Assembly: GCF_024298885.1 (NCBI RefSeq) | Contig: NZ_CP101166.1 | Coordinates: forward strand, 1,364,001 to 1,428,000 | Direction: 5' to 3' | Length of the DNA: 64,000 nucleotides | From: Haloglomus halophilum | GTDB taxonomy: Archaea > Halobacteriota > Halobacteria > Halobacteriales > Haloarculaceae | Shown here: in pieces, positions 1-64,000 of the stretch | How positions within the stretch are numbered: the stretch's first letter is position 1 | Layout of the letters: every line of letters starts with the position of its first letter | Translations under genes and position numbers: made by a program | The notes under the pieces: model-generated | Told to the model about the DNA's origin: nothing | Database searches by the model: none | The model's input: the letters and a program-made list of their open reading frames with translations, nothing else

Positions 1-300
1 ACCGCCGAGAACGCCGACCCCGGCGGCAGTCTCGTCGAGGAACTGCTGGTCGACATCCTCGAGTCACCCCAGCGCGTGACCGTCTACCTCACGGCGTTCC
101 GCCAGCAGCCGACCACGCCCGGAGCCATCGCCAGCCAGACGCTGTTCACCGAGGAGGCGGTCGAGGAGACGCTGGGCGACTTCGAGATGGAGGGCATCGC
201 CGAGCGAAACGGCGACGAGGAGTACGAGGTGGTCTCCCCGGTGACGGTCATCCGGAAGCGGCAGAACCGGCTCTGGAACCTGCTGAGCCGCGGGCTCTGA
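1..300 (+). CDS. Winged-helix-like protein, 5'-truncated (C-terminal 99 residues)
   Basis: The reading frame is open from the first base, so the start lies outside the window. The visible part reads as a helical domain followed by a winged-helix-like segment (QTLFTEEAVEETLGDFEMEG, then a basic tail RKRQNRLWNLLSRGL). That pattern suggests a small DNA-binding or protein-binding regulator, but I do not recognise the family and assign no function. A decayed second copy of the same 3' end lies at 4845-5127. Between the two copies sits a minus-strand copper/sensor cluster. The stop is at 298-300, only 3 bp from the converging stop of the hybrid kinase. Confidence 0.75.
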   Translation, partial: TAENADPGGSLVEELLVDILESPQRVTVYLTAFRQQPTTPGAIASQTLFTEEAVEETLGDFEMEGIAERNGDEEYEVVSPVTVIRKRQNRLWNLLSRGL

Positions 301-303
301 GCC

Positions 304-1851
304 TCAGGAGACGGAGCCGGCCGACTCGGGGGCGTCGGAGCCGTCGCCGGCGTCACCGTCGAGGGCAGCCTCCAGTTGCTCGATTATCTCCCCCGGGTTC
401 GCCCCCTTCTCGATGTAGCCCACCGCGCCGCGTTCCTGGGCCTTCTCGACCATCCGTCCCTTCTGGAAGCCGGAGTAGATGACCACGTCCGCGTCCGGCG
501 CGACATCGCGGATCTCCGGGAGCGCCTCCAGCCCGTCCATCCGCGGCATCGACAGGTCCAGCAGGACCACGTCCGGCTCCGTCTCCGCGGCGACCTCGAT
601 GCCCTCCTCGCCGGTGCCGGCCTCGCCGACCACCTCGTACCGGTCGGTCTTCTCCAGCACCGTCCGGACGAGCGACCGGAGCCCCTCCACGTCGTCGACG
701 AGGATGACCGAGCGGGGCCCGGAATCCGCGTCCGACCCCGACGCGAGCTCCGACTCGGTCGCCGTCTCCGGGCTCGAGTCGGCCACCCGAGCCGGCTCGG
801 CCACCACGCCCGGGGGAACGATGACGTGGAACGACGACCCCTCGCCGGGCTCGGTCTCGACCTCGATGCGACCGCCGAGGTCGTCGACGATACCCTGACA
901 GAGCGCGAGGCCCACACCGGACCCGTCGACCTCCCGGCCGGCGCTGCCCCGCTCGAACAGGTCGAAGAGGGTGTCGACCTCGTCCGGGTCGATGCCGATG
1001 CCGTTGTCCGCGACGGTTATCCGGACGGAGTCGCCGTCCGCTCCTGCCTGCTCGGCGGAGATACGGACGCGGTGTGGGGAGTCGTCCTGGTACTTCAGCG
1101 CGTTCGAGACGAGGTTCTCGAACAGGCGGACGAGCCGATGACGCTGCCCCCGAATCGTCGGGAGCGACCCGATGTCTACCGACGCCGGCTCGTCCCAGCG
1201 GGCCGGGAGCGCGTCGACCACCTCGTCGAGGATGTCGTTCAGGTCGACCGCCTCGCTCTCCGGCCGTTCGGTTTCGTCGAGGCCGACCCGGGCGTACGTC
1301 AGGAGGTCGTCGAGGAGGGTCTCGGCCCGGTCGACGGCACCGTGGGCTCCTTGCAGGTGGTCGAGAGCCTCCTCGTCGAGTTCGTCCTCGACGGCGGGCC
1401 GCAGCAGTTCCAGGTACCCCCGGATGACGCCCAGCGGCTGTTGCAGATCGTGCGAGACGCCGGAGACGAACTGCTGGAGGTCGTCCGAGTGGTCGGCCAG
1501 CCGGTCGGCGGGGACCACGAGAAGCAGGCTCCCATCGCCGGGGGCGTCGCCGAGCGCAACCGCCACCTCGACCGGGTCACCATCGACGGGCGTCGCCCGG
1601 ACGCGCTGGAACGACGCCGTATCGTGGCCGGTGGATGCAGCCTCGGGGCCCGCCGGTCGTTCGGCGGCGTCCGCGATTGGATCGGGCAGCTCTGCGGGGA
1701 ACAGCCTGGCGAGCGGGGTCCCCTGCAGACCGTCGCCGAGCAGGTCGCGTGCGGCGGTGTTCGCGGCGGTGACCTGCCCGTCCGCGACGACGAGCGCGGC
1801 GGTCGGAAGCGACTCGAGTGGGACCGTCGGCGTCTCGTCGGAGCGACTCAC
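304..1851 (-). CDS. PAS-histidine kinase-receiver hybrid sensor protein
   Basis: A 515-residue cytoplasmic hybrid kinase. An N-terminal PAS-like region (about 10-115) is followed by a HisKA domain with the phospho-acceptor His in the motif GVSHDLQQPLG (H134). Next is a HATPase domain with N-box (ENLVSNALKY) and G-boxes (DNGIGID, GSGVGLAL). The C-terminal receiver domain has its phospho-Asp in VLLDLSMPRMDG (about D432). I chose the GTG at 1851 because it overlaps the stop of the upstream copCD gene (GTGA) and the PAS domain starts just after it; the longer open frame upstream is arginine/proline-rich antisense of copCD. The coupling implies co-expression with CopCD, so the kinase may respond to copper or redox state; that is inference. 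No transmembrane segment is visible. Confidence 0.88.
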   Translation of the reverse strand: MSRSDETPTVPLESLPTAALVVADGQVTAANTAARDLLGDGLQGTPLARLFPAELPDPIADAAERPAGPEAASTGHDTASFQRVRATPVDGDPVEVAVALGDAPGDGSLLLVVPADRLADHSDDLQQFVSGVSHDLQQPLGVIRGYLELLRPAVEDELDEEALDHLQGAHGAVDRAETLLDDLLTYARVGLDETERPESEAVDLNDILDEVVDALPARWDEPASVDIGSLPTIRGQRHRLVRLFENLVSNALKYQDDSPHRVRISAEQAGADGDSVRITVADNGIGIDPDEVDTLFDLFERGSAGREVDGSGVGLALCQGIVDDLGGRIEVETEPGEGSSFHVIVPPGVVAEPARVADSSPETATESELASGSDADSGPRSVILVDDVEGLRSLVRTVLEKTDRYEVVGEAGTGEEGIEVAAETEPDVVLLDLSMPRMDGLEALPEIRDVAPDADVVIYSGFQKGRMVEKAQERGAVGYIEKGANPGEIIEQLEAALDGDAGDGSDAPESAGSVS

Positions 1852-3518
1852 GGCTCGGTCACCTCCGGCGTCGGCTCCAGCCGGACCGTCCAGTCGGCGC
1901 TCGCGGCGCCGTGTGGCCCGTGGAGCCGGGCTTCGAGTTCCCACTCCCCGGGGCGGTCGAGGACATCGTCCGGGAGCCGCCACGCGCCGCCATCCCGGAC
2001 CAGCGCGACCGAGTGTGGCGTCGCCGACCCGGGCGGGTCGACCACCACCTCGGGCGTCGGCAGCGAGATGCCGGGGAGCGAGCGGCTGTCGACGCGCAAC
2101 CGGACGGGCGTGTCAGCGTCGGGACGGGGCGGGTCGGGCGTCACCAGCGTGAACCGGTACTCGCCGCGCTCGACCTGCTGCCAGCGGCCACGGTCGAGGT
2201 CGGCGTCGGCCACGTCGTGGGCGGGCCGCGGGTGGGCCGCGAGATGCGCCGCCAGCAGGAGCATCGCCGCGAGTGCCAGCGCCTCCATCGGGACCGACCG
2301 CCGGAGTCGGTCACCCCGGCCCGACGGCAGCACGCGATAGCGGTGGTACACGGCGAAGGCCAGCGGGACGACGATGAGCCCCGCCTTCAGCAGGATGAGC
2401 CCGCCGTACCGGGTCGTCAGCAGGTCGCTCCACCGGAGCAGGTGCGCGTCGGCGTAGACGACACCGGTGACAGCCAGTGCGACGACGGCCCCGAGGCCCC
2501 ACGGCGAGAACCGGCGGGCCGCGGCCAGCGCGTCCGTCCGCGAGGCCCGGAGTGCCGTCAGGCTGACACCGACCAGCCCGCCGAACCAGACCGCCGCCGC
2601 GGACGTGTGGACCAGGCCGACGAGCATGACCCAGGCCCCCTCGATACCCATCGCGCTCGCGCCCGCGAGTCCGTGACTGGCGAACGAATCCGCCAGCAGG
2701 CCGCCGAGCGCCAGCGCCCCCGCACCGGCGAAGGCGCCGCCGTGGAAGTCACCCCCGAGTCCGGGGCGGCGTCGGGCCCGGGGTCGCCAGCGAGCGACGA
2801 CCGCAGCAGCGAGGGCGGCGACGAAGAGCCCGACGCCAGCCACCCGGACGGCGCCGCCAGTCGTTCCGACGGCGGTTCCGAGGTCGCCGTGGCGATAGGC
2901 GAGCGCGGCGACCACGCCCAGCCCGCCGGCGACGGCGAGACCGGCCGTTCCGACCACGGCGGAGCGCCAGGCCCGGGGGACCGTCGGCTCGACGACGGTG
3001 CCGACGAACGCCAGTCCCGCGGTCACCAGCGCGCCGACGAGCAGCCCCCAGCCCGCCAGCGTCTCCGCGAACAGCGCCACGGCACCACCCGGAACCGTAT
3101 CCCACGAGGGCGCCGCGCTATCCGAAGCGCTGGCATCGCCGCCGGCAGCACCGCCGCCGCCACCCGACCCGACGGTGAACGCGAGCGTCCCGGTCGCGGG
3201 ATGGCCGTCCGTGCTCGTCACGCGCCACGCCAACTCGTACGTCCCGGGCGACAGCGACGCGGTCGTCACCCGGACCGTCCGGGCGTCGCCGGTGGTCTCG
3301 ACCGACTCGACGAGATCGGGACCCTGACCGTCGGTCACCGTGACCTCGAGCGTCGCGGCGTCGATGGACTCGCCGAACTCCAGCATGACGACGCTGGCCC
3401 CCTCGGGGAGCGACTCGCCCGGTGCCGGGTCGCTGGACGCGAGGAACGGGTGGGCAGCGACGGGGGTCGCGAGGAGCGCCAGCACCAGCCCCGCCAGCAC
3501 CACCGTCGCGGCTCTCAC
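1848..3518 (-). CDS. CopC-CopD fusion, copper uptake/resistance membrane protein
   Basis: A 556-residue protein beginning with a signal peptide ending in VAA. A CopC domain follows (about 23-120) with His at the predicted mature N-terminus (H23) and a second conserved His in TDGHPATG, the pair that makes the copper-binding brace in CopC proteins. A glycine-rich linker leads to a CopD-like integral membrane domain with about eight hydrophobic helices (motif GLVHTSAAAVWFGGLVG). A last extracellular beta-rich segment (about 440-556) closes the protein. CopC delivers copper and CopD moves it across the membrane; the fused form resembles bacterial YcnJ/PcoCD-type proteins. Its start overlaps the stop of the membrane sensor-like gene upstream, and its stop overlaps the kinase start, so the run looks like one operon. 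Confidence 0.88.
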   Translation of the reverse strand: MRAATVVLAGLVLALLATPVAAHPFLASSDPAPGESLPEGASVVMLEFGESIDAATLEVTVTDGQGPDLVESVETTGDARTVRVTTASLSPGTYELAWRVTSTDGHPATGTLAFTVGSGGGGGAAGGDASASDSAAPSWDTVPGGAVALFAETLAGWGLLVGALVTAGLAFVGTVVEPTVPRAWRSAVVGTAGLAVAGGLGVVAALAYRHGDLGTAVGTTGGAVRVAGVGLFVAALAAAVVARWRPRARRRPGLGGDFHGGAFAGAGALALGGLLADSFASHGLAGASAMGIEGAWVMLVGLVHTSAAAVWFGGLVGVSLTALRASRTDALAAARRFSPWGLGAVVALAVTGVVYADAHLLRWSDLLTTRYGGLILLKAGLIVVPLAFAVYHRYRVLPSGRGDRLRRSVPMEALALAAMLLLAAHLAAHPRPAHDVADADLDRGRWQQVERGEYRFTLVTPDPPRPDADTPVRLRVDSRSLPGISLPTPEVVVDPPGSATPHSVALVRDGGAWRLPDDVLDRPGEWELEARLHGPHGAASADWTVRLEPTPEVTEP

Positions 3519-4138
3519 GACGACCCCCCGCCGTCGGTGGCGTCGGAGAGGTCGGCGGCGTCCGGTCGGTGTATCTCACCCGCCTCGAAGGCCAGTTCCG
3601 AGCCCTCCTCGCCGAGGATCTCCGTGATGAGGTGTTTACTGTCGTCGAGGGTCTCGTCGACGAGTTCGAGCGCCAGTTCGCGGTCGCCCTGGTCGAGCGC
3701 GAGTTTCGCCTGCGAGAGGTTCTGGACGACGCTGTCGTTGATATCCAGTGCCCGCTCCTGGCGCTCGCGCATGTCGTCGAACAGCGCGGAGCCACGCCAG
3801 ATGAGCTTGAACCGGTTCCGCAACGAGAGATACCACACCGCCACGCCCCCCGCGAACACGTTGACCACGACGAGCCGGGGGTCGCCGAACACGACGCGCG
3901 CGGCCGAGCCGAGCGTGAGGTCCGTCCCGGTCACGGGGAGGAGCGCGTGCATCGTGTGCATCCCGTGGCCGGCCGCACAGGTGGCGAAGATGAGCGCGGT
4001 GGCCATCCCGAGGTGGTTGGTGGCCCACTGGCGCCCCTCCAGCAGCCCGCGCAACAGCGTGGCCGCGATGCCGACGTAGCTCACCCACATGAGCGTCGTC
4101 GCCACCACGCCGACGACCCACAGCTCGACACCGAACAT
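3515..4138 (-). CDS. Membrane protein with degenerate HisKA_3-like helix (His replaced by Asn)
   Basis: A 207-residue protein with three or four hydrophobic helices in the first 105 residues. A Cys/His-rich patch lies in the second (TCAAGHGMHTMH; C54, H58, H61, H64). After it comes a long helix reading ALDINDSVVQNLSQAKLAL. That helix matches the HisKA_3 phospho-acceptor pattern (HDxxxQxL) except that the His position is N134. No HATPase domain follows; the chain ends in an acidic tail. It is a paralog of the next gene upstream (4140-4706), which keeps the His. The Cys/His patch and the downstream CopCD make a copper-sensing role possible, but this is inference. Family not recognised by name. 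Confidence 0.8.
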   Translation of the reverse strand: MFGVELWVVGVVATTLMWVSYVGIAATLLRGLLEGRQWATNHLGMATALIFATCAAGHGMHTMHALLPVTGTDLTLGSAARVVFGDPRLVVVNVFAGGVAVWYLSLRNRFKLIWRGSALFDDMRERQERALDINDSVVQNLSQAKLALDQGDRELALELVDETLDDSKHLITEILGEEGSELAFEAGEIHRPDAADLSDATDGGGSS

Positions 4139-4139
4139 C

Positions 4140-4706
4140 TCAGTCGTCCTCCCGGCGGAGCGTTCCCTCGGTCCCCTCCTCGTCGATGAGCTCGGTTATC
4201 ATCGTCTTGGCCTCCTCGAGGGTCTCCTCCAGTGCCTCCTCCCCGAGTTCGTCCTGTTCGGCCTCCAGCGCGAGTTTGGTCCGCGAGAGCCCCTGGACGA
4301 TGTTGTCGTGCACCGCCAGCGCCTGCCGGTTCCGGCTCCGGAGGTCCTCGAACAGCGACGCCCCCCGCGCGAGCGTCGGATACCGCCGGCGCATCGTCCA
4401 GTACCACGCCCCCGCTGACGCCGTCAGGAGGTCGAGCACCACCATGTGCGCCCAGTTGTACTCGACGTGCGAGGCCAGCCCCGGCAGCCTCCCGACGCCC
4501 AGCACCGGCCCCAGCAACTGCACCGTCCGGACCCCGTGGCTCGCCGCACAGGTGAGGAAGATGAGCATCGTCGCAACGCCGAGCGGGTTCCCCGACCACT
4601 GCTCGGTTCGCGTCAGGTCGAGTACCAGCCGGATCGCGATCGCGGCGAACGACACCGTGATGACGGCACTCGCGACCAGCCCGACCTGCCAGAGTTCAGG
4701 AAGCAC
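4140..4706 (-). CDS. Membrane protein with HisKA_3-like DHp helix but no ATPase domain
   Basis: A 188-residue protein with the same layout as its downstream neighbour: N-terminal membrane helices carrying TCAASHG (C53, H57), a tryptophan/arginine-rich cytoplasmic edge, then a helix AVHDNIVQGLSRTKLALEAE. This keeps the HD and Q of a HisKA_3 dimerisation and phosphotransfer helix (H133). A second helix pairs with it (about 153-175). There is no room for a HATPase_c domain: the protein ends about 15 residues later in an acidic tail. It could be phosphorylated in trans or act only as a dimerising sensor. The stop lies 1 bp upstream of the next start codon, so the two are co-translated. First gene of the minus-strand run ending with the hybrid kinase. 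Confidence 0.8.
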   Translation of the reverse strand: MLPELWQVGLVASAVITVSFAAIAIRLVLDLTRTEQWSGNPLGVATMLIFLTCAASHGVRTVQLLGPVLGVGRLPGLASHVEYNWAHMVVLDLLTASAGAWYWTMRRRYPTLARGASLFEDLRSRNRQALAVHDNIVQGLSRTKLALEAEQDELGEEALEETLEEAKTMITELIDEEGTEGTLRREDD

Positions 4707-4844
4707 GGCGCTCCCCCCTACCCCGGTCCACCACGCATACCTTGGGCTCTGTCACCGGATAACACCCACAGCGCATTGCCGACAGGTACTCGTGGAAACT
4801 GATAAACGCACGGGTATTGACGGTTATCGAAGGTGAAGGTTGGG
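4707..4844. promoter_or_regulatory. Upstream region of the sensor-CopCD-kinase operon
   Basis: About 140 bp with no gene. It must contain the minus-strand promoter for the operon whose first gene begins at 4706. No clear TATA box could be assigned with confidence. Confidence 0.35.
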
Positions 4845-5127
4845 CGGGGACAGTGGCAGGCTCGTCGATGACTTCTGGTGGACCTCTTCGAGTTACCCCA
4901 GCGCGTGACCGTCTACCTCATGGCGTTCCGCCAGCAGCCGACCACGCCCGCGGCGGTAGCGAGCCAGACGCTGTTCACCGAGGCGACCGTCGAGGAGACG
5001 CTCGGCGACTTCGAGATGGAGGGTATCGCCGAGCGTGATGGGGAGGGAGTACGAGGTGGTGTCGCCCGTTGCCGCGATTCGGAAGCGGCAGAACCGGTTG
5101 TGGAATATTCTGAGTCGGGGGTTGTGA
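4845..5127 (+). pseudogene. Frameshifted copy of the winged-helix gene at 1-300
   Basis: Translation in pieces gives a near copy of the gene at 1-300: LFELPQRVTVYLMAFRQQ, then QTLFTEATVEETLGDFEMEG, then after a shift EYEVVSPVAAIRKRQNRLWN and the same LSRGL ending at a TGA (5125-5127). Compared with copy 1, reading frame is lost near 4871-4876 (TTCTGG against CTGCTG) and again near 5041-5050 (GATGGGGAGGGAG). The codons kept between the shifts are still nearly identical, so the decay is recent. It has no good start codon. It sits between the copper/sensor cluster and the low-GC gene that follows. Confidence 0.82.
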
Positions 5128-5259
5128 GAAGATAGCATCGGTGAGTGTGTTGCTGCCCGCATCGTATTTGCCGAATAAGAGCCCTCCATGCAAGAAGATT
5201 AATCTGAAATGAAAACTATCCTGGGCGGAAAAATCCACTTAGAGGGATCTCCTGTCCGG
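5128..5259. other. Low-GC spacer, no gene
   Basis: Base composition drops sharply here compared with the flanking coding DNA. No open frame with haloarchaeal codon use was found. Confidence 0.5.
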
Positions 5260-5272
5260 CGAAAAGTTTAGG
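5260..5272 (+). promoter_or_regulatory. BRE/TATA promoter of the pilin-like gene
   Basis: The sequence CGAAAAGTTTAGG resembles a haloarchaeal BRE plus TATA element. Its centre is about 27 bp upstream of the ATG at 5296, which fits a leaderless transcript starting at that codon and decides the start of the gene. Confidence 0.55.
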
Positions 5273-5295
5273 CCCGTCAGAGAGTGACACCCTCT

Positions 5296-7014
5296 ATGGT
5301 ACTGAGGGGGGACAACAGGGGACAGTCCGAAGTTATAGGGGCGGTATTCGTGTTTGGATTTGTCGTCCTACTGCTGGGACTCAATCAGACAGTTCTCGTT
5401 CCACAGGCGAATGCCGAGATAGAGTTCCAACATAGTAAAGAAGTTGAAGGAGATATGGCGAATTTACGGAATAATATCCAACAGGCGTCTTCATTGGGCG
5501 AAGGGCAATCTACCAGAATTAAGCTTGGCCCGCGATACCCAGCACGCTATCTTGCAATCAATCCAGCATCGCCTAGCGGTAGCCTCAGAACAGTAGACCC
5601 AGGTTCCGACCTCTCACTTAAAAACGTAGAGGCAACTAATCCAGAGACACAGGATTACATAGGAGATAGTAGCACAGGTACTACCAGTCCTGCATTCCCG
5701 ACTCGAGCGCTCATATATCGACCATCTTACAATTTCCATTCCCAGAGTCCCGAGATGGTCATCGAGAATTCGGTGTTCTACCGAAAATTCGAGGACGCTG
5801 ATACCATCACGAGTTCAGAACAGACGTTAGTCAGCGGCAAGAGTATCAATCTAATCGGTATAGAGGGCGACTTTAGGGAAGCCTCCACTGATTCTGTCTC
5901 TGTTGATATCAAGACTCTCAGTGCTTCATCGAACCGGGTATTGGTGCAAGAGTCTGGAACAGGCCGAGTCCAGGTCTCTATTCAGACCCGACTGTCGGAA
6001 GAGAAGTGGGTCGGGACTCTGTTGAGTGATGAGATCGACTCTACTGACAGTGGAGCCACTGAATGCGCCGATTTAGACCCCTCTACGACTAATGATGACG
6101 GCCGCTTCATCGTGGACTGTGACTATACGGGCAGTGGAGAATTCAAACAGCTCACCATCTTCATGGAGAAAGGAACGGAATACTCCGTGAAGTTGACAAA
6201 ACTCGGGATTGGATCGCAGACATCGGACCCAGAGAAGCATTATATTACTGTAGTCAGAGGTGAGCAGACCTCTGTCCCGGAGGGAGGTACGGGTACCTTC
6301 ACTGTTGAGGCCAGGGATAAATTCAATAACCCAGTCAGTGGAGTTTCGCTTGATGCCGGAGCCGAATCATCAGATGTGACTGTATCGGCCGTAGGGAATG
6401 ATATCACTGACGAGCAAGGACAGGTGACGTTCCTTATCGAGTCTACCAGTGATATCAGCGGCATCAGCCAGGATCCGAAGTTTGCTGATGTTACATTCGG
6501 TAGCAGTACACCCGGAGACCCAGGATTTACCCCAGGGAAGAAGGAGAACGCAGAGGTCGAGTTCAAAGTGCAGAACACAGATAGTAGTGGCCTCGGGCCG
6601 ACGAGTCCATTTACTATTAATCCAGCCGGTTCCGGGACTGTATTTCTCAACGGCACAGATGCTACCGGGAAATGCCCCAATACAAAGGGAACACCACTAA
6701 CAGTTACATTCAATAATTCTGGATCGCAACCCCGAGAGTGGGAAAGAGGACGGATTAGTTTCTGGAGCGGTAGCCAAAACAAGAACAACCCAGTTTCCGT
6801 ATTTCTTGAGGATAATTCGAGCGATGGTTTAGTTGTTACTAAGCCTTTTGAAACGCTTCAATCCAATCCGACCTTCGACGGGAATGAAGAAACACCTGTC
6901 CTCTTCTGTATCGATAGCTCGAAGGGAGGGGGAACCCTTGGTGGAGACTTCTTTATTCTACAGGTTGAATATGGAAATGGTCCGATAAATACGTATTTCG
7001 TCTATGTACCATGA
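5296..7014 (+). CDS. Archaeal pilin-like secreted/surface protein
   Basis: A 572-residue protein beginning MVLRGDNRGQSEVIGAVFVF. The RGQSEVIG-hydrophobic helix is the N-terminal hallmark of haloarchaeal type IV pilin-like proteins, with cleavage expected before QSE. After one membrane helix the chain is a long extracytoplasmic beta-rich region, including an Ig-like segment (about 320-395: VPEGGTGTFTVEARDKFNNP) and cysteines that could pair. I took the ATG at 5296 rather than the GTG at 5284 because of the TATA spacing. Codon use and GC content are far lower than in the neighbours (many A/T third positions), a sign of transfer, and the gene abuts the 3' end of tRNA-Pro. Ligand or role unknown; surface attachment or contact is a guess. 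Confidence 0.82.
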   Translation: MVLRGDNRGQSEVIGAVFVFGFVVLLLGLNQTVLVPQANAEIEFQHSKEVEGDMANLRNNIQQASSLGEGQSTRIKLGPRYPARYLAINPASPSGSLRTVDPGSDLSLKNVEATNPETQDYIGDSSTGTTSPAFPTRALIYRPSYNFHSQSPEMVIENSVFYRKFEDADTITSSEQTLVSGKSINLIGIEGDFREASTDSVSVDIKTLSASSNRVLVQESGTGRVQVSIQTRLSEEKWVGTLLSDEIDSTDSGATECADLDPSTTNDDGRFIVDCDYTGSGEFKQLTIFMEKGTEYSVKLTKLGIGSQTSDPEKHYITVVRGEQTSVPEGGTGTFTVEARDKFNNPVSGVSLDAGAESSDVTVSAVGNDITDEQGQVTFLIESTSDISGISQDPKFADVTFGSSTPGDPGFTPGKKENAEVEFKVQNTDSSGLGPTSPFTINPAGSGTVFLNGTDATGKCPNTKGTPLTVTFNNSGSQPREWERGRISFWSGSQNKNNPVSVFLEDNSSDGLVVTKPFETLQSNPTFDGNEETPVLFCIDSSKGGGTLGGDFFILQVEYGNGPINTYFVYVP

Positions 7015-7063
7015 GGTAATTGGAGGCACAAATAAGTTATCAAGAGAAGTGATATCGTGGAAG

Positions 7064-7136
7064 TGGGCCGGCCCGGATTTGAACCGAGGTACCGAGGACC
7101 CGATCCTCGAAGGATACCAAGCTACCCCACCGGCCC
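7064..7136 (-). tRNA. tRNA-Pro (anticodon CGG)
   Basis: On the minus strand the acceptor arms GGGCCGG and CCGGCCC pair perfectly, followed by discriminator A. The anticodon stem is CGAGG/CCTCG with loop ATCGGGT, giving anticodon CGG. The T arm is CTCGG-TTCAAAT-CCGGG. No intron is present. CCA is not encoded. Its 3' end faces the low-GC pilin-like gene. Confidence 0.93.
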
Positions 7137-7190
7137 GCAGTCGAGTCAAGACACCTGCCGGGTAAAACCGTTGCGGACCCCGGTCGCCGG

Positions 7191-7778
7191 TCAGTACGTC
7201 CGGTAGCCGCCGGTGTCGAGCCAGTTGTGCGCGACCGTCACGGTCTGGTCGGCGTGGAGGCGCTCGGGTCCCACGCTGACGCGGGCGTCGGCACGCTCGG
7301 CCAGCAGGTCGGCCTCGGCGTCGGTGAAGTCGCGGTGGTCGGACAGCACGAACGTCGGGTCGTCGGGGACGGACTCCTCGGACAGCGGCGTGCCGGCCTC
7401 GTGGCACTGGACGAGCGGGCCGTCGAGGCGGGAAAGCGTCGCGGCGAGGTCGAACCGGCCGACATGGACTCCCGGGGAGGGCTCGGCCTCCTGATGGCCG
7501 ATGGCGCCGTCGCGTGCGCCGAGCGCGTCGCGGAGGCGCGCCGCGGTCGAGCGTTCGTCCGGGCGCAGGTTCCGGACGGTGGCGCCGTCGACTCGGACGG
7601 TGAACTCGTCGCGGACGACGAGGTGGGCGGCGGCGTCCTCGCGGACGCCGTGGGAGGTGAGCAGGGCGCTCGTGACGAACCGGGCGAGGAGGTCCAGCCG
7701 GCCGGCACCGGGCAGGTCGTCGAGCGACACGGTCCCGTCGAGCGGCACCTCGTGGGCGAGGCAGACGAAATCGCGCAT
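7191..7778 (-). CDS. trmY: tRNA pseudouridine(54)-N1-methyltransferase TrmY
   Basis: A 195-residue SPOUT-class methyltransferase that adds a methyl to pseudouridine 54 in the T loop of archaeal tRNA. It begins MRDFVCLAHEVPLDGTVSLD and matches the TrmY layout, with a C-terminal knot region (TFVLSDHRDFTDAEADLL) that binds S-adenosylmethionine. Length is normal for the family. The ATG at 7778 was chosen; the open frame extends 13 codons further but without family-like residues. It stands just downstream of a tRNA gene on the same strand, which may be coincidence. Confidence 0.9.
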   Translation of the reverse strand: MRDFVCLAHEVPLDGTVSLDDLPGAGRLDLLARFVTSALLTSHGVREDAAAHLVVRDEFTVRVDGATVRNLRPDERSTAARLRDALGARDGAIGHQEAEPSPGVHVGRFDLAATLSRLDGPLVQCHEAGTPLSEESVPDDPTFVLSDHRDFTDAEADLLAERADARVSVGPERLHADQTVTVAHNWLDTGGYRTY

Positions 7779-7915
7779 ACCGGCGGGACGCGGGGGACCC
7801 ACAAAGCCGGTTCGCACCGGGAGACGGCCGGGTTCCGGCGTGCGCGCCCTGTCCGGCGGGAGCCACGCCTGGCGGTAGCGGTGGGTTTATTCGCGCCGAC
7901 GGCCGAACGCCGTCC

Positions 7916-10405
7916 ATGACTGACGCGCGCGAGGTCCGGGCGCTGCTCGACGACCGCCCGAACCTCGAACCCGCGCTCGAGTCGCTGCTGGAGACCGACG
8001 CCAGCCACGCGACCTGGACCTTCGACGATGCCGGAGTGGACTCCGGGAGCTTCGGTGCGCTCGTCGACGAAGGCGTCGTGGAGAAGGTGGACGGGGAGTA
8101 CCGGCTGGCGGACCCCGATGCGGTCGAGCGGGGGCTCGCCGGCGAGGTCGAAAGCGGCGACGGCTCGGGAACGTCGCTCTCGCTCTCCCTGCCCGAGTTC
8201 GACATCGACCCGCGGGTGGCCGCGGCGCTCACGGGCGCGCTGGCGCTGGTGTTCGTGTTCCGGGTCCTGGCGTTCGATGCGATATTCCGCAGTGGCCGGG
8301 TCGTGCTCTCGAGCAACGACCCGTACTTCTACCTCTACTGGACGGAGGAGCTGAGCCGCCAGTCGAACGGTGTGCTGGACCTCAGCGCGCTGACGGCGGG
8401 CTCGTTCGGACTCCTGAAGAGCGAACCTCTTCTCGTGGCAGTCCTCTGGGTCGCCACCGAGCTAGTGGGGGGCATCGAGCAGGCACCCCTCGTGCTCGCG
8501 TGGTACCCCGTCGTGGCCGGGGTTGCAACGGGCGTCTTCACCTACCTGTTCGCGACGGGTCTCACCGACGACGAACGTATTGGAATCGCGTCCGTCGTGA
8601 TGCTCGCGGTGCTCCCCGTGCTGGCGTTCCGTTCGGGAATCGGGTTCGCCGACCACCACGCCTTCGACTACGTCTGGCTCGCGATGACGGCCGCCGCTGC
8701 GGTCCGGCTGGCACGGACGCCGGCAACTCGGAGTTCGGTGGGGAGTCAGCGGACCCTCGGCTGGGCGCTGGTGATGGGTGTCGGCATCGCCGGACAGGTG
8801 CTTGCCTGGGAAGCGGGGCCCCTGCTCCTGTTCCCGCTGGGCCTGTACGCGCCGCTCGCGGCGCTCGTCTCGCTCGAACGTGGTGACTCGACCGCGCTGG
8901 CGCTGGCACCCGTTGCCGCCGGCGCCGCCGTCGCGGGGCTGCTGACGGCGGCGATTCATCTGTCGCTGGGCTGGCAGACGGACGTGGTCGCGTTCTCACC
9001 ACTGCTGCTCGCTGGCGGCGTCGTCGGCGTCGCCGGCATCGGTGAGGCGGTTCGGCGGGCACCGACACTTCCGGTCTCGGAGGTGCGCGCGCTGGCGGCC
9101 CTCGAAGCAGCCGGTTTCGTCACCGGACTGGGCCTGCTCGTGGTCGTCCTCCCGGCGTACGGAGATCGGCTGTTCAGTCAGCTCGGTCGGATCGGAACCC
9201 GGAGCGAGATCGTGGAGGGGCAATCGCTGTTCTCGACACAGACCTTCGGCTGGCTGTTCCTCTTCGGGCTCCTCCTCTTCCTGGCGATTCCGTACATGGG
9301 CCTGGCGCTCGTGCGTGCCGCAGGAGCCGACCAGGCCACCGAGCGCAGGGGCTGGCTCCTCGGTGGGAGCTACGCCTGGCTGTTCCTCGTCCTCACGCTG
9401 TTCCAGATCCGGTTCGCCGGGGAGTTCTCCACGTTCGTCGCGGCCTTCGCCGGGTTCGGGTTCGTCCACATCGCAGAGCGGGTCGACCTGGCTCGCCCCC
9501 CGGTCCCGTTCCGTGATGCCACCGCAGTCCGGAGCGACGGCGGCGGACAGGAATCACCCATCGGCATCCCGAGCGCGAGAGGAGCGCTCTCCCTGGTGTT
9601 CCTCTTCCTCCTCGTCTCCGGCCTCAGCATCGCGCAGGCCCCGGTCAAGGCCAACCAGGTCCCCATCGACGAACACAAGTTCGAGACCGCGGTGTGGATC
9701 GACGGCTATGCCGCGGAGAACGATATCGAGTATCCGGAGAACTACGTCTTCTCTCCCTGGAGCCGGAATCGGATGTACAACTACTTCGTGAACGGGGAAT
9801 CGCGGTCGTACGGGTTCGCCTTCAGCGACTACGAGACGTTCCTTCGGTCGACGGACCCGGACATCTGGTACGAGCGGCTGCGAGAGCGGAACCGTGACGG
9901 GTTCATCGTCTTCAACCGCCAGGAGGCGGAGGACGCGACGCTCCAGACGCGGCTCACCAGAGGGCTAGGCGGCCGATACAACGGCTTCGACGGATCGGGC
10001 CACTACCGAGCCCTGTACGTGACCGACCGCCATCAGGTCCACCAGGTCGTCCCCGGTGGGAACCTGACCGGCGAGGTCGAGAACGAGACCGGCCCAGTGT
10101 CGAACGCGACGGTCCGACTGTCCACCACGGTATCCGTCAGCGGTCAGGAGGCCGAGGCGACGTACATCCGTCAGGCCCGCACCGGCGACGACGGCCGGTA
10201 CCAGCTCCGCGTCGCGTACCCCGGAGAGTACGAGATCAGCCTCCAGAAGAGCAACACCACAGCGACGGTCACCGTACCGGAGGCCGCCATCGAGAACGGC
10301 GAACGCGTCGACGCCGGTACCCTCGACACCGCCGGCTCGTCAGGCACGACGAACGGGAACCAGACCCGCCTCCGCCGCCCGGCCTACCAGGTCAGCCCCT
10401 CGTAG
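7916..10405 (+). CDS. STT3/AglB-family oligosaccharyltransferase relative with N-terminal winged-helix and C-terminal carboxypeptidase-like domain
   Basis: An 829-residue membrane protein. Residues 1-80 look like a soluble winged-helix segment. About a dozen membrane helices follow (100-580). The first external loop has [11 protein letters not shown] (N134, D135), matching the metal-binding acidic motif of STT3/AglB. The second motif ADHHAFDY (D246-H248) is the conserved DHH. In the extracellular part the position of the usual WWDYG sequon-recognition motif reads [13 protein letters not shown] (about 612-624). A carboxypeptidase regulatory-like beta-sandwich closes the chain (about 715-805). 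The family transfers lipid-linked glycan to Asn of exported proteins; the changed WWDYG suggests a different acceptor or a non-canonical role. Its last 22 bp overlap the convergent UDP-sugar dehydrogenase gene. Confidence 0.82.
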
Positions 10406-11685
10406 GTCAGCCCTTCGCGCCGTGCGATGACGCGCCGGCCGTCGACGACGACACGCTCTTCCATCGCGTCGAACTCCGTGTCCAGTGCCGCGAACTCGTC
10501 CCAGTCCGTGACCACCAGCGTGCCGTGGGCCCCGTCCAGCGCCTCGGCCGCGCTGTCGACGTACGTCACGTCGGGGTACTCGGCGGCCATCGACTCGTTC
10601 GCCAGTGGGTCGTACGCCACCACGTCGGCGCCCCGCTCCTGCAGCCCCTCGATGACGGGCTTCGCCCGCGACCCACGGATGTCGTCGGTGCCGGACTTGA
10701 ACGCCAGCCCCAGCACCGCCACGCGCTCGCCCTCGACATCGACGTGTTCGTCGAGCAGCCCCAGCATCCGTCGGGGCTGCTTCTCGTTCACCCCGACGAC
10801 CGATTCCAGCAGGTCGGGGTCGTAGTCGGCCTGCCGTGCTGCGGCCATGATGGCCGCGGTGTCCTTCGGAAAGCAGGAGCCGCCCCACCCCACCCCGCTC
10901 CGGAGGAACTTCGCGCCGATGCGCTCGTCCATGCCGATGGCGTCGGCCACGTCGTAGGAGTCGACATCGTACTCCTTGCAGATGTTCCCGAGTTCGTTGA
11001 TGAGCGAGACCTTCGCGGCGAGGAAGACGTTGTTGGCGTACTTCACCATCGCGGCCTCGCGCCGGCCGGTCTCGACGACCGGTGCCTCCCACTGGGCGAC
11101 GAGTGATTCGTACAGCTGCGCGAACAGGTCCAGCGCCCGCTCGTCGCCGTCGGTCCCGAGGACGATCTTGTCCGGGCTCATGAAGTCGTCCACGGCCGAG
11201 CCCTGCGACTGGAACTCGGGGTTGACGGCGACGCCGAACTCCTCGCCCTCGGTCTTGCCGGAGGCGTCCTCCAGCACCGGAATCAGCTCCTCCTCGGTCA
11301 TCCCCGGGATGACGGTCGATTTCACGACGACGAGGGTGTAGTCCTCGGCGTCCGCGAGTGCTCGGCCCACGTCCTCGGCCGCCGCACGCAACGGCCCGAT
11401 GTCGATACTGCCGTCCTCGCGCGCGGGCGTCTGGATGGTCAGGAAGACGACATCCGACTCGGGGACGCTGTCGTGTGTGGTACTCGCGCGGAGCGAGTTG
11501 CCTGCATACGCCGTCAGCAGCGGGTCCAGCCCCGGCTCGTGGATGGGCGACTCCCCGGCGTTCAGTTGCTCGACGATGTCCTCGTCGATGTCGATAGCGG
11601 TCACGTCGTGACCCAGGTCCGCGAGACAGGCCGCGAGGGTCGTGCCCACGTAGCCACTCCCCACGACCGAGACGTCGAGACTCAT
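10384..11685 (-). CDS. UDP-glucose/UDP-sugar 6-dehydrogenase (AglM-like)
   Basis: A 433-residue NAD-dependent dehydrogenase that oxidises a UDP-hexose to the uronic acid, supplying glycan building blocks. The N-terminal Rossmann motif is [19 protein letters not shown]. The catalytic cysteine lies in [11 protein letters not shown]. The central helix [20 protein letters not shown] and the C-terminal [17 protein letters not shown] are diagnostic. I chose the ATG at 11685 ([14 protein letters not shown]); an ATG six codons upstream is possible. It converges on the STT3-like gene with a 22-bp overlap, and the pairing fits a shared surface glycosylation job. Exact substrate (UDP-glucose, GlcNAc or ManNAc) cannot be read from sequence. 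Confidence 0.88.
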
Positions 11686-12230
11686 TGGCTGTGGATGGGT
11701 CACGGCCGGGTTTAGGGGTTCGGGTAGCTAGATGTAGTCGAACGCAGGGATGGCAACCGCGGTTCGCACCACCGTCATCCCGAGACAGATTCGCCCGCCG
11801 GGACATGAACTCGGGTGGGACTGAAAGGGGCCGCCGGCTGCGGGAAGCACGGCGACGCAAGGACCACAACGGAGCGAGCGTAGCGAGCGGAGTGAGGACC
11901 GCAGCGAGCCGCGCGACCGCAGCCGGCGGGGGCTTTCTACCGCTTCTGGTCGCCTGCTGTTACGAGACACAAGCAGTTGTCGAAAGCCCCCGGTCGCTCG
12001 GGGCCCCGGGACTCGCTGTGCGCGCTCGCTTCGCTCGCGTGCTTGCTTCGTCCGGGGACCGCCGAGCGACCGGCCCCTTTCATTCCCACCCGAATCCATC
12101 GTGGAACGGGCCGACTCGACCCGAAACGACGGTGGATACGAACCCGCCCCAGCCGGTTCCACCCGAAACGAGGGCATCCACGTTTCCCGCGAGCCAAACC
12201 CCTAAACGCGCCGCCGACCCACCGCCGGGT
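11686..12230. repeat. Non-coding palindromic element (spacer type A)
   Basis: About 540 bp without a credible gene. An inverted repeat of 22 bp with one mismatch lies at 11812-11833 (CGGGTGGGACTGAAAGGGGC plus CG) and 12071-12092. A second inverted pair, GGGGGCTTTC/GAAAGCCCCC, frames the middle at about 11930-11990. In between are runs of GAGCGAGCGTAGCGAGCGGA type and its complement GCTCGCTTCGCTCGC. The segment CTCGACCCGAAACG (12115-12128) recurs in the other element at 54584-54597. The SAMP1 promoter must lie at the right end. Confidence 0.65.
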
Positions 12231-12509
12231 ATGGAGTGGAGACTGTTCGCCAACCTCGCCGAGACCGCCGGGACGAAGCACGTCGCGGTCGAGGCGGGAC
12301 CGGGCGACACCTTCCGGGACGCGTTCGAGCAGTTGCTGGACGCACACCCCGAACTGGAGGACGAGATACTGGACGAGGACGGCGACATCCGCGACCACAT
12401 CCGGGTGCTGCGCAACGACAGCAACCCGTTCGTCGTCGACGATGGCTACGACACCGTGCTTGAGGACGGGGACGACCTCGCGCTGTTCCCACCAGTGAGT
12501 GGTGGATAG
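12231..12509 (+). CDS. samp1: Small archaeal modifier protein SAMP1 (ubiquitin-like)
   Basis: A 92-residue beta-grasp protein starting MEWRLFANLAETAGTKHVAV and ending DDLALFPPVSGG. The C-terminal diglycine and the LFPPVSGG tail match Haloferax SAMP1, which is joined by isopeptide bonds to lysines of target proteins and also works in molybdopterin synthesis as a MoaD-like sulfur carrier. The E1 enzyme UbaA and a JAMM desampylase are also present in this window (48-49 kb). The ATG at 12231 is the only sensible start; the open frame upstream runs through the palindromic spacer and has no protein-like composition. Confidence 0.93.
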   Translation: MEWRLFANLAETAGTKHVAVEAGPGDTFRDAFEQLLDAHPELEDEILDEDGDIRDHIRVLRNDSNPFVVDDGYDTVLEDGDDLALFPPVSGG

Positions 12510-12584
12510 CAGATTGTACCCCACATAATCGACCAACACCAGAAATTACACACTAATTTCAGACTCCGGGAATTAATACGGCAC

Positions 12585-13532
12585 TTACACCTCGGACAGG
12601 TCCGCCTCCAGCACGAAATCCGGTTCGTCACTGAACCCGACCCGTGCGGCGGCCACGTCCGAGACGTGCCGGACCGTCTCCGGAATCAGCACCCGCGTCC
12701 GGTCCACCCCGAGGTCGGCCGCGTCCCGCGCGACGGCGGCGAACAGCGCCCGCGCCGCCGCTACGTCGTCCCACACCCCGACGCCGTACTCCGCAAACCG
12801 CTCGGTCTCGCCCTCCACCTCGTGTTCGTCCGTGCGCACGCGGAACGTCATCCCACGGACGCCGTCGTCGTCGACGACCGCGAGCACACGTTCGTCCGCG
12901 GCCGCGTCGTGCAGGCGCTCGGGCGCCAGTTCCGCGAGCGCCCACGACTCGTCGCTGGCGAGCGTGAGCCCCGCGAGGTGGTCCCGGCCCTCGGAGCGGT
13001 GCCACGCAGTCCACGCCGTAGACGGGTTCTCGACGACCCGCAGGCCGTCGGGACCCGCCACGTCGGCGTCCGGCGCCGGTTCGGCCCAGCGGAACTCCGT
13101 CCGCGGGTCGAACCCGACCGCGCGGGACTGTCCCAGGCCGGCCGCGTTCCACGAGAACACCATGTTCCGGCAGACCGTCGCGCCCTGTTCGCGCGCCCAG
13201 TCGAAGACGGCGTGGGTGAGGCGGGGACTCGCCTTCCGCCCGCGGTAGTCCGGGTTGACGCGCATCCCCTGGGCCCAGGCCTCGTGTGCCGAGAGGAGGA
13301 CGCCCTGGCAGATGCCCGCGATGTCGTCGCCGGCGTCCAGCACGAACGTCCGCTGGGTGGGGCCGTCGGTCTCGACCCACTCGTCGAAGACGCGGGGGAT
13401 GTAGTCGTCGCCGCGCTCGGGCCACGTCGACTCGGTGAACGCGACGACGGCCTCGCGGTCGTCGGCGCGGACCTGCCGGACGGTCAACTCGTCGGCGTCC
13501 CCGTCGCCGTCGGCGCCAGCGTCGTCGCTCAT
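12585..13532 (-). CDS. GNAT-family N-acetyltransferase (two-lobed)
   Basis: A 315-residue protein. The first half is a GNAT fold, with the acetyl-CoA pyrophosphate-binding loop MRVNPDYRGRKASPRLTHAV (about 89-108) following the GICQGVLLS strand. The second half (about 160-315) is shorter on recognisable motifs but has another RVRT...FAEYGVGVWDD stretch like a GNAT-derived domain. Substrate unknown. The gene starts 4 bp upstream of the GatD stop, so it sits directly after gatD on the same strand and is probably co-transcribed with it. Confidence 0.82.
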   Translation of the reverse strand: MSDDAGADGDGDADELTVRQVRADDREAVVAFTESTWPERGDDYIPRVFDEWVETDGPTQRTFVLDAGDDIAGICQGVLLSAHEAWAQGMRVNPDYRGRKASPRLTHAVFDWAREQGATVCRNMVFSWNAAGLGQSRAVGFDPRTEFRWAEPAPDADVAGPDGLRVVENPSTAWTAWHRSEGRDHLAGLTLASDESWALAELAPERLHDAAADERVLAVVDDDGVRGMTFRVRTDEHEVEGETERFAEYGVGVWDDVAAARALFAAVARDAADLGVDRTRVLIPETVRHVSDVAAARVGFSDEPDFVLEADLSEV

Positions 13533-13536
13533 CGCG

Positions 13537-14790
13537 CTACTGCCACGGCGTCGAACGGTCCTGAATCTCGCCCGCCACGGAGCGGCGCATCGTCGCCGCC
13601 ACCGACTCGTCGTCGACGTTCGCGAGTGCCCACATCAGCTTCACCTTCGCCGTCCCGGGGAGCGTGTCCTCGGCCTCGACGACGCCGGCATCGAGCAGGT
13701 CACGGCCGGTGTCGTAGACGCGGTCGCAGACTCGACCCTCGATGCACTGGCTGGTCATCACGACCGGCGTGCCCGAGTCGACCATCGACTCGAACGTCGG
13801 GATGAGGTCCGTGTGGACGTGGCCGAGACCCGTCCCCTCGACCACGAGACCCGCCGCATCGGAGAGCCGCTCGACCCGCGAGAAGTCCATCCCCGGCGTG
13901 AACTTCACCAGTTCCACGTCCGTCTCCAGGTCCGCGCGGATGTCGAGGTCGACGCCGTCGCGCTCGGCGTACTCCCGGCGGAAGTGGACGGCCTCGGCAT
14001 CGTAATCCACGTACCCCAGCGGCTCGGCGCCGACCGTCTCGAAGGCGTCGCGCCGCGAGGTGTGGTTCTTGCGGACGCGCGTGCCGCGGTGGAGGGCACA
14101 GCGGTCGTCGGACTCGGTGGCGTGCATACAGACGAGCACCTCCGCACAGTCGGATTTGGCCGCCTCGACCGCGCAGACTGCGTTCATCACGTTGTCCGAG
14201 GAGGGCCGGTCGGCCGAGCGCTGGCTCCCCGTGAAGACGATGGGCACGGGCGTGTCGAGCATGAACGCGAGCGCCGACGCGGTGAACTGCATCGTGTCGG
14301 TGCCGTGCATCACGACGACGCCGTCGGCGCCCGCCTCGATCTCCTCGTGGACGGCCTCGGCGAGTTCCTGCCAGATGTCGGCCGTCATGTTCTCCGAGAG
14401 GATGTTGGCGACGACGCGGCCGCGGTAGTTCGCCCGCCCCGCGAGGTCGGGCACGGCGCGGAGCACGTCCTCGGCGTCGAACTGGGCCGTGACAGCACCC
14501 GTCCGGTAGTCGACGGTGGAGGCGATGGTGCCGCCGGTGGAGATGAGCGAGACGGTTGGCAGGTCGTCGTCGAACTGGATCTCGCTGGCCCCCTCGTCGG
14601 TGTCCTGTGCGCTCTCGACGTCGTAGACGCCGGACTCGAGCAGTTCGGCCTCGGCGTCCGCGCGGTCGATACCGACGTTGTAGCCCCCGTCGAGTTTGAC
14701 GACGAGTCGGTCAGCGTCCGTCGACGGCATGAGGACGCCCTCGTAGGTCGTCCCGCCGCGGTCGACGCGGACGCGGTCCCCTGGGTTCAT
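13537..14790 (-). CDS. gatD: Glu-tRNA(Gln) amidotransferase subunit D
   Basis: A 417-residue L-asparaginase-like subunit. It releases ammonia from glutamine or asparagine so that GatE can convert Glu-tRNA(Gln) to Gln-tRNA(Gln), the archaeal route to glutaminyl-tRNA. An N-terminal beta-barrel (MNPGDRVRVDRGGTTYEGVL) precedes the amidase part with catalytic threonine motifs STGGTIAST and VVMHGTDTMQ. A conserved MTSQCIEGRVCDRVYDTGRD segment lies near the end. The ATG at 14790 fits the family's start. GatE is not in the window. Confidence 0.95.
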   Translation of the reverse strand: MNPGDRVRVDRGGTTYEGVLMPSTDADRLVVKLDGGYNVGIDRADAEAELLESGVYDVESAQDTDEGASEIQFDDDLPTVSLISTGGTIASTVDYRTGAVTAQFDAEDVLRAVPDLAGRANYRGRVVANILSENMTADIWQELAEAVHEEIEAGADGVVVMHGTDTMQFTASALAFMLDTPVPIVFTGSQRSADRPSSDNVMNAVCAVEAAKSDCAEVLVCMHATESDDRCALHRGTRVRKNHTSRRDAFETVGAEPLGYVDYDAEAVHFRREYAERDGVDLDIRADLETDVELVKFTPGMDFSRVERLSDAAGLVVEGTGLGHVHTDLIPTFESMVDSGTPVVMTSQCIEGRVCDRVYDTGRDLLDAGVVEAEDTLPGTAKVKLMWALANVDDESVAATMRRSVAGEIQDRSTPWQ

Positions 14791-14942
14791 ATCCACGTCT
14801 CGGCGGCCGGCGGACTTGAAACCCGTCGATGGGCCGCCGGGAGCTGTCGGGGGGCGGGAGCCGTCGGCACGAGCGCGGCCGGCCACGGGGAGCGTCGGCG
14901 AGCCGGGAAACGCTCTTTGCGCCGCCCTCCCTCGGGTGCGCC

Positions 14943-15443
14943 ATGCAGACGGCGGAGCGCAACCGGGCAGACGGGGAGGCGGAGCGTGACAGCGTCGCGT
15001 TCGTCCGGTTCCGGCTCGGTGGCTTCCCGCTGGCGCTCGAGGCTGGCCACGTCGCCCGGGTGTCGCCGGTCCCCGAGCGAACACGACTCCCCGGCGCTCC
15101 CGCTCCGGTGGTCGGGCTGGGCTACGTCGCCGGCCGGCCGACCACCCTCGTGTCGCTCGCCGACCGCCTCGACGTGGACCCGGAGGGCGAGGACCGCGAG
15201 GTGGTGGTCATCCGTGGAGACGAGGGGCCGCCGGTGGGCCTGCTGGTCGACGGGACGAGCGGGCTCCTGACGGCACCGGTGGACGCGGTGACACCGCCGG
15301 CCGAGTCCGGGGACTTCTTCCTCGGGGACGCCACCGACGACCCGCTGTTCCGCGCGGTCGTCACGTTCGACGACGGGCCGGCGTACGTACTGTCGCCCGG
15401 CAGCGTGCACGCTCTGACCAGCAACGGGGGGTATCGACCGTGA
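14943..15443 (+). CDS. cheW: CheW chemotaxis adaptor
   Basis: A 166-residue protein with a single CheW domain (FVRFRLGGFPLALEAGHVAR, then APAPVVGLGYVAGRPTTLVS and DGTSGLL). CheW couples membrane receptors to the CheA kinase. It overlaps the CheA gene by four bases (GTGA), so the two are translationally coupled. The start at 14943 follows a short leader; the longer open frame reads into spacer. No receptor (MCP) gene is nearby. Confidence 0.88.
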   Translation: MQTAERNRADGEAERDSVAFVRFRLGGFPLALEAGHVARVSPVPERTRLPGAPAPVVGLGYVAGRPTTLVSLADRLDVDPEGEDREVVVIRGDEGPPVGLLVDGTSGLLTAPVDAVTPPAESGDFFLGDATDDPLFRAVVTFDDGPAYVLSPGSVHALTSNGGYRP

Positions 15444-17671
15444 GCGAGACCGGACGGCCGGCGGACGACATCTCGGAGGAGTTCGTCCGGGAGAACCGGC
15501 GGCATGTCCGCACGCTCGCCGGGTCGCTCGCGTCGCTGGGCGAGGAGCCGAACCGGGAGGCGGTCGACGAGGCGTTCCGCGCGGCCCACTCGCTGAAGGC
15601 CAACTGCGACCTCGTCGGGCTGGACGACGTTGCAGCGGTCGCCCACGCCGTCGAGGACGTGCTCGCGACGGCCCGGGCAGGGGACGCGACGCTCGACGAG
15701 CCGGCGGTCGAGACGGGCGTGGCCGCCGTCGAAGCCATCGAGCGCGTGCTCGATGGCATCCGGAGCGACGGGGACAGTCCGGCCATCGAGGCGGACAAGT
15801 GGACCGAACAGCTCCAGAGCCATCTCGGCGGGACCGACGCCGTCGGCGCGGAGACCGCGGGGTCGGCGGCGACCGACGGGGTCGCGGAGGCCCCAGCGGA
15901 CGCGGGGGACGGAACGAAGTCGGCGGCCGACCCGTCCGAGCCGGACCTCGACGACCTCGGGCTCGACGAGGAGGCGCGGGCAGCGTTCGAGACCGCCGGC
16001 GAGTACGACGACCTCGACGCGCTCGTGGCGGCGATGGACGACGACGCCGAGGCGTACGCGGACCTCGAGGGCGGCGGCTCGTTCGACGAGGTCGAGGCCG
16101 ACGCCGAGGCGGCGGCCACCGGGCCCGGCGACGACACGGCCACCGAGCAGGCGGTCGACGCCGGTTCCGTGGTGGAGCCCGAACCGGACCCGCCGGACGG
16201 ATCGGTGCCCGACGGGGCTGCGATCCGCGACGCCGAGACCGACGCACCCGTGGCGTCGGCCGCCGACCGATCACAGCCCGAACGGTCCCGCGAGGCCCTG
16301 CCCACACCCGACCCGGATATGGCACCGGAGACCACCGGAACACCGAGCACAGGGGACGGGCCGAGCGGTAGCGCCACCATCTCGGGACTGGGGCGGGTGC
16401 CGGACGCGGCGGTGACCATCGCGTCGAGTTCGCTCGACGCCGAGCGGTTCGACATCGACCCCGACGAGGCCGAGCGCGAGCCGAGCGCGGCGCTGGAACC
16501 GCTCGGTGCGATCCGGGGCCTGGCCATCGAGCGGCGCCGGCTGGCCACGGCGCTCGGCGACGCCGACGGGCACGCGGCCGACGCGCTGGCCTCGCTCCGC
16601 CTCGCCACGGATGCGCTCGGCGAGACGGTCGCCGGCGACCTGCGCCGGCTGGACGCGCTGGCGCCGGACCTCGAACGCGCGGTCGAGCGCGCCGGGCGGC
16701 ACGTCGAGACGCCCGTCGAACTCACGGCCGACCTCGCGCCGACCGCGGTCGACCGCGAAACCGTCGACCGGCTCTCGGAGCCGCTGGTCCACTGCGTGCG
16801 CAACGCCGTCGACCACGGTATCGAGGGGCCACGCGAGCGCGGCGCCGCCGGGAAGCCGGAAGCCGGGACCGTCACGGTCCGGGGGCGCCGCGAGGCGGGG
16901 CGGCTGGTGGTCACCGTCGGCGACGACGGGCGCGGCATCGACGCCGGCGCCGTCCGTGAGGCCGCCGTCGCGGCCGGTATCGAAGGGGCGGCCGACACGA
17001 CCGACGACGAGGCGCTCGACCTGCTGTTCGAGGCCGGGCTCTCGACGGCCGACGCCGACAGCGATCTCTCCGGGCGCGGCGTCGGGATGGACGTCGTCGG
17101 CCGGGCGATGACCGACCTCGACGGGGAGGTGACCGTCGACTCGACGCCCGGCGAGGGGACGGCCGTCCGGCTCTCGGTCCCCGTCGACGGGGTCGTCGAG
17201 CGGGTCCACCTGGTCGCGGCGGGGGGCGAGACGTACGCCGTTCCCGGGTGGCCCCTCGAGCGGGTGGTGCCGGCGAGCGAGGCACGCGTGCAGAACGGCG
17301 CGGTCCGGGTCAGTGCGGACGAACTCGAACGCGACGCCATGGGCACCGAGACGGCGTTCGGGTCGACCGTGGACTACCGGACGGTCGACCTCGCGACGGC
17401 GCTCGTGGCGCCGGAAACGGCGGCTGGGGCACCCGAGCAGCACGAACCGGCGTACCTGCTGGTCGACCCGCCGAGCGGGGTGGAGGGCGACGAGCCCGGC
17501 GAGGGCGGTCGCGTGGCGCTCCGGTGCGACGGCGTCCTGAGCGAGCACGAGACGCTGGTGACGCCGCTCGCGGGCGTCGACACGAGCCCGGCGGTCGACG
17601 GGGCCGTCGTCTGCGATGCCGGGCGGGTGGTCCCCGTCCTCGACCCGCGGGCGTTCGTGGGCGGACGGTAG
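15440..17671 (+). CDS. cheA: CheA chemotaxis histidine kinase
   Basis: A 743-residue kinase. P1 (HPt) carries the phospho-acceptor in [10 protein letters not shown] (H50). An acidic low-complexity linker (about 115-340) follows. Next come a dimerisation helix pair, a HATPase with N-box [18 protein letters not shown] (about 450-468), G1 [11 protein letters not shown] and G2 [13 protein letters not shown], and a C-terminal CheW-like P5 (about 585-743). A separate P2 response-regulator-binding domain is not obvious; part of the long acidic linker may hold a short one. The start is a GTG overlapping the cheW stop. Its likely partner CheY is in a different unit at 30.7-31.1 kb. Confidence 0.92.
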
Positions 17672-17768
17672 TCGCCCGCCGAGACCGCCTTCGAGGCCGG
17701 CGTGTGGGCACGTACCGCCCGGAGCGCGTTCCAATACCCTTTTGGCCGTTCCACGACTCGCTGCGTGC

Positions 17769-18167
17769 ATGGCAGACTTCCAGGTCGTCGTCGCGGACCC
17801 GGAGGACGGGACGACCTACCAGTTCGAGATCGACGGACAGGACGCGAACCGATTCCAGGGTCGGGAGATCGGCGAGGCCGTCGACGGCACCGCCGTCGGC
17901 CTCGACGGCTACGAGGTGGAGATCACCGGCGGCTCCGATACGGCCGGCCGCCCGATGCGTGGCGACGTGCCCGGGACGGATCTCAAGCAGCTCCTGCTGA
18001 CGGGCGGCGTCGGCTACGAGCCGCAGGTCGACGGCGAGCGCCGTCGCGTCACGGTCCGGGGTCGCGAGGTCAGCGACGACACCCGTCAGATCAACGCCAA
18101 GATCGTCACCCGCGGCGACAGCTCCATCGACGAGCTGCTCGGCGAGGGCGACGAGGACGACGAGTAA
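17769..18167 (+). CDS. rps6e: Small ribosomal subunit protein S6e
   Basis: A 132-residue protein of the archaeal 30S subunit. It starts [20 protein letters not shown] and includes [20 protein letters not shown] and the [20 protein letters not shown] segment conserved in eS6. The acidic tail (GEGDEDDE) is typical of halophiles. Two short Halobacteria-specific genes follow closely on the same strand and probably share its transcript. Confidence 0.95.
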
Positions 18168-18178
18168 GCCACTCGTCG

Positions 18179-18613
18179 ATGGAGCGCATCGCCAACGACA
18201 ACGACGCCGTCCGGACCGTCCGCGCGACGCTCGAGCGGGTCGGCCGCACGGACCGTCCCCGTATCGACCTCCCCGACGGCGAGCGGGACGCCTTCCCGGT
18301 CGGCGAGGTCGTCCGGGTGGCGCTCGACGGCCGGACCCGCCACGCCCGCGTCCACCGCGGACTCGACGACGGCCTCGAACTCCGGGCGCTGTACGACAAT
18401 CCCCGGCAGGCTCGTACCGGCGACGGTGAGGACCGCCTGCCCGCGTGGGTCGCGGACCGGGACCTGGCGTTCGGCCGCTCGGTACTGGTCGATGTCGTGG
18501 ACGAGGGTTTCTTCTACGGCGTCCGCGCCCCGAGCGAGTCGGCGGTGTACGAGGTGCCAGACCGGCCGGACGACGGGCTCGCGGCCATCGCCCGCGACCT
18601 GGAGGAACCATGA
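18179..18613 (+). CDS. DUF7112-like haloarchaeal protein
   Basis: A 144-residue protein: MERIANDNDAVRTVRATLER, then PVGEVVRVALDGRTRHARVH and GRSVLVDVVDEGFFYGVRAP. I recognise this as the Halobacteria-restricted family I know as DUF7112; its function is unknown. It lies 11 bp after the S6e stop and overlaps the next start by four bases (ATGA), so it is in the S6e operon. Confidence 0.78.
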   Translation: MERIANDNDAVRTVRATLERVGRTDRPRIDLPDGERDAFPVGEVVRVALDGRTRHARVHRGLDDGLELRALYDNPRQARTGDGEDRLPAWVADRDLAFGRSVLVDVVDEGFFYGVRAPSESAVYEVPDRPDDGLAAIARDLEEP

Positions 18614-19095
18614 GCGACGACACCGACGGCACGGCGAGCGGTGACGCCGACGACGGAATCAGCGACGCCCGCCGGAGCTTCCTCGCGGGCGACCGCCCGG
18701 ACGATATCCTCATCTACCTCCGCGAGGACGGCATCGCGGACCCCGAGGAACTGGCCGAACTCGGCGAGCGGACCGACGACGGCGTCGTGCTCGTCCTGCC
18801 GGGCGCCGAGGGCCGGCAGGCGTTCGAGTCCGCGACCGGCCTCGACCCGATGTCGTTCGCCGGGAGCGCGATGGAGACCGAGGGGCACGTCCACCGCGAC
18901 GCGACGGGCGGCGACTGCCCCGAGGGCGCCGGCGACGACCACGGCGCCCGCTTCGTCTTCGCCTTCGCGGAGGCACAGAACACCGAGGTCGGCGGCCAGT
19001 ACGCCGAGGGCGATGTCATCCACGCGTACGCGGCGTGCGACTGCGGGACGACCTACTCCGAGAAGTGGGTGGCCGAAGCGGACAGCGGGGAATAG
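18610..19095 (+). CDS. DUF5807-like haloarchaeal protein
   Basis: A 161-residue protein with RRSFLAGDRPDDILIYLRED, VVLVLPGAEGRQAFESATGL, FVFAFAEAQNTEVGGQYAEG and a C-terminal cysteine pair (YAACDCGTTYS). It resembles the Halobacteria-only family I know as DUF5807. A third cysteine (GGDCPEG) could join the pair in binding a metal. Function unknown. Last gene of the S6e transcription unit. Confidence 0.78.
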   Translation: MSDDTDGTASGDADDGISDARRSFLAGDRPDDILIYLREDGIADPEELAELGERTDDGVVLVLPGAEGRQAFESATGLDPMSFAGSAMETEGHVHRDATGGDCPEGAGDDHGARFVFAFAEAQNTEVGGQYAEGDVIHAYAACDCGTTYSEKWVAEADSGE

Positions 19096-19234
19096 ACCCG
19101 ACCCCCCGTTCGATAGAGTATATCCGAGTAATACAGAGCTTTTGTTATTAGATCCAAGGATATGCAGACAGAGGTGATATTTCGACAGATATGTCGAGGG
19201 TGCGGGCTGTGGAGGTTCGGTCCCGTCCGGACGG

Positions 19235-19243
19235 GTATATAGG
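19235..19243 (+). promoter_or_regulatory. TATA box of the gene at 19318
   Basis: GTATATAGG in an otherwise low-GC stretch, about 80 bp upstream of the next start codon. If used, it leaves a leader of about 50 nt containing a small GC-rich inverted repeat (CCGCCCGCCGGCGG). Confidence 0.45.
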
Positions 19244-19317
19244 GAAACTAGCAACGAACTACCCACGGCCGGCAGTGCTCACGGTCGAGCGACCGCCCGC
19301 CGGCGGTCTCCGACACC

Positions 19318-19740
19318 ATGTCACGACCCGAGTCCGTACCCCGAGACGGCGAATCGGTCCACCGTGAGTACATCCTCGACGTGCGCATCGTCACGGTCGC
19401 CCCCGACGGCGCCGACGCCCCCCGCTACCGGTTCGAGGCGCCCCAGCACCGCGGTGAGGAGTTCGACAGTGTCGCGGACGCGGAGCTGTACGCCGATGTC
19501 TACTTCGACGTGAACGGGTTCCAGGAGGACGGGACGGGCGATCGGGGCGTTCCACCGGAGATCATCCAGGCGGGACGGGACACGCTGGCGGCGTACTTCC
19601 GGACCCAGCGCTACGCCGACACCGCGTGGGTCGCCTCCTTCTTCGGGAAGGAACCGGGACAGATAGAGCGGTACATCGAGACCGTCCGGGCGCGGGCCGA
19701 GGAGGTCCGCGAGGGGGCCGTCGAGCGCGGCGTGGCGTGA
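19318..19740 (+). CDS. Haloarchaeal conserved protein of unknown function
   Basis: A 140-residue acidic protein. The first half is beta-rich (EYILDVRIVTVAPDGADAPR, YRFEAPQHRGEEFDSVADAE). The second half is helical (PPEIIQAGRDTLAAYFRTQR, then WVASFFGKEPGQIERYIETV). I do not recognise a named family. The helical part resembles a small DNA- or protein-interaction domain. It stands alone between low-GC spacers. Confidence 0.72.
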   Translation: MSRPESVPRDGESVHREYILDVRIVTVAPDGADAPRYRFEAPQHRGEEFDSVADAELYADVYFDVNGFQEDGTGDRGVPPEIIQAGRDTLAAYFRTQRYADTAWVASFFGKEPGQIERYIETVRARAEEVREGAVERGVA

Positions 19741-19959
19741 CAGCGAACCGCCACGCAACATAACTGATATCCTATATCTTCGACACGTTCGGTGTTCGAC
19801 GTTCGTATCGAGCGGCGCCACGGCGAATCGGGAACCCTCTCACGAGGCCCGGGCAGCTATATATCCGACCCGAACACACAGAGCGGTTCGGCCGTCACCG
19901 TACGGGGCCGGACGGCTATTACAAGCGTTCATATCCCCGACAGGTGGGTATCCGTTCGT
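19741..19959. promoter_or_regulatory. Upstream region of the PhoX-like gene
   Basis: About 220 bp, lower in GC than the genes around it, with TATA-like stretches (TATATATCC at about 19858; CTATTACAAG at about 19916). PhoX genes are often phosphate-controlled, but no known regulator site was identified. Confidence 0.4.
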
Positions 19960-22215
19960 ATGCCCGAGTTCACTCGGCGGAACCTGATGGCGACCTCCGT
20001 CGCCGCGGCAGTGGGAGCGAGCGTGAGCGGCGTCGCGGTCGCGGACGAGGAGGAGTCGGATACACCCGGTGCCCCCAGCGTGAAGGGCGAATTGAAGCGG
20101 TTCTCCTCGACGGCGCTCGGCGCGGAGGTGACCGGACCGTTCGTCTTCGACGACGGCTCGCTGCTGTACAGCCTCCAGCACCCCAGCACGGACAATCCCG
20201 CGCCCTTCGACAAGGCGGGTATCGGCTACGTCGAGGGGTTCAACTTCGAGTTCGACGGTGACAGCAGCGAGTTCGACGAGCTGTCGACACCCCAGACCAA
20301 CGAGGAGCAGGGGAGGGTCCGCGTCAGCGACGGCGAGTACGTCCTGCTGGCGAGCCAGGGCGACACCTTCGGAAACGGCGAGGAGCTCGGCGTCCCGGAG
20401 ACGCCCGACGGGACCCCCATCACGGAGTTCGCCGGCTCGCGGTACAGCGAGGCCGGCTACACGCCGGACTGCAACCAGTTCATCGCCACGAACGGCGCGG
20501 GCACCGAGGGCTACCTGTTCACGAACTTCGAGGCCAGCCCCGGCAACGTCACGCGCATCCCGGTCAGCAAGGACGGCGAGTCGTGGGAGGCGGACCTGGA
20601 GAACGCGCTGAACCTGGCCAACACCGAGGCCATGCGCGAGCTCGGCGGCACCCGCATCAACTGCTACGGCGACAAGACGCCGTGGGACACGATGGTCTCC
20701 TCCGAGGAGAACTACGCCCACACGCGCATCTCGCTGACAGCGGCCGTGGGCGACATCGTCGACGCGGGCAGCGGGCAGGGGCTCCGCGCCGCACACGAGT
20801 TCTGGAACCGGCCAGACCCCACGGACATCCAGGAGGCCGTCGACTCCTACTACGGCGACGACTCCTGGTACGTCCAGGGGTACTGGGCGATGGGCGGCGT
20901 CGAACTGCTGGCGTACTACCTCGGCGCCGACCCCGTCGACCAGGACGGCGACACCAACACCACGACCCCCATCGGCGAGGGCTATCCCAACCCGTATCGC
21001 TACGGCTACCAGCTGGAGTTCCAGGACCCGACGGCCGAGGAGCCGACGCCGGTCAAGCACTACGCGATGGGCCGGGCGTCGTGGGAGGCCCCGGACTTCC
21101 AGCAGGACCGCAAGACGGTCTACCAGTGCTCGGACGGCGACAGCAAGGGCATCTACAAGTTCGTCGCCGACCGTCCCATCCCGAGCTACTCGGACCCGAT
21201 GGACGTCTCGGGGACGCTGTACGCCCCGAAGGTGACGACCGGGGCGGCGGCCGAGAAGAACTCGCCGGCCGACGTGACCCTCGACATCGAGTGGCTCGAA
21301 CTCGGACACGCCTCGAACGGCGAGGTCGCCGAGTGGATCGCCGACTACGACGGCGTGACCCAGAAGGACTACCTCGCCACCCACAGCGACTGGAGCGGAG
21401 GCGACGAGGTCACCGCCGAGGTGCTGGAACAGGCCGACCGCGAGGTCGTCGAGAACGGCAACCGGGACTACATCACCGACGCGGAAATCGTCGAGTGGGC
21501 CCGGCAGTACGAGGCGAACGGCCCGGACGGCGTCGCCGAGGAGCTCCGGCGCGTGCCGTTCCTCGAGACCCGCGCCGCCGCGAAGGAGATCGGCGCCACG
21601 GTCGAGTTCAACAAGGCCGAGGGCGTCGACAGCGTGCCCGGCGCGACGCCCGGCGACTACGTCTACTTCGGCATCTCCGAGTTCAACGACGACATGGCCG
21701 ACGATGCGGGCGACCTGCGGATGCACCGCGTCGACGGCGGGGTCGTCTACCGCGGCGAACTCGAACCCGACTACAACGTCTCGCGGCTGGAGCCGGTCAT
21801 CGTCGGCCCGGACGGGACCGACACCGCCGACGTGGCCGACGACGCGCTCGTCAACGTCGACAACGTCTACGTGATGGAGGACGGTCGCGTCCTCTGCTGT
21901 GAGGACGCCGACCAGTTCGGTCGCTCCTACAAGAACGACTGCCTCTACGTCTACACGCCCGAGGAGCAGCTGAACGGGCCCGGAAACGGTGGCAATGGGA
22001 ACGCCGGAAACAGCAACAACGGGAACGCCGGAAACAACAACGGCAACAACGGGAACGGCAACAGCGGAGCCACCCGGATGGCCCAGTCCGGTGCGGGAGC
22101 GGGGACGTTCACGGACCACGACGGCGACGGCAACGTCGACCCGAGTCGGTCGCAGTTCGACACCACCTTCCCCAACCTGAACTGGAACGCCTGGTCGTCG
22201 CTCTTCGGGAACTGA
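19960..22215 (+). CDS. PhoX-like (DUF839) Tat-exported protein
   Basis: A 751-residue secreted protein. The Tat signal is FTRRNLMATSVAAA, with cleavage near VAVADEE. The body resembles PhoX/DUF839 calcium-dependent alkaline phosphatases and related beta-propellers: NCYGDKTPWDTMVSSEENYA (about 233-252), the later HYAMGRASWEAPDF and YGISEFNDD-like blades. Near the C-terminus is an Asn/Gly-rich linker (about 674-704) and then a short segment with DHDGDGNVDPS, a calcium-loop pattern. The linker may act as a flexible spacer. It could release phosphate from organic esters outside the cell; substrate is not proven by sequence. Confidence 0.82.
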   Translation: MPEFTRRNLMATSVAAAVGASVSGVAVADEEESDTPGAPSVKGELKRFSSTALGAEVTGPFVFDDGSLLYSLQHPSTDNPAPFDKAGIGYVEGFNFEFDGDSSEFDELSTPQTNEEQGRVRVSDGEYVLLASQGDTFGNGEELGVPETPDGTPITEFAGSRYSEAGYTPDCNQFIATNGAGTEGYLFTNFEASPGNVTRIPVSKDGESWEADLENALNLANTEAMRELGGTRINCYGDKTPWDTMVSSEENYAHTRISLTAAVGDIVDAGSGQGLRAAHEFWNRPDPTDIQEAVDSYYGDDSWYVQGYWAMGGVELLAYYLGADPVDQDGDTNTTTPIGEGYPNPYRYGYQLEFQDPTAEEPTPVKHYAMGRASWEAPDFQQDRKTVYQCSDGDSKGIYKFVADRPIPSYSDPMDVSGTLYAPKVTTGAAAEKNSPADVTLDIEWLELGHASNGEVAEWIADYDGVTQKDYLATHSDWSGGDEVTAEVLEQADREVVENGNRDYITDAEIVEWARQYEANGPDGVAEELRRVPFLETRAAAKEIGATVEFNKAEGVDSVPGATPGDYVYFGISEFNDDMADDAGDLRMHRVDGGVVYRGELEPDYNVSRLEPVIVGPDGTDTADVADDALVNVDNVYVMEDGRVLCCEDADQFGRSYKNDCLYVYTPEEQLNGPGNGGNGNAGNSNNGNAGNNNGNNGNGNSGATRMAQSGAGAGTFTDHDGDGNVDPSRSQFDTTFPNLNWNAWSSLFGN

Positions 22216-22267
22216 CGGCTGCCCGCGTCCGCTCCAGTGCGGCCGAATCAGCCGTCCAGCGCTCCGC

Positions 22268-23185
22268 TCACGGCCTCGTCTCGCCCTCGCTGGGCGCCCC
22301 GACGCTCTCGTTTCTCGCGCGGTCGAGCCACCCCGGTGGGTCGACCGTCGTCGTCCCGACGTCCGACCAGCGGGCCGTCTCCGTCACGCCGGCCCGACGC
22401 CCGTCGTAGGTGGTCTCGTATTCGAGCCGGTAGCGGTAGACCCGACCGTCGGGGCCGACGAGCATCCGGACCTCGGCGTCGCGTGGGTCCGTGAGCAGGT
22501 AGGCGTCGTCGAGCGCGTCCGGCGCGACGACCGCGGTCGATTCGAGGCGATAACGGACCGCACCGCCGATTTCCAGCCGCGTCACCTCCCATCGGAACGT
22601 CGTGAGCAGCCCCAGCACCGCGTCGCTGCCGGTCCGGTCGGATTCGACCTCTGCAGCGGTGGCCCCCGCATCGGTCCCGTAGGTGACGTTGTCCGCCGCG
22701 ACGAGCCGGTAGAACGCCGCGTCCCCGTCGTGGTATATCATCGCGTCGCTGTACGGGGCATTCACGTCGTAGCGCGGCGCGGAGACGGAGCTCCGGGTCA
22801 GCAGGAACGGTGTGCCGCCACGGGCGACCTCGATGTCGGTCCGGGTCGCGCGGAGCGTCCCGTTCCCGTCGACGACGGTCCGGCTGTCGGCCCGGGTGAA
22901 CGAGTGGTCGGAGAGCTGGGCGTGGTGGGCCCTCGCGAGCGCGAACGGGTCGGCCACGCCACCCGTCCGGAGCCCCGGTGCGACTTGGCGGCCCTCCACG
23001 AGCCGCGGGCCGCCCGACCCGCTGGCATCGGTCGTCGCCGCGCGCTCGCCACCGGGAATGGGCGCCGGCGTCAGCGTCGGCGTCCGGTCGGGAACGCCAC
23101 CCCCGGTGCCGATACTACACCCCGCTAGCACCAGCAGCGCACCCAGTGCGAGCGGGCCGACGAGCCGGCGCCCGCGGGTCGTCAC
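22268..23185 (-). CDS. Haloarchaeal lipoprotein (DUF7537-like)
   Basis: A 305-residue lipoprotein: signal helix LVGPLALGALLVLAGCS with lipobox cysteine C23. A low-complexity Pro/Thr/Ser linker and a beta-rich outer domain follow. The pattern FALARAHHAQLSDHSFTRAD and a C-terminal YRLEYETTYDG strand match the haloarchaeal lipoproteins I know as DUF7537. Function unknown. Its start overlaps the stop of the cupin gene upstream by four bases, so both are co-translated. Confidence 0.78.
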   Translation of the reverse strand: MTTRGRRLVGPLALGALLVLAGCSIGTGGGVPDRTPTLTPAPIPGGERAATTDASGSGGPRLVEGRQVAPGLRTGGVADPFALARAHHAQLSDHSFTRADSRTVVDGNGTLRATRTDIEVARGGTPFLLTRSSVSAPRYDVNAPYSDAMIYHDGDAAFYRLVAADNVTYGTDAGATAAEVESDRTGSDAVLGLLTTFRWEVTRLEIGGAVRYRLESTAVVAPDALDDAYLLTDPRDAEVRMLVGPDGRVYRYRLEYETTYDGRRAGVTETARWSDVGTTTVDPPGWLDRARNESVGAPSEGETRP

Positions 23186-23535
23186 TCGGCGTCCGGGTCG
23201 GGTGCCCAGTCCGGGGTCGGCCGCGGCGGTGCGAACGTGTCGATGCCGACGACCGGCTCGTCGCCCCGGTTGACCGCGGCGTGGGGTTCCCCGCCGGGGA
23301 TGGTGAACGAGTCGCCCGTCCCCATCGCGTACTCGTCGCCGCCGACGAGGAAGGTCAGCGTCCCCTCGACAACGTAGCCGGTCTGCTCGTGGTGGTGGTC
23401 GTGTTCCGGCACCTCGGCGTCGGGCTCGATGTGGAACCGCTGGATGCTCAGCTCCTCGCCCGCCGCCAGCTGGGTCAGGTGGACCCCCGGGACGGCCTCG
23501 ACCGTCTCGCGCTCCCCGTCGGCCACGTGTTCCAT
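23182..23535 (-). CDS. Cupin-domain protein
   Basis: A 117-residue single-cupin protein. Motif 1 carries the metal ligands in PEHDHHHEQTGYVVEGTLTF and motif 2 ends in IPGGEPHAAVNRGDEP. Small cupins of this type act as metal-dependent isomerases, dioxygenases or ligand sensors; which one cannot be told. It is coupled to the lipoprotein gene downstream. Confidence 0.85.
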   Translation of the reverse strand: MEHVADGERETVEAVPGVHLTQLAAGEELSIQRFHIEPDAEVPEHDHHHEQTGYVVEGTLTFLVGGDEYAMGTGDSFTIPGGEPHAAVNRGDEPVVGIDTFAPPRPTPDWAPDPDAE

Positions 23536-23624
23536 ACGCGAGGCACGGCCCGCCAGGCCCTAAATCGTCGGGCGGCCGGGTGGCGGGAGTGTCCGGGCGG
23601 CGAGGCTTGCACCCGAAGGCCTCC

Positions 23625-23747
23625 TCAGCCGTCCCCGGCGTCGGGGTCGGTCACCTCCCGAGAGAGACGGGGGACGGGCGGGTGGTCCGCGTCCGGCGGA
23701 TCGAAGTAGTGCGGCGGCGCGAACCGCTCGACGATGGCCGACGACAT
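23625..23747 (-). CDS. Possible 40-residue small protein
   Basis: An ATG at 23747 opens a 40-codon frame reading MSSAIVERFAPPHYFDPPDA and ending PDAGDG at TGA 23625. All but three third positions are G or C, as in true genes here. It fills most of the 286-bp gap between the cupin gene and the DHH phosphoesterase. No family is recognised and no promoter is certain, so this is only a candidate small CDS. Confidence 0.45.
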   Translation of the reverse strand: MSSAIVERFAPPHYFDPPDADHPPVPRLSREVTDPDAGDG

Positions 23748-23821
23748 CCCGCGGCCGACAGCGACCCTTCCCCCGCGACCGCAACCGGCCGTTTGATACC
23801 GCTCGGGGCGCTCGAACAGGC

Positions 23822-24907
23822 ATGGACGATTATCTCATCGACGACGACCGGCTCTCGCTCTCGCGGAAGTCGGTCCTCCCGGGGGAGGGCTTCTTCGTGC
23901 CCGACTCCGTGGACGAGGCACGCGAGGAGGCCGAGGCACGCGAGGCCATCGTCGGCGCCTCGACGGTGGTCATCGCGGACCCGGACGCCGACGGGCTGGC
24001 CTGCGTGGCACTGCTGCGCGAGGCGTTCGGCTCGGCCGCGCTCGTTCCGACCGGTCCGCACGAGATTGCCGACTCGCTGGAGTACGTCGCCGAGTTCGCC
24101 GACCCCGACGCCCGCGTCGTCGTCTGTGACCTCTGCCCGGACGACGAACGCGACATCGAACCGCTCGGGGACGTGGCCGACGGCCACGAAATCCGCTGGT
24201 TCGACCACCACCAGTGGCACGACGAACTCACCCTGCTCGTCGAGGAGGCGGGCGTCGACCTCGTGGTCGGCCCCTCGGACGAGGTGTGTACCGCGGACGT
24301 GGCGCTGGAGGCGCTGGACTACGACTTCCCCGCGCGGTTCACCGACCTCGCGGAGGTGACCCGTGACCACGACCTCTGGCTCCGCGAGGACCCCCGCAGC
24401 GACGACCTCGCCGACTACGCCTACTGGGTCGAACCCGAGGAGTACGTCGAGGTCGTCCGCGAGCACGGCGCCGACCTCCCCGAGGACGTCGAGGACTACA
24501 TCGCCGAGCGCCGCGTCGAGAAGGAGGCGCTCATCGAGCAGGCCGTCGAGCGCGGGCAGATCGTCGACGTGAACGGCTGGACCGTCGGGGTGACGTACGG
24601 CCGCTGCTCGCAGAACGAGGTCGCCGAGGCGTTCCGCGAGCAGGGCGCCGACGCCTCCGTCGTCGTCAAGCCCTCGGGCTCGGCCAGCATCCGCGGCACG
24701 GACGCGTTCGAACGCTGCCACGAGGTCGCCGCGCAGGTCAACGGCGGCGGCCACCCGAAGGCCGCCGGGTGTAAACCGGACATCTACGACGACATGCTCG
24801 ATTACGCCCACCACTGGACGACGCGGGGCGCCATCACGAAGCAGGTCATCCTCGACGCGTTCCGGACGCTGGAGCCGGAGGATGAGGTGGACGTGGAATC
24901 GGAGTAG
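23822..24907 (+). CDS. DHH-family phosphoesterase
   Basis: A 361-residue DHH/DHHA1 phosphoesterase related to RecJ and nanoRNase. The metal-binding motifs are VIADPDADGLACVAL, VVVCDLCPDD and WFDHHQWHD. The substrate-binding DHHA1 motif is NGGGHPKAAG (about 312-321). Such enzymes cut short oligonucleotides, single-stranded DNA or cyclic dinucleotides. The C-terminal extension HHWTTRGAITKQVILDAFRT reappears as a stand-alone fragment at 26547-26636, beyond the vapBC island. Confidence 0.9.
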   Translation: MDDYLIDDDRLSLSRKSVLPGEGFFVPDSVDEAREEAEAREAIVGASTVVIADPDADGLACVALLREAFGSAALVPTGPHEIADSLEYVAEFADPDARVVVCDLCPDDERDIEPLGDVADGHEIRWFDHHQWHDELTLLVEEAGVDLVVGPSDEVCTADVALEALDYDFPARFTDLAEVTRDHDLWLREDPRSDDLADYAYWVEPEEYVEVVREHGADLPEDVEDYIAERRVEKEALIEQAVERGQIVDVNGWTVGVTYGRCSQNEVAEAFREQGADASVVVKPSGSASIRGTDAFERCHEVAAQVNGGGHPKAAGCKPDIYDDMLDYAHHWTTRGAITKQVILDAFRTLEPEDEVDVESE

Positions 24908-24989
24908 TCGCCCCCGTCCCTAGAGCATTAACAGCCCCATTATCCGATTTTCGAGCACATTATCGAGATATTCACGAGTTATCAGCGAA
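24908..24989. other. Low-GC spacer left of the vapBC island
   Basis: About 80 bp, markedly richer in A/T than the flanking genes. It may hold the transcript ends of the two converging genes. Confidence 0.4.
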
Positions 24990-25424
24990 TCACACGCCGT
25001 GGTCCCGGAACCGCTCCACGGTCACCTCGACCGGCAACTCGTCGAACTCCCCGTCGGCGCCGGCCAGCAGGGTCGCGTCGTGCTCGTGAGCCAGCGTGAC
25101 GGCGTGCGCATCGCCGAGTGCGATTCCCCCGTGGGCCTTCACGCGACCCGCGAGGGCCCAGTCCGCACGCGCCAGCTCCAGTCCGTGGCGGGTCAGCGCG
25201 CGAACGTCCCGGTCCGCGGTGCGGAGCGACGCGTCGGTCGCTGTCCCGTCGACGCCCTCGATGCGCGCGACGAGGTAGAGCAGTTCCGAGGCGTTGACCT
25301 CCGCGAGCAGGCCGTCGGCCGCACCCGATGCGACCCGTTCGAGCACCTCGGCGACGGCCTCGTGCCCGGGTTCGTCGTAGAGGAAGGCGACCAGCGGCTC
25401 CGTGTCGAGGACGTAGTCCACCAT
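24990..25424 (-). CDS. vapC: VapC-type PIN-domain toxin (RNase)
   Basis: A 144-residue PIN-domain protein. The acidic active-site residues lie in VLDTEPLVAFLYD (D7), NASELLYLVA (E47 area), ALGDAHAVTLAHEHD (D104 area) and GADGEFDEL. VapC toxins cut tRNA or other RNAs when released from VapB. The gene begins one base inside the stop of the antitoxin gene, the usual toxin-antitoxin arrangement. Confidence 0.87.
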   Translation of the reverse strand: MVDYVLDTEPLVAFLYDEPGHEAVAEVLERVASGAADGLLAEVNASELLYLVARIEGVDGTATDASLRTADRDVRALTRHGLELARADWALAGRVKAHGGIALGDAHAVTLAHEHDATLLAGADGEFDELPVEVTVERFRDHGV

Positions 25425-25726
25425 CAGTCCCCGTCACCGTGCCGGTCGACCAGTTCGTCAGCCTCGCGCTCCTCGCGCTCGCGGTCGGCTGCCCGCAGGT
25501 CCCGCGCTTCCGCGAGGACCTCACCTGGGTCGTGGTCACCGGCGTGGATGCCGTGCAGGTCCGAGAGCGTCGGCACGGGCTCGACGACGATGCGCCCCTC
25601 GTCCTCGTAGATGAACACCTCGCCCGGCGCCTCGATGCCGAACTTCTCCCGGAGCGGCTTCGGGATGGTCGCCTGCCCCTTCCCGGAGACGTTGACGACC
25701 GTCGGTTCTGAGGTATTACTTGACAT
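25424..25726 (-). CDS. vapB: VapB-type AbrB/SpoVT antitoxin
   Basis: A 100-residue protein with an N-terminal swapped-hairpin AbrB domain (VVNVSGKGQATIPKPLREKF) and an acidic, charged C-terminal tail expected to wrap around the PIN toxin. It should also bind its own promoter. Immediately upstream is a pair of direct repeats (25728-25747) that could be its operator. Confidence 0.87.
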   Translation of the reverse strand: MSSNTSEPTVVNVSGKGQATIPKPLREKFGIEAPGEVFIYEDEGRIVVEPVPTLSDLHGIHAGDHDPGEVLAEARDLRAADREREEREADELVDRHGDGD

Positions 25727-25809
25727 CTCGTGTTGTACAATCGTGTTCGGGTGTTACTAACTCTGTCGGCGCCCGGAGGTTTATCAGGAAGAACACCGAC
25801 CGGAGAGCC
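25727..25809. promoter_or_regulatory. Divergent vapB / membrane-nuclease-like gene promoter with direct-repeat operator
   Basis: Two TCGTGTT direct repeats (25728-25734 and 25741-25747), 13 bp apart, lie between the vapB start and a minus-strand TATA-like GTTAGTAAC (complement of 25751-25759). That spacing fits a leaderless vapB transcript with the repeats over the initiation site. This suits autorepression by VapB; the link is inferred. Confidence 0.45.
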
Positions 25810-26502
25810 GTGTCGACGGACGACCCAGGGGTGGCTGCGGCTGTTCGAAAGCAGCTGCAGGGCTGGTCGCCGGAGGGCGACGAATCCGGGCTCAACGACT
25901 ACCGGACGAGCATCCGCGAGTACCTCGACGGGAAACTGAACTGCGGACCTGGGGTGGACCAGCACGTCGTGGCGTCACACCGGAGCGGTTCGGCGCCTGA
26001 CGTGGTCGTGGGCGACCGTGTCGGTATCCTCGTCGAACCGGTCGTCTCCGAAGGCGGACAGGGGCGGCTCCGGACGCGGCTGGACCGGTTCGACGGGGAG
26101 TACGCGCTGGTGCTGACCGTCGCAGTCGAGGTCAGGGACGAGACGGCGTGGCAGGAACTGCAGGACGAGTACGCGACGGGTCACGAGGCTGCAGGGACGG
26201 TATACGGGTTCGTCGTCGCCAATCTCCGCCGTGAGTCTGGAGGAACCACATCCCACCGTCTGCATCCGAGGGAGGTAGAACCGAGCAAACTGCGGCAGTG
26301 GTTACGATGGGTCGTCCTCGGGCTATTCTTCGTCCCACTCACCTACGGCGTGACGCTGCTCCGGTTCGGGAACAACAACGGGATTCCGGGCGGAGGGTTC
26401 GTTCCATACGTCACGATCGGCACGGAGCTCCTGGGATTCCTCGCGGTGTTCGTCGTCGGCTCGCTGCTCTGGGTGGTGTGGCAGGACGGCCACAGCAGTT
26501 GA
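25810..26502 (+). CDS. Unknown protein with nuclease-like domain and two C-terminal membrane helices
   Basis: A 230-residue protein, read from the GTG at 25810 (STDDPGVAAAVRKQLQGWSP). The central part has PDVVVGDRVGILVEPVVSEG followed by YALVLTVAVEV. This pattern of acidic residue, beta strands and a later Glu is reminiscent of the PD-(D/E)xK core, but the usual ExK is not intact. Two hydrophobic helices close the chain (VVLGLFFVPLTYGVTLL and LLGFLAVFVVGSLLWVVW). It lies divergently from vapB inside the island bracketed by DHH-gene ends. Family not recognised; role in defence or membrane sensing is speculation. The open frame extends 30 codons upstream, overlapping the vapB promoter, so that longer start is unlikely. 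Confidence 0.65.
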   Translation: MSTDDPGVAAAVRKQLQGWSPEGDESGLNDYRTSIREYLDGKLNCGPGVDQHVVASHRSGSAPDVVVGDRVGILVEPVVSEGGQGRLRTRLDRFDGEYALVLTVAVEVRDETAWQELQDEYATGHEAAGTVYGFVVANLRRESGGTTSHRLHPREVEPSKLRQWLRWVVLGLFFVPLTYGVTLLRFGNNNGIPGGGFVPYVTIGTELLGFLAVFVVGSLLWVVWQDGHSS

Positions 26503-26546
26503 ATCGTTATCACTCTCCCCTGACGCACGGTTCTCAGCACCTGTCC

Positions 26547-26636
26547 CACCGAACGACGCGGGGCGCAGTCACGAAGCAGGTCATCCTCGACGCGCTCCGG
26601 GCACTGGAGCACGAAGCCGACGCAGCGGAGGAGTGA
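26547..26636 (+). pseudogene. Detached copy of the DHH phosphoesterase C-terminus
   Basis: The frame reads SHRTTRGAVTKQVILDALRA then LEHEADAAEE and a TGA, closely matching the last 33 residues of the DHH protein (TTRGAITKQVILDAFRTLEP). There is no nearby start codon and no upstream DHH domain. At DNA level the two stretches share long identical runs (for example ACGAAGCAGGTCATCCTCGA). It marks the right edge of the vapBC island. Confidence 0.75.
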
Positions 26637-26779
26637 GTCCGTTCACTTACTAGATATACCGATAATATTTCCGAGTATTAAAGATATTATCCAGCCTTCA
26701 TCTGAATTAGAAGCAATATAATAGAGATATACCGCGTTCCAGTCCGGAACGAGCGCGCGTCAATCAGCCCGTCGAGGGG
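26637..26779. other. Low-GC spacer right of the vapBC island
   Basis: Strongly A/T-rich between 26640 and 26740, similar in character to the spacer at 24908-24989. No gene seen. Confidence 0.45.
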
Positions 26780-27286
26780 TCACCGCTTGAACAGCGACGA
26801 GACGGTGCCGGTGAAGCGGCCCTCGGAGCGTTCGTCGGACTCCTCGTGGGTGTCGGTGCCGTCGACGGCGAGGTCGGTGTCGGCGTGGAGGCTCTCCTCG
26901 AGGTACGGCTCGAACACCTCGATGAGACCGGTCGGCTCGACGACGCCGCGGGACTGGTTGTACTCGATGACGTCGTGGTCGTCGAGCTTGGGGAGATGAG
27001 ACTGGTAGAGCGCGATGTAGACCCGCTGGCGCTCGTCCGAAACGAGCTGCTGGACCGTCGTGTCGTGCTCCCACGCCGCGACCTCCTCGGCCAGGTCCCG
27101 CATCACGAAGCGGTCCTCCTCGTCGTGGTCGAGCAGGTAGCGGAGCACGGCACGCCGCCGGGAGTTCTGCAGGATGTGGAACGCGTCGTCCTTCTCGATA
27201 CTCGTGCGCGTGGGGCCGTCCGTGTCAGCTGTCTCCTGCTCGCTGGCATCGTACTCGAAGTCTGTCTGGACACTCATTGTATGCAT
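26780..27286 (-). CDS. Winged-helix regulator, DUF7344-like
   Basis: A 168-residue protein with a winged-helix core: DDAFHILQNSRRRAVLRYLL, then FVMRDLAEEVAAWEH and RVYIALYQSHLPKLDDHDVI. This is the haloarchaeal family I know as DUF7344, regarded as DNA-binding. An acidic, Ser/Thr-containing tail follows, ending TGTVSSLFKR. I kept the ATG at 27286 because a TATA-like CTTTATC lies about 27 bp upstream on this strand, giving a leaderless start; MSVQ three codons later is the alternative. Confidence 0.8.
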   Translation of the reverse strand: MHTMSVQTDFEYDASEQETADTDGPTRTSIEKDDAFHILQNSRRRAVLRYLLDHDEEDRFVMRDLAEEVAAWEHDTTVQQLVSDERQRVYIALYQSHLPKLDDHDVIEYNQSRGVVEPTGLIEVFEPYLEESLHADTDLAVDGTDTHEESDERSEGRFTGTVSSLFKR

Positions 27287-27308
27287 CCGAGTCCATCGGG
27301 CCAGGGGT

Positions 27309-27315
27309 GATAAAG
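27309..27315 (-). promoter_or_regulatory. TATA box of the DUF7344-like gene
   Basis: Complement of GATAAAG. Its centre is 26-27 bp upstream of the ATG at 27286, as expected for a leaderless haloarchaeal gene. Confidence 0.5.
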
Positions 27316-27956
27316 AAGAAACTCGGTTCGCCCGGTTCAGCGCCGTTCACGGCTGTTGCGAACCATTCCACCCCGGAAGCCATACCGTTCCACCGCCGAT
27401 GGAATATTCTCGATCCATCTGCGGAAATAATCGTGCATCGGAGATTCACGCCGCAGTTACGACTGTTGCAGACCGTTACGAGTCACCTAAACACTGTTTC
27501 ACCGACCGTTCACCCCCACGCTGTCCTGCGGTTTTCTCGGTTCAGGCGGATATATCCGGCCCCTTATCCAGAGTATGTGTGGACCACTCGTGGGATACCG
27601 TTGCACACGAATGTGCCCGAGCCGGCGATGAACCGCAGCTGTGTACCCCGCCATGAGCGGCGCGCGCGGCAATCATCAGGCAATTATCTCCTGAGCAGCC
27701 ATTCGACTCGGAGAGATTTCCGATAGTGAGAGGACACAACACGGGTACAGGGAGCGACGGAGAACTGGACACTCGCCCGTCGGTTCCTGGTGGAATGGGG
27801 GGGCCAGCCGCGCGAATCGCGGCGATCCACCGCGGCCGGGCACATCCCCGTTCTTCGGAGGAAGTACGGACAGCAGCGGCGCTCGGGAGCGGGGACCTCG
27901 CACACCGCTCCCCTCGACACACAACCCTTACCGCCAACCACGCCGCAGACGGACCA
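27316..27956. other. 640-bp spacer without recognised gene
   Basis: Lower in GC than nearby genes up to about 27720. Open frames here have neither the acidic composition nor the GC3 bias of local genes. I looked for RNase P, SRP and box C/D RNA signatures and saw none that were convincing. The tgtA promoter is expected near ACAACCCTTACCGCC (about 27920-27935). Confidence 0.45.
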
Positions 27957-29462
27957 ATGACCGACGTCTTCGAGGTCCGCCGCTGGGACGGCGCGGGCCG
28001 GCTCGGGAGTCTCGACGTGCCCCGCGCGGGCGTCACCGTCGAGACGCCGGCGCTGATGCCCGTCGTCAACCCCCATCTCCGGACCGTCTCGCCGGCCCGG
28101 ATGGAGGAACTCGGCGCGCAGGTGCTCATCACGAACGGCTACATCCTCTACGGGAGCGAGGACTACCGCGAGCAGGCCCTCGAGGAGGGCCTCCACTCGC
28201 TGTACGACTTCTCGGGCGCCATCGTCACGGATTCGGGCTCGTTCCAGCTCTCGGTGTACGGCGACGAGGAGGTCGACATCGATACCGAGGAGATACTGCA
28301 GTTCCAGTACGACATCGGCTCGGACATCGGAACGCCGGTGGACATCCCGACGCCGCCGGACGCCGCCCGCGAGCGCGCCGAGGCGGAACTCGCGAGCACG
28401 CAGGAGCGCCTGGAACTCGCCTCGGGACTGGACCTCGGCGAGATGCTGCTGAACGCGCCCGTCCAGGGCTCCACCGACACGGACCTCCGCGAGCAGGCGG
28501 GTGCGGACGCCCGCGCGACCGGTGCCGACGTGTTCCCGGTCGGCGCGGTCGTCCCCCTGTTGAACGACTACCGCTACGCCGAGGCCGTCGAGGTGTCGCT
28601 CGCGGCGAAACGGGGGCTGGGGCCGGCCGCGCCGGTCCACCTGTTCGGCGCGGGCCACCCGATGATGTTCGCGCTCGCGGCGGCCGCCGGCTGTGACCTG
28701 TTCGATTCGGCCGCGTACGCGCTGTACGCCCGCGACGACCGCTACCTCACTGTCCGCAGCACGGAACACCTCGCGGACCTGGAGTACCTCCCCTGCTCCT
28801 GTCCGGTCTGCACCGAACACGGTGCCGAGGGGCTGCAGGCGCTGGACGACATCGAGCGCGAGCGCCGACTCGCCGAACACAACCTGCACGTCTCGTTCGC
28901 GGAGATGCGCCGCGTCCGGCAGGCCATCCGCGCCGGCGACCTCCTCGAGCTGGTGGAGGCCCGGGCACGCTCGCACCCGACCGTGCTGGACGGCTACCGC
29001 GCGCTGCTGGACCACGCCGACGACCTGGAGCGGAGCGACGACGCCAGCAAGGAGAGCTTCTTCCACCTCTCGACCGAGAGCGCCCGCCGGCCGGAGGTTC
29101 TGCGCCACCACGACCGACTCGCCGCCCTCCCGGTCGAGGGCGATGAGGTCCTCCTCTCGGAGGGCGGCACGAACGACTCCTACGACGAGACCTGGCGCGT
29201 CGTCCCGCCGTTCGGACCCTTCCCCCGAGCGCTCTCGGAGACGTACCCCCTCACCGCGGAGGTGCCCGAGCGGACCGACCGCGCGGCGCAGGCAGCGGCC
29301 GCCAGGGGCGTGACCGCGCTCGTCGAGGCGAACCCCGATGTCGCGTTCACGCTCGCTCACTGGGAGTGGCCCGACGAGGTTCTCGCGACGCTCCCGGAAG
29401 CGGTGACGGTGACGGCGCTGGGGCCGGACGAGGACGTGGATGCGGAGACGGAAGTGGAGTAG
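27957..29462 (+). CDS. tgtA: Archaeosine tRNA-guanine transglycosylase
   Basis: A 501-residue enzyme that exchanges guanine 15 in the D loop of tRNA for preQ0 on the way to archaeosine. The catalytic aspartate lies in [13 protein letters not shown] (about D82-83). The zinc site is [16 protein letters not shown] (about 281-289). The C-terminal third (from about 360) holds [12 protein letters not shown] but no PUA-like domain, in line with the split of the archaeal enzyme into TgtA and ArcS in Halobacteria. The ATG at 27957 gives the standard N-terminus [13 protein letters not shown]. Confidence 0.93.
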
Positions 29463-29484
29463 GCGGCAGGCAGGGTACGAGCCG

Positions 29485-29967
29485 TCAGTTCAGCCCGAGC
29501 AGTCGCTTCAGCCATGCGAAGAACCCACCCGAGGAGTCGTCCTGCTGGCTCCGCCGGCGGCCGCCACGAGGAGTGGACTGCCCGCCGGCGTCACGACCCG
29601 ACGTGGCGCCATCGCCCGCCGTGTCCCGGTCGGCCGAGGCCGCGGTCGGCTGCATGGCGTCGCCGCCCGCGGAACTGGTGTCGGCAGTCGAGGAGGTGCC
29701 GGTCGCCGAGGTGGTGCCCGCGGCCCGGCCGGACGAATCGTTTGCGGCGGTCGAACCGGCTGTGCCGGCTGTGCCGGCGGCCGCCGCATCGCCGCGCGAG
29801 GCCGCCGGCGGATTGCTGCTCCACGGCTCCTCCTCGGGCGTGGGGTCCGTGTGCTCGACATCGTCGAACCAGTCGGCGGCGTCGTACTCGGCCGCGGGGG
29901 CCGCCGCAGCGCGCTCGGCGGGCGCCGCGTCGCCTGCGCCGAACCAGTCCGGGTGGTCGGCCGTCAT
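29485..29967 (-). CDS. Unknown low-complexity protein with DWF motifs and C-terminal amphipathic helix, coupled to cheC
   Basis: A 160-residue protein. Residues 1-40 contain two similar short motifs, HPDWFGAG and AADWFDDV. A long Ala/Ser/Thr/Gly-rich unstructured stretch follows. The last 14 residues, GGFFAWLKRLLGLN, form a basic amphipathic helix. It starts inside the stop of cheC (ATGA), which itself starts inside the stop of cheY, so it is produced with them. I recognise no family. The layout suggests a disordered linker joining a peptide motif to a membrane- or protein-binding helix. Confidence 0.78.
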   Translation of the reverse strand: MTADHPDWFGAGDAAPAERAAAAPAAEYDAADWFDDVEHTDPTPEEEPWSSNPPAASRGDAAAAGTAGTAGSTAANDSSGRAAGTTSATGTSSTADTSSAGGDAMQPTAASADRDTAGDGATSGRDAGGQSTPRGGRRRSQQDDSSGGFFAWLKRLLGLN

Positions 29968-30656
29968 CGCTGGATGGAGCCCACCTCGAGCTGTCCGAGG
30001 ATCTTCAGGAACGTCCGGTTGTCCGGCAGGACGTAGACGGAGGCGTCGATGTCGTACGCCGGGATGTGGAGCTGACTGGCGATGTAGATACCGAGGTCGT
30101 CGCCGGCGGCGACGGTGGCCCGCAGGATCTCGGCCTCGGTGTTGGACACCGTATCGGGCGTGGCGATGTCGATGCGCTCGTCGAACATGTTGGCCCAGCT
30201 GTCGACGAAGCCGCTGGACATGATGGAGCCGAGCTCCTGGATGGTGCTCCAGGCCATCTCCTCGCCGGCCGTCTCGACCGCCTCGTCGGAATCCTCCAGC
30301 ATGACCGCGGCGGCACGGTTGGCGCTCGCGGGGTCGAACAGCACGAGGACGTAGCCGCCGGGCGCGCCCGGGAGCCGCACCCGGACGCCGACGCGGTCCT
30401 CGTCGCCGAACTGCGTATGCGCGTCGTCGGGGGTGACGTAGCCGCTCTTGACCTGCTCGGAGACGACCTCGTCGATACCGAGTCTGCCGACACGCTCCTC
30501 GACGCCGTCGGCGCCGACCTCGCCGAGCCGGTTCATCACCGCGAGCTTCTCGATGGGGATGGTCCAGCTCTCGCGGGCGCCCTCGCTGGGGGGCTGCACA
30601 CGGCCGCGGTGCCGGTCGCCGCCCGCCCGTTTGGCCTCCGGGTCGCGGTCGCTCAT
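29964..30656 (-). CDS. cheC: CheC-family chemotaxis phosphatase
   Basis: A 230-residue CheC-like protein. The first CheC helix reads EEMAWSTIQELGSIMSSGFV, with the E-x3-N type phosphatase site altered (SIMSSGF instead of NI-N), and a beta-sheet follows (YIASQLHIPAYDIDASVYVL). An N-terminal region (about 35-100) with LAVMNRLGEVGADGVEERVG precedes it. CheC proteins remove phosphate from CheY-P or sense it. Loss of the usual active-site Asn hints at a binding rather than catalytic role; this needs an alignment. Second gene of the cheY-cheC-X unit. Confidence 0.82.
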   Translation of the reverse strand: MSDRDPEAKRAGGDRHRGRVQPPSEGARESWTIPIEKLAVMNRLGEVGADGVEERVGRLGIDEVVSEQVKSGYVTPDDAHTQFGDEDRVGVRVRLPGAPGGYVLVLFDPASANRAAAVMLEDSDEAVETAGEEMAWSTIQELGSIMSSGFVDSWANMFDERIDIATPDTVSNTEAEILRATVAAGDDLGIYIASQLHIPAYDIDASVYVLPDNRTFLKILGQLEVGSIQR

Positions 30657-31138
30657 GCGGTCGACTCAGCCTCCGTGTCCGTGTCGGACTCCGCATCGGT
30701 CTCCGGGTCCGAGTCGGCGTCGGCGTCGCCGTCCTCGTCGGGCTCGGCGTCGTCGCCCACGCGCTCGCCCGCCGCGAGCACCTCGCTGATGGCCGTCGCC
30801 ACCTCCTCGTCGGTGAACGGCTTCGTCACGTAGCCGTCCGCGCCGGCCTGCCGGGCGAGTTTCATCTTCTTGTGCTGGCCCACCGAGGTACACATGATGA
30901 TCCTGGCGTCGGCGTCGAGTTCCTTGATGGCAGCCGTCGCCTTCACCCCGTTGGCGGTGTCCATCACGATGTCCATCAGCACCAGATCCACGTCCTCGCG
31001 GTGCTCCTGGTAGTGCTTGACCGCCCACGCCCCGTTGGGCGCCTCCGCGACGACGTGGTACTCGTCGTCGCCGAGCGCGCTCTTCAGACGGCTCCGCATG
31101 TAGTCGGAGTCGTCCACGATGAGGATGCCCAGCGACAT
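30653..31138 (-). CDS. cheY: CheY response regulator with long acidic tail
   Basis: A 161-residue receiver protein: ILIVDDSDYMRSRLKSALGD, phospho-Asp in VDLVLMDIVMD (about D56), switch residue in CTSVGQHKKM and Lys in GYVTKPFTDEE (about K106). The tail from residue 128 is a run of Asp/Glu/Ser/Thr, longer than in normal CheY. It probably receives phosphate from the CheA at 15.4-17.7 kb and acts on the archaellum motor or on its CheC partner. First gene of its unit. Confidence 0.9.
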   Translation of the reverse strand: MSLGILIVDDSDYMRSRLKSALGDDEYHVVAEAPNGAWAVKHYQEHREDVDLVLMDIVMDTANGVKATAAIKELDADARIIMCTSVGQHKKMKLARQAGADGYVTKPFTDEEVATAISEVLAAGERVGDDAEPDEDGDADADSDPETDAESDTDTEAESTA

Positions 31139-31201
31139 CTATACGCAGCGAAGGGTAAGCGGCGGGATAAAGTTTGCACCTATGCCCGACACACGACGGC
31201 G

Positions 31202-31208
31202 ATTAAGG
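31202..31208 (+). promoter_or_regulatory. TATA-like element of the gene at 31231
   Basis: ATTAAGG about 26 bp upstream of the GTG start, fitting a leaderless transcript. Confidence 0.4.
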
Positions 31209-31230
31209 GGACCGCCCCCGAACGACCGCC

Positions 31231-31584
31231 GTGGACGCCGACGAACTCGACCGAGTGCTGGCCGACGCGTTCGATGCCGCGGCCGGCGAGCGACGCGCGG
31301 TAGTACGGATGGCCAGTGATCTCGCGGCGGCCGGCCACTACAGCGACGTGGCCGGCCACGACCTGACCCCGGAGCTGGTCGTGGCCAACCTCGAGGACGC
31401 GCCGGACGAGGGGCTCGCCTCGAAGTGGAACTGGTGGCTCGGGTCGCTCGAGATCGCGTTCGGGCGCAGCGAGGACCTCGAACACGGCTTCGCCGAGTTC
31501 CAGGTCCGACAGTACGAGGCCGACGGGGAGGACGATGGGGCGACCGGCAGCGCGGAGGACGGCACGACCGGCGACGGGAACTGA
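31231..31584 (+). CDS. Conserved haloarchaeal protein of unknown function
   Basis: A 117-residue acidic protein from a GTG start: DADELDRVLADAFDAAAGER, then a tryptophan-rich helix SKWNWWLGSLEIAF. The C-terminal 20 residues are low complexity. No family recognised. The start is supported by the TATA element upstream and by the lack of any other start. Confidence 0.65.
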   Translation: MDADELDRVLADAFDAAAGERRAVVRMASDLAAAGHYSDVAGHDLTPELVVANLEDAPDEGLASKWNWWLGSLEIAFGRSEDLEHGFAEFQVRQYEADGEDDGATGSAEDGTTGDGN

Positions 31585-31641
31585 CCCCGACCGCGGCCGC
31601 GGGCCGAAGTCTGAAATGGGGGGGTGCCCTACCTCGACGTA

Positions 31642-31884
31642 ATGCCAACCTTCGAAGTCCAGTTGCCCGACGACCTGTACGCGCGGTTCCAGCGCATCGC
31701 CGAGAGCGAGTTCATCTCGGAGGGCGAGGCCTACGAGGAACTCATCGGGATGGGGCTCGACGCGTACAACGTCGAGGAGGACGACGGCGAGGCGGGGCTC
31801 GCCGACGAGTACGCCACCGAGATGTGGGACACGGCCGAGGACCCCGCGGACATGAGCGACGAGAGCGACGAACACACCTTCTGA
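31642..31884 (+). CDS. Ribbon-helix-helix-like small protein
   Basis: An 80-residue protein: MPTFEVQLPDDLYARFQRIA then SEFISEGEAYEELIGMGLDA. The N-terminal strand and two helices match the CopG/RHH pattern seen in haloarchaeal small regulators (a family I know as DUF7120). An acidic tail follows. It may bind DNA as a dimer. Followed 4 bp later by another small gene. Confidence 0.72.
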   Translation: MPTFEVQLPDDLYARFQRIAESEFISEGEAYEELIGMGLDAYNVEEDDGEAGLADEYATEMWDTAEDPADMSDESDEHTF

Positions 31885-31888
31885 GGGG

Positions 31889-32221
31889 ATGGCCGACCCC
31901 AGCCACGACGGCCGGGGCGGCCGCCCGACCATCGACGACGGCGAGCGGCGCGTCCGCCGCGTCCGCGCGACGGGCGACTGGCCGGACCGTGTTCGCCGGG
32001 ACCTCGCGACGACCGACTGGACCGCCACGCCGGTCGTGGACGTGGTCCACTACGCGCCCGCAACCTCGACCGGACTGGAGGACGGCCGGCCGCATACGGA
32101 GGTCCACCGCCACGCCGGGACGCCGCCGCGGCCGGAGCGGTACGCGACGCCCGAGCGGGCGTGCCGGGTCGAGCGTGTGACGCGGCCGCTGGCCGAACGC
32201 CTCGGTTTGTCGGATGGATGA
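31889..32221 (+). CDS. Small haloarchaeal protein of unknown function
   Basis: A 110-residue, Arg-rich protein (RRVRRVRATGDWPDRVRRDL, later VVDVVHYAPATSTGLEDGRP). No family recognised. It follows the RHH-like gene by 4 bp, so the two are probably co-transcribed. Codon use is normal for the genome. Confidence 0.6.
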   Translation: MADPSHDGRGGRPTIDDGERRVRRVRATGDWPDRVRRDLATTDWTATPVVDVVHYAPATSTGLEDGRPHTEVHRHAGTPPRPERYATPERACRVERVTRPLAERLGLSDG

Positions 32222-32359
32222 CCGAGAATCGGTAGATCTGTCCAACAAATGCCCGTAGGAACAGGTTGATGCCTAGATTGGACACTTCGACAGCAATGAA
32301 CCAACAGTTCCGGAGGGGGGCAAAACACTTGCTGGAGCCGGTAGCAGCACCACCTGGCC

Positions 32360-33085
32360 ATGAAGAAGGTCCTCGCGACAGTCGGCATCGGCAACGCTAC
32401 CGTAGACACCGTGCTCTCCTCCGAGACGGTCCAGCCGGGGGAGACGGTCGACGCGGAGATCAGGATCGAGGGCGGCAACGCCGAGCAGGAGGTCCGCCAC
32501 ATCGACCTGGAGTTCGAGACGTACTACCACACCGAGGACGGTCGCCGGGAGGGGACCGTCGACACGGCCCGGCTCACCGACGGGTTCACCATCGAGCCCG
32601 ACGAGTCCCGGACCATCGACACACAGGTCGATATCCCCTGGGGAACGCCGCTGACGATGGGCGGCGTGGAGGTGTGGCTGGAGACGGAGCTGGACGTGAC
32701 CGGCATCGACCCCGAGGACAAGGACTACCTCGACGTCCGGCCGACCGACCGGATGCAGGCGGTGTTCGACGCCGCGGAGTCGCTCGGGCTCTCGCTCCAC
32801 ACCGCGAAGAACGAGGAGGTTCCGGGCTGGGGCAGCAACCGCTTCGTCCAGGAGTTCGAGTTCCGGACGAGCGGCGGCCCGTTCGCGGGTGACCTCGACG
32901 AGATCGAGCTCATCTTCGACCCCGGGCCGGACCGGCTCACGGTCGCCGTCGAGGTCGACCGCCGGGGCGGCCTGCTCTCGGAGATGACCGACACGGACGA
33001 GCGCAAGGACTCGCTCGTCGTGGAGACCGCCGACGCCGGCGCCGTCGAGCGCGACCTCCGCGAGATCATCGAGCGGAACGTCTGA
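32360..33085 (+). CDS. SpoOM-family (sporulation-control-like) protein
   Basis: A 241-residue protein of the Spo0M/arrestin-like family: MKKVLATVGIGNATVDTVLS, IRIEGGNAEQEVRHIDLEFE and VDIPWGTPLTMGGVEVWLET. The family is widespread in non-sporulating microbes and thought to act in protein trafficking or stress; the archaeal function is unknown. The C-terminal part (GFLSEMTD-like RGGLLSEMTDTDERKDSLVV) is also conserved. Stand-alone gene. Confidence 0.87.
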   Translation: MKKVLATVGIGNATVDTVLSSETVQPGETVDAEIRIEGGNAEQEVRHIDLEFETYYHTEDGRREGTVDTARLTDGFTIEPDESRTIDTQVDIPWGTPLTMGGVEVWLETELDVTGIDPEDKDYLDVRPTDRMQAVFDAAESLGLSLHTAKNEEVPGWGSNRFVQEFEFRTSGGPFAGDLDEIELIFDPGPDRLTVAVEVDRRGGLLSEMTDTDERKDSLVVETADAGAVERDLREIIERNV

Positions 33086-33086
33086 G

Positions 33087-33905
33087 TCAGCGGTCGCCGG
33101 TCGCCTCGCGGAGAACAGCCTCGTCGAACCCCTCGACGGAGCCGTCCTCGGCGGCGTACCGGTAGAGTGCGGCCTTCGTGACGCCCTGGAGGGCAGCACC
33201 GAACAGGAAGCCGACCGCCGCGAGCGCGACACCGACGAGCAACAGCGGGCCGGCCCCGGTGGGGTCCGGGACCAGCAGTGCCACCGCGACGACGGCGATG
33301 CCCGGCAGGACGAGCAGGAGACTCACCGCCTCGGTGGTGAAATCGGCGCCGAACGCCTCCCCCCAGATATCACGCACGGTGCGTCCGCTCTCGCGGAACA
33401 TCTCGACCGGACCGGCGTCCTCGAAGACGACCACCGGGACGACGAAGTAGGTGAGGGCGCCCCAGGCCAGCCCGAGCAGCGCCGCCACGAGGTCGCCGAG
33501 CAGGTCGCTGGAGGACTCGATGGCCCGGAGGACGAGCCCGACGACGGCGCTCGCCAGGGCCCAGACGACGAGCGCGCCGGCGTGGCCCGCCGCGGCCCGG
33601 AGCGATTCGACCACCGTCGGGTCCGCCCCACGGAACGACTCGCGGGCGGCGTACACCAGTGCGGCGTTGCCGAAGGCGGCCAGCAGGCTCGTGCCGAAGT
33701 AGACCGCGAACAGCACCCCGACGGCGACGAGGGGGGAGCCGATATCGCCGACCAGGAGCGTGCTCCCGAGGACGGCGACCAGGTAGACCAGCGTCGCGAG
33801 TCCGCTCACCAGCGGCAGGACGGCGAACCGGGGGTTCCGACGGAGGAGGCCGGCGCTCTGGCCGGTCAACCGGAATCCGGTCTGCAGACGCCTCAACAGT
33901 CCCAT
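33087..33905 (-). CDS. DUF6159-like integral membrane protein
   Basis: A 272-residue protein with about six membrane helices: FAVLPLVSGLATLVYLVAVL, GVLFAVYFGTSLLAAFGNAA, the YFVVPVVVFEDAG loop, LLLVLPGIAVVAVALLV and others. The loop and the N-terminal GLLRRNPRFAVLPL match the family I know as DUF6159. Function unknown. It ends one base after the convergent SpoOM stop. Confidence 0.78.
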   Translation of the reverse strand: MGLLRRLQTGFRLTGQSAGLLRRNPRFAVLPLVSGLATLVYLVAVLGSTLLVGDIGSPLVAVGVLFAVYFGTSLLAAFGNAALVYAARESFRGADPTVVESLRAAAGHAGALVVWALASAVVGLVLRAIESSSDLLGDLVAALLGLAWGALTYFVVPVVVFEDAGPVEMFRESGRTVRDIWGEAFGADFTTEAVSLLLVLPGIAVVAVALLVPDPTGAGPLLLVGVALAAVGFLFGAALQGVTKAALYRYAAEDGSVEGFDEAVLREATGDR

Positions 33906-34012
33906 CGGACGGTCACCTCGCTACGCGTCTCGCGGCGGGAACCAGTCGCACGCATCGGCCGGTTGCTGTGTCGAGACGGACATAACGGCCACGGTACCCG
34001 CGCCACGCTCGC

Positions 34013-35305
34013 TCAGACCGTCACGGCGTCGCCGAGTGCCGGCGCGCTCGCCTCGTAGCCCTCGACCCGCAGTTCCTCGGCGAACGTCGTGCAGCGGTCG
34101 CCGTGGTTGACGAGGACCGGCGTGTCGCGGTAGCTGTCGAGGAACGACAGAAGCCCGTCGCGGTCGGCGTGTGCGGAGAAGTCGTACTGTTCGACCTGCG
34201 CCGCCACGGGCATCACGCGGCCGTCGATCTCGGCACTGCCCGTCTCCAGCAACTCGCGCCCGGGCGTCCCCTCCACCTGATAGCCCGTCATCGCGATCTT
34301 GTTCGTCGGATTGCGCCGGATTTCGGGGATGTAGCTCATCGCGGGGCCGCCCGAGAGCATCCCGCTCGTCGTGACGATGGCGGCGTTCTGCTCGGCGATG
34401 CGCTCGCGTTGTCCGTCGCGGCCGGTGACGAACCGGGCGTGTGATTTCGCCCGCTGGAGCGCGTCGGCGTCGCGGACGTACTCCGGATACGAGCGCAGCA
34501 TCCGGGTCACGTCCTGTCCCATCCCGTCGACGTAGCAGGGGATGTCGTATCGTTCGCAGATGAGCAACAGCTCCTGCGTGCGACCGATGGCGAAGGCCGG
34601 GACGACGACGGTACCGCCCTCGTACAGCGTCGTCCGGACGCTCTCGGCGAAGCGCTCCTCGACCGTGCCGCGGGGGTCGTGCTGCACGTCGGAGTAGGTG
34701 GACTCGCAGACGACCACGTCAGCGTCGGGGCGTGCGGTGGTGCCCGCGACGAGGCGCTGTCCACGGATCGGCTCCCCGTGGCGATCCGTGCGGCTCGCGG
34801 GAGCGTCGCTCCCGCGCTGGCTGGTGGTGTGGAAGTCCCCGGTGTAGAGCAGCCGGGTGTCGCCGTCATCGACCAGTACGTGCGCGCTCCCGGGGATGTG
34901 GCCGGCGTCGAAGAAGGTCACCTCGTAGCCCGCGGCCTCGAACGGCTCGCCGTAGCCGTGCGGGTGGTCGACCTCCCCGACCCGCTTCAGGTCGGTCTCG
35001 GTGAAGGGGCAGCGGTGGCTGTTCCCGTGCAACTTCAGCGTGTCCCGCGCGAGCGTCAGCGCCAGTTCCCGGGTCGGTGGCGTCCAGTGGACCTCGGGGC
35101 GGTCGCGGCCCGACAGCAGGGCCGGCACCGCGCCCGCGTGGTCGAGGTGGCCGTGCGAGACGACGACGGCCTCCGGGTCGACCGACCCGACGGGGTAGGC
35201 GGGCGGCGTGCCCGTCTTCATCCCGTAGTCCAGCAGGAGGCGCCCGTCGACCAGGACGGCGCTCCGGCCGACCTCGCCCGCGCCACCGAGGAACTGGAGT
35301 TCCAT
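34013..35305 (-). CDS. Metallo-beta-lactamase/beta-CASP ribonuclease
   Basis: A 430-residue beta-CASP nuclease of the aCPSF/RNase J group. Motif 2 is VVSHGHLDHAGAVP (zinc ligands). Later motifs are HIPGSAH, LLYTGDFHT, CESTYSD and the C-terminal FSAHADRDGLL and VLVNHGDR. The beta-CASP insertion (VVVPAFAIGRTQELLLICER, IVTTSGMLSGGP) is intact. No N-terminal KH domains, so it is the short aCPSF2-like type. Likely processes or degrades RNA. Confidence 0.9.
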   Translation of the reverse strand: MELQFLGGAGEVGRSAVLVDGRLLLDYGMKTGTPPAYPVGSVDPEAVVVSHGHLDHAGAVPALLSGRDRPEVHWTPPTRELALTLARDTLKLHGNSHRCPFTETDLKRVGEVDHPHGYGEPFEAAGYEVTFFDAGHIPGSAHVLVDDGDTRLLYTGDFHTTSQRGSDAPASRTDRHGEPIRGQRLVAGTTARPDADVVVCESTYSDVQHDPRGTVEERFAESVRTTLYEGGTVVVPAFAIGRTQELLLICERYDIPCYVDGMGQDVTRMLRSYPEYVRDADALQRAKSHARFVTGRDGQRERIAEQNAAIVTTSGMLSGGPAMSYIPEIRRNPTNKIAMTGYQVEGTPGRELLETGSAEIDGRVMPVAAQVEQYDFSAHADRDGLLSFLDSYRDTPVLVNHGDRCTTFAEELRVEGYEASAPALGDAVTV

Positions 35306-35387
35306 GCCCGCCGGTAGACCGGGACGGCGTTTCCCTTCGTCGGTCCGGCGGGCCGGCGGGCCGGCGGGCTAGCCCCGCGAGGGCGGG

Positions 35388-35702
35388 TCAGTCGTACGGC
35401 CAGTTCGGGTCCCGCTCGGCACCCGCCGGCTCCCGCGTCTCCTCGACGGCCTCCGGGGTGCAGGCACCGTACTCGGCGAAGTTCTCGCGGGCCCGGCGGA
35501 GCGAGACGTGGTTGTAGTCCCCTTCGTGGTCCGGGTGGTGGAACCCCACGAGGTCGTCCAGCCAGCCACAGACGGGACAGACCTCGTACGACCCGGGCGT
35601 GTCGGGCGCCAGCGTCCGGAAGCCACAGCAGGGACAGAACCCACGCTCCCGCGAGACCGGACTGTCCGTCCGGGTGCGGCGCGGGTCGCCGGTCGAACCC
35701 AT
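35388..35702 (-). CDS. Cysteine-rich CPCC-family protein
   Basis: A 104-residue protein with the motif GFCPCCGFRTL and a second cysteine pair YEVCPVCGWLDD, followed by FHHPDHEGDYNHVSLRRARE. It belongs to the CPCC cysteine-rich family (zinc ribbon-like). Function unknown; the family often appears near toxin-like or immunity-like genes in bacteria, but nothing here supports such a role. Confidence 0.85.
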   Translation of the reverse strand: MGSTGDPRRTRTDSPVSRERGFCPCCGFRTLAPDTPGSYEVCPVCGWLDDLVGFHHPDHEGDYNHVSLRRARENFAEYGACTPEAVEETREPAGAERDPNWPYD

Positions 35703-35849
35703 GTCCGGCCCTGGTGTCGCACGGACAAAAACAGTCGCAGCGCCACCCCGGCAGCGTCATCCCGCCAGCGTCATCCCGGCTCGCCAGCGTGCGTGGGCTC
35801 GACCCGCTTCGCCACACGGCTTTTGTCGAGAAGCGTGTAACGGTACCAC

Positions 35850-36323
35850 ATGTCACGCACAGACAGCGACCGGGACTCCGGCGACGACGAGGCGCTCACG
35901 GACATCGAGCGCGCAGCGCTCCACGACCTCGAACTCGGGCTCGAACACGTCCGGCGGGGGTACGGCGCGCTGGTGACGTTCCACCACCAGATCGGCCGCG
36001 GGATGGACCGGTTCGAGCGGGCGCGCGGCCGCCTCCGCGAGGCCGGCCACGACGCCCTCGCCGACCGTCTCCGGGACGAGGTGCTGCCGGCCGGCGCCGT
36101 CGGCGACCGCTGGTCGTACGAGCTGGTGGCGGACTTCCGCGCGGGGTTCCTCGCCGACGCGACGGCCATCGAGGGCGACGCACGCGAGGCGCTCGCCGGC
36201 GGCGGCCACCATCTCACGGAACGGCGGCAGCAGCGGCGCTGGCGCGAGCGGGCCGCTGGTGAGGCGTGGCGCGCGGCGAGCGACGGCGAGGCGGACCGGA
36301 CGGCGAGCGACGACGGGGGGTGA
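35850..36323 (+). CDS. Helical haloarchaeal protein of unknown function
   Basis: A 157-residue, mostly helical protein: TDIERAALHDLELGLEHVRR, FHHQIGRGMDRFERARGRLR and WSYELVADFRAGFLADATAI. The tail is Arg/Ala-rich. No family recognised. It converges on the DUF6360-like gene with a 6-bp gap. Confidence 0.7.
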   Translation: MSRTDSDRDSGDDEALTDIERAALHDLELGLEHVRRGYGALVTFHHQIGRGMDRFERARGRLREAGHDALADRLRDEVLPAGAVGDRWSYELVADFRAGFLADATAIEGDAREALAGGGHHLTERRQQRRWRERAAGEAWRAASDGEADRTASDDGG

Positions 36324-36329
36324 CCGCGC

Positions 36330-36629
36330 TCAGGCGTCGTCCGCGTCGTCGGCCAGCGCGGCCTCGACCTTCTCGGCGTGTTTCTCCAGGTCGGCGGCGA
36401 TACTCCGTGCCTGCTCGGGCGTGAGCGTCACCGTCTCGGCGTGTGCGGGCAGCTCCGTCAGCTGCGTGTTGTCCAGTTCCAGCTGCAGGGAGACGTGGTC
36501 GGGGTTCTTCTTCGGCGACGTGACGTTCAGCGTCGCGAACGCCTCCTCCTCGAACTCGTGTCCCTCGGCGACGGCGTCCACCAGGTCCAGCGTGGTGTAC
36601 GCGTTCACCGTCATCAGTCGGTCGACCAT
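36330..36629 (-). CDS. DUF6360-like haloarchaeal protein
   Basis: A 99-residue acidic protein: MVDRLMTVNAYTTLDLVDAV, ATLNVTSPKKNPDHVSLQLE and LTPEQARSIAADLEKHAEKV. It resembles the Halobacteria-only family I know as DUF6360. Function unknown. Start chosen at 36629 on family length. Confidence 0.77.
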   Translation of the reverse strand: MVDRLMTVNAYTTLDLVDAVAEGHEFEEEAFATLNVTSPKKNPDHVSLQLELDNTQLTELPAHAETVTLTPEQARSIAADLEKHAEKVEAALADDADDA

Positions 36630-36707
36630 ACCGGCCGGATGTGACGGCCGGGCGTAAGAGTGGCGTCCGCCGGGCATCCGCCGGGCGACCCCGACCGAAC
36701 AGCGCTG

Positions 36708-37163
36708 TCAGCCCTCGGCCGCGGCGCCCTCGCCGGAACGGTCGCCACGAACCGTGAGAACGGGCCGCTCGCAGGTCCGGACGACGGCCTCCGCGACGCT
36801 CCCGAGGAGGAACCCGCCCTCGCCGCCACGGCCGCGGGTCCCCAGCGCGACGCTGTCGGCGTCGGCCTCCTCGGCGTAGTCCACGATGGCGTCGGCGGGG
36901 TGCCCCTCGCGGACGACCGTCTCCACCTCGATCCCGTCGGGTGCCTGCTCGGCGACCGCGTCGACGGCGTCCGAGGCGCGCTCGTGGAGCGCGGCCTGAA
37001 CGGCGTCCGCGTCCTCGGCGGGCACCTCCGCCACGCGACTGGGGTCGACGACCGACAGCACGTGGACCGCCGCGTCGAACCGGTCCGCCAGGTCCAGCGC
37101 CGTGGCGACGGCGCGCTCGCCGCTCTCCGAGCCGTCCGTCGCCACGACCAGCAGGTCGAACAT
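36708..37163 (-). CDS. Universal stress protein (UspA family)
   Basis: A 151-residue UspA-domain protein: LLVVATDGSESGERAVATAL at the N-terminus and the ATP-binding loop GTRGRGGEGGFLLGSVAEAV near the C-terminus, so it probably binds ATP. It may help in stress survival. Single gene. Confidence 0.9.
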   Translation of the reverse strand: MFDLLVVATDGSESGERAVATALDLADRFDAAVHVLSVVDPSRVAEVPAEDADAVQAALHERASDAVDAVAEQAPDGIEVETVVREGHPADAIVDYAEEADADSVALGTRGRGGEGGFLLGSVAEAVVRTCERPVLTVRGDRSGEGAAAEG

Positions 37164-37295
37164 GGGCGACCCGTCGCGCGCCGCCGGCTAAAAGCCGATG
37201 GGTCCGACCCGGACGCCACCGTCGGCCAGCGTGTCCGCCGGCGACCACGCACCGGAGCCGGCAGCTATTCGGGTCGGTCGGCCCTACGACGGCGC

Positions 37296-38156
37296 ATGAG
37301 CGACATCGAGAGCATCACCGTGCAGGGCGTCGAGGTGCCCCGGCTCGGCCTCGGAACCTGGCGGCTCACCGGCGACGACTGTCGCGAGGCCGTCGGGACC
37401 GCGCTCGACCTGGGCTACCGCCACATCGACACCGCGCAGGTGTACACGAACGAGCGACAGGTCGGTGACGCGCTCGCGGCGAGCGACGTGCCCCGCGAGG
37501 AGGTGTTCCTCGCGACGAAGCTCGGGCCCCAGCGCTCGTCCGACGACGTGCTCCGGACGACCGAGGAGAGTCTCGCTCGTCTCGGCACGGACTACCTCGA
37601 CCTGCTCCTCATCCACTGGCCCAACGGCCGGCCGCCGGGGTCGCCGCCGAACCCGCTCGCCTCGGCCCCCGACCACGCCGAGACGCTCGACGCGATGAAC
37701 GAGCTCGTCGAGTCCGGGACGGTCCGGAACATCGGCGTCTCCAACTTCGATGTCGACCAGCTGGACGCGGCCCGGGAGCTGAGCGATGCGCCCATCCTCA
37801 CCGACCAGGTCCAGTACCACCCGTTCTGGGACCAGCAGGACCTGCTCTCGTACTGCCGGGTCCACGACGTGCTCCTGACGGCGTACTCGCCGCTGGGCCA
37901 CGGGGGCGTGCTCGACGACCCCGTCCTGGAGCGCATCGCCCGCCGGCACGCGAAGACGCCCGCACAGGTCGCGCTCCGCTGGCTCGTCCAGCAGGACCAG
38001 GTCGCCACCATCCCGAAGGCCACGAGCCGCGAGCATCTCGAAGCGAACATGGCGATCTTCGACTTCGAGCTGACCGAGACGGAGATGCGGGAGATCCGCC
38101 GCCCCTCGACGTACGAGACGCTCAAGGGGTTCCTGAAGGCACGGGTCAGCGGGTAG
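37296..38156 (+). CDS. Aldo/keto reductase
   Basis: A 286-residue NADPH-dependent reductase. The catalytic tetrad is visible: Asp and Tyr in YRHIDTAQVYTNE, Lys in FLATKLG, His in LLLIHWP. The NADP-binding end reads TIPKATSREHLEANMAIFDF. Family members reduce aldehydes and ketones; substrate unknown. The ATG at 37296 gives the standard N-terminus (GVEVPRLGLGTWRL). Confidence 0.9.
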   Translation: MSDIESITVQGVEVPRLGLGTWRLTGDDCREAVGTALDLGYRHIDTAQVYTNERQVGDALAASDVPREEVFLATKLGPQRSSDDVLRTTEESLARLGTDYLDLLLIHWPNGRPPGSPPNPLASAPDHAETLDAMNELVESGTVRNIGVSNFDVDQLDAARELSDAPILTDQVQYHPFWDQQDLLSYCRVHDVLLTAYSPLGHGGVLDDPVLERIARRHAKTPAQVALRWLVQQDQVATIPKATSREHLEANMAIFDFELTETEMREIRRPSTYETLKGFLKARVSG

Positions 38157-38171
38157 GCTCGGCCCGACGAC

Positions 38172-38759
38172 TCACTCGTCGCCGGCTGCGGCCCTGGCGT
38201 CGCCATCCGCCAGCCGCAGGTCGCCGGCACACTCGCCACACCGGTACTCGTCGACCCGCCGGACCAGCTTCGACTCGCGGTACCGCGCCAGCGCCGCGTC
38301 GCAGTCCTCGCAGACCACCCACCACTCCGGCGTCGTGAACAGCTCGCAGGCGACACCCGTGTCGAGGCGCTCGGCCCACCGCTCGAACCGCTCGCCGTGC
38401 GAGCCGTCGCCGTGCTCGTTCAGCAGGTGGACGTGGATCAGTTCGTGCCGGATGGTCGATGCCATCGCGGCCCAGCCGCGCCGCTCGAAGTAGCCCCACG
38501 TGAGCACGACCGTCTCGGGGTCGCCGTCGCGGTAGCGGACCTGTCCGGCCCGGCGCTTGGCCCGGCGGCTGATATTCCAGTCGAGCGCCCCGACATCGAC
38601 AGAGAGGTCGAACGTATCGACCACCTCGCGTGCGTACAGCTTGCAGGCGGCGAGGAACTCCGCCTCGGACGCGTCCGTATCGATGGCGTAGTAGTCCGCG
38701 TCGACGGGCGGCGGTTCGTCGTCGCTCCGGTCTGCCGGACGGGATGGCCGTTCGCTCAT
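38172..38759 (-). CDS. SprT-like zinc metalloprotease
   Basis: A 195-residue SprT-family protein. The active-site motif is RHELIHVHLLNEHG (HExxH), with a later His in GSHGERFERW. The C-terminal zinc ribbon has VVCEDCDAAL and YRCGECAGDL. Eukaryotic relatives (Spartan) cut proteins crosslinked to DNA; a similar role is possible but unproven. The N-terminus (about 1-20) is disordered. Confidence 0.86.
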   Translation of the reverse strand: MSERPSRPADRSDDEPPPVDADYYAIDTDASEAEFLAACKLYAREVVDTFDLSVDVGALDWNISRRAKRRAGQVRYRDGDPETVVLTWGYFERRGWAAMASTIRHELIHVHLLNEHGDGSHGERFERWAERLDTGVACELFTTPEWWVVCEDCDAALARYRESKLVRRVDEYRCGECAGDLRLADGDARAAAGDE

Positions 38760-38842
38760 GTGTCGCGGCGCGTCAGCACCTGTGCCGGCAGTCGCCCGAG
38801 ACCGGCATAACGCTGTTGTCCCGGCAGGCTGAACCGGGGCGT

Positions 38843-39343
38843 ATGCCGCCCTCCACGAGCCGCCGCCGCTTCCTCGCGGCGCTCGGCACGACAGCGACCG
38901 CGACACTCGCGGGGTGCTCGGCGCTCACCGGGAGCGGCGACGACCCACCCGCCGGGAGCCTCCGGTTCGAGAATCGCCACTCGGTCCCGCACAGCATCCG
39001 CGTCGAGGTGGCCGGCGTCGGTACCGCGCCGGGGGACGGACAGGGCGAGGTGCAGGGCGAACCGGACCCGCCAGTCCGGGAGTCACAGCGGACACTGACC
39101 GCGACGGGGGCCGTCGACCCCGAGGAGACGGCGCTGTACGAGCGGGTGTTCACCGCGCCCGTCTGGTACGCCGTCCGGTTCCGGCTGGACGGCAAGCGAC
39201 TCGAAGACGGGGCGGGAACGGTCGCGTTCGGGCCCGCGCCCGGGGACGACGAACGCGGGAGCTTCCTCGGCGCCGAGGTGTCCGAGACCGGCGAGTTCAC
39301 CTGGGTCGTCACCAGCACCGGCAACCCCGGGCCGTTCGGGTAG
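38843..39343 (+). CDS. Tat-exported lipoprotein of unknown function
   Basis: A 166-residue protein with a twin-arginine lipoprotein signal, STSRRRFLAALGTTATATLA followed by lipobox GCS. The mature part is beta-rich (LRFENRHSVPHSIRVEVAGV, later APVWYAVRFRLDGKRLED) and resembles a small immunoglobulin-like domain. Function unknown. Confidence 0.8.
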   Translation: MPPSTSRRRFLAALGTTATATLAGCSALTGSGDDPPAGSLRFENRHSVPHSIRVEVAGVGTAPGDGQGEVQGEPDPPVRESQRTLTATGAVDPEETALYERVFTAPVWYAVRFRLDGKRLEDGAGTVAFGPAPGDDERGSFLGAEVSETGEFTWVVTSTGNPGPFG

Positions 39344-39371
39344 CGGGACGCTGCGGACGCCGGTTCACCGC

Positions 39372-39539
39372 TCACTCGGCGAAGTAGCTCGTGAAGAAGC
39401 CCGACAGGAACGCCGAAACCGCGACCGACAGCAGCAGGTCGTTCGTCGTCCACTCGTCGCCGTCCGCCTGGACCGCGGTGATGGCGACGCTGATGACCGT
39501 CGAGATGATGCCGTTGGCGAGGTGTTTCGTGAACCCCAT
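39372..39539 (-). CDS. Small membrane protein (55 residues)
   Basis: A 55-codon gene from ATG at 39539 to TGA at 39372. It reads MGFTKHLANGIISTVISVAI, a polar turn QADGDEWTTND, then LLLSVAVSAFLSGFFTSYFA. Two hydrophobic helices joined by a short polar turn suggest a hairpin membrane protein. Third positions are almost all G/C, as in true genes here. Family not recognised. Confidence 0.7.
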   Translation of the reverse strand: MGFTKHLANGIISTVISVAITAVQADGDEWTTNDLLLSVAVSAFLSGFFTSYFAE

Positions 39540-39692
39540 ACCGGTGCTAGCGGTGCCACCTGCATAGGAGTCAGGGGGGCGACCGCAGGGCCGCGGGACC
39601 GCCCAGCCGCCACGCTATCTGAACATTTATTCAGCACCGTGCACCGACACGACGTATGGTCCCCAGACAGCGGTTCCGGTGGAGCGGACAGT

Positions 39693-39699
39693 ACGGAGG
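39693..39699 (+). promoter_or_regulatory. Shine-Dalgarno sequence of the SPFH gene
   Basis: ACGGAGG lies 6 bp upstream of the ATG at 39706. This decides that start over the GTG at 39679 and shows that the gene has a leader, unlike many neighbours. Confidence 0.55.
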
Positions 39700-39705
39700 C
39701 TGGCG

Positions 39706-40698
39706 ATGAGTGACATCCTCGATTCCGGGCCGGACTCGGGTTCCGGGCCGGACCTCGACCCGGCGCGCATACTTCGGGCGGCAGCCCTGGGGCTCGGGCT
39801 CCTGGTCGTGCTCGGGCTACTGCTCGGCGGCTACCATCAGGTTCCCGAGGGGCACGTCGGCGTGAAGAAGTCGTTCGGCGCGGTCACCGGCGACGAGCTC
39901 GCGCCCGGTGCCCACCTCATCGTCCCGGTGAAGGACTCCGTCCAGGACGTGGAGATCCGTCCCCGAACGTACACGATGGCGAACACGAAGGGGGAGGGCG
40001 ACAGACCCGGACGGGCCGACGCGGTGACGGTCCAGACGGTCAACGGCACGACCGTCAGAATCGATATCACGGTCCGCTATCGGGTCCAGCAGAGCAACCC
40101 CTCGAAGTTCGTGACCGAGTGGCGGACGGTGAGACAGGCCGAACAGCGGCTCATCCGGCCGTCGATCCGGTCGCGGCTCCGCGACGAGGCGGCCGGAATC
40201 CAGACCAGCGAGATCTACACCAGCGACGGTCGGGAGCGGCTCGGAACGGCCGCACAGGAGAAACTCGAGTCCGCGTTCGCGAGCGAGGCGCTCGTCCTGG
40301 AGGAGGTCCAGGTCCGGGACGTGGACCTGCCATCGTCGTACGACGAGGCCCTGAACGAGAAGGAGATCGCCAAGCAGCGGGTCCAGAAGAAGGAGTTCGA
40401 GATCCAGCAGGCCCGCAAGGAGAAGGAACGGCAGGAGATCCGCGCGGAGGCGGATGCCCGCGTCATCGAGATCCGGGGGCGCGCGCTCCGTGAGAACCCC
40501 ATCGTCCTGAAACAGCAGTACATCAAGAGCATCGACGCGTCGGACAAGGTCATCCTCGCGACCGACCGCGATGGGACACCGATAATCCTCCAGACCGACG
40601 GCGGTGGCGGCGGCAACGTCTCCGCCTCCCGGGTCGACCTCGGCGGGGGCGCGTCGGTCAACACGACCGGAACAACCCGGGCCACACCGACCCCCTGA
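39706..40698 (+). CDS. SPFH/prohibitin-family membrane protein
   Basis: A 330-residue protein with one N-terminal membrane helix (AAALGLGLLVVLGLLLGGYH), then an SPFH domain (VPEGHVGVKKSFGAVTGDEL through VRYRVQQSNPSKFVTEWRTV). A long coiled coil follows (NEKEIAKQRVQKKEFEIQQA). SPFH proteins form large ring-like membrane scaffolds that organise lipids or hold proteases such as FtsH. The glycine- and threonine-rich C-terminus is probably flexible. No NfeD partner is seen nearby. Confidence 0.88.
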   Translation: MSDILDSGPDSGSGPDLDPARILRAAALGLGLLVVLGLLLGGYHQVPEGHVGVKKSFGAVTGDELAPGAHLIVPVKDSVQDVEIRPRTYTMANTKGEGDRPGRADAVTVQTVNGTTVRIDITVRYRVQQSNPSKFVTEWRTVRQAEQRLIRPSIRSRLRDEAAGIQTSEIYTSDGRERLGTAAQEKLESAFASEALVLEEVQVRDVDLPSSYDEALNEKEIAKQRVQKKEFEIQQARKEKERQEIRAEADARVIEIRGRALRENPIVLKQQYIKSIDASDKVILATDRDGTPIILQTDGGGGGNVSASRVDLGGGASVNTTGTTRATPTP

Positions 40699-40755
40699 CA
40701 CCTGCCGCCGTCCGCCATGGGTAGACCCTTATCCACCCGTGGTGTACGTGAAACC

Positions 40756-41439
40756 ATGCTCGTACACCTCCGTGGGGATGTCTGGCAGATCGAGTGTACC
40801 GGGGTGAACGCCTACCTCGCCGACGACGACGGCGTGCTGACGCTGATCGACACCGGACTGTCGCGGGACGGGAGCACCATCCGGACCGCCATCCGGGAGG
40901 CTGGCTACGACGTGAACGACCTCGAGCGCATCCTCGTCACGCACTACGACATGGATCACGTGGGCGCGCTCGCCTCGCTCGCCGCCGAGACCGGCGCCGA
41001 GGTCTACATGGGCGCCGCCGACGCGCCGTTCCTGATGGGCAAGGAGCAGCCGCCGGGCCTCACGCTGAAGGGGTTCATCCAGCGGGCGGGGAAACGCCTC
41101 GTCGACCGCCCGGACCACGACCCCGAACTGGTGGCCGACGGCGACGAGATCGGGAGCTTCACCGCCTACCACACCCCCGGCCACACCCCCGGCCACACCG
41201 CCTACGTGAGCGACGCCCTCGACGCCGCGTTCGTCGGCGACCTGGTCCTCGAGTCCGATGGCGAACTCACCCCCTCCCCGTGGTTCATCACCTACGACAC
41301 CGAGAGCGTCCGCGAGTCCATCCACGACCTCGCCGACCGGGCCCCCGCGGTCGACGTACTGGCGATGGGCCACGGCACGCCGTTCGTCCGCGACGGCTCC
41401 ATCCGGCTCGCGGAGCTGGGCGAGCGTATCGAGCAGTAG
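40756..41439 (+). CDS. Metallo-beta-lactamase fold hydrolase
   Basis: A 227-residue MBL protein. The zinc motifs are VTHYDMDHVGAL (a Tyr replaces the first usual H-x-H spacing residue), YHTPGHTPGHTAYV, VGDLV and a final MGHGTPF. It resembles small glyoxalase-II-like hydrolases; substrate unknown. The repeated PGHTPGHT is part of motif 3. A TATA-like CCTTATCC lies about 30 bp upstream. Confidence 0.87.
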   Translation: MLVHLRGDVWQIECTGVNAYLADDDGVLTLIDTGLSRDGSTIRTAIREAGYDVNDLERILVTHYDMDHVGALASLAAETGAEVYMGAADAPFLMGKEQPPGLTLKGFIQRAGKRLVDRPDHDPELVADGDEIGSFTAYHTPGHTPGHTAYVSDALDAAFVGDLVLESDGELTPSPWFITYDTESVRESIHDLADRAPAVDVLAMGHGTPFVRDGSIRLAELGERIEQ

Positions 41440-41510
41440 GCCGGCGGCCCCTGCGCTGGCGGCCGGTTCCTCCGAGAACTTCAGCCTCCGGTGGGGAGGA
41501 CTGCAGGTGG

Positions 41511-41831
41511 TTACGCCAGCTCCTCGGCGACGGCCTCGGGCCCCAGCAGCGCGGGGTCCATGGCGACGACCTCCTGCCCGCCGACGAACTCCGGCAGCGA
41601 GTCGGCGGTGTACGCGACGATGCGGATGTCGGCGTTCAGTTCGCGGGCCAGCGGGATGGCCGTCGCGAGCCCGGCGTCCGTGAGGACCAACAGGTCGGCC
41701 GTCTCGATGTCGGCCTCGACGAGGTCGTCGCGGGTGGCCGTGCCGGCCGCGCGCGTGACCGCGAACCCCTCGGCCGCGAGCGCCTCGCCCAGCCCCTCCG
41801 GGTCCGCCCCGGCGATGACGGCCTCACTCAT
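41511..41831 (-). CDS. DUF7126-like small protein downstream of guaAb
   Basis: A 106-residue protein with an N-terminal [20 protein letters not shown] and a following [20 protein letters not shown], a small Rossmann-like or TrkA-N-like fold. I recognise it as the family I know as DUF7126, found next to GMP synthase genes in Halobacteria. Its start lies inside the guaAb gene's last codons (8-bp overlap), so it is coupled. Possible regulator of nucleotide synthesis, inferred from context only. Confidence 0.75.
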
Positions 41832-42741
41832 ATTCGATGGTGGCGGGGGGTTTGTGCGTCACGTCGTAGACGACGCGCGAGACGTTGTCGAGTTGGCCGG
41901 TGATGCGTGACTGGATGCGCTGGAGCGTCTCCCAGTCGAGCTCCTGGGCACGGGCGGTCATCCCGTCGCGGGACTCGACGGAACGGACCGCGACCACGTG
42001 GCCGTGGACGCGGTTGTCACCCTTGACGCCCGTCGCACGGCCCAGCACCGCGGCGAACGCCTGCCACGGGTCGTACTCCTCCAGTTCCGCCTCGACGACG
42101 TGGGTCGCCTCGCGGGCGACCTCGACCTTCTCCTCGGTCACCTCGCCGACGATGCGCACCGCGAGCCCGGGCCCGGGGAACGGCATCCGCTCGGAGATGA
42201 TGGCGTCCAGCCCTAACTCCCGTGCGACCTCCCGGACCTCGTCCTTGTAGAGGTCGCGCATCGGCTCGACGATGCGGTCGAAATCGACGACGTCGGGCAG
42301 GCCGCCGACGTTGTGGTGGGACTTGATGGTCCCCTCGGACTCGATGCGGTCCGGGTAGATGGTGCCCTGGACCAGCACGTCGGCGTCCTCCTCCTTCGCG
42401 ACGGTCTCGAACTCGCGGATGAACTGCTCGCCGATGACGTGGCGCTTCTCCTCGGGGTCCGTGATGCCCTCCAGCGCGCCGAGGAAGCGGTCCTGGGCCT
42501 CGACGATACGGAGCGACTCCATGTAGGAGAAGGTCTCCCGTATCTCCTCGGTCTCGCCCTTGCGCATCAGGCCCGTATCGACGTAGACCGGCGTGAGCTG
42601 CGAGCCGACGGCCTCGTACGCGAGCGCGGCCGCGGTCGAGGAGTCCACGCCACCCGACAGCGCGATGATGGCGTTGTCGTCCCCGACCTGCTCGTCGATC
42701 TCGGCGACCGCGTCCTCGATGAACGAGTCGACGTCGACCAT
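41824..42741 (-). CDS. guaAB: GMP synthase ATP-pyrophosphatase subunit
   Basis: A 305-residue subunit that adenylates XMP and, with ammonia from the separate glutaminase subunit GuaAa, forms GMP. The PP-loop is [20 protein letters not shown]. The C-terminal dimer region ends [20 protein letters not shown], as in GuaA. Archaea split GuaA into two genes; the glutaminase subunit is not seen here. It overlaps pyrG by one base. Confidence 0.94.
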
Positions 42742-44408
42742 CAGGCGCTCACCTCCTCGGGGTCGCGCTCGTCACGTGGCTCGCCGTGCTCGAGCGCGGC
42801 GTCGAGCAGGCCGACGAACGGCGGCGACGCCCGCCCCGGCCGGGAGCGGAACTCGGGGTGGAACTGCGTCCCGACGAAGTAGGGGTGTTCATGGCGGGGC
42901 AACTCGAGTATCTCCATCCGGTTGGCCGCTGTCCCGGAGAAGACGAGGCCGCTCTCCTCCAGCTGGTCGATGTACTCGGGGTTGACCTCGTAGCGGTGGC
43001 GGTGGCGTTCCGTACAGGAGTCGGCACCGTCGTACAGGTCGGCGGCGAGCGTGTCCGGCTCGATGTCCGTCTCGTGGGCGCCCAGCCGCATCGTCCCGCC
43101 CATGTCCTCGACCTCGTACTGCTCGGGCAGGATGTCGATGACGGGGTGGGGTGTGCCCTCGTCGAACTCCGTGGAGTTGGCGTCCGCGAGGTCACAGACG
43201 TTGCGCGCGTGGTCGACGACAGCCATCTGGAAGCCCAGACAGAGCCCGAGGAAGGGCACGTCGTTCTCGCGGGCGTAGCGGATGGCGTCGATCTTCCCGT
43301 CGGTACCGCGGGCGCCGAAGCCGCCCGGGACGATGAGCCCGTCCGCCCGTTCGAGCCGGTCGCGATGCTCGTCGTCCATGTCCTCGGTGTCGACCCACAG
43401 CACCTCGACATCGACGCCGTGTTCGAGGCCGGCGTGCTTGCACGCCTCGTGGACCGAGAGGTAGGCATCCTCGAGGTCGTACTTCCCGGCGAGCGCGATC
43501 TCGACGGTCCCGGTCGTGTCGCGGGTGACGAGGTCGCGCCAGCCGTTCTTGCGCTCGGCCGGTTCGAGGGCGTCCTCGGCGATACCGAGGCGCTCCATCA
43601 CGTACTGGTCGAGCCCCTCGTCCTCGACCATCAGCGGGACGTGGTAGATGTCCTCCACGTCGGGGTTCGAGAAGACGGCGTCCGTCGGTACGTCGCAGAA
43701 CAGGGCGATCTTCTCCTTCGTCTCGTCGTCGAGTTTGTCCTCGCAGCGCCCGACGAGGATGTCGGGCTGGAGGCCGATGCTCCGGAGTTCCTTCACGGAG
43801 TGCTGGGTCGGCTTCGTCTTCTGCTCGCCGTTCTTCGAGTACGGGACCAAGGTGACGTGCGTGAACAGGATGTCCTCCTCGTCCTCCTCGTGGGAGAACT
43901 GGCGCAGCGCCTCCAGGTACGGCATCCCCTCGATGTCACCGACGGTGCCGCCGACCTCGATGATGCAGATGTCGTGGCCCTCGGCGGCCTCGCGGATGCG
44001 CCGCTTGATGTCGTCGGTGATATGCGGGATGATCTGGACGGTCTTGCCCAGGTAGTCGCCGGCGCGCTCCTTCTCGATGACGTTCTTGTACAGCTTCCCG
44101 GTCGTGACGTTGTGGTCGAACGTCATGTCGATGTCCAGGAAGCGCTCGTAGTTCCCGAGGTCGAGGTCGACCTCGCCCCCGTCCTTCAGCACGTACACCT
44201 CGCCGTGCTGGTAGGGGTTCATCGTCCCGGCGTCGACGTTGAGGTACGGGTCGATCTTCACGGCGGTGACGTCGAACCCGGCGTTGGCGAGCAAGCGGCC
44301 GGTCGAGGCGGCCGTGATTCCCTTGCCGAGCCCGGACATGACGCCGCCGGTGACGAAGACGAACTTGTTCCCCAGTGTGGGGTCGTACTCCGCGGGCCCT
44401 GTCGGCAT
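42741..44408 (-). CDS. pyrG: CTP synthase
   Basis: A 555-residue CTP synthase. The synthetase domain starts [20 protein letters not shown]. The glutaminase domain has its nucleophile in [19 protein letters not shown] and its His-Glu pair in [20 protein letters not shown]-binding and allosteric regions are intact. First gene of the pyrG-guaAb-DUF7126 run, joining the final steps of CTP and GMP synthesis. Confidence 0.96.
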
Positions 44409-44610
44409 ACCGACGGTCCGCGAGGGTCGCTCAAGAGCGTTACGGAGGGACCGACGGTGTGTGACTCCGTCCCGGAACAGCCGGCCGCACGGCCCCCGAA
44501 CTGGGCGTTCGTGGGACGGGACCGGATGCCCGGCGTCGACTCCGGGACGACCGCCCACTCCCGACACCCACGGGGGAAACGGGGAAGGGGCCACGACCCC
44601 TATCGCGGGT
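44409..44610. promoter_or_regulatory. Divergent pyrG / msrB promoter region
   Basis: About 200 bp between two divergent starts, with no gene. It must carry both promoters. CCCCTATCGCGGGTATG before msrB is the end of a TATA-like stretch; no operator was identified. Confidence 0.4.
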
Positions 44611-45012
44611 ATGAGCGAGTCAGACACGCAGCTGCCCGAGACCGACGAGGAGTGGCGCGAGGTCCTCACCGAGGAGGAGTACCGCGTGCTCCGTGAGCAG
44701 GGGACCGAGCCGAAGTTCTCCAGCGACCTCATCGACGTGAAAGGCGACGGCGCGTTCGACTGCGCGGGCTGTGGCGCCGAGCTGTTCGACGGCGACACGA
44801 AGTTCGGCTCCGGCACGGGCTGGCCCTCCTTCTACGACGCCAACGAGGGCGCCGTCGAACTCCGCGAGGACCGCAGCCACGGGATGGTCCGGACCGAGGT
44901 CGTCTGTGCCGAGTGCGGCGGACATCTCGGCCACGTCTTCGACGACGGACCCGAGCCGACGGGCAAGCGCTTCTGCATCAACGGCGTCGCGCTGGACTAC
45001 GACGAAGAGTAG
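44611..45012 (+). CDS. msrB: Peptide-methionine (R)-S-oxide reductase
   Basis: A 133-residue MsrB that repairs methionine-R-sulfoxide in proteins. Two zinc-binding pairs are visible ([11 protein letters not shown] and [14 protein letters not shown]). The catalytic Cys is in [12 protein letters not shown] and the substrate-binding region is [12 protein letters not shown]. Ends 31 bp before the convergent blh gene. Confidence 0.94.
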
Positions 45013-45043
45013 GCCGGTCGTCTCCGACTATCGAACGGGCGGA

Positions 45044-46102
45044 CTACCCGGAATCGGACACGTTCCACACCCCCTGCACGCGGTCCATCAGCGCGACCAC
45101 GACGACGTGAGGGAGCGTCAGCACGGCGATGAGTACGAGATACAGCCCGACGGCCGCCTCGACGTTCGCAGGACGCACCGGGACGAGGTAGTAGAACGCC
45201 GCGAGGAACGCGGCGGAGACAGCAGTCAACGGCGCGGCGTCCCGAACGAACCCGCGAAGCGCCGGGGCGAGCGCCCCGACCCGCAGGCCCGCCACCGCGT
45301 CCCTGTCGAGCAACACCAGCCGCGCGATGTGGCGGACGGAGTGCCACAGGCAGAAGTAGACGCCCACGGCGAGAATCGGCGGCACGGCCAGGAAGAACAC
45401 CCACAGCAGGGCCGTCTCACCGGCGTCGACCCGCCAGCCCGGCTCCGCGAACCCACGCTCGGCCCGCGCCAGCCCCACGCCGAGCGTCCCGAGCGTCAGG
45501 GCGGCGAAGGCCACGCCGAGCGCGAGGCGCGTCTCGACCCGGAACAGGGGGGCCAGCTCCGACGGGGCGACGCCGAACCGGCCGGTCAGTGCCCGTGCGA
45601 CGCGGCGATACTGCCATGGATACGAGAGCAGCGGCACGAGCATCGGCAGCCCGCCGCGAACCGCCGCGGTAGCGACGCGCTGAACCCGCGTGCGGAGGTG
45701 GTCGACATCCGCGAGCGCCAGCAGCGCGTACACGTCGCCCTGGCCCCAGTGGGCCCACGTGAGGGCGATGAACAGCAGGAACGCCGGGACGGGCGCGAGG
45801 AACCACAGCGCGAGGTAGGCGCCGCCGAGCAGCCCGTAGAGGGCACCGACGCCCCCGAGCGCGCGGAGCGTGACCGGGCGGTCCCGGACCCGTGGGACCG
45901 CGAGGTGGTCGACCGCGCCGTGGGGCAGTCCCAGAACGAGAACGCTCACCGCCAGCGGCGCGTACTGGAGCGCGAGCGGCACCTCGACGCCGAGGAGGAA
46001 GGGGACGACCAGCAGGCCGTGCACGACCCACGGGGGCGCGAGCGCGCTGTCGGCCAACGTCTCACGGACGCGACCGGGGACGGCCACACCCCTCACAGCC
46101 AT
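45044..46102 (-). CDS. blh: Beta-carotene 15,15'-dioxygenase, Brp/Blh family
   Basis: A 352-residue membrane enzyme that cleaves beta-carotene into two retinals. Conserved histidines are in VLGLPHGAVDHLAV, LTWAHWGQGDVYA and YFCLWHSVRHIARL, with another in LTLPHVVVVALMD. About eight hydrophobic helices. The start ATG at 46102 overlaps the stop of the lycopene cyclase gene by 10 bp. Third gene of the bop-crtY-blh unit. Confidence 0.92.
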   Translation of the reverse strand: MAVRGVAVPGRVRETLADSALAPPWVVHGLLVVPFLLGVEVPLALQYAPLAVSVLVLGLPHGAVDHLAVPRVRDRPVTLRALGGVGALYGLLGGAYLALWFLAPVPAFLLFIALTWAHWGQGDVYALLALADVDHLRTRVQRVATAAVRGGLPMLVPLLSYPWQYRRVARALTGRFGVAPSELAPLFRVETRLALGVAFAALTLGTLGVGLARAERGFAEPGWRVDAGETALLWVFFLAVPPILAVGVYFCLWHSVRHIARLVLLDRDAVAGLRVGALAPALRGFVRDAAPLTAVSAAFLAAFYYLVPVRPANVEAAVGLYLVLIAVLTLPHVVVVALMDRVQGVWNVSDSG

Positions 46103-46917
46103 CGGTCGACCACCCAGAACCAGAGCACGAGCCCCTGGACGACGAACAGGTTCGTCAGGAGGAAGAACGCGGCCTCTTCGACCGGGAGTCCCAGCAGCGG
46201 CACGGCGTAGCCCGTCGTCAGGTCGGGGGAGAGCTCCCAGACGCCCAGCACGAGCGCGACCCGGTCGGCCACCCAGAGATACAGCGACGGAACGGCCACG
46301 GCCAGCGCGACCACCCGGCGCCGTGCCCAGAGATACGGCCAGCCGAACGCCCACTGGATGGCGAGCACGGGGGCCGCCCACAGCAGGAGCGTCCCGAGGT
46401 AGAGCCCGCCGTCGAGGGCGAGCGCGAGCCAGCCGCCGAGCGCGACCAGCCCGCCACCGCCGGCGCCGAGCGCGCGCTCGCCGGGCGTGGGGACGGGACG
46501 GTCACACCTGAGCGCGGTGCCCCCGTCCATCCGTGCCGGGCGCTCGGGCGGCCACGCAGGGAGCAGGTACAGCCACAGCGCCGTCAACACCGGCTGGAGG
46601 ACGAAGAACAGGTACTCCCCCAGCGGCACCGCGAGGAATCGCGCGGCGACGGCGCCCTCGCCGTAGCGCCACGCGCCCCGCCGGATGAGGTAGCTGTCCC
46701 AGGGCGTGGTGTAGGCGAACGCCAGGGCCGCCATGATGACGACGCCGACGACCCGCGCGTCCAGCGAGTGCCCGGCGAGCCGGACCCGGGGAGTCGCCGT
46801 CACCGCGGGCACCCCGGGAATCGCGAGCGCCACTCCGCGGGCGGTGGCCGCGGCGAGGACGAGCAACGGCCCACCGAGGAAGACGAGGTGGAACTGCAGG
46901 TACGTGAGGGTCGTCAT
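46093..46917 (-). CDS. crtY: Lycopene beta-cyclase (CrtYc-CrtYd fusion type)
   Basis: A 274-residue membrane protein that turns lycopene into beta-carotene. Duplicated CrtYc/CrtYd halves each have a conserved acidic motif: PWDSYLIRRGAWRY and VPLGEYLFFVLQPVL in the first half, LPVEEAAFFLLTNLFV in the second. About seven helices. Supplies beta-carotene to the Blh enzyme encoded next to it; downstream of bop in the same direction. Confidence 0.92.
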   Translation of the reverse strand: MTTLTYLQFHLVFLGGPLLVLAAATARGVALAIPGVPAVTATPRVRLAGHSLDARVVGVVIMAALAFAYTTPWDSYLIRRGAWRYGEGAVAARFLAVPLGEYLFFVLQPVLTALWLYLLPAWPPERPARMDGGTALRCDRPVPTPGERALGAGGGGLVALGGWLALALDGGLYLGTLLLWAAPVLAIQWAFGWPYLWARRRVVALAVAVPSLYLWVADRVALVLGVWELSPDLTTGYAVPLLGLPVEEAAFFLLTNLFVVQGLVLWFWVVDRWL

Positions 46918-47040
46918 CGGGTGTGGTATCGGAAAGAACGCCGTGGTGACCGCATGAATCCGGCGACCGGCGCCGGAGCGCCTGGGTCCCAGCGGTGCAT
47001 CGAGCCGAGGGAGTGGCCCGCACCGGGACGAGCGGTGTCG

Positions 47041-47820
47041 TCAGTCCGCGGCCGCGGCCTCGGAGGCCGAGGCGGCCTGGTCCAGCACGTCACGGCTTCG
47101 GAGCAGGATGAAGCCGAAGCCGACCTTCGCGGCCAGGTCGAGGACCATGAACAGGATGGTCTCGACGTTCAGGCCGATCAGGCCGGGCGACCCCGTCCCG
47201 AGACCGAGCGCGGACTCCGTCCCGAGGATCCACACGATGGGGTACGCCGTCCAGAGCACGATGACGAGGTTGCGGAGCGTGCTGAACAGGCTCGCGACAT
47301 CACCCGAGCGCTGGGCCGCGACGCTGCTGAGCGTCGACACCAGGTAGTACAGCAGCACGACGAAGAATCCACAGCTGATGCCCCACCACGCGATGCGTGT
47401 CCCCGCCGGACTGAGCGGGCTCCCCGCGCCAGTCGCCAGTGCGCCGGCGAGACCGGTCACGATCATCCCGACGTCCAGGCCGACGAGCGTGGCGATGGTG
47501 TTCCGGTCGGCCCCGGCGAGCAGGCCGAGGTCGAGCAGGAGCAACGGCGTCGTGAACAGCCAGTCGGCGTACCGGGCCCAGTAGATGGTGAGCGCCTCAC
47601 CGTTGGCCAGCGTCACCTCGATGACGCCGAACCCCTGGAACATCGAGAAGTACGCCACGGCCGCGATGCCCGTGATGAACGTGGTGATGATGAAGAACTC
47701 CTGTTTCCGTTCGTTGGTCTCACCCGACCCCATCGCGATGAACGCGAGGGTGCCGAGCGCCATGCCGAGGGTGCCGATACCCAGTGCAATGGTCTGAATG
47801 TCGGAAGTCGGTCCCGCCAT
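47041..47820 (-). CDS. bop: Bacteriorhodopsin (light-driven proton pump)
   Basis: A 259-residue seven-helix opsin. The key residues of the proton pump are present: R83, proton acceptor D86 and T90 in [13 protein letters not shown], proton donor D97 in [10 protein letters not shown]228 and retinal Lys K232 in [11 protein letters not shown]. The proton-release glutamates E202 (GTESALG) and E220 are kept as well. The D/T/D pattern separates it from halorhodopsin and sensory rhodopsins. Gene is followed on the same strand by crtY and blh, which make its retinal. Confidence 0.95.
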
Positions 47821-47823
47821 AGT

Positions 47824-47843
47824 GCACCCGTCTCTACGGGTGC
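47824..47843 (-). promoter_or_regulatory. Inverted repeat between bop TATA box and start codon
   Basis: GCACCCGT-CTCT-ACGGGTGC is a perfect 8-bp inverted repeat with a 4-nt loop. On the minus strand it ends 3 bp before the bop ATG. It lies over the expected transcription start, so it may be a DNA operator or, if transcribed, a 5' hairpin. Confidence 0.6.
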
Positions 47844-47849
47844 GTCCCC

Positions 47850-47858
47850 CTTAATACT
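47850..47858 (-). promoter_or_regulatory. bop TATA box
   Basis: On the minus strand the sequence reads AGTATTAAG. Its centre is about 34 bp upstream of the ATG, which predicts a transcription start within a few bases of the start codon. Confidence 0.55.
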
Positions 47859-48040
47859 GGGGCCCAACGAGGCAAAGATGCCTCTACGATGCCCCGTCCG
47901 GCGGGGGCCTGTGTGGGATGGAAACGTTATCGGTAATAAACCTTCCGGGAGGTGGTGTCCATCGGGAACGTCCCGCGCGATGGCTGCCGTCCCGGCGCAC
48001 GACCCCCGCGCTTATTCGCCCACTCGCCCTACGGCGGTGT

Positions 48041-48877
48041 ATGTCACTCGACCTCACGCCGGAGCAGCTCGACCGCTACTCTCGGCACGTCATCATGGAC
48101 GAGGTCGGCCCGGAGGGACAGGGCCGGCTGCTGGACGCCCGGGTCCTCTGTATCGGTGCCGGCGGCCTCGGCTCGCCCGTCATCCAGTACCTCGCGGCGG
48201 CTGGCGTCGGCACGCTCGGCATCGCCGACGACGACATCGTCGAACGCTCGAACCTCCAGCGCCAGGTCATCCACGGCGACCCCGACGTGGGCCGCCCGAA
48301 GGTCGAATCGGCGAAGGAGTTCGTCGGCCGACAGAACCCCGATATCGCCGTCGAGACCCACGAGACCCGCGTCACGCCCGACAACATCGAGGGCCTCCTC
48401 GCCGACTACGACCTCGTCGTCGACGGCTCGGACAACTTCGCCACCCGCTATCTGGTCAACGACGCCTGCACGCTCGCTGGGGTGCCGTTCGTCCACGGCG
48501 CCATCCTCCGGTTCGAGGGACAGATGACGACGTTCGAAGCCACCGTTCCCGAGGAGGGCGCCGACAACGGCCCCTGCTACCGCTGTCTGTTTCCCGAGGC
48601 CCCCGAACCCGGGACGGTCCCGGACTGTGCGACCGCCGGCGTCCTCGGCGTCCTCCCCGGCACCGTGGGCTGCGTGATGGCCACCGAGGCCGTCAAACTC
48701 GTACTCGACCACGGGGAGACGCTGGACGGCCGGATGGTGTTCTACGACGCTGAGGACATGACCTTCCGCGAGATCCAGGTCGAACCGCGGCCGGACTGCC
48801 CGGTCTGCCAGCCCGACGGCGTCGCGTCCGTCCACGAGGTCGAGTACCGTGATACCTGCTCTATCGCCGCTGACTGA
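48041..48877 (+). CDS. ubaA: SAMP-activating E1-like enzyme UbaA
   Basis: A 278-residue E1/MoeB/ThiF-like enzyme. The nucleotide-binding loop is CIGAGGLGSPVIQYLA (37-52). Arg and Asp in RSNLQRQVIHGD and VDGSDNFATRYLVND are conserved. The likely active-site Cys is C196 in VPDCATAGVLGVLPG. Two CxxC pairs (C179/C182 and DCPVC near 263-266) bind zinc. In Haloferax UbaA activates SAMPs for protein conjugation and sulfur transfer. SAMP1 is encoded at 12.2 kb and a JAMM desampylase gene follows at the convergent end. Confidence 0.93.
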   Translation: MSLDLTPEQLDRYSRHVIMDEVGPEGQGRLLDARVLCIGAGGLGSPVIQYLAAAGVGTLGIADDDIVERSNLQRQVIHGDPDVGRPKVESAKEFVGRQNPDIAVETHETRVTPDNIEGLLADYDLVVDGSDNFATRYLVNDACTLAGVPFVHGAILRFEGQMTTFEATVPEEGADNGPCYRCLFPEAPEPGTVPDCATAGVLGVLPGTVGCVMATEAVKLVLDHGETLDGRMVFYDAEDMTFREIQVEPRPDCPVCQPDGVASVHEVEYRDTCSIAAD

Positions 48878-48951
48878 GCCGTACTTCCGGAACAAGTTGC
48901 GAACTTCGCAGAGAAGAAACAGAGAAGTCAAATAGTAGAACTACAGCCGCG

Positions 48952-49380
48952 TCACGAGTCGGCGACACGAACCGGTTCCCGTTCGAACCGCTCGCCCGTC
49001 CAGCGCCAGGACCGTACGTCGGGGGAGTCGGCGCCCAGCGAGACGATGACGTAGCTGTATCCCGTCCACGTCGCCTCGTGGGCGTCGACGTTGCTCGGGG
49101 CCGGCGGGCCGCGGGGGTGCGAGTGGTAGAAGCCGACGACCTCGTCGCCGTCCGCTTCGAGGTCTCGCATCAGTTCCAGCTGCTCGGCCGGGGCGAGTTC
49201 GTAGCGGTTGCGCGGGGAGTCGGCGGCGTTGGTCGCGCGGGCGGACTCGTGTGCGGTCGACGCCTCACCGTCGGCCGCCGCGCCGTGTCGTCCAGCGAGG
49301 ATGCCGCACACCTCCTCGGGCACGCCGCCGCGTGCGTGTGCGACGATATCCTCACGGACCGGCGGGGCGAGACGGAGCAT
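48952..49380 (-). CDS. JAMM/MPN+ desampylase-like metalloprotease
   Basis: A 142-residue JAMM protein with the full zinc motif: Glu in VPEEVCGILAG (E23), then GFYHSHPRGPPAPSNVDA (H86, H88, S96, D99). Length and motif match Haloferax HvJAMM1, which cuts SAMPs from targets. It converges on ubaA, so conjugating and de-conjugating enzymes are side by side. Start overlaps the BtuF-like gene's stop by one base. Confidence 0.9.
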   Translation of the reverse strand: MLRLAPPVREDIVAHARGGVPEEVCGILAGRHGAAADGEASTAHESARATNAADSPRNRYELAPAEQLELMRDLEADGDEVVGFYHSHPRGPPAPSNVDAHEATWTGYSYVIVSLGADSPDVRSWRWTGERFEREPVRVADS

Positions 49381-50297
49381 CAGGCCACCGTCCGCGCCAG
49401 CGGCCGGACGGCATCGGCCGGCGGCTCGTCGAACCGGTCGGGGTGCAGGACCCACGCGAGATACTCCAGCGTCGCCACCAGCCGCGGCCCCGGGCGGTTG
49501 ACGAGGTGGTGGCCGTCCATCGCGAACGCCCGCTCCTCGCGGACCGCGGGCAGGTCGTCGAACCCCTCGCGGCCCGTGAGTTCGTCGAGGTTCTCGAACG
49601 TCTGGTCGAGTTCGAACCCGCAGGGGGCCGCCACCAGCACCTCGGGGTCGTACTCGCGGACCGCGGCCCACTCGCGGGGGCGCGACTCGGCTCCATGTTC
49701 GGCCATGCCGTACTCGCCACCGGCCCACTCGACCAGTTCGGGCATCCAGTGGCCAGCGACCATCACGGGGTCGAGCCAGTCCAGCACCGCGACGCGGGGG
49801 CGGGACTCCGCCGGAACGTCGTCGGTCAGCGCCCGAACGCGCTCGACCCGCTCGCGCAGGTCGACCACGAGGTCCGCGGCCGCCGCTGGCCGGTCGAGCG
49901 CGGCGCCGATGCGCTCGATATCCGCGAGCACATCGTCCAGGGAGTGCGGGTCCGTCGTGACGACCTCGCAGTCCAGCCCCAGTTCGTCGACGGCCTCGCG
50001 CACGAGCACGCGGTCGACCGCGCACACGTCACAGATACCCTGCGAGACGACCACGTCCGGGTCGAGCCGTTCCAGCGTCGCGAGGTCGAGATCGTAGACG
50101 CCGCCGGCGCGCTCGGCCTGCGCGACCTGCTCGTTGATCTCGTCGCTCGACGCCTCGGGGTCGACGTGCGTCTCGACGACGCTGGGCAGGGCCGCGGCCT
50201 CGGGCGGGTGGTCGCACTCGTGGGAGACGCCCACCGGCTCGACGCCGAGGGCGTAGACGATCTCCGTCGCGGACGGGAGAAGCGAGACGACGCGCAT
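49380..50297 (-). CDS. BtuF-like cobalamin-binding protein without signal peptide
   Basis: A 305-residue periplasmic-binding-protein fold: MRVVSLLPSATEIVYALGVE, QGICDVCAVDRVLVREAVDE, VLDWLDPVMVAGHWMPELVE. It matches haloarchaeal cobalamin-binding BtuF-like proteins, yet it starts right at the domain with no signal peptide or lipobox, so it is probably cytoplasmic. It may bind corrinoids inside the cell or do something else. Coupled to the JAMM gene downstream. Confidence 0.83.
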   Translation of the reverse strand: MRVVSLLPSATEIVYALGVEPVGVSHECDHPPEAAALPSVVETHVDPEASSDEINEQVAQAERAGGVYDLDLATLERLDPDVVVSQGICDVCAVDRVLVREAVDELGLDCEVVTTDPHSLDDVLADIERIGAALDRPAAAADLVVDLRERVERVRALTDDVPAESRPRVAVLDWLDPVMVAGHWMPELVEWAGGEYGMAEHGAESRPREWAAVREYDPEVLVAAPCGFELDQTFENLDELTGREGFDDLPAVREERAFAMDGHHLVNRPGPRLVATLEYLAWVLHPDRFDEPPADAVRPLARTVA

Positions 50298-50403
50298 ACC
50301 CGGTATTGGCACGCGACCGGCTAAAGCGTGTGGCAGTGCGCCAGGTGCGAACGATTCACACACGGGCGCAGGACTGAGGGCGGACGCGACACACGCCACC
50401 CGC

Positions 50404-50889
50404 ATGGTCCCCGGCGACGAGACGGCCGACACCGGCCACGACCCCGAGACAGACCCGGCCACGACGGTTCGCGAGGTGACCACCGACGCCGAGTGGGACG
50501 CGGCGGTCCCGCTCCTGCGCCAGCTCTGGAGCGATGCGGACCCCGAGTTCGTCCGGTCGTGGCGCGAGGAGGACGACTACCACCTGTTCGGGCTGTTCGC
50601 CGGCGGCGCGCCGACCGGAGCCGGGATGCTCGTCGGCGTCGTCGGGGTCTCCGTCCAGCGCGTCCTCCACCATCGGCGCCACGCCTGGGTCCACGACCTC
50701 GTGGTGGACGAGCCCCGGCGGTCGTCGGGAGTCGGCACCGAACTGCTGGCGTTCGTCGAGCGCTGGGCCGACGAGCGCGACTGCGAGTACGTCGCACTCG
50801 CCAACCGCCTCGACAACGAGGACGCGCTGTCGTTCTACGAGGCGGCGGGGATGGAGCGATGGGGGTACGTGGTTGAGCAGGAGCTGTGA
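50404..50889 (+). CDS. GNAT-family N-acetyltransferase
   Basis: A 161-residue GNAT: WVHDLVVDEPRRSSGVGTEL holds the acetyl-CoA loop (RRSSGVG) and YVALANRLDNEDALSFYEAA is the following strand-helix. Substrate unknown. The first 20 residues are acidic and probably disordered. Confidence 0.85.
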   Translation: MVPGDETADTGHDPETDPATTVREVTTDAEWDAAVPLLRQLWSDADPEFVRSWREEDDYHLFGLFAGGAPTGAGMLVGVVGVSVQRVLHHRRHAWVHDLVVDEPRRSSGVGTELLAFVERWADERDCEYVALANRLDNEDALSFYEAAGMERWGYVVEQEL

Positions 50890-51086
50890 ACGTGCATCAA
50901 ACCTTGCATAGTCAATACTACCGCTGAGGTTCCTGGCTCGTCTCGGACGATTCAGGGACTGAACGGGAGAATCCATCGTTAGCTACCAAGTTCCGTTTCG
51001 GCCCAGACACGCACGTCGCTCCCGCCAGGCCCCTACCGACGCCGGGTCGTAGCCACCTGGTCGTGGCACGGGCTCGACACCGGCGC
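50890..51086. other. Spacer without gene
   Basis: About 200 bp. No credible reading frame on either strand. Confidence 0.45.
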
Positions 51087-51096
51087 TTATCTTTCC
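51087..51096 (+). promoter_or_regulatory. TATA box of the Bat-type regulator gene
   Basis: CTTATCTTTC, with its centre about 24 bp upstream of the ATG at 51115, consistent with a leaderless or nearly leaderless transcript. Confidence 0.5.
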
Positions 51097-51114
51097 ACCC
51101 GGCCAGTGAGGGGT

Positions 51115-51756
51115 ATGAGCCTCATCGCCGAGATATCGCTCAGCTCCCCGCTCATGGAGGCCACCGCGGGTGCGGTCCCGGAGACGATCTTCCGGATGGA
51201 GGACCTCCAGCTGGTCGAGGACGGGCCCGCGAAGTACCTCTTCTGGGCCGAAGGGGGAGACCTCGAGCGGCTCGACGCCGCCCTGACCGTGGACCCGACC
51301 GTGGCCTCGTTCACCTGCCTGACGGAGCTGCCGGACCGCCGGCTCTACCGGGTGAGCTTCACCGGCGAGATGAAGACGCGGATGACCTACCTCGACGCCG
51401 CCGCCAACGATATCGTCTATCTGGAGATGCGCTCGACCCACGAGCGGACCCGCATCCGGGCACGCGTGCCGACGCGTGCGGCACTCCGCGAGTACGTCGA
51501 AACCTGCCAGGGGAAGGGGATCGACCTCCAGGTGGAGAGCCTCTACCGCACCGACGAGGGGGGAGCGTTCCCCCAGTACGGACTGACCGAGCCACAGCAC
51601 GAGGCACTCGTCGCCGCTCACGAGGCCGGCTACTTCGACACCGACCGCGGCGCCACGCTGGCGGACATCGCCGCCGACCTGGGCATCTCGCGGCAGGCAC
51701 TCGCCGGGCGACTCCGGCGCGGCCACCGGCAGCTCATCGGGGCGACGCTGCGGTGA
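51115..51756 (+). CDS. Bacterio-opsin activator-type HTH regulator
   Basis: A 213-residue regulator. The N-terminal half is a beta-rich sensor-like region (AEISLSSPLMEATAGAVPET, YRVSFTGEMKTRMTYLDAAA). The C-terminal HTH_10 domain reads YGLTEPQHEALVAAHEAGYF and TLADIAADLGISRQALAGRL, as in Bat of Halobacterium. It lacks the PAS and GAF domains of Bat. The window also carries bop 3.3 kb away, but many paralogs of this family exist in each haloarchaeal genome, so its target is open. Confidence 0.86.
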   Translation: MSLIAEISLSSPLMEATAGAVPETIFRMEDLQLVEDGPAKYLFWAEGGDLERLDAALTVDPTVASFTCLTELPDRRLYRVSFTGEMKTRMTYLDAAANDIVYLEMRSTHERTRIRARVPTRAALREYVETCQGKGIDLQVESLYRTDEGGAFPQYGLTEPQHEALVAAHEAGYFDTDRGATLADIAADLGISRQALAGRLRRGHRQLIGATLR

Positions 51757-51777
51757 GCCACGCCGTCGGCCGGCACG

Positions 51778-53292
51778 CTACGCCGGGAACGGCACGTCCA
51801 GCACCTGCCCCGCGGCGGGGGCCTCGACGGTCGCCGTCGTCTCGCCGTCCGGCCACGCGACCGTGACCCGCGCCGGCGCCCGGTCGCCGAGCCCGAAGTG
51901 CGCGACCGGCTCGCCCTGCGAGAGATAGCCGGAGCCGGCGTCGACGATGCGGTGCTGGGGTGGCCCCTCCGCGGTCGCGAGCGTGACGCGCGCACCGCGG
52001 GCCGGAGCGCCGTGTCCGGTACGGGGCCGGACGCGGAGCCAGCCCGCATCGCCCGCGTCCGGCACGCCGTAGACGGCCAGCGGCTCGCCCTCTGCGCCGC
52101 CGTGTGCGACGAGCAGCTCGAGTGCGCCGTCGCCGTCCAGGTCCGCCGCAACCGCGCCCGTCGTCGGGCGGTCGGGTTCGGCTGCCGGGCCCGGGTCGGT
52201 GGCCTCCCACGTCGAGCCACCGCCGTCCGCCGCGCCGTCACCGACGCGCCGGAGCAGCCGGTTCGGCGCCCCGTGGCAGCCCACGAACAGCTCCTGCCGG
52301 CCGTCGTTGTCGAGGTCGGCCGCGAGCACCGCCCGGACGGGGTCGGGCTCGGCGAACGCGTCCGGCGTGATATCGGCAGCGGCCCCGTCACCCAGGCGCC
52401 ACAGCCGGTTGTGGCCGCCGTCGTTGCCGAGTGCGAGCCCCAGCGCCCCGCCGCAGTCGACCAGCGCGACGCCGCGTGCGTTCCCGTGCGTGTCGGCCAC
52501 GCCGACCTCGGGCGCGAAGTCGGTGAACCCCCCGCCGTCGTTCCGGAGGAGCAGGTTGGGGCCACGCTCCATCCCGAGGAGGAGGTCCATCCGGACGCCC
52601 GCGTCCGTCGCGGTGTCCACGGCTCGGACGGGGCCGGCGAGGACCGAGCGGCCGCCGCCGAGGAAGTCGACGCCCAGGTCGGCAGCGCGGTCTGTCACGT
52701 GTCCGGCAGCGACGGTCTGGAGGCGCGCTGGGGAGGCGTCGCCAGTGACGAGGACGGCGTAGGTGCCGTCGCCGGTCCGGTCGAGCGCCGCGACCGAGCG
52801 GCCGACCCGGAGATTCCGGCCCCGTCGATTGCGGCCGTCGGCCAGCAGGTCGAGCCAGCCGTCGAGGCCGTCGGCGCCGTGCGGGTCGAGCAGACGGTCG
52901 GGTTCGGGCGAACCGAGGTCGCCCTCCGCGCCCGGTTCGACCACCTCGCGGGCGAACGGGCCGGCGTTGTGGATGTACCACTCCTCGGTGCCGTCCGCGT
53001 CGACGTCCGCGGCGGCGATACCGACCGCGTGCCCGCTCGGGTCGGCGACCGCCTCCCCCTCGCCGTACGGGTCCCCGCCGGTGGCCGTCGCGTCCCGGAG
53101 TTCGGCCACCACGTCGACGAGTTCGGTGGTGGGGCTGTCGGCCGCGCCGGGCGCGGTACCCCGGAACAGCCGGTTCGCCTCGCCGTACCCCCCGACGAGG
53201 ACGTACGGAGTGTCGTCGAACACGGAGACGGCAACGCCGGTCGCGCGGATGGGTTCGCGGTCGGGCAGGATGGCAGCGCGGTCTGCGAGCAC
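51778..53292 (-). CDS. FG-GAP/VCBS repeat protein with C-terminal ASPIC/UnbV domain
   Basis: A 504-residue beta-propeller protein. Repeats with calcium-type loops are visible: AAADVDADGTEEWYIHNAG, AADLDNDGRQELFVGCHG, AADLDGDGALELLVAHGG, and LDRTGDGTYAVLV. The end (RVTLATAEGPPQHRIVDAGS, HFGLGDRAPARVTVAWPDGE) is an ASPIC/UnbV domain. Most such proteins are exported, but this one begins MLADRAAILPDREPI with no signal peptide from a GTG start. Either it is cytoplasmic or its real start lies upstream. Function unknown. Confidence 0.78.
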   Translation of the reverse strand: MLADRAAILPDREPIRATGVAVSVFDDTPYVLVGGYGEANRLFRGTAPGAADSPTTELVDVVAELRDATATGGDPYGEGEAVADPSGHAVGIAAADVDADGTEEWYIHNAGPFAREVVEPGAEGDLGSPEPDRLLDPHGADGLDGWLDLLADGRNRRGRNLRVGRSVAALDRTGDGTYAVLVTGDASPARLQTVAAGHVTDRAADLGVDFLGGGRSVLAGPVRAVDTATDAGVRMDLLLGMERGPNLLLRNDGGGFTDFAPEVGVADTHGNARGVALVDCGGALGLALGNDGGHNRLWRLGDGAAADITPDAFAEPDPVRAVLAADLDNDGRQELFVGCHGAPNRLLRRVGDGAADGGGSTWEATDPGPAAEPDRPTTGAVAADLDGDGALELLVAHGGAEGEPLAVYGVPDAGDAGWLRVRPRTGHGAPARGARVTLATAEGPPQHRIVDAGSGYLSQGEPVAHFGLGDRAPARVTVAWPDGETTATVEAPAAGQVLDVPFPA

Positions 53293-53390
53293 ACGCCAGC
53301 GTGGTCCGGGTCGGGCTTAGCCGTGGCGGGCGGGAGACCGCCAACACACCCCCACAAGAGCCATACCGCACGCAGGCGGACCGCGGGCCG

Positions 53391-54140
53391 ATGAGCGACG
53401 ACACAGCCGGCGGCGCACTCGGCGGAATGACGGCGCTCGTGACGGGCGCCTCCTCCGGAATCGGTCGAGAGACGGTCCGAACCCTCGCACGGGACGGCGC
53501 CGACGTGGTGCTCGCGGCCCGCCGCGAGGCACGCCTCCGCGAGGTCGCCGACGGTGTGGCCGACGCCCACGGCGTCACGGCCGAGGTGGTCCCGACGGAC
53601 GTGACCGACCCCGACCAGGTCGAGGCGCTGGTCGCGGCGGCCCGCGAGCGACTCGACGGCCTCGACGTCGTCGTCGCGAACGCCGGCGTCGCCGCGGGGT
53701 CGGCCATCGAGACGATGACCGACGACGAGTACCGCCGGATGATGGCGGTCAACACGGACGGCGTGTTCTACCTCACGCGCGCGGCGCTGCCCGCGCTTCG
53801 GGAAGCGGGCGGCCATCTGGTCTACGTCGGCTCGTTCGCCGGGAAGTTCCCCCGACCGTACAACCCGGTGTACGCCGCGACGAAGTGGTGGGTCCGCGGC
53901 TTCGCGAAGTCGGTGTCGGCGCAGGTTGGCGACGACGGGGTCGGCGTGACGGTCGTGAATCCCGCCGCGGTTCGCACCGAGTTCGAGGTCGGCGACCAGA
54001 CGATGGCCGAGCGCTACGAACCGGGAGAGGTGGTGGAGCCGGCGGAAGTGGCGGACGCGATCGCCTTCGCCGCGAAGCAGTCGCCCTCGATGGTCCACGA
54101 ACTGGACCTGTACGAGCGGGACAAGCTGACCGGGTTCTAG
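53391..54140 (+). CDS. Short-chain dehydrogenase/reductase
   Basis: A 249-residue NAD(P)-dependent SDR: nucleotide motif TGASSGIGRETVRTLARDGA, VVVANAGVAAGS, catalytic Ser in VYVGSFAGKF and YxxxK in YAATKWWVRG. Substrate unknown. Followed by a long non-coding element. Confidence 0.9.
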   Translation: MSDDTAGGALGGMTALVTGASSGIGRETVRTLARDGADVVLAARREARLREVADGVADAHGVTAEVVPTDVTDPDQVEALVAAARERLDGLDVVVANAGVAAGSAIETMTDDEYRRMMAVNTDGVFYLTRAALPALREAGGHLVYVGSFAGKFPRPYNPVYAATKWWVRGFAKSVSAQVGDDGVGVTVVNPAAVRTEFEVGDQTMAERYEPGEVVEPAEVADAIAFAAKQSPSMVHELDLYERDKLTGF

Positions 54141-54860
54141 GGTGGGTTCCTGGGTTCTCTGGACTCTCGCGTCGACAGCGAACGCGACTACGACGAACGC
54201 GACAACAGAACCACCTACGAAGCCCTCGCGCGCTCAGGGGCCCGCGGCTCGCTGCGCTCCTCGCTCCGGTCGCTTCGCTCCCTCCACTGCGGTGCTTGCG
54301 TCGCCGGGGACCCGCTGAGCGCGCTCGCCCTTCGATTCCACCAGGACGTTGACCGTTCCACGGAGCGGCGGCCCTGCCCTTCCCCGGGTCGCGTGGGCCT
54401 CGCGTGCGCTCGGCCACGCGCTCCCGGCCCGTGGACTGGTCGGCCAGCCGGTTCCGGGACCAGGAAGCGCGCCGTCGCCACCCGCGCCGAACCGCGAGCA
54501 ACGCGAGCGGGTTCGGCGTTCCCGGCGACGGCGCGGGGAGGTGTGGGGACGCTAGCGCCCCGCTGGAACCACCACGCGCCTCGCTCGACCCGAAACGGTC
54601 CCCCCTGGCGGACTCGAAGCTGAGCCGAGCGAAGCGAGGCGAAGGTCGGCAGAGCTTGCTCTGCCGGAAGGCGAGCGCTCTCGAACCCTCCCGGGCGACG
54701 TAAGCACCGCAGGCCGAACGGAGTGAGGCCGAGGAGCGCAACGAGCCCCGGAGGTGAGCGCCGACGGCGCGAACCAGGGAAGTCGCAGCCCGCGCAGGCC
54801 GAAGGCCGAGCAGGAACGTCTTCCCGTGGGTCGAGAGTGCGAGGGCTTCGTAGCAGTTTC
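54141..54860. repeat. Non-coding palindromic element (spacer type B)
   Basis: About 700 bp of GC-rich DNA without a credible gene. A perfect 15-bp inverted repeat, CTACGAAGCCCTCGC (54215-54229) and GCGAGGGCTTCGTAG (54839-54853), brackets it. Inside are hairpin-forming pieces such as GGCAGAGCTTGCTCTGCC (54642-54659) and runs of CTCGCTCCGGTCGCTTCGCT type. It shares CTCGACCCGAAACG and a GTGCTTGCGTCGCC-like stretch with the spacer at 11.7-12.2 kb. Confidence 0.65.
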
Positions 54861-55004
54861 TATCACTACTTCACCTATTACCCATATGCCCTAAATTTTC
54901 GATAGATATGTTATGATTTGGTCATATATTATAGTACTTATTGGAATATATGCCACCCACACGAAACTTCAAGACCCATCCCGGGACGAGGACCCGACAC
55001 GCCT
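54861..55004 (+). promoter_or_regulatory. A/T-rich promoter region of the helicase gene
   Basis: An abrupt A/T-rich stretch (54860-54960) with several TATA-like sequences (CATATATTATAG, GGAATATATGCC) just upstream of the helicase start at 55005. Likely the promoter; the exact TATA is uncertain. Confidence 0.45.
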
Positions 55005-57461
55005 ATGGCCGGTGACGCCCGACCCGACTTCGTGACCGAGGGGGCCGACACATCGAGCGACGACGCCGGGACGAGCGACGCCGGCACCGCCAGCGAAGGC
55101 GACACCGACGCCCACGACGACCAGCCCTGGCGCGACGTGTTCGGCCACGACGAGCCGTACGACGACCAGGTCGACGGCATCGAGACGGCCATCGGAACGG
55201 GCGAATCCAGCGGCTTTCTGGCCCTCGAGGGGGCCTGTGGCACCGGAAAGACCCACATCGCGCTGACCGCGGGCATCCAGCTGGTCCGGGACCCGGACAC
55301 GAAGTACGAGCGCGTCCTCGCGCTGACGAGCGTCAAGCAGCAGCTCCGGCAGTTCGAACAGGACCTCCGCATCATCAACGACAACCTCCCCGAGGACTGG
55401 AACCCCGTCTCCGGGCTCACGTTGGTCGGGAAGGCCGACGTCTGCGCGTACAACGTCGCCGGGACGGGTGGCATCGACGACTCGAACGTCTACGAGCGCT
55501 GCGAGGGGCTCCGCGAACGGACGCGCGCGCTCGCGGACGACACGAGCGCGGGCGACCTCGCCTCACAGGCCCGCTCACAGCAGGTCGGACTGGCCGATTC
55601 GGGCGCGAGCGGCGGCGACGCCGCCGACTACCTCGAGGCCGCGGGCGGGATGGCCCCCTACCCCGAGGGCACGCCGGAATCCGGGAACGACGTGGAGTAC
55701 TGCCCGTTCTACGCGCAGTTCCTCGAGGACCTGCCCGACGACGGCGAGGCGGCCGAGGCGGTCCCGTTCGACTGGACGGAGACCGGCCACATCGACGCGC
55801 AGGAACTCACGCGGCTCTCTGTGGACGCCGGGACGTGTCCGCACTCCGTGATGGGGGCGCTGCTACCCGAGGTGGAGGTCGTCGTGGGGAACTACTACCA
55901 CGCGTTCGACCCGACGACGGTCGAGACGTTCACGGGCGCACTGCTGGACGAGGAGACGTTCGTCGTCTGCGACGAGGCCCACATGCTCGAACCGCGCGTC
56001 CGCGACCTCGTCAGCGACGGCATCGCGGACGTCTCCCTGCGGGACGCCGAGAGCGAACTCGCACAGGTCGTCCAGCCGCTGACGATGACCGACGAGACCG
56101 GCCGGCAGACGGGGCCCGTCGACCAGATACGGGCGGAGTTATCGGACGCCAGCGTCGACCTGGAGGACCTCCAGCGGACCCGCCAGTTCCTCCGCGACCT
56201 CCGGGGAGAGCTCGCCCGACAGGTCGAGTCGTATCTCGACCGGGAACACCGGGGCTGGCGGGCGAACCTGAACGACCTGCCCGACGACGAGATTCCCCTC
56301 CGTGACCCCGAACGGCCCCGCACCGACGACCTCACCCAGTGGGCCGAGAACGAGGGGTACGGCGAGCGCGACTGGGTTCGCGCCGAGAGTGCGTGTGCCG
56401 TCGCCGCGCGCATCCTGAACAGCGTCGAGGAGGAGGACACCAAGCGGACCGCACCCGCCGTCGGGCGCGCACTGGGCGCGTGGGCGCGCGCCGACCACGT
56501 CGACCACTTCCGCGAGGTCGAACTCGAGCGGACGTGGGACGACGCTCAGCCCACGGACTCCTGGCGGCGCGCGTACAACGCACGCTTCGCGCTCCACAAC
56601 TGCCTGCCGGGGGATGCCATCGCCGAGCGCCTCGACGAGTTCGGCGGCGGCGTCCTGATGAGCGCGACCCTCGAACCGCTCGACGCCTTCGCCGAGGTGA
56701 CGGGGCTGAACCACCTCGAACGCGAGGAGGACCGGCCCGTCATCACCCGGAGCTACGGACTGGACTTCCCACCCGAGCACCGCGAGTCGTTCGCGGTCGC
56801 GGCGCCGCCGTTCACCTTCGAGAACCGCGGCGCGCCGGGGGAGGAGACCGAGGCCCGGCGCATCCACGCGTCGGCACTGCGGGAGGTCGCCACGGTGTCG
56901 GGCAACGTCCTCGTCGGGATGCCCAACTACGCCGAGGCCGAATGGGCCGCCGAGTACCTCCGCGACGCCGTCGACAAGACGGTCCTGCTGGACGAGTCCT
57001 CCGCGGACGACGTGACCGAGGACCTGAAACAGGAGTTCTTCGACGGGCCCGGGAAGGTGCTCGTCACCTCGCTCCGCGGGACGCTCACCGAGGGGGTCGA
57101 CTACCGCGGCGACCGCCTCAGCGCGGCCGTGGTCTGCGGGGTCCCGCTCATCAACACCGCCAGCCCGCGGACGCGGGCGCTCCGGACGGCGTACGACCGG
57201 CGGTTCGGCGACGGCTTCGAGTACGCGCTGACGGTCCCCGCCGTCCGCAAGGCACGCCAGGCCGTGGGGCGCGTCATCCGCGGGCCCGACGAGACGGGCG
57301 TCCGGGTGCTGCTGGACGAGCGCTACGCGCGCGATACATGGAACAGCGTCCGCGAGTACCTCGGGCCGGACCGCGAGGAGTTCCAGGCCGTCTCGCCGGA
57401 CATGCTCTCGCTCGGGCTGGACCGCTTCCGCGAGACGGCCGGCGACAGTGGCGTGGACTGA
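55005..57461 (+). CDS. XPD/DinG-family ATP-dependent DNA helicase
   Basis: An 818-residue superfamily-2 helicase. Walker A is LEGACGTGKTHIAL (about 74-87). DEAH box is VVCDEAHMLEPR (about 320-331). Four cysteines that could hold the Fe-S cluster lie in KADVCAYN, YERCEGLRE, VEYCPFYAQFL and AGTCPHSVMG. Later motifs are LMSATLEPLDA, VLVGMPNYAEAEW, TLTEGVDYRGDRLSAAVVCG and AVGRVIRGPDETG. Such helicases unwind DNA 5' to 3' in repair. About 60 acidic disordered residues lead in. Confidence 0.9.
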   Translation: MAGDARPDFVTEGADTSSDDAGTSDAGTASEGDTDAHDDQPWRDVFGHDEPYDDQVDGIETAIGTGESSGFLALEGACGTGKTHIALTAGIQLVRDPDTKYERVLALTSVKQQLRQFEQDLRIINDNLPEDWNPVSGLTLVGKADVCAYNVAGTGGIDDSNVYERCEGLRERTRALADDTSAGDLASQARSQQVGLADSGASGGDAADYLEAAGGMAPYPEGTPESGNDVEYCPFYAQFLEDLPDDGEAAEAVPFDWTETGHIDAQELTRLSVDAGTCPHSVMGALLPEVEVVVGNYYHAFDPTTVETFTGALLDEETFVVCDEAHMLEPRVRDLVSDGIADVSLRDAESELAQVVQPLTMTDETGRQTGPVDQIRAELSDASVDLEDLQRTRQFLRDLRGELARQVESYLDREHRGWRANLNDLPDDEIPLRDPERPRTDDLTQWAENEGYGERDWVRAESACAVAARILNSVEEEDTKRTAPAVGRALGAWARADHVDHFREVELERTWDDAQPTDSWRRAYNARFALHNCLPGDAIAERLDEFGGGVLMSATLEPLDAFAEVTGLNHLEREEDRPVITRSYGLDFPPEHRESFAVAAPPFTFENRGAPGEETEARRIHASALREVATVSGNVLVGMPNYAEAEWAAEYLRDAVDKTVLLDESSADDVTEDLKQEFFDGPGKVLVTSLRGTLTEGVDYRGDRLSAAVVCGVPLINTASPRTRALRTAYDRRFGDGFEYALTVPAVRKARQAVGRVIRGPDETGVRVLLDERYARDTWNSVREYLGPDREEFQAVSPDMLSLGLDRFRETAGDSGVD

Positions 57462-57562
57462 CACCGTCGCCCGCCGGTGTCCATCGTGACAGGGCCGGGG
57501 TCCCGGCGGGACCGGCCCGTTCGACGCGTGACTTTTTGTCACACGACGCGGAACCGGAACGC

Positions 57563-58669
57563 GTGTCTATCGCTCGCCGTCGCCGCCGGCTGCTCGCCGC
57601 CCTCGTCGTCGGGTTGCTGTTCGTCTGTGGGGTGGTGCTGTTCGACGTCCTCCAGACGGTGTTCTTCGCCATCACGGTCGCGTACGTCCTCTACCCGGTC
57701 CACCAGCACCTCGTACGGCGGGGACTGCCGGCCTACTGGGCCAGCGCGGTCGTCACGGGAGCCGCGTTCGGCGTCGTCCTCGTCGTCGTGGGGGCGCTCG
57801 GACTCGTCCTCTACAACCGGCGCGAGTCGCTGTTCACCCTCCTCCGGACGGTCCCGCCCGAGGTGACGGTCCCGCTGGGGGAGTTCACCTACACCGTGGA
57901 CACGACGACGATCCTCGCGACCGCCCGGAACGCGCTACAGGGACTTGCCGTCGACGTGGCGACTGCCGCACCGGTGCTCGGCCTGAAACTGTTCCTGTTC
58001 GCCATCCTGTTGTTCGCGCTGCTGGTCCGGCCGGAGGCCGTCGGCCGGGCGGCGTTCTCCGTGACGCCGCCGGCCTACCACGACGTGCTGGTGGCACTGG
58101 ACCGACGAGTGCGAGAGACGCTGTACGGCATCTACGTCCTGCAGGCTGCGACGGCGGCCGGCACGTTCGCCGTCGCACTCGTGATATTCGGGGCACTGGG
58201 ATACGGGGCCCCGTTCACGCTGGCGGTCGTCGCGGGTGTCCTCCAGTTCATCCCCATCGTCGGCCCGGGCGTGCTCATCGCCGTGCTGACGGGCGTCGAC
58301 CTCGTCACCGGGATGCCGACGCGGGCGATTCTGGTGGCGGTCATCGGAGCCGTGTTCATCGGCCTCGCCCCCGACGCCATCATCCGCCCGCGGCTGGCGA
58401 GCCGGGCGGCACACCTCCCGACCTCGCTGTACTTCATCGGGTTCACCGGCGGGCTCCTCACCGTCGGCGCAATCGGCTTCATCGCGGGGCCGCTGGTGGT
58501 CGGGCTGCTGGTCGAGGCGGTCGAACTGCTCTCGCAGACCGCCGAGGGGCGACAGACCCAGCTGGACGCGACGGTGACTCCCGGGCCGAACGGTGAGGCC
58601 GGCGCGGACCCGCGGCCGGGCGCGCTGCAGGACGGCCAGGTGGACGGCGCGGACGAGCCGGACGACTGA
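57563..58669 (+). CDS. AI-2E family membrane transporter
   Basis: A 368-residue protein with about eight membrane helices: LLFVCGVVLFDVLQTVFFAI, AVVTGAAFGVVLVVVGALGL, GVLQFIPIVGPGVLIAVLTG, GFIAGPLVVGLLVEAVELLS. The GVLQFIPIVGP motif is typical of the AI-2E/PerM family, which moves small molecules or ions. The GTG start at 57563 gives SIARRRRRLLAALVVGL. Acidic C-terminal tail. Substrate not known. Confidence 0.87.
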   Translation: MSIARRRRRLLAALVVGLLFVCGVVLFDVLQTVFFAITVAYVLYPVHQHLVRRGLPAYWASAVVTGAAFGVVLVVVGALGLVLYNRRESLFTLLRTVPPEVTVPLGEFTYTVDTTTILATARNALQGLAVDVATAAPVLGLKLFLFAILLFALLVRPEAVGRAAFSVTPPAYHDVLVALDRRVRETLYGIYVLQAATAAGTFAVALVIFGALGYGAPFTLAVVAGVLQFIPIVGPGVLIAVLTGVDLVTGMPTRAILVAVIGAVFIGLAPDAIIRPRLASRAAHLPTSLYFIGFTGGLLTVGAIGFIAGPLVVGLLVEAVELLSQTAEGRQTQLDATVTPGPNGEAGADPRPGALQDGQVDGADEPDD

Positions 58670-58676
58670 CCCGTCC

Positions 58677-59531
58677 TCAGGCGGTCTCCAGCGTGTTCCC
58701 CTCGGCCTCCCACTCCGTCAGCGACCCCTCGTAGAACGCCAGGGTCGGGAAGCCGAGATGCCGGAGGACCGTGTACGTGTGACTGATGCGCCGGGCGGTG
58801 TTGCAGTAGAGCAGGACGCGCTCGCCCGGCCGGATGCCACGCTCGGCGAGCAGATCGCGGAGCTCGTCCTCGGGGAGCAGCCCCCGTGTCTCCGTGTCGA
58901 CCAGCTCCTGCCAGTCCAGCCGGACCGCCCCGGGGATGTGGCCCTCGTCGAACTCCCACGCCTCGCGCGTGTCGACGATGACGGTCCCGGGGTCGGCGAC
59001 GGCGGCCTCGACGGTCGCCAGCGGCACCAGGGGACCCCGCTCCTCGTACGCGGCGCGGTAGTCGGTCGGCTCGACATCGGGTGCCTCGCCCGTCGTCTCG
59101 TGGTCGAGGTTGTAGGCGGAGAAGTCGCCGTCGAGCAGATGCAGGCGGTCGGGGTCGTGGCCGTACAGCTCGGCGGTGACGAGCAGGCGCGCGGCGAACA
59201 CGCCGTTCCGGTCGTCGTAGGCCACGATGCGGTCGTCGTTCCCGATGCCGACCTCGCTCATGAGGTCGGCGAACGCTCGCGAGCCGGGGAGCATCCCGGC
59301 CTCGGCCTCGCCGTGCTCGGTCGCCCGGAACGAGTCGAAGGGGACGTTCACGGCCCCGGGGACGTGCCCGATGCCGTCGAACTCCCAGGCGTCACGGACA
59401 TCCACGACGGCCACATCCGGGTCCTCGCGGTGGGCCGCCAGCCAGTCGACACTCACGACGACCGGCACGTCCCCGTCGGCGTCACCGGAACCATCGCCCC
59501 GTACACGCCGCCCGGCGTCCTCGTCGGTCAT
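58677..59531 (-). CDS. Thiosulfate sulfurtransferase, two rhodanese domains
   Basis: A 284-residue enzyme. The first rhodanese domain (about 20-140) has DVRDAWEFDGIGHVPGAVNV but its active-site loop reads YDDRNGV with no Cys. The second domain keeps the catalytic Cys in LLYCNTARRISHTYTVLRHL (about C243). It moves sulfane sulfur from thiosulfate. It is divergent from a second rhodanese gene across a spacer with an inverted repeat. Confidence 0.88.
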   Translation of the reverse strand: MTDEDAGRRVRGDGSGDADGDVPVVVSVDWLAAHREDPDVAVVDVRDAWEFDGIGHVPGAVNVPFDSFRATEHGEAEAGMLPGSRAFADLMSEVGIGNDDRIVAYDDRNGVFAARLLVTAELYGHDPDRLHLLDGDFSAYNLDHETTGEAPDVEPTDYRAAYEERGPLVPLATVEAAVADPGTVIVDTREAWEFDEGHIPGAVRLDWQELVDTETRGLLPEDELRDLLAERGIRPGERVLLYCNTARRISHTYTVLRHLGFPTLAFYEGSLTEWEAEGNTLETA

Positions 59532-59602
59532 ACCAGCACCTCCTGGCCGGGCGGGCATCAACCCGGCGAGCGCGGCGAACGGGACCCGGGATACTGGATA
59601 GC

Positions 59603-59733
59603 GGATTTCGTTGCCGGTTCCGTGGCGGCTATTTGGACCACAATTCGACTTCCGGGACCGAAACCGGCACAGGAACCGTCAGCTGGTCGGGAAGCGACGG
59701 ATTCCGCCACCGCCCTAACCGGCAACAAATTCC
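59603..59733. repeat. Inverted repeat in the divergent rhodanese promoter region
   Basis: GGATTTCGTTGCCGGTT (59603-59619) and AACCGGCAACAAATTCC (59717-59733) are inverted copies differing at two places, 97 bp apart. They lie between two divergent sulfurtransferase genes and could be a pair of operator sites or a large stem. Confidence 0.5.
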
Positions 59734-59808
59734 GGTAATAGCCATGGGCGGCCTGTCCTGCCGGTGGTGGTAGGGTTATCTCTCGGGTCCGGGTATAGGG
59801 GAACGAAC

Positions 59809-60678
59809 ATGGTAGAAGACAGCTACGCGAAGGACGTTCTCGTCTCCGCCGACTGGGTCGAGGACCGACTCGACGAGTTCCAGAGCGACGACCCGGCCCA
59901 CCGACTGGTGGAGGTCGACGTGGACACCGAGGCGTACGACGAGGGCCACGCCCCCGGCGCCATCGGCTTCAACTGGGAGACCCAGCTCCAGGACCAGACC
60001 GAGCGCGACATCCTCTCGAAGGAGGACTTCGAGGACCTGCTCGGCTCCCACGGCATCACCGAGGATTCGACGGTCGTCCTCTACGGTGACAACTCCAACT
60101 GGTTCGCGGCCTACACCTACTGGCAGTTCAAGTACTACGGCCACGACGACGTCCGCCTGATGGACGGTGGCCGCGACTACTGGGTCGAGAACGACTACCC
60201 GCTCTCGGACGAGGCCCCCGACTTCTCCGCGCAGGAGTACACCGCCGGCGGCCCGTTCGAGGGCATCCGCGCGTACCGCGACGACGTCGAGCACGCTATC
60301 GACCGTGGCATCCCGCTCGTCGACGTCCGCTCGCCCGAGGAGTTCTCCGGCGAGATCCTCGCGCCGCCGGGCCTGCAGGAGACCGCCCAGCGTGGCGGCC
60401 ACATCCCCGGCGCCGAGAACATCTCGTGGGCCGCGACGGTCAACGACGACGGGACGTTCAAGTCCCACGATGAGCTCGAGGAGCTGTACGGCTCGCAGGG
60501 CATCGACGACTCGCAGTCGGTCGTCGCCTACTGCCGTATCGGCGAGCGCTCCTCCATCGCGTGGTTCGCGCTCCACGAGCTGCTGGGCTACGAGAACACG
60601 ACGAACTACGACGGCTCCTGGACCGAGTGGGGCAACCTCGTCGGCGCGCCCGTCGAGACGGGCGGGGCTGACGACTGA
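59809..60678 (+). CDS. Thiosulfate sulfurtransferase, two rhodanese domains
   Basis: A 289-residue enzyme, with DVDTEAYDEGHAPGAIGFNW in the inactive first domain and VDVRSPEEFSGEILAPPGLQ followed by catalytic VVAYCRIGERSSIAWFALHE in the second (about C242). The CRxGxRSS loop is typical of thiosulfate sulfurtransferases. A TATA-like GTTATCTC lies about 30 bp upstream of the ATG. Paralog of the divergent gene. Confidence 0.9.
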   Translation: MVEDSYAKDVLVSADWVEDRLDEFQSDDPAHRLVEVDVDTEAYDEGHAPGAIGFNWETQLQDQTERDILSKEDFEDLLGSHGITEDSTVVLYGDNSNWFAAYTYWQFKYYGHDDVRLMDGGRDYWVENDYPLSDEAPDFSAQEYTAGGPFEGIRAYRDDVEHAIDRGIPLVDVRSPEEFSGEILAPPGLQETAQRGGHIPGAENISWAATVNDDGTFKSHDELEELYGSQGIDDSQSVVAYCRIGERSSIAWFALHELLGYENTTNYDGSWTEWGNLVGAPVETGGADD

Positions 60679-61147
60679 GCATCGCGAAGGAAGAAGCCCC
60701 GGAGCGAGCGGGGAGAGCGGGGGCGAAGCCCCCGGCGAGCGGCACCGCCGCGAGCGGAGCGACCCGCGAGCAGGGCTCGGGCGAGTAGAACGGACCGCGT
60801 CGGCCGACATCTCCACTCTTCTTTCACCTCCGGAGCCGCGGCACCCGTCTGACACACCGACCACCATCAGACAACCCAGCATATCCAGAATACCGTACAA
60901 ATATTCATCTAGAACACCACATAATGCCTGCGGACCAGATATACCCCAGATATATCGGTTGATAATCTGAGGGACAACACGAGGCGGTGCCGGCGGCGAC
61001 CGCCGGGCGCCGGGGGTTCGAGTCCCGTCCGCGGGACGTCGACGGGAAGTGATTCTCGCATTAGGGGCACGCTAAGGGCCACGAACCGTCGTTCGAGTGT
61101 CCGACGAAATCCGCATGTTTCTTGCGTCCGCACCGACAGAGGCGGGT
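60679..61147. other. Spacer with hairpins, GC-rich then A/T-rich, no gene
   Basis: Left part (60680-60790) is GC-rich with a short perfect hairpin GGGGGC-GAA-GCCCCC (60719-60733) and GAGCGAGCGGG-type runs like those in the two longer palindromic spacers. Then an A/T-rich stretch (60880-60975) with repeated AGATATA. A tRNA T-arm-like segment (about 61010-61036) is present but does not fold into a tRNA. Confidence 0.5.
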
Positions 61148-62677
61148 ATGAGCGAGACGGCCGACTCCGCCGGAACGGACGACGCGGGCGGCCAGGCGGA
61201 CGGGAACGTGCTGTTCGTCGTGCTGGACACGGTCCGCAAGGACCACCTGACGCCGTACGGCTACGACCGGCCGACGACCCCCGTACTGGAGGAGTTCGCC
61301 GCGGAGGCGCGAGTCTACGAGAACGCGGTCGCACAGGCACCGTGGACGCTACCCTCGCACGCCTCGATGTTCACGGGGCTGTACCCGAGCGACCACGCGG
61401 CCACGCAGGAGGACCCCTATCTCGGGGACGATATCGGGACGCTGGCCCAGGCAGTCCGGGCGAGCGGCCGTGCGACGGCCTGCTACTCCTCGAACGCGTG
61501 GATAACCCCCTACACCCGCCTCACGGCGGGCTTCGACCAGCAGGACAACTTCTTCGAGGTGATGCCGGGCGAGTTCCTCTCGGGGACGCTCGCGAACCTG
61601 TGGCAGCGCATCAACGACAACGAGCGCCTGCGCTCGGTCGCGGACCGCCTCGTCGAACTCGGCAACACGGTCCACGAGTACCTCGCCAGCGGCGAGGGGG
61701 CGGACACGAAGACCCCGGAGGTCATCGACCGGACCATCGAGTTCACCGACGAGGCCGAGGACTGGTTCGCGTTCATCAACCTGATGGACGCCCACCTGCC
61801 CATCTACCCACCCGAGGAGTACCGCGAGGAGTTCGCTCCCGGGGTCGACCCGACCGCAGTCTGTCAGAACTCGAAGGAGTACAACTCCGGGGCCCGGGAC
61901 ATCCCCGAGCAGGAGTTCGACGACATCCGCGGGCTGTACGACGCCGAGATCCGGCACATCGACGCCCAGCTGGAGCGCCTGTTCGACCACCTGAAACGGA
62001 CCGGCCAGTGGGACGACACCACGGTCGTCATCTGTGCGGACCACGGCGAACTCCACGGCGAGCACGGGCTGTACGGCCACGAGTTCTGCATCTACGACCC
62101 GCTGGTGAACGTGCCGCTCATGGTCAAATCGCCCGGGCTGGCGCCGGGGCGCGACGAGACGACCGTCGAACTGCTCGATCTCTACCACACGACGCTGGAC
62201 GCCGCGGGCGCGACCGAGGCGGCGGGCACACCCGACCACGGTGGCGAGGCGTTCGACCCGACGCGGTCGCTGCTGCGCGAGGAGGCCCGGCAGTTCGAGG
62301 GCGGCGAGTACGGCTTCGTCGAGTACCACCAGCCCGTCGTGGAGCTGAACCAGCTGGAGACGAAGGCCGACGAAGCCGGCATCACCCTGGACGAGGACTC
62401 CCGGTTCTACTCCCGGATGCGCGCGGCGCGGCGGGCCGACGCGAAGTACATCCGCAACGAGCGCATCCCCGACGAGGGCTACCGGCTCGACGAGGACCCC
62501 GGCGAGACCGAGGACGTGGGGACCGACGACCCCGCCGTCGCCGAAGTGGAGGCGACGCTCGCCGAGTTCGAGGAGCTGGTCGGGGGTGAGTGGTCGGACG
62601 TGGACGACGACGACGTGCTGGGCGACATGAGCGACGACGCCAAATCCCGACTGCAGGACCTGGGCTACATGGAATGA
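61148..62677 (+). CDS. Sulfatase/alkaline-phosphatase superfamily hydrolase with Thr/Ser at the nucleophile position
   Basis: A 509-residue enzyme. Metal-binding Asp lies in VLFVVLDTVRKDHLTPYGYD (D27). The nucleophile region reads APWTLPSHASMFTG (T67-S70), with no Cys, so formylglycine activation is not expected. Later metal ligands are in CADHGELHGEHG and YGHEF. This layout is closer to phosphodiesterase or phosphotransferase members than to true sulfatases. Its stop overlaps the next gene (ATGA), an AglD-like membrane protein, so the two may act on the same lipid or glycan. Confidence 0.85.
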   Translation: MSETADSAGTDDAGGQADGNVLFVVLDTVRKDHLTPYGYDRPTTPVLEEFAAEARVYENAVAQAPWTLPSHASMFTGLYPSDHAATQEDPYLGDDIGTLAQAVRASGRATACYSSNAWITPYTRLTAGFDQQDNFFEVMPGEFLSGTLANLWQRINDNERLRSVADRLVELGNTVHEYLASGEGADTKTPEVIDRTIEFTDEAEDWFAFINLMDAHLPIYPPEEYREEFAPGVDPTAVCQNSKEYNSGARDIPEQEFDDIRGLYDAEIRHIDAQLERLFDHLKRTGQWDDTTVVICADHGELHGEHGLYGHEFCIYDPLVNVPLMVKSPGLAPGRDETTVELLDLYHTTLDAAGATEAAGTPDHGGEAFDPTRSLLREEARQFEGGEYGFVEYHQPVVELNQLETKADEAGITLDEDSRFYSRMRAARRADAKYIRNERIPDEGYRLDEDPGETEDVGTDDPAVAEVEATLAEFEELVGGEWSDVDDDDVLGDMSDDAKSRLQDLGYME

Positions 62678-63702
62678 CGGGCGAGGGGCGGCAGTTCGTC
62701 GAGTTCGCGACCCGCGAGACGCTGGCGAAGACGGCCGTCGGCTTCCTCGTCGCGCTCGCCTTCCTCTACCTCGTGACCGTCGGTCTCGGTGTCGAGAAGG
62801 TGTCGCAGGCGCTGGCCGGTGCCGAGTGGGAGTGGGTCGCGCTGGGCTGTCTGTCGACGGCGTTCTGTCTCGCCGCGTGGGGGAAGGCCTGGCAGATCGT
62901 CCTCCAGGTGGTCGGCATCGACGTGCCGTACCGCCGGCTCGTCGTGACGTACTTCGCGGCCACGTTCGCCAACTACGTCACGCCGCTCGGACAGGCCGGC
63001 GGCGAGCCGTTCATCGCGTACGTCCTCTCGCGGGACACGGACGCGAGCTACGAGGACTCGCTGGCCTCGGTCGTGACGGCGGACCTGCTCAACCTGCTGC
63101 CCTTCTTCAGCTTCGCGGCCGTCGGCCTCGGGGTGTTGCTGAGCCGGCCGTCGCTCCCGGCGGCGACGCGCCCGCTCGCGTTCGGCCTGTTCGGGATGGC
63201 CGTCGGCATCCCCGCGCTCACGGGCGCCGGCTGGTTCTGGCGCGAGCGGGTCCGGAGCGGAATCCTCCGGCTCGTCGCGCCGGTCGCACGCCGGACCCAG
63301 CGGGTCAGCGTCGACGGCGCCGCGAACCGCATCGACGACCTCTACGGCGCGTTCGGGCGCGTCGCGCAGGACCCGCGTGCGCTCGTGAAGGCCGTCGCGT
63401 TCGCCTACGTCGGCTGGGTGTTCTTCGCCTTCCCGCTGTACTGCGCGGGGCAAGCCCTCGGGGTGGACATCAGCCCGCTGACGGTGCTGTTCGTCGTCCC
63501 CGCGTCGACGCTGGCGGGGATGGTCCCGACACCCGGGGGGCTGGGCGGCGTGGAGGCGGCGCTCGTGGCGCTGCTGGTCGCGGTCGCCATCAAGTCCGCC
63601 GCGCTCGCGCTCGCCATCGCCCTTGTGTACCGCATCGTCTCCTACTGGTTCGCGCTCGGTGTGGGCGGCGGCGCCGCGCTGGCGGTCGTGAAGCGCGCCT
63701 GA
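62674..63702 (+). CDS. Lysylphosphatidylglycerol synthase-like (UPF0104/AglD C-terminal) membrane protein
   Basis: A 342-residue protein with about eight membrane helices and the motifs YVTPLGQAGGEPFIAYVLSR and VPTPGGLGGVEAALVALLV. These are the signature of the UPF0104/LPG_synthase_TM family, which includes the C-terminal domain of AglD, the flippase-linked dolichol phosphate mannose protein of haloarchaea. No glycosyltransferase domain is present. Coupled to the sulfatase-fold gene. Confidence 0.88.
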   Translation: MTGEGRQFVEFATRETLAKTAVGFLVALAFLYLVTVGLGVEKVSQALAGAEWEWVALGCLSTAFCLAAWGKAWQIVLQVVGIDVPYRRLVVTYFAATFANYVTPLGQAGGEPFIAYVLSRDTDASYEDSLASVVTADLLNLLPFFSFAAVGLGVLLSRPSLPAATRPLAFGLFGMAVGIPALTGAGWFWRERVRSGILRLVAPVARRTQRVSVDGAANRIDDLYGAFGRVAQDPRALVKAVAFAYVGWVFFAFPLYCAGQALGVDISPLTVLFVVPASTLAGMVPTPGGLGGVEAALVALLVAVAIKSAALALAIALVYRIVSYWFALGVGGGAALAVVKRA

Positions 63703-63720
63703 GTGGGACCCAGCAGACCG

Positions 63721-63726
63721 TTTAAC
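63721..63726 (+). promoter_or_regulatory. TATA box of the thioredoxin-like gene
   Basis: TTTAAC about 27 bp upstream of the ATG at 63751, consistent with a leaderless transcript. Confidence 0.5.
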
Positions 63727-63750
63727 CGCCCAGAGTGCCTCGGATAGCGT

Positions 63751-64000
63751 ATGAGCGACACCGCAACCACCGACCGACCGATACACCTCGACGACGAGGC
63801 CGCACTGGATGCCTTCCTCGGCGACCACGACCGCGCGCTGGTCGAGTTCTATACGGATGGCTGCTCGATATGCGCGTCGATGGAACCCGTTCTGGGGAAC
63901 GTCGCCCGCGCGACCGACGTGGCGGTGGCGCTGGTGAACCCGCGCGACGACCCGCCGCTGGTCGAGCGGTTCGCCGTGCAGAGCGTCCCGCTGCTGGTCT
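63751..64000 (+). CDS. Thioredoxin-like protein, 3'-truncated by the window edge
   Basis: The first 83 codons are present. After an acidic start the frame reads DHDRALVEFYTDGCSICASM, with the redox motif CSIC in place of the usual CGPC, then ERFAVQSVPLLV carrying the cis-Pro. The changed active site suggests different redox potential or partner. The gene continues past the window. Confidence 0.85.
   Translation, partial: MSDTATTDRPIHLDDEAALDAFLGDHDRALVEFYTDGCSICASMEPVLGNVARATDVAVALVNPRDDPPLVERFAVQSVPLLV

Follow-up and report, generated by a model that had tools for sequence, protein, structure and literature searches.

How can two membrane proteins signal when they carry what resembles the phosphotransfer helices of a histidine kinase but no ATPase domain, and sit in one operon with a CopC-CopD fusion and a complete hybrid kinase? 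This question is raised by a 64,000-nucleotide stretch of Haloglomus halophilum DNA, the whole of which is referred to here as the window, with the following features:

4140..4706, minus strand: upstream membrane sensor, 188 aa, GTG start; three transmembrane helices, bearing Cys53-x3-His57, followed by a HisKA_3-like helix pair that contains His133
4536..4550, minus strand: Cys53-Ala-Ala-Ser-His57 motif in the upstream copy; its Cys and His align with ethylene-receptor Cys65/His69
4170..4379, minus strand: helix pair of the upstream copy, residues 110-179; His133 codon at 4308-4310 (CAC)
3515..4138, minus strand: downstream membrane sensor, 207 aa; three transmembrane helices, bearing Cys54-x3-His58 (and His61), followed by a HisKA_3-like helix pair that contains Asn134
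3965..3979, minus strand: Cys54-Ala-Ala-Gly-His58 of the downstream copy
3614..3808, minus strand: helix pair of the downstream copy, residues 111-175; Asn134 codon at 3737-3739 (AAC)
1848..3518, minus strand: CopC-CopD fusion, 556 aa; GTGA overlap with the downstream sensor gene
304..1851, minus strand: hybrid kinase (PAS-HisKA-HATPase-REC) of 515 aa, counted from the GTG overlapping the copCD stop
349..723, minus strand: receiver domain of the hybrid kinase, of the subfamily shared with receivers partnering the sensors' bacterial homologs
42..301, no strand: left-hand copy of the direct repeat that flanks the operon, with a small wHTH-like ORF at 76-300, plus strand
4871..5128, no strand: right copy of the direct repeat

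The full explanation that we consider best, and towards which we lean, is that the sensors are kinase-dead membrane receptors that dock on and gate the receiver/kinase encoded alongside them. The products of both genes would be membrane receptors that carry out no kinase chemistry themselves and probably pass a copper (or related) signal from the membrane to the receiver of the same-operon kinase.

Both open reading frames are present on the minus strand in the ORF list, as a preliminary description of this DNA had stated, and the coupling to the CopC-CopD and PAS-kinase-receiver genes that it reported is confirmed, the two sensor copies being joined by TGA-G-ATG, the downstream sensor being linked to copCD by a GTGA overlap, and copCD to the hybrid kinase by another. 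Because of the latter overlap the kinase likely starts at 1851 (515 aa) rather than at 1983, and in a second species of the genus its start is found at the same place. In Pfam the fusion protein matches CopC (E 3e-20) and CopD (E 4e-17) and the kinase matches HisKA (6e-15), HATPase_c (2e-27) and Response_reg (3e-24), all over their cut-offs, with the PAS match of the kinase falling just under; the upstream sensor also has a weak match to NCBIfam MacS (21 bits, cut-off 300). Both sensor genes recur in the second species, with dN/dS values of 0.23 and 0.14, and since full-length homologs are moreover present in Actinomycetota and Chloroflexota, the pair is, as judged from sequence, no chance occurrence. 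The missing ATPase domain and the sub-threshold HisKA_3 match might suggest decayed histidine kinases kept by chance and devoid of any signalling role; this is already unlikely, and in our estimate very improbable, given that two bacterial phyla share the truncated architecture, with a receiver consistently encoded downstream, and that both dN/dS values are low.

The HMM search proposed in the preliminary description gave HisKA_3 for the upstream copy only (17.4 bits, E 0.0068, cut-off 24); in the Pfam scan at E<=10, which drops most matches above about 0.1, HisKA_3 was not listed for the downstream copy and HATPase was matched by neither sensor. Descent of the helix from HisKA_3 is nonetheless borne out, as a model built on the helix pair also retrieves two complete HisKA_3-HATPase kinases in register. 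Monomer AlphaFold models place a C-terminal helix hairpin in both sensors, and fold searches with the upstream copy returned generic helical matches only. The sensors resemble the HisKA_3 DHp domain (PF07730) in register, while differing from HisKA_3 kinases in the lack of HATPase, in their scores below the cut-off and in the Asn of the downstream copy and the bacterial homologs. In the proposed mechanism, dimers would relay a change to this helix pair, itself derived from the DHp domain and having, as a rule in the family, lost its phospho-acceptor His.

His133 upstream and Asn134 downstream do occupy the HisKA_3 acceptor position, as claimed. However, Asn is found there in 10/10 bacterial homologs and in 7/7 of the other fetched loci that carry the module, and because of this we read Asn as the norm of the family and the His of the upstream copy as the exception. 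The downstream copy is therefore not the inactive counterpart of a working one, and the heterodimer of "active and dead subunits" put forward earlier was dropped as the leading view. Small divergent proteins found by the helix-pair model show Gln (5), Ser (1), Ile (1) or Leu (1) at this position in the eight readable cases, two others (L169 and L174) having no readable acceptor motif.

His133 itself is at odds with a purely non-phosphorylated module. Spo0B is a soluble phosphotransferase that has a His, a DHp-type hairpin and a vestigial ATPase-like domain. The sensors likewise use a DHp-type hairpin without kinase activity of their own, but they are membrane-anchored, mostly carry Asn, and have no further domain after the hairpin in Pfam or AlphaFold. 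His133 could be a working phospho-acceptor, the upstream copy acting like Spo0B as a phosphotransferase that is phosphorylated from the hybrid kinase or its receiver, with the Asn copy as regulatory partner, a reading close to that of the preliminary description. The upstream His-Asp stands in the right HisKA_3 register, His133 is kept in both species (the upstream helix pair has 0 nonsynonymous and 2 synonymous changes between them), the operon supplies a kinase and a receiver, and His, as the ancestral HisKA_3 state, could simply have been retained. We nevertheless hold this to be rather improbable: the Asn-bearing homologs and carriers indicate that the module can function in the absence of His, a single base separates Asn from His, the His is carried by only two closely related genomes, and a full-length tree joins the archaeal copies (87/96), favouring a derived His, though a tree of the short module does not join them.

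The proposed docking on a receiver, a step of the kinase-dead receptor explanation, is supported by gene order, fusions and co-inheritance. At the bacterial standalone loci the next gene starts with a receiver domain in 10/10 cases and in 7/10 also encodes a kinase. In loci L150, L151, L153, L154 and L167 the helix module and a receiver share one chain; of the seven loci that have the module and lack the membrane domain, two (L149 and L152) show no adjacent receiver. Against the 15 bacterial receivers that are fused to the module or encoded next to it, the receiver of the window kinase scores 85-124 bits; the remaining receivers of the fetched loci reach at most 50 bits, with one exception at 79. 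By similarity the window kinase's receiver is a member of the module-partnered subfamily. These observations uphold a split system coupled to a co-encoded kinase/receiver. As to whether homologs are ever linked to kinases or copper genes, which the preliminary description had made decisive, the kinase/receiver link is found and the copper link is not, CopC/CopD being near 0/10 of the bacterial standalone loci. The helix pair would dock on and gate a dedicated receiver, in the window that of the co-encoded PAS-HisKA-HATPase-REC kinase. With a kinase-dead DHp module that recurs alongside a single receiver subfamily, it becomes directly testable how a sensor may steer a receiver without phosphorylating it.

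The Cys/His patch noted earlier is present in both copies (C53/H57 upstream, C54/H58 downstream), and its assignment as a copper-type site is supported. Across 29 aligned membrane domains, 13 standalone (four of them haloarchaeal) and 16 kinase-fused, the Cys and His are invariant (29/29) and align with the Cu(I)-ligating Cys65 and His69 of the ethylene-binding domain, a further His at +7 being conserved in 27/29. Of the further positions of that domain, Ile35 is kept in 29/29 and Tyr32 in 27/29 (Phe in the upstream copy), and Pro36 and Ile62 are replaced in 29/29. The Asp25 position, read by fixed distance from the Cys, holds Asn in 25/25 bacterial and Ser/Thr in 4/4 haloarchaeal sequences. 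Excerpts of the literature give Cys65 and His69 as the Cu(I) ligands of ethylene receptors (PMC13012798) and seven residues as required (PMC11819568), and report that changing a conserved membrane-domain Asp of a receptor to Asn lowers ethylene affinity about 100-fold (PMC13012798); we take this Asp to be Asp25, so that the bacterial relatives would carry naturally what the mutant carries.

The Pfam model ETR1_N matches the same stretch in 30/30 family sequences, always below its cut-off of 27: 17.5-25.7 bits in 10/10 bacterial standalone loci (best E 1.5e-5), 15.5-25.3 in 16/16 kinase-fused and 14.4-17.1 in 4/4 haloarchaeal sequences, the window sensors scoring 17.1 and 15.3 and the best family sequence, at 25.7, still short of the gathering score. 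Sub-threshold ETR1_N matches also occur in 45/391 haloarchaeal class genomes (up to 20.4 bits) and are by themselves no proof in haloarchaea. A model of 10 predicted bacterial ethylene-binding domains did not detect the window proteins at E<=0.05. In a profile-profile comparison the 29 domains matched these 10 with a probability of 92% (E 5.9e-7), Cys being aligned to Cys and His to His. The probability fell to 48% with Cys and His masked, no higher in effect than the 47.5% of an unrelated control membrane family, presumably VanZ-like; it was only 55% for the four haloarchaeal sequences alone, and less than 1% for single CopD pieces. Column-shuffle nulls are lenient, because shuffling breaks helices, and circular shifts gave no useful null; the VanZ-like control is stricter and narrows the claim, so that kinship with ethylene receptors rests largely on the Cys-x3-His register.

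AlphaFold predicts helices at 3-33, 41-69 and 86-108 in the upstream copy (mean pLDDT 66.8) and at 2-34, 42-70 and 87-109 in the downstream copy (69.2), each followed by the hairpin. The sensors share with ETR1, SynEtr1 and AzoEtr1 (ETR1_N, PF25487) three membrane helices, the helix-2 Cys-x3-His in the same register, the helix-1 Ile and Tyr (Phe in the upstream copy) and attachment to two-component parts; an overlapping downstream receiver gene is likewise a feature of AzoEtr1, according to an excerpt of PMC11819568. Unlike those receptors, the standalone sensors score below the Pfam cut-off, have no GAF or kinase in the same chain, and differ at the Asp25, Pro36 and Ile62 positions. Kinase-fused Cys-x3-His proteins of Actinomycetota (16 loci, one via the Chloroflexota search) have the same membrane domain, with Cys and His kept in 16/16, but carry the kinase parts in one chain (kinase match 16/16, receiver match 13/16). 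Likely relatives of the ethylene-receptor copper domain are found in Actinomycetota, Chloroflexota and one archaeon.

By homology with ethylene receptors, the three-helix domain would hold Cu(I) at the helix-2 Cys-x3-His and read either copper as such or a small copper ligand, and Cu(I) sensing is likely. No CopC/CopD was found close to the bacterial loci, and where CopD genes were found in their genomes (7/9) these lie megabases away or on a different contig, so that the case for copper as the signal comes from the Cys/His site and the archaeal operon. Linkage to copCD is known from just two haloarchaea, both of the same genus. A site binding haem or another metal, or sensing redox, oxygen or a hydrocarbon, with copCD a neighbour and not a target, would agree with the absence of copper genes beside the bacterial homologs, with the additional His at +7, which could allow other ligands, and with the use of copper by ethylene receptors to sense another molecule (excerpt of PMC13012798); we think it doubtful in view of the register match with the Cu(I) site and the coupling of copCD in the operon of both genomes. 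Under the kinase-dead receptor explanation the output would, to judge from the operon, tune copper handling through CopCD or related genes. More tentatively, the sensors may represent a class of receptors that join a copper domain like that of ethylene receptors to a His-less DHp hairpin docking on a dedicated receiver subfamily, with sensing kept apart from phosphate chemistry; it would have been recruited to haloarchaeal copper homeostasis, and the His-bearing copy may be a membrane-bound phosphotransferase. Judged by titles and the beginnings of abstracts, no paper found describes this sensor family.

The module probably reached the archaeon from bacteria resembling Actinomycetota or Chloroflexota. 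A duplication giving rise to the two archaeal copies in a haloarchaeon is favoured by the full-length tree and not by the short module tree. Of 391 haloarchaeal class genomes, 28 gave matches at E<=0.1, weak outside the own genome (E 0.0016 or worse), and an initial scan with the full-length sensor pair gave no match in genome contigs. Neither the window proteins nor two bacterial pieces gave a useful match when plasmids were searched; one hit obtained overlaps a gene annotated on the opposite strand. Among the haloarchaeal loci fetched outside the genus no comparable Cys-x3-His protein was seen; locus L033 has a Cys-x3-His motif in a 437-aa transporter-like ORF.

The two tandem sensor genes reported next to CopCD and a hybrid kinase in the preliminary description are real, and they belong to a family that combines an ethylene-receptor-like Cys/His site with a His-less DHp module tied to a receiver. 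Four coupled minus-strand genes run from 4706 to 304, with TGA-G-ATG at the first junction and GTGA overlaps at the next two; given this overlap coupling, the hybrid kinase probably starts at 1851 and not at 1983.

4140-4706, minus strand: upstream sensor, 188 aa (Cys53, His57, His133)
3515-4138, minus strand: downstream sensor, 207 aa (Cys54, His58, Asn134)
1848-3518, minus strand: CopC-CopD fusion (CopC and CopD above the Pfam cut-off)
304-1851, minus strand: hybrid kinase (HisKA, HATPase_c and Response_reg above the Pfam cut-off, PAS slightly below it)

The sensor copies, 42% identical to each other, gave no above-cut-off match in Pfam, where sub-threshold matches were to HisKA_3 in the upstream copy only (17.4 bits) and to ETR1_N, the ethylene receptor N-terminus, in both (17.1 and 15.3 bits). 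The operon appears to be an accessory island, since it is repeat-flanked, both flanks are also present in a second species of the genus, and the sensors and this CopCD are absent from two other genus members (one genome being 81% complete). The direct repeats flank the whole operon at 42-301 and 4871-5128 (88% and 78% over two pieces), the repeat unit being a small winged-helix-like ORF. GC content is 0.504 across 4900-7050 against 0.696 for the window, and an ORF of 576 aa, hydrophobic at its N-terminus (5284-7014, plus strand), lies in this region (4900-7136), adjoined by a tRNA-Pro gene (7063-7136, minus strand).

Searches of the haloarchaeal class by tblastn and with a profile of the two sensor copies returned clear relatives only in this genome and in that second species: two of the four genus genomes and 2/59 relatives (own genome included) were sensor-positive, and among 391 class genomes, with weak matches inspected, the sensor was clearly present in the own genome only. 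The window CopCD protein, used as a query, matched one of nine other haloarchaeal genomes searched, which was the same second species. When the C-terminal half of the sensor was searched against species genomes of bacteria and archaea, full-length homologs appeared in one Chloroflexota and one Actinomycetota MAG (51% and 46% identity over that half), and queries centred on these two gave matches in 27 of 345 Actinomycetes-class and two of 201 Chloroflexota-phylum genomes, both starting genomes counted. The family is rare and probably horizontally spread.

Three kinds of bacterial match were distinguished. Kind A comprises standalone proteins resembling the window sensors, at 10 loci in nine genomes; one of the loci (L155) is interrupted by a frame break. 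In kind B this membrane domain is joined to a kinase on one chain; 16 such loci were fetched, and one genome has an additional partial copy that was left out. Kind C, with seven loci, has the C-terminal helix module but lacks the membrane domain, several of these modules lying behind PAS or other sensor parts. The L155 sensor (971-1526) is the second copy of the Chloroflexota genome; its coding sequence is split between two overlapping frames and directly followed by an intact REC-PAS-kinase gene. Chaperone genes lie near several bacterial sensor loci, namely ClpB in L133 (Pfam) and ClpB- or DnaJ-like genes in L128, L129 and L130 (by eye); small membrane-like proteins with no Pfam match at E<=0.01 are encoded directly upstream of the sensor gene in L129 (4368-5165) and L131 (5967-6680).

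The mechanism proposed earlier, an active (His) paired with a dead (Asn) sensor subunit, is not the best supported one, the acceptor residue being Asn in 10/10 bacterial kind A and 7/7 kind C loci. A model of the helix module, derived from eight bacterial members, recognises the two window sensors at 76.8 and 76.2 bits and also, in register, two true kinases (HisKA_3 at 63.5 and 68.8 bits, plus HATPase_c), whose His aligns over the module's Asn. Profile searching of 197 Actinomycetes genomes gave 23 module matches in 22 genomes. Asn stands in each of the 11 strong matches (E of at most 2.5e-14; nine were loci already counted); the 12 weak matches comprise the two true kinases with His, two unreadable sequences and eight with Gln, Ser, Ile or Leu. 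Of the readable non-kinases, only the upstream copies of the two haloarchaeal species have an acceptor His. Because the haloarchaeal copies group together in the full-length tree (87/96 support, long branches), duplication in the archaeal line with a derived His is the favoured reading; they stand apart in the module tree of 72 columns, and the upstream His may possibly be a retained ancestral HisKA_3 His instead. Within the genus, the upstream module shows two synonymous and no nonsynonymous changes, too few to weigh His133 itself. A divergent and also His-less module ([Q/S/I/L]-D-D-[LV]-V-Q) was seen in small or unnamed Actinomycetes ORFs (L170-L173, L175, L176, L179, L180), with no receiver match within ~1.5 kb.

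AlphaFold, run with four sequences, gave for both window copies three long membrane helices followed by a hairpin (residues 110-148 and 152-179 upstream, 111-149 and 153-175 downstream), with mean pLDDT of 66.8 and 69.2, respectively, and hairpin values of 77-87 at the turn and 52-58 at the ends. These monomer models are compatible with a DHp bundle; fold searches with the upstream model found no specific relative.

Gene order, fusions and receiver scores show that the sensor and a receiver subfamily travel together. In all ten bacterial kind A loci the gene after the sensor begins with a receiver, overlapping or a few bases apart where the start could be fixed; seven of these partners are REC-(PAS)-HisKA-HATPase. 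The L132 partner consists of REC only, for the L130 ORF as given Pfam lists nothing beyond REC, and the L088 receiver belongs to a long reading frame that looks, by eye, like PAS-GGDEF further on. Module and receiver share one chain in L150, L151, L153, L154 and L167; a fused or adjacent receiver is present in 5/7 kind C loci (none in L149 and L152), and one is fused or within ~1.5 kb for 9/11 strong module matches (none in L162 and L168). Against the 15 bacterial receivers that are joined to the module or encoded beside it, the receiver of the window kinase reaches 85-124 bits; other receivers from these loci stay at or below 50 bits, with one exception at 79. The phospho-acceptor Asp is kept in the aligned receivers. 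The archaeal hybrid kinase thus has the matching receiver, at the opposite end of its chain from the bacterial partners.

In an alignment of 29 membrane domains (13 kind A, four of them haloarchaeal, and 16 kind B), every sequence has the Cys and the His at +4, and 27 have a further His at +7, where the upstream copies of the two haloarchaea have Arg. ETR1_N matches the same stretch in 10/10 bacterial kind A loci, 16/16 kind B and 4/4 haloarchaeal sequences at 14.4-25.7 bits (cut-off 27); the upper scores are informative, but the haloarchaeal ones alone are not, since other haloarchaeal sequences reach 20.4 bits. Profile-profile comparison of the 29 domains with 10 bacterial domains predicted to bind ethylene, taken from plasmid records, gave 92% probability (E 5.9e-7), pairing Cys with Cys and His with His, against 11% for the best of 200 column shuffles; the match was 93% for kind B alone, 62.5% for bacterial kind A and 55% for the four haloarchaeal sequences. 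Kinship with the ethylene-receptor domain is likely, carried mainly by the metal-site register, because the match drops to 48% once Cys and His are masked, and the ethylene-binding profile gave 47.5% with a VanZ-like membrane family.

A passage in PMC12643061 gives the essential copper site of ETR1 as Asp25, Cys65 and His69, and one in PMC13012798 names Cys65 and His69 as the Cu(I) ligands. The latter passage also describes a receptor that remains functional at ~100-fold lower affinity after Asn replaces a conserved membrane-domain Asp, unnumbered there and taken by us to be Asp25; according to part of PMC11819568, C65 or D25 mutation abolishes ethylene binding in ETR1, though the substitutions may differ. 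The Asp25 position is occupied by Asn in 25/25 bacterial and by Ser/Thr in 4/4 haloarchaeal sequences of the sensor family; Pro36 and Ile62 are likewise replaced. Copper binding by the membrane domain is plausible and ethylene binding doubtful.

The proposed linkage to copCD holds in the two haloarchaea and was not seen at the bacterial sensor loci, CopC/CopD being found beside sensors only in the former (single-sequence queries, a few kb each side). CopD is present in seven of the nine bacterial genomes with a standalone sensor. Two of these have it on the sensor contig, 1.7 and 2.4 Mb off; in the remaining draft assemblies it sits on another contig. Copper as the archaeal signal would rest on the Cys/His site and the operon; the Bacillus subtilis CopC-CopD protein YcnJ is described, in a passage of PMC13344008, as a copper importer.
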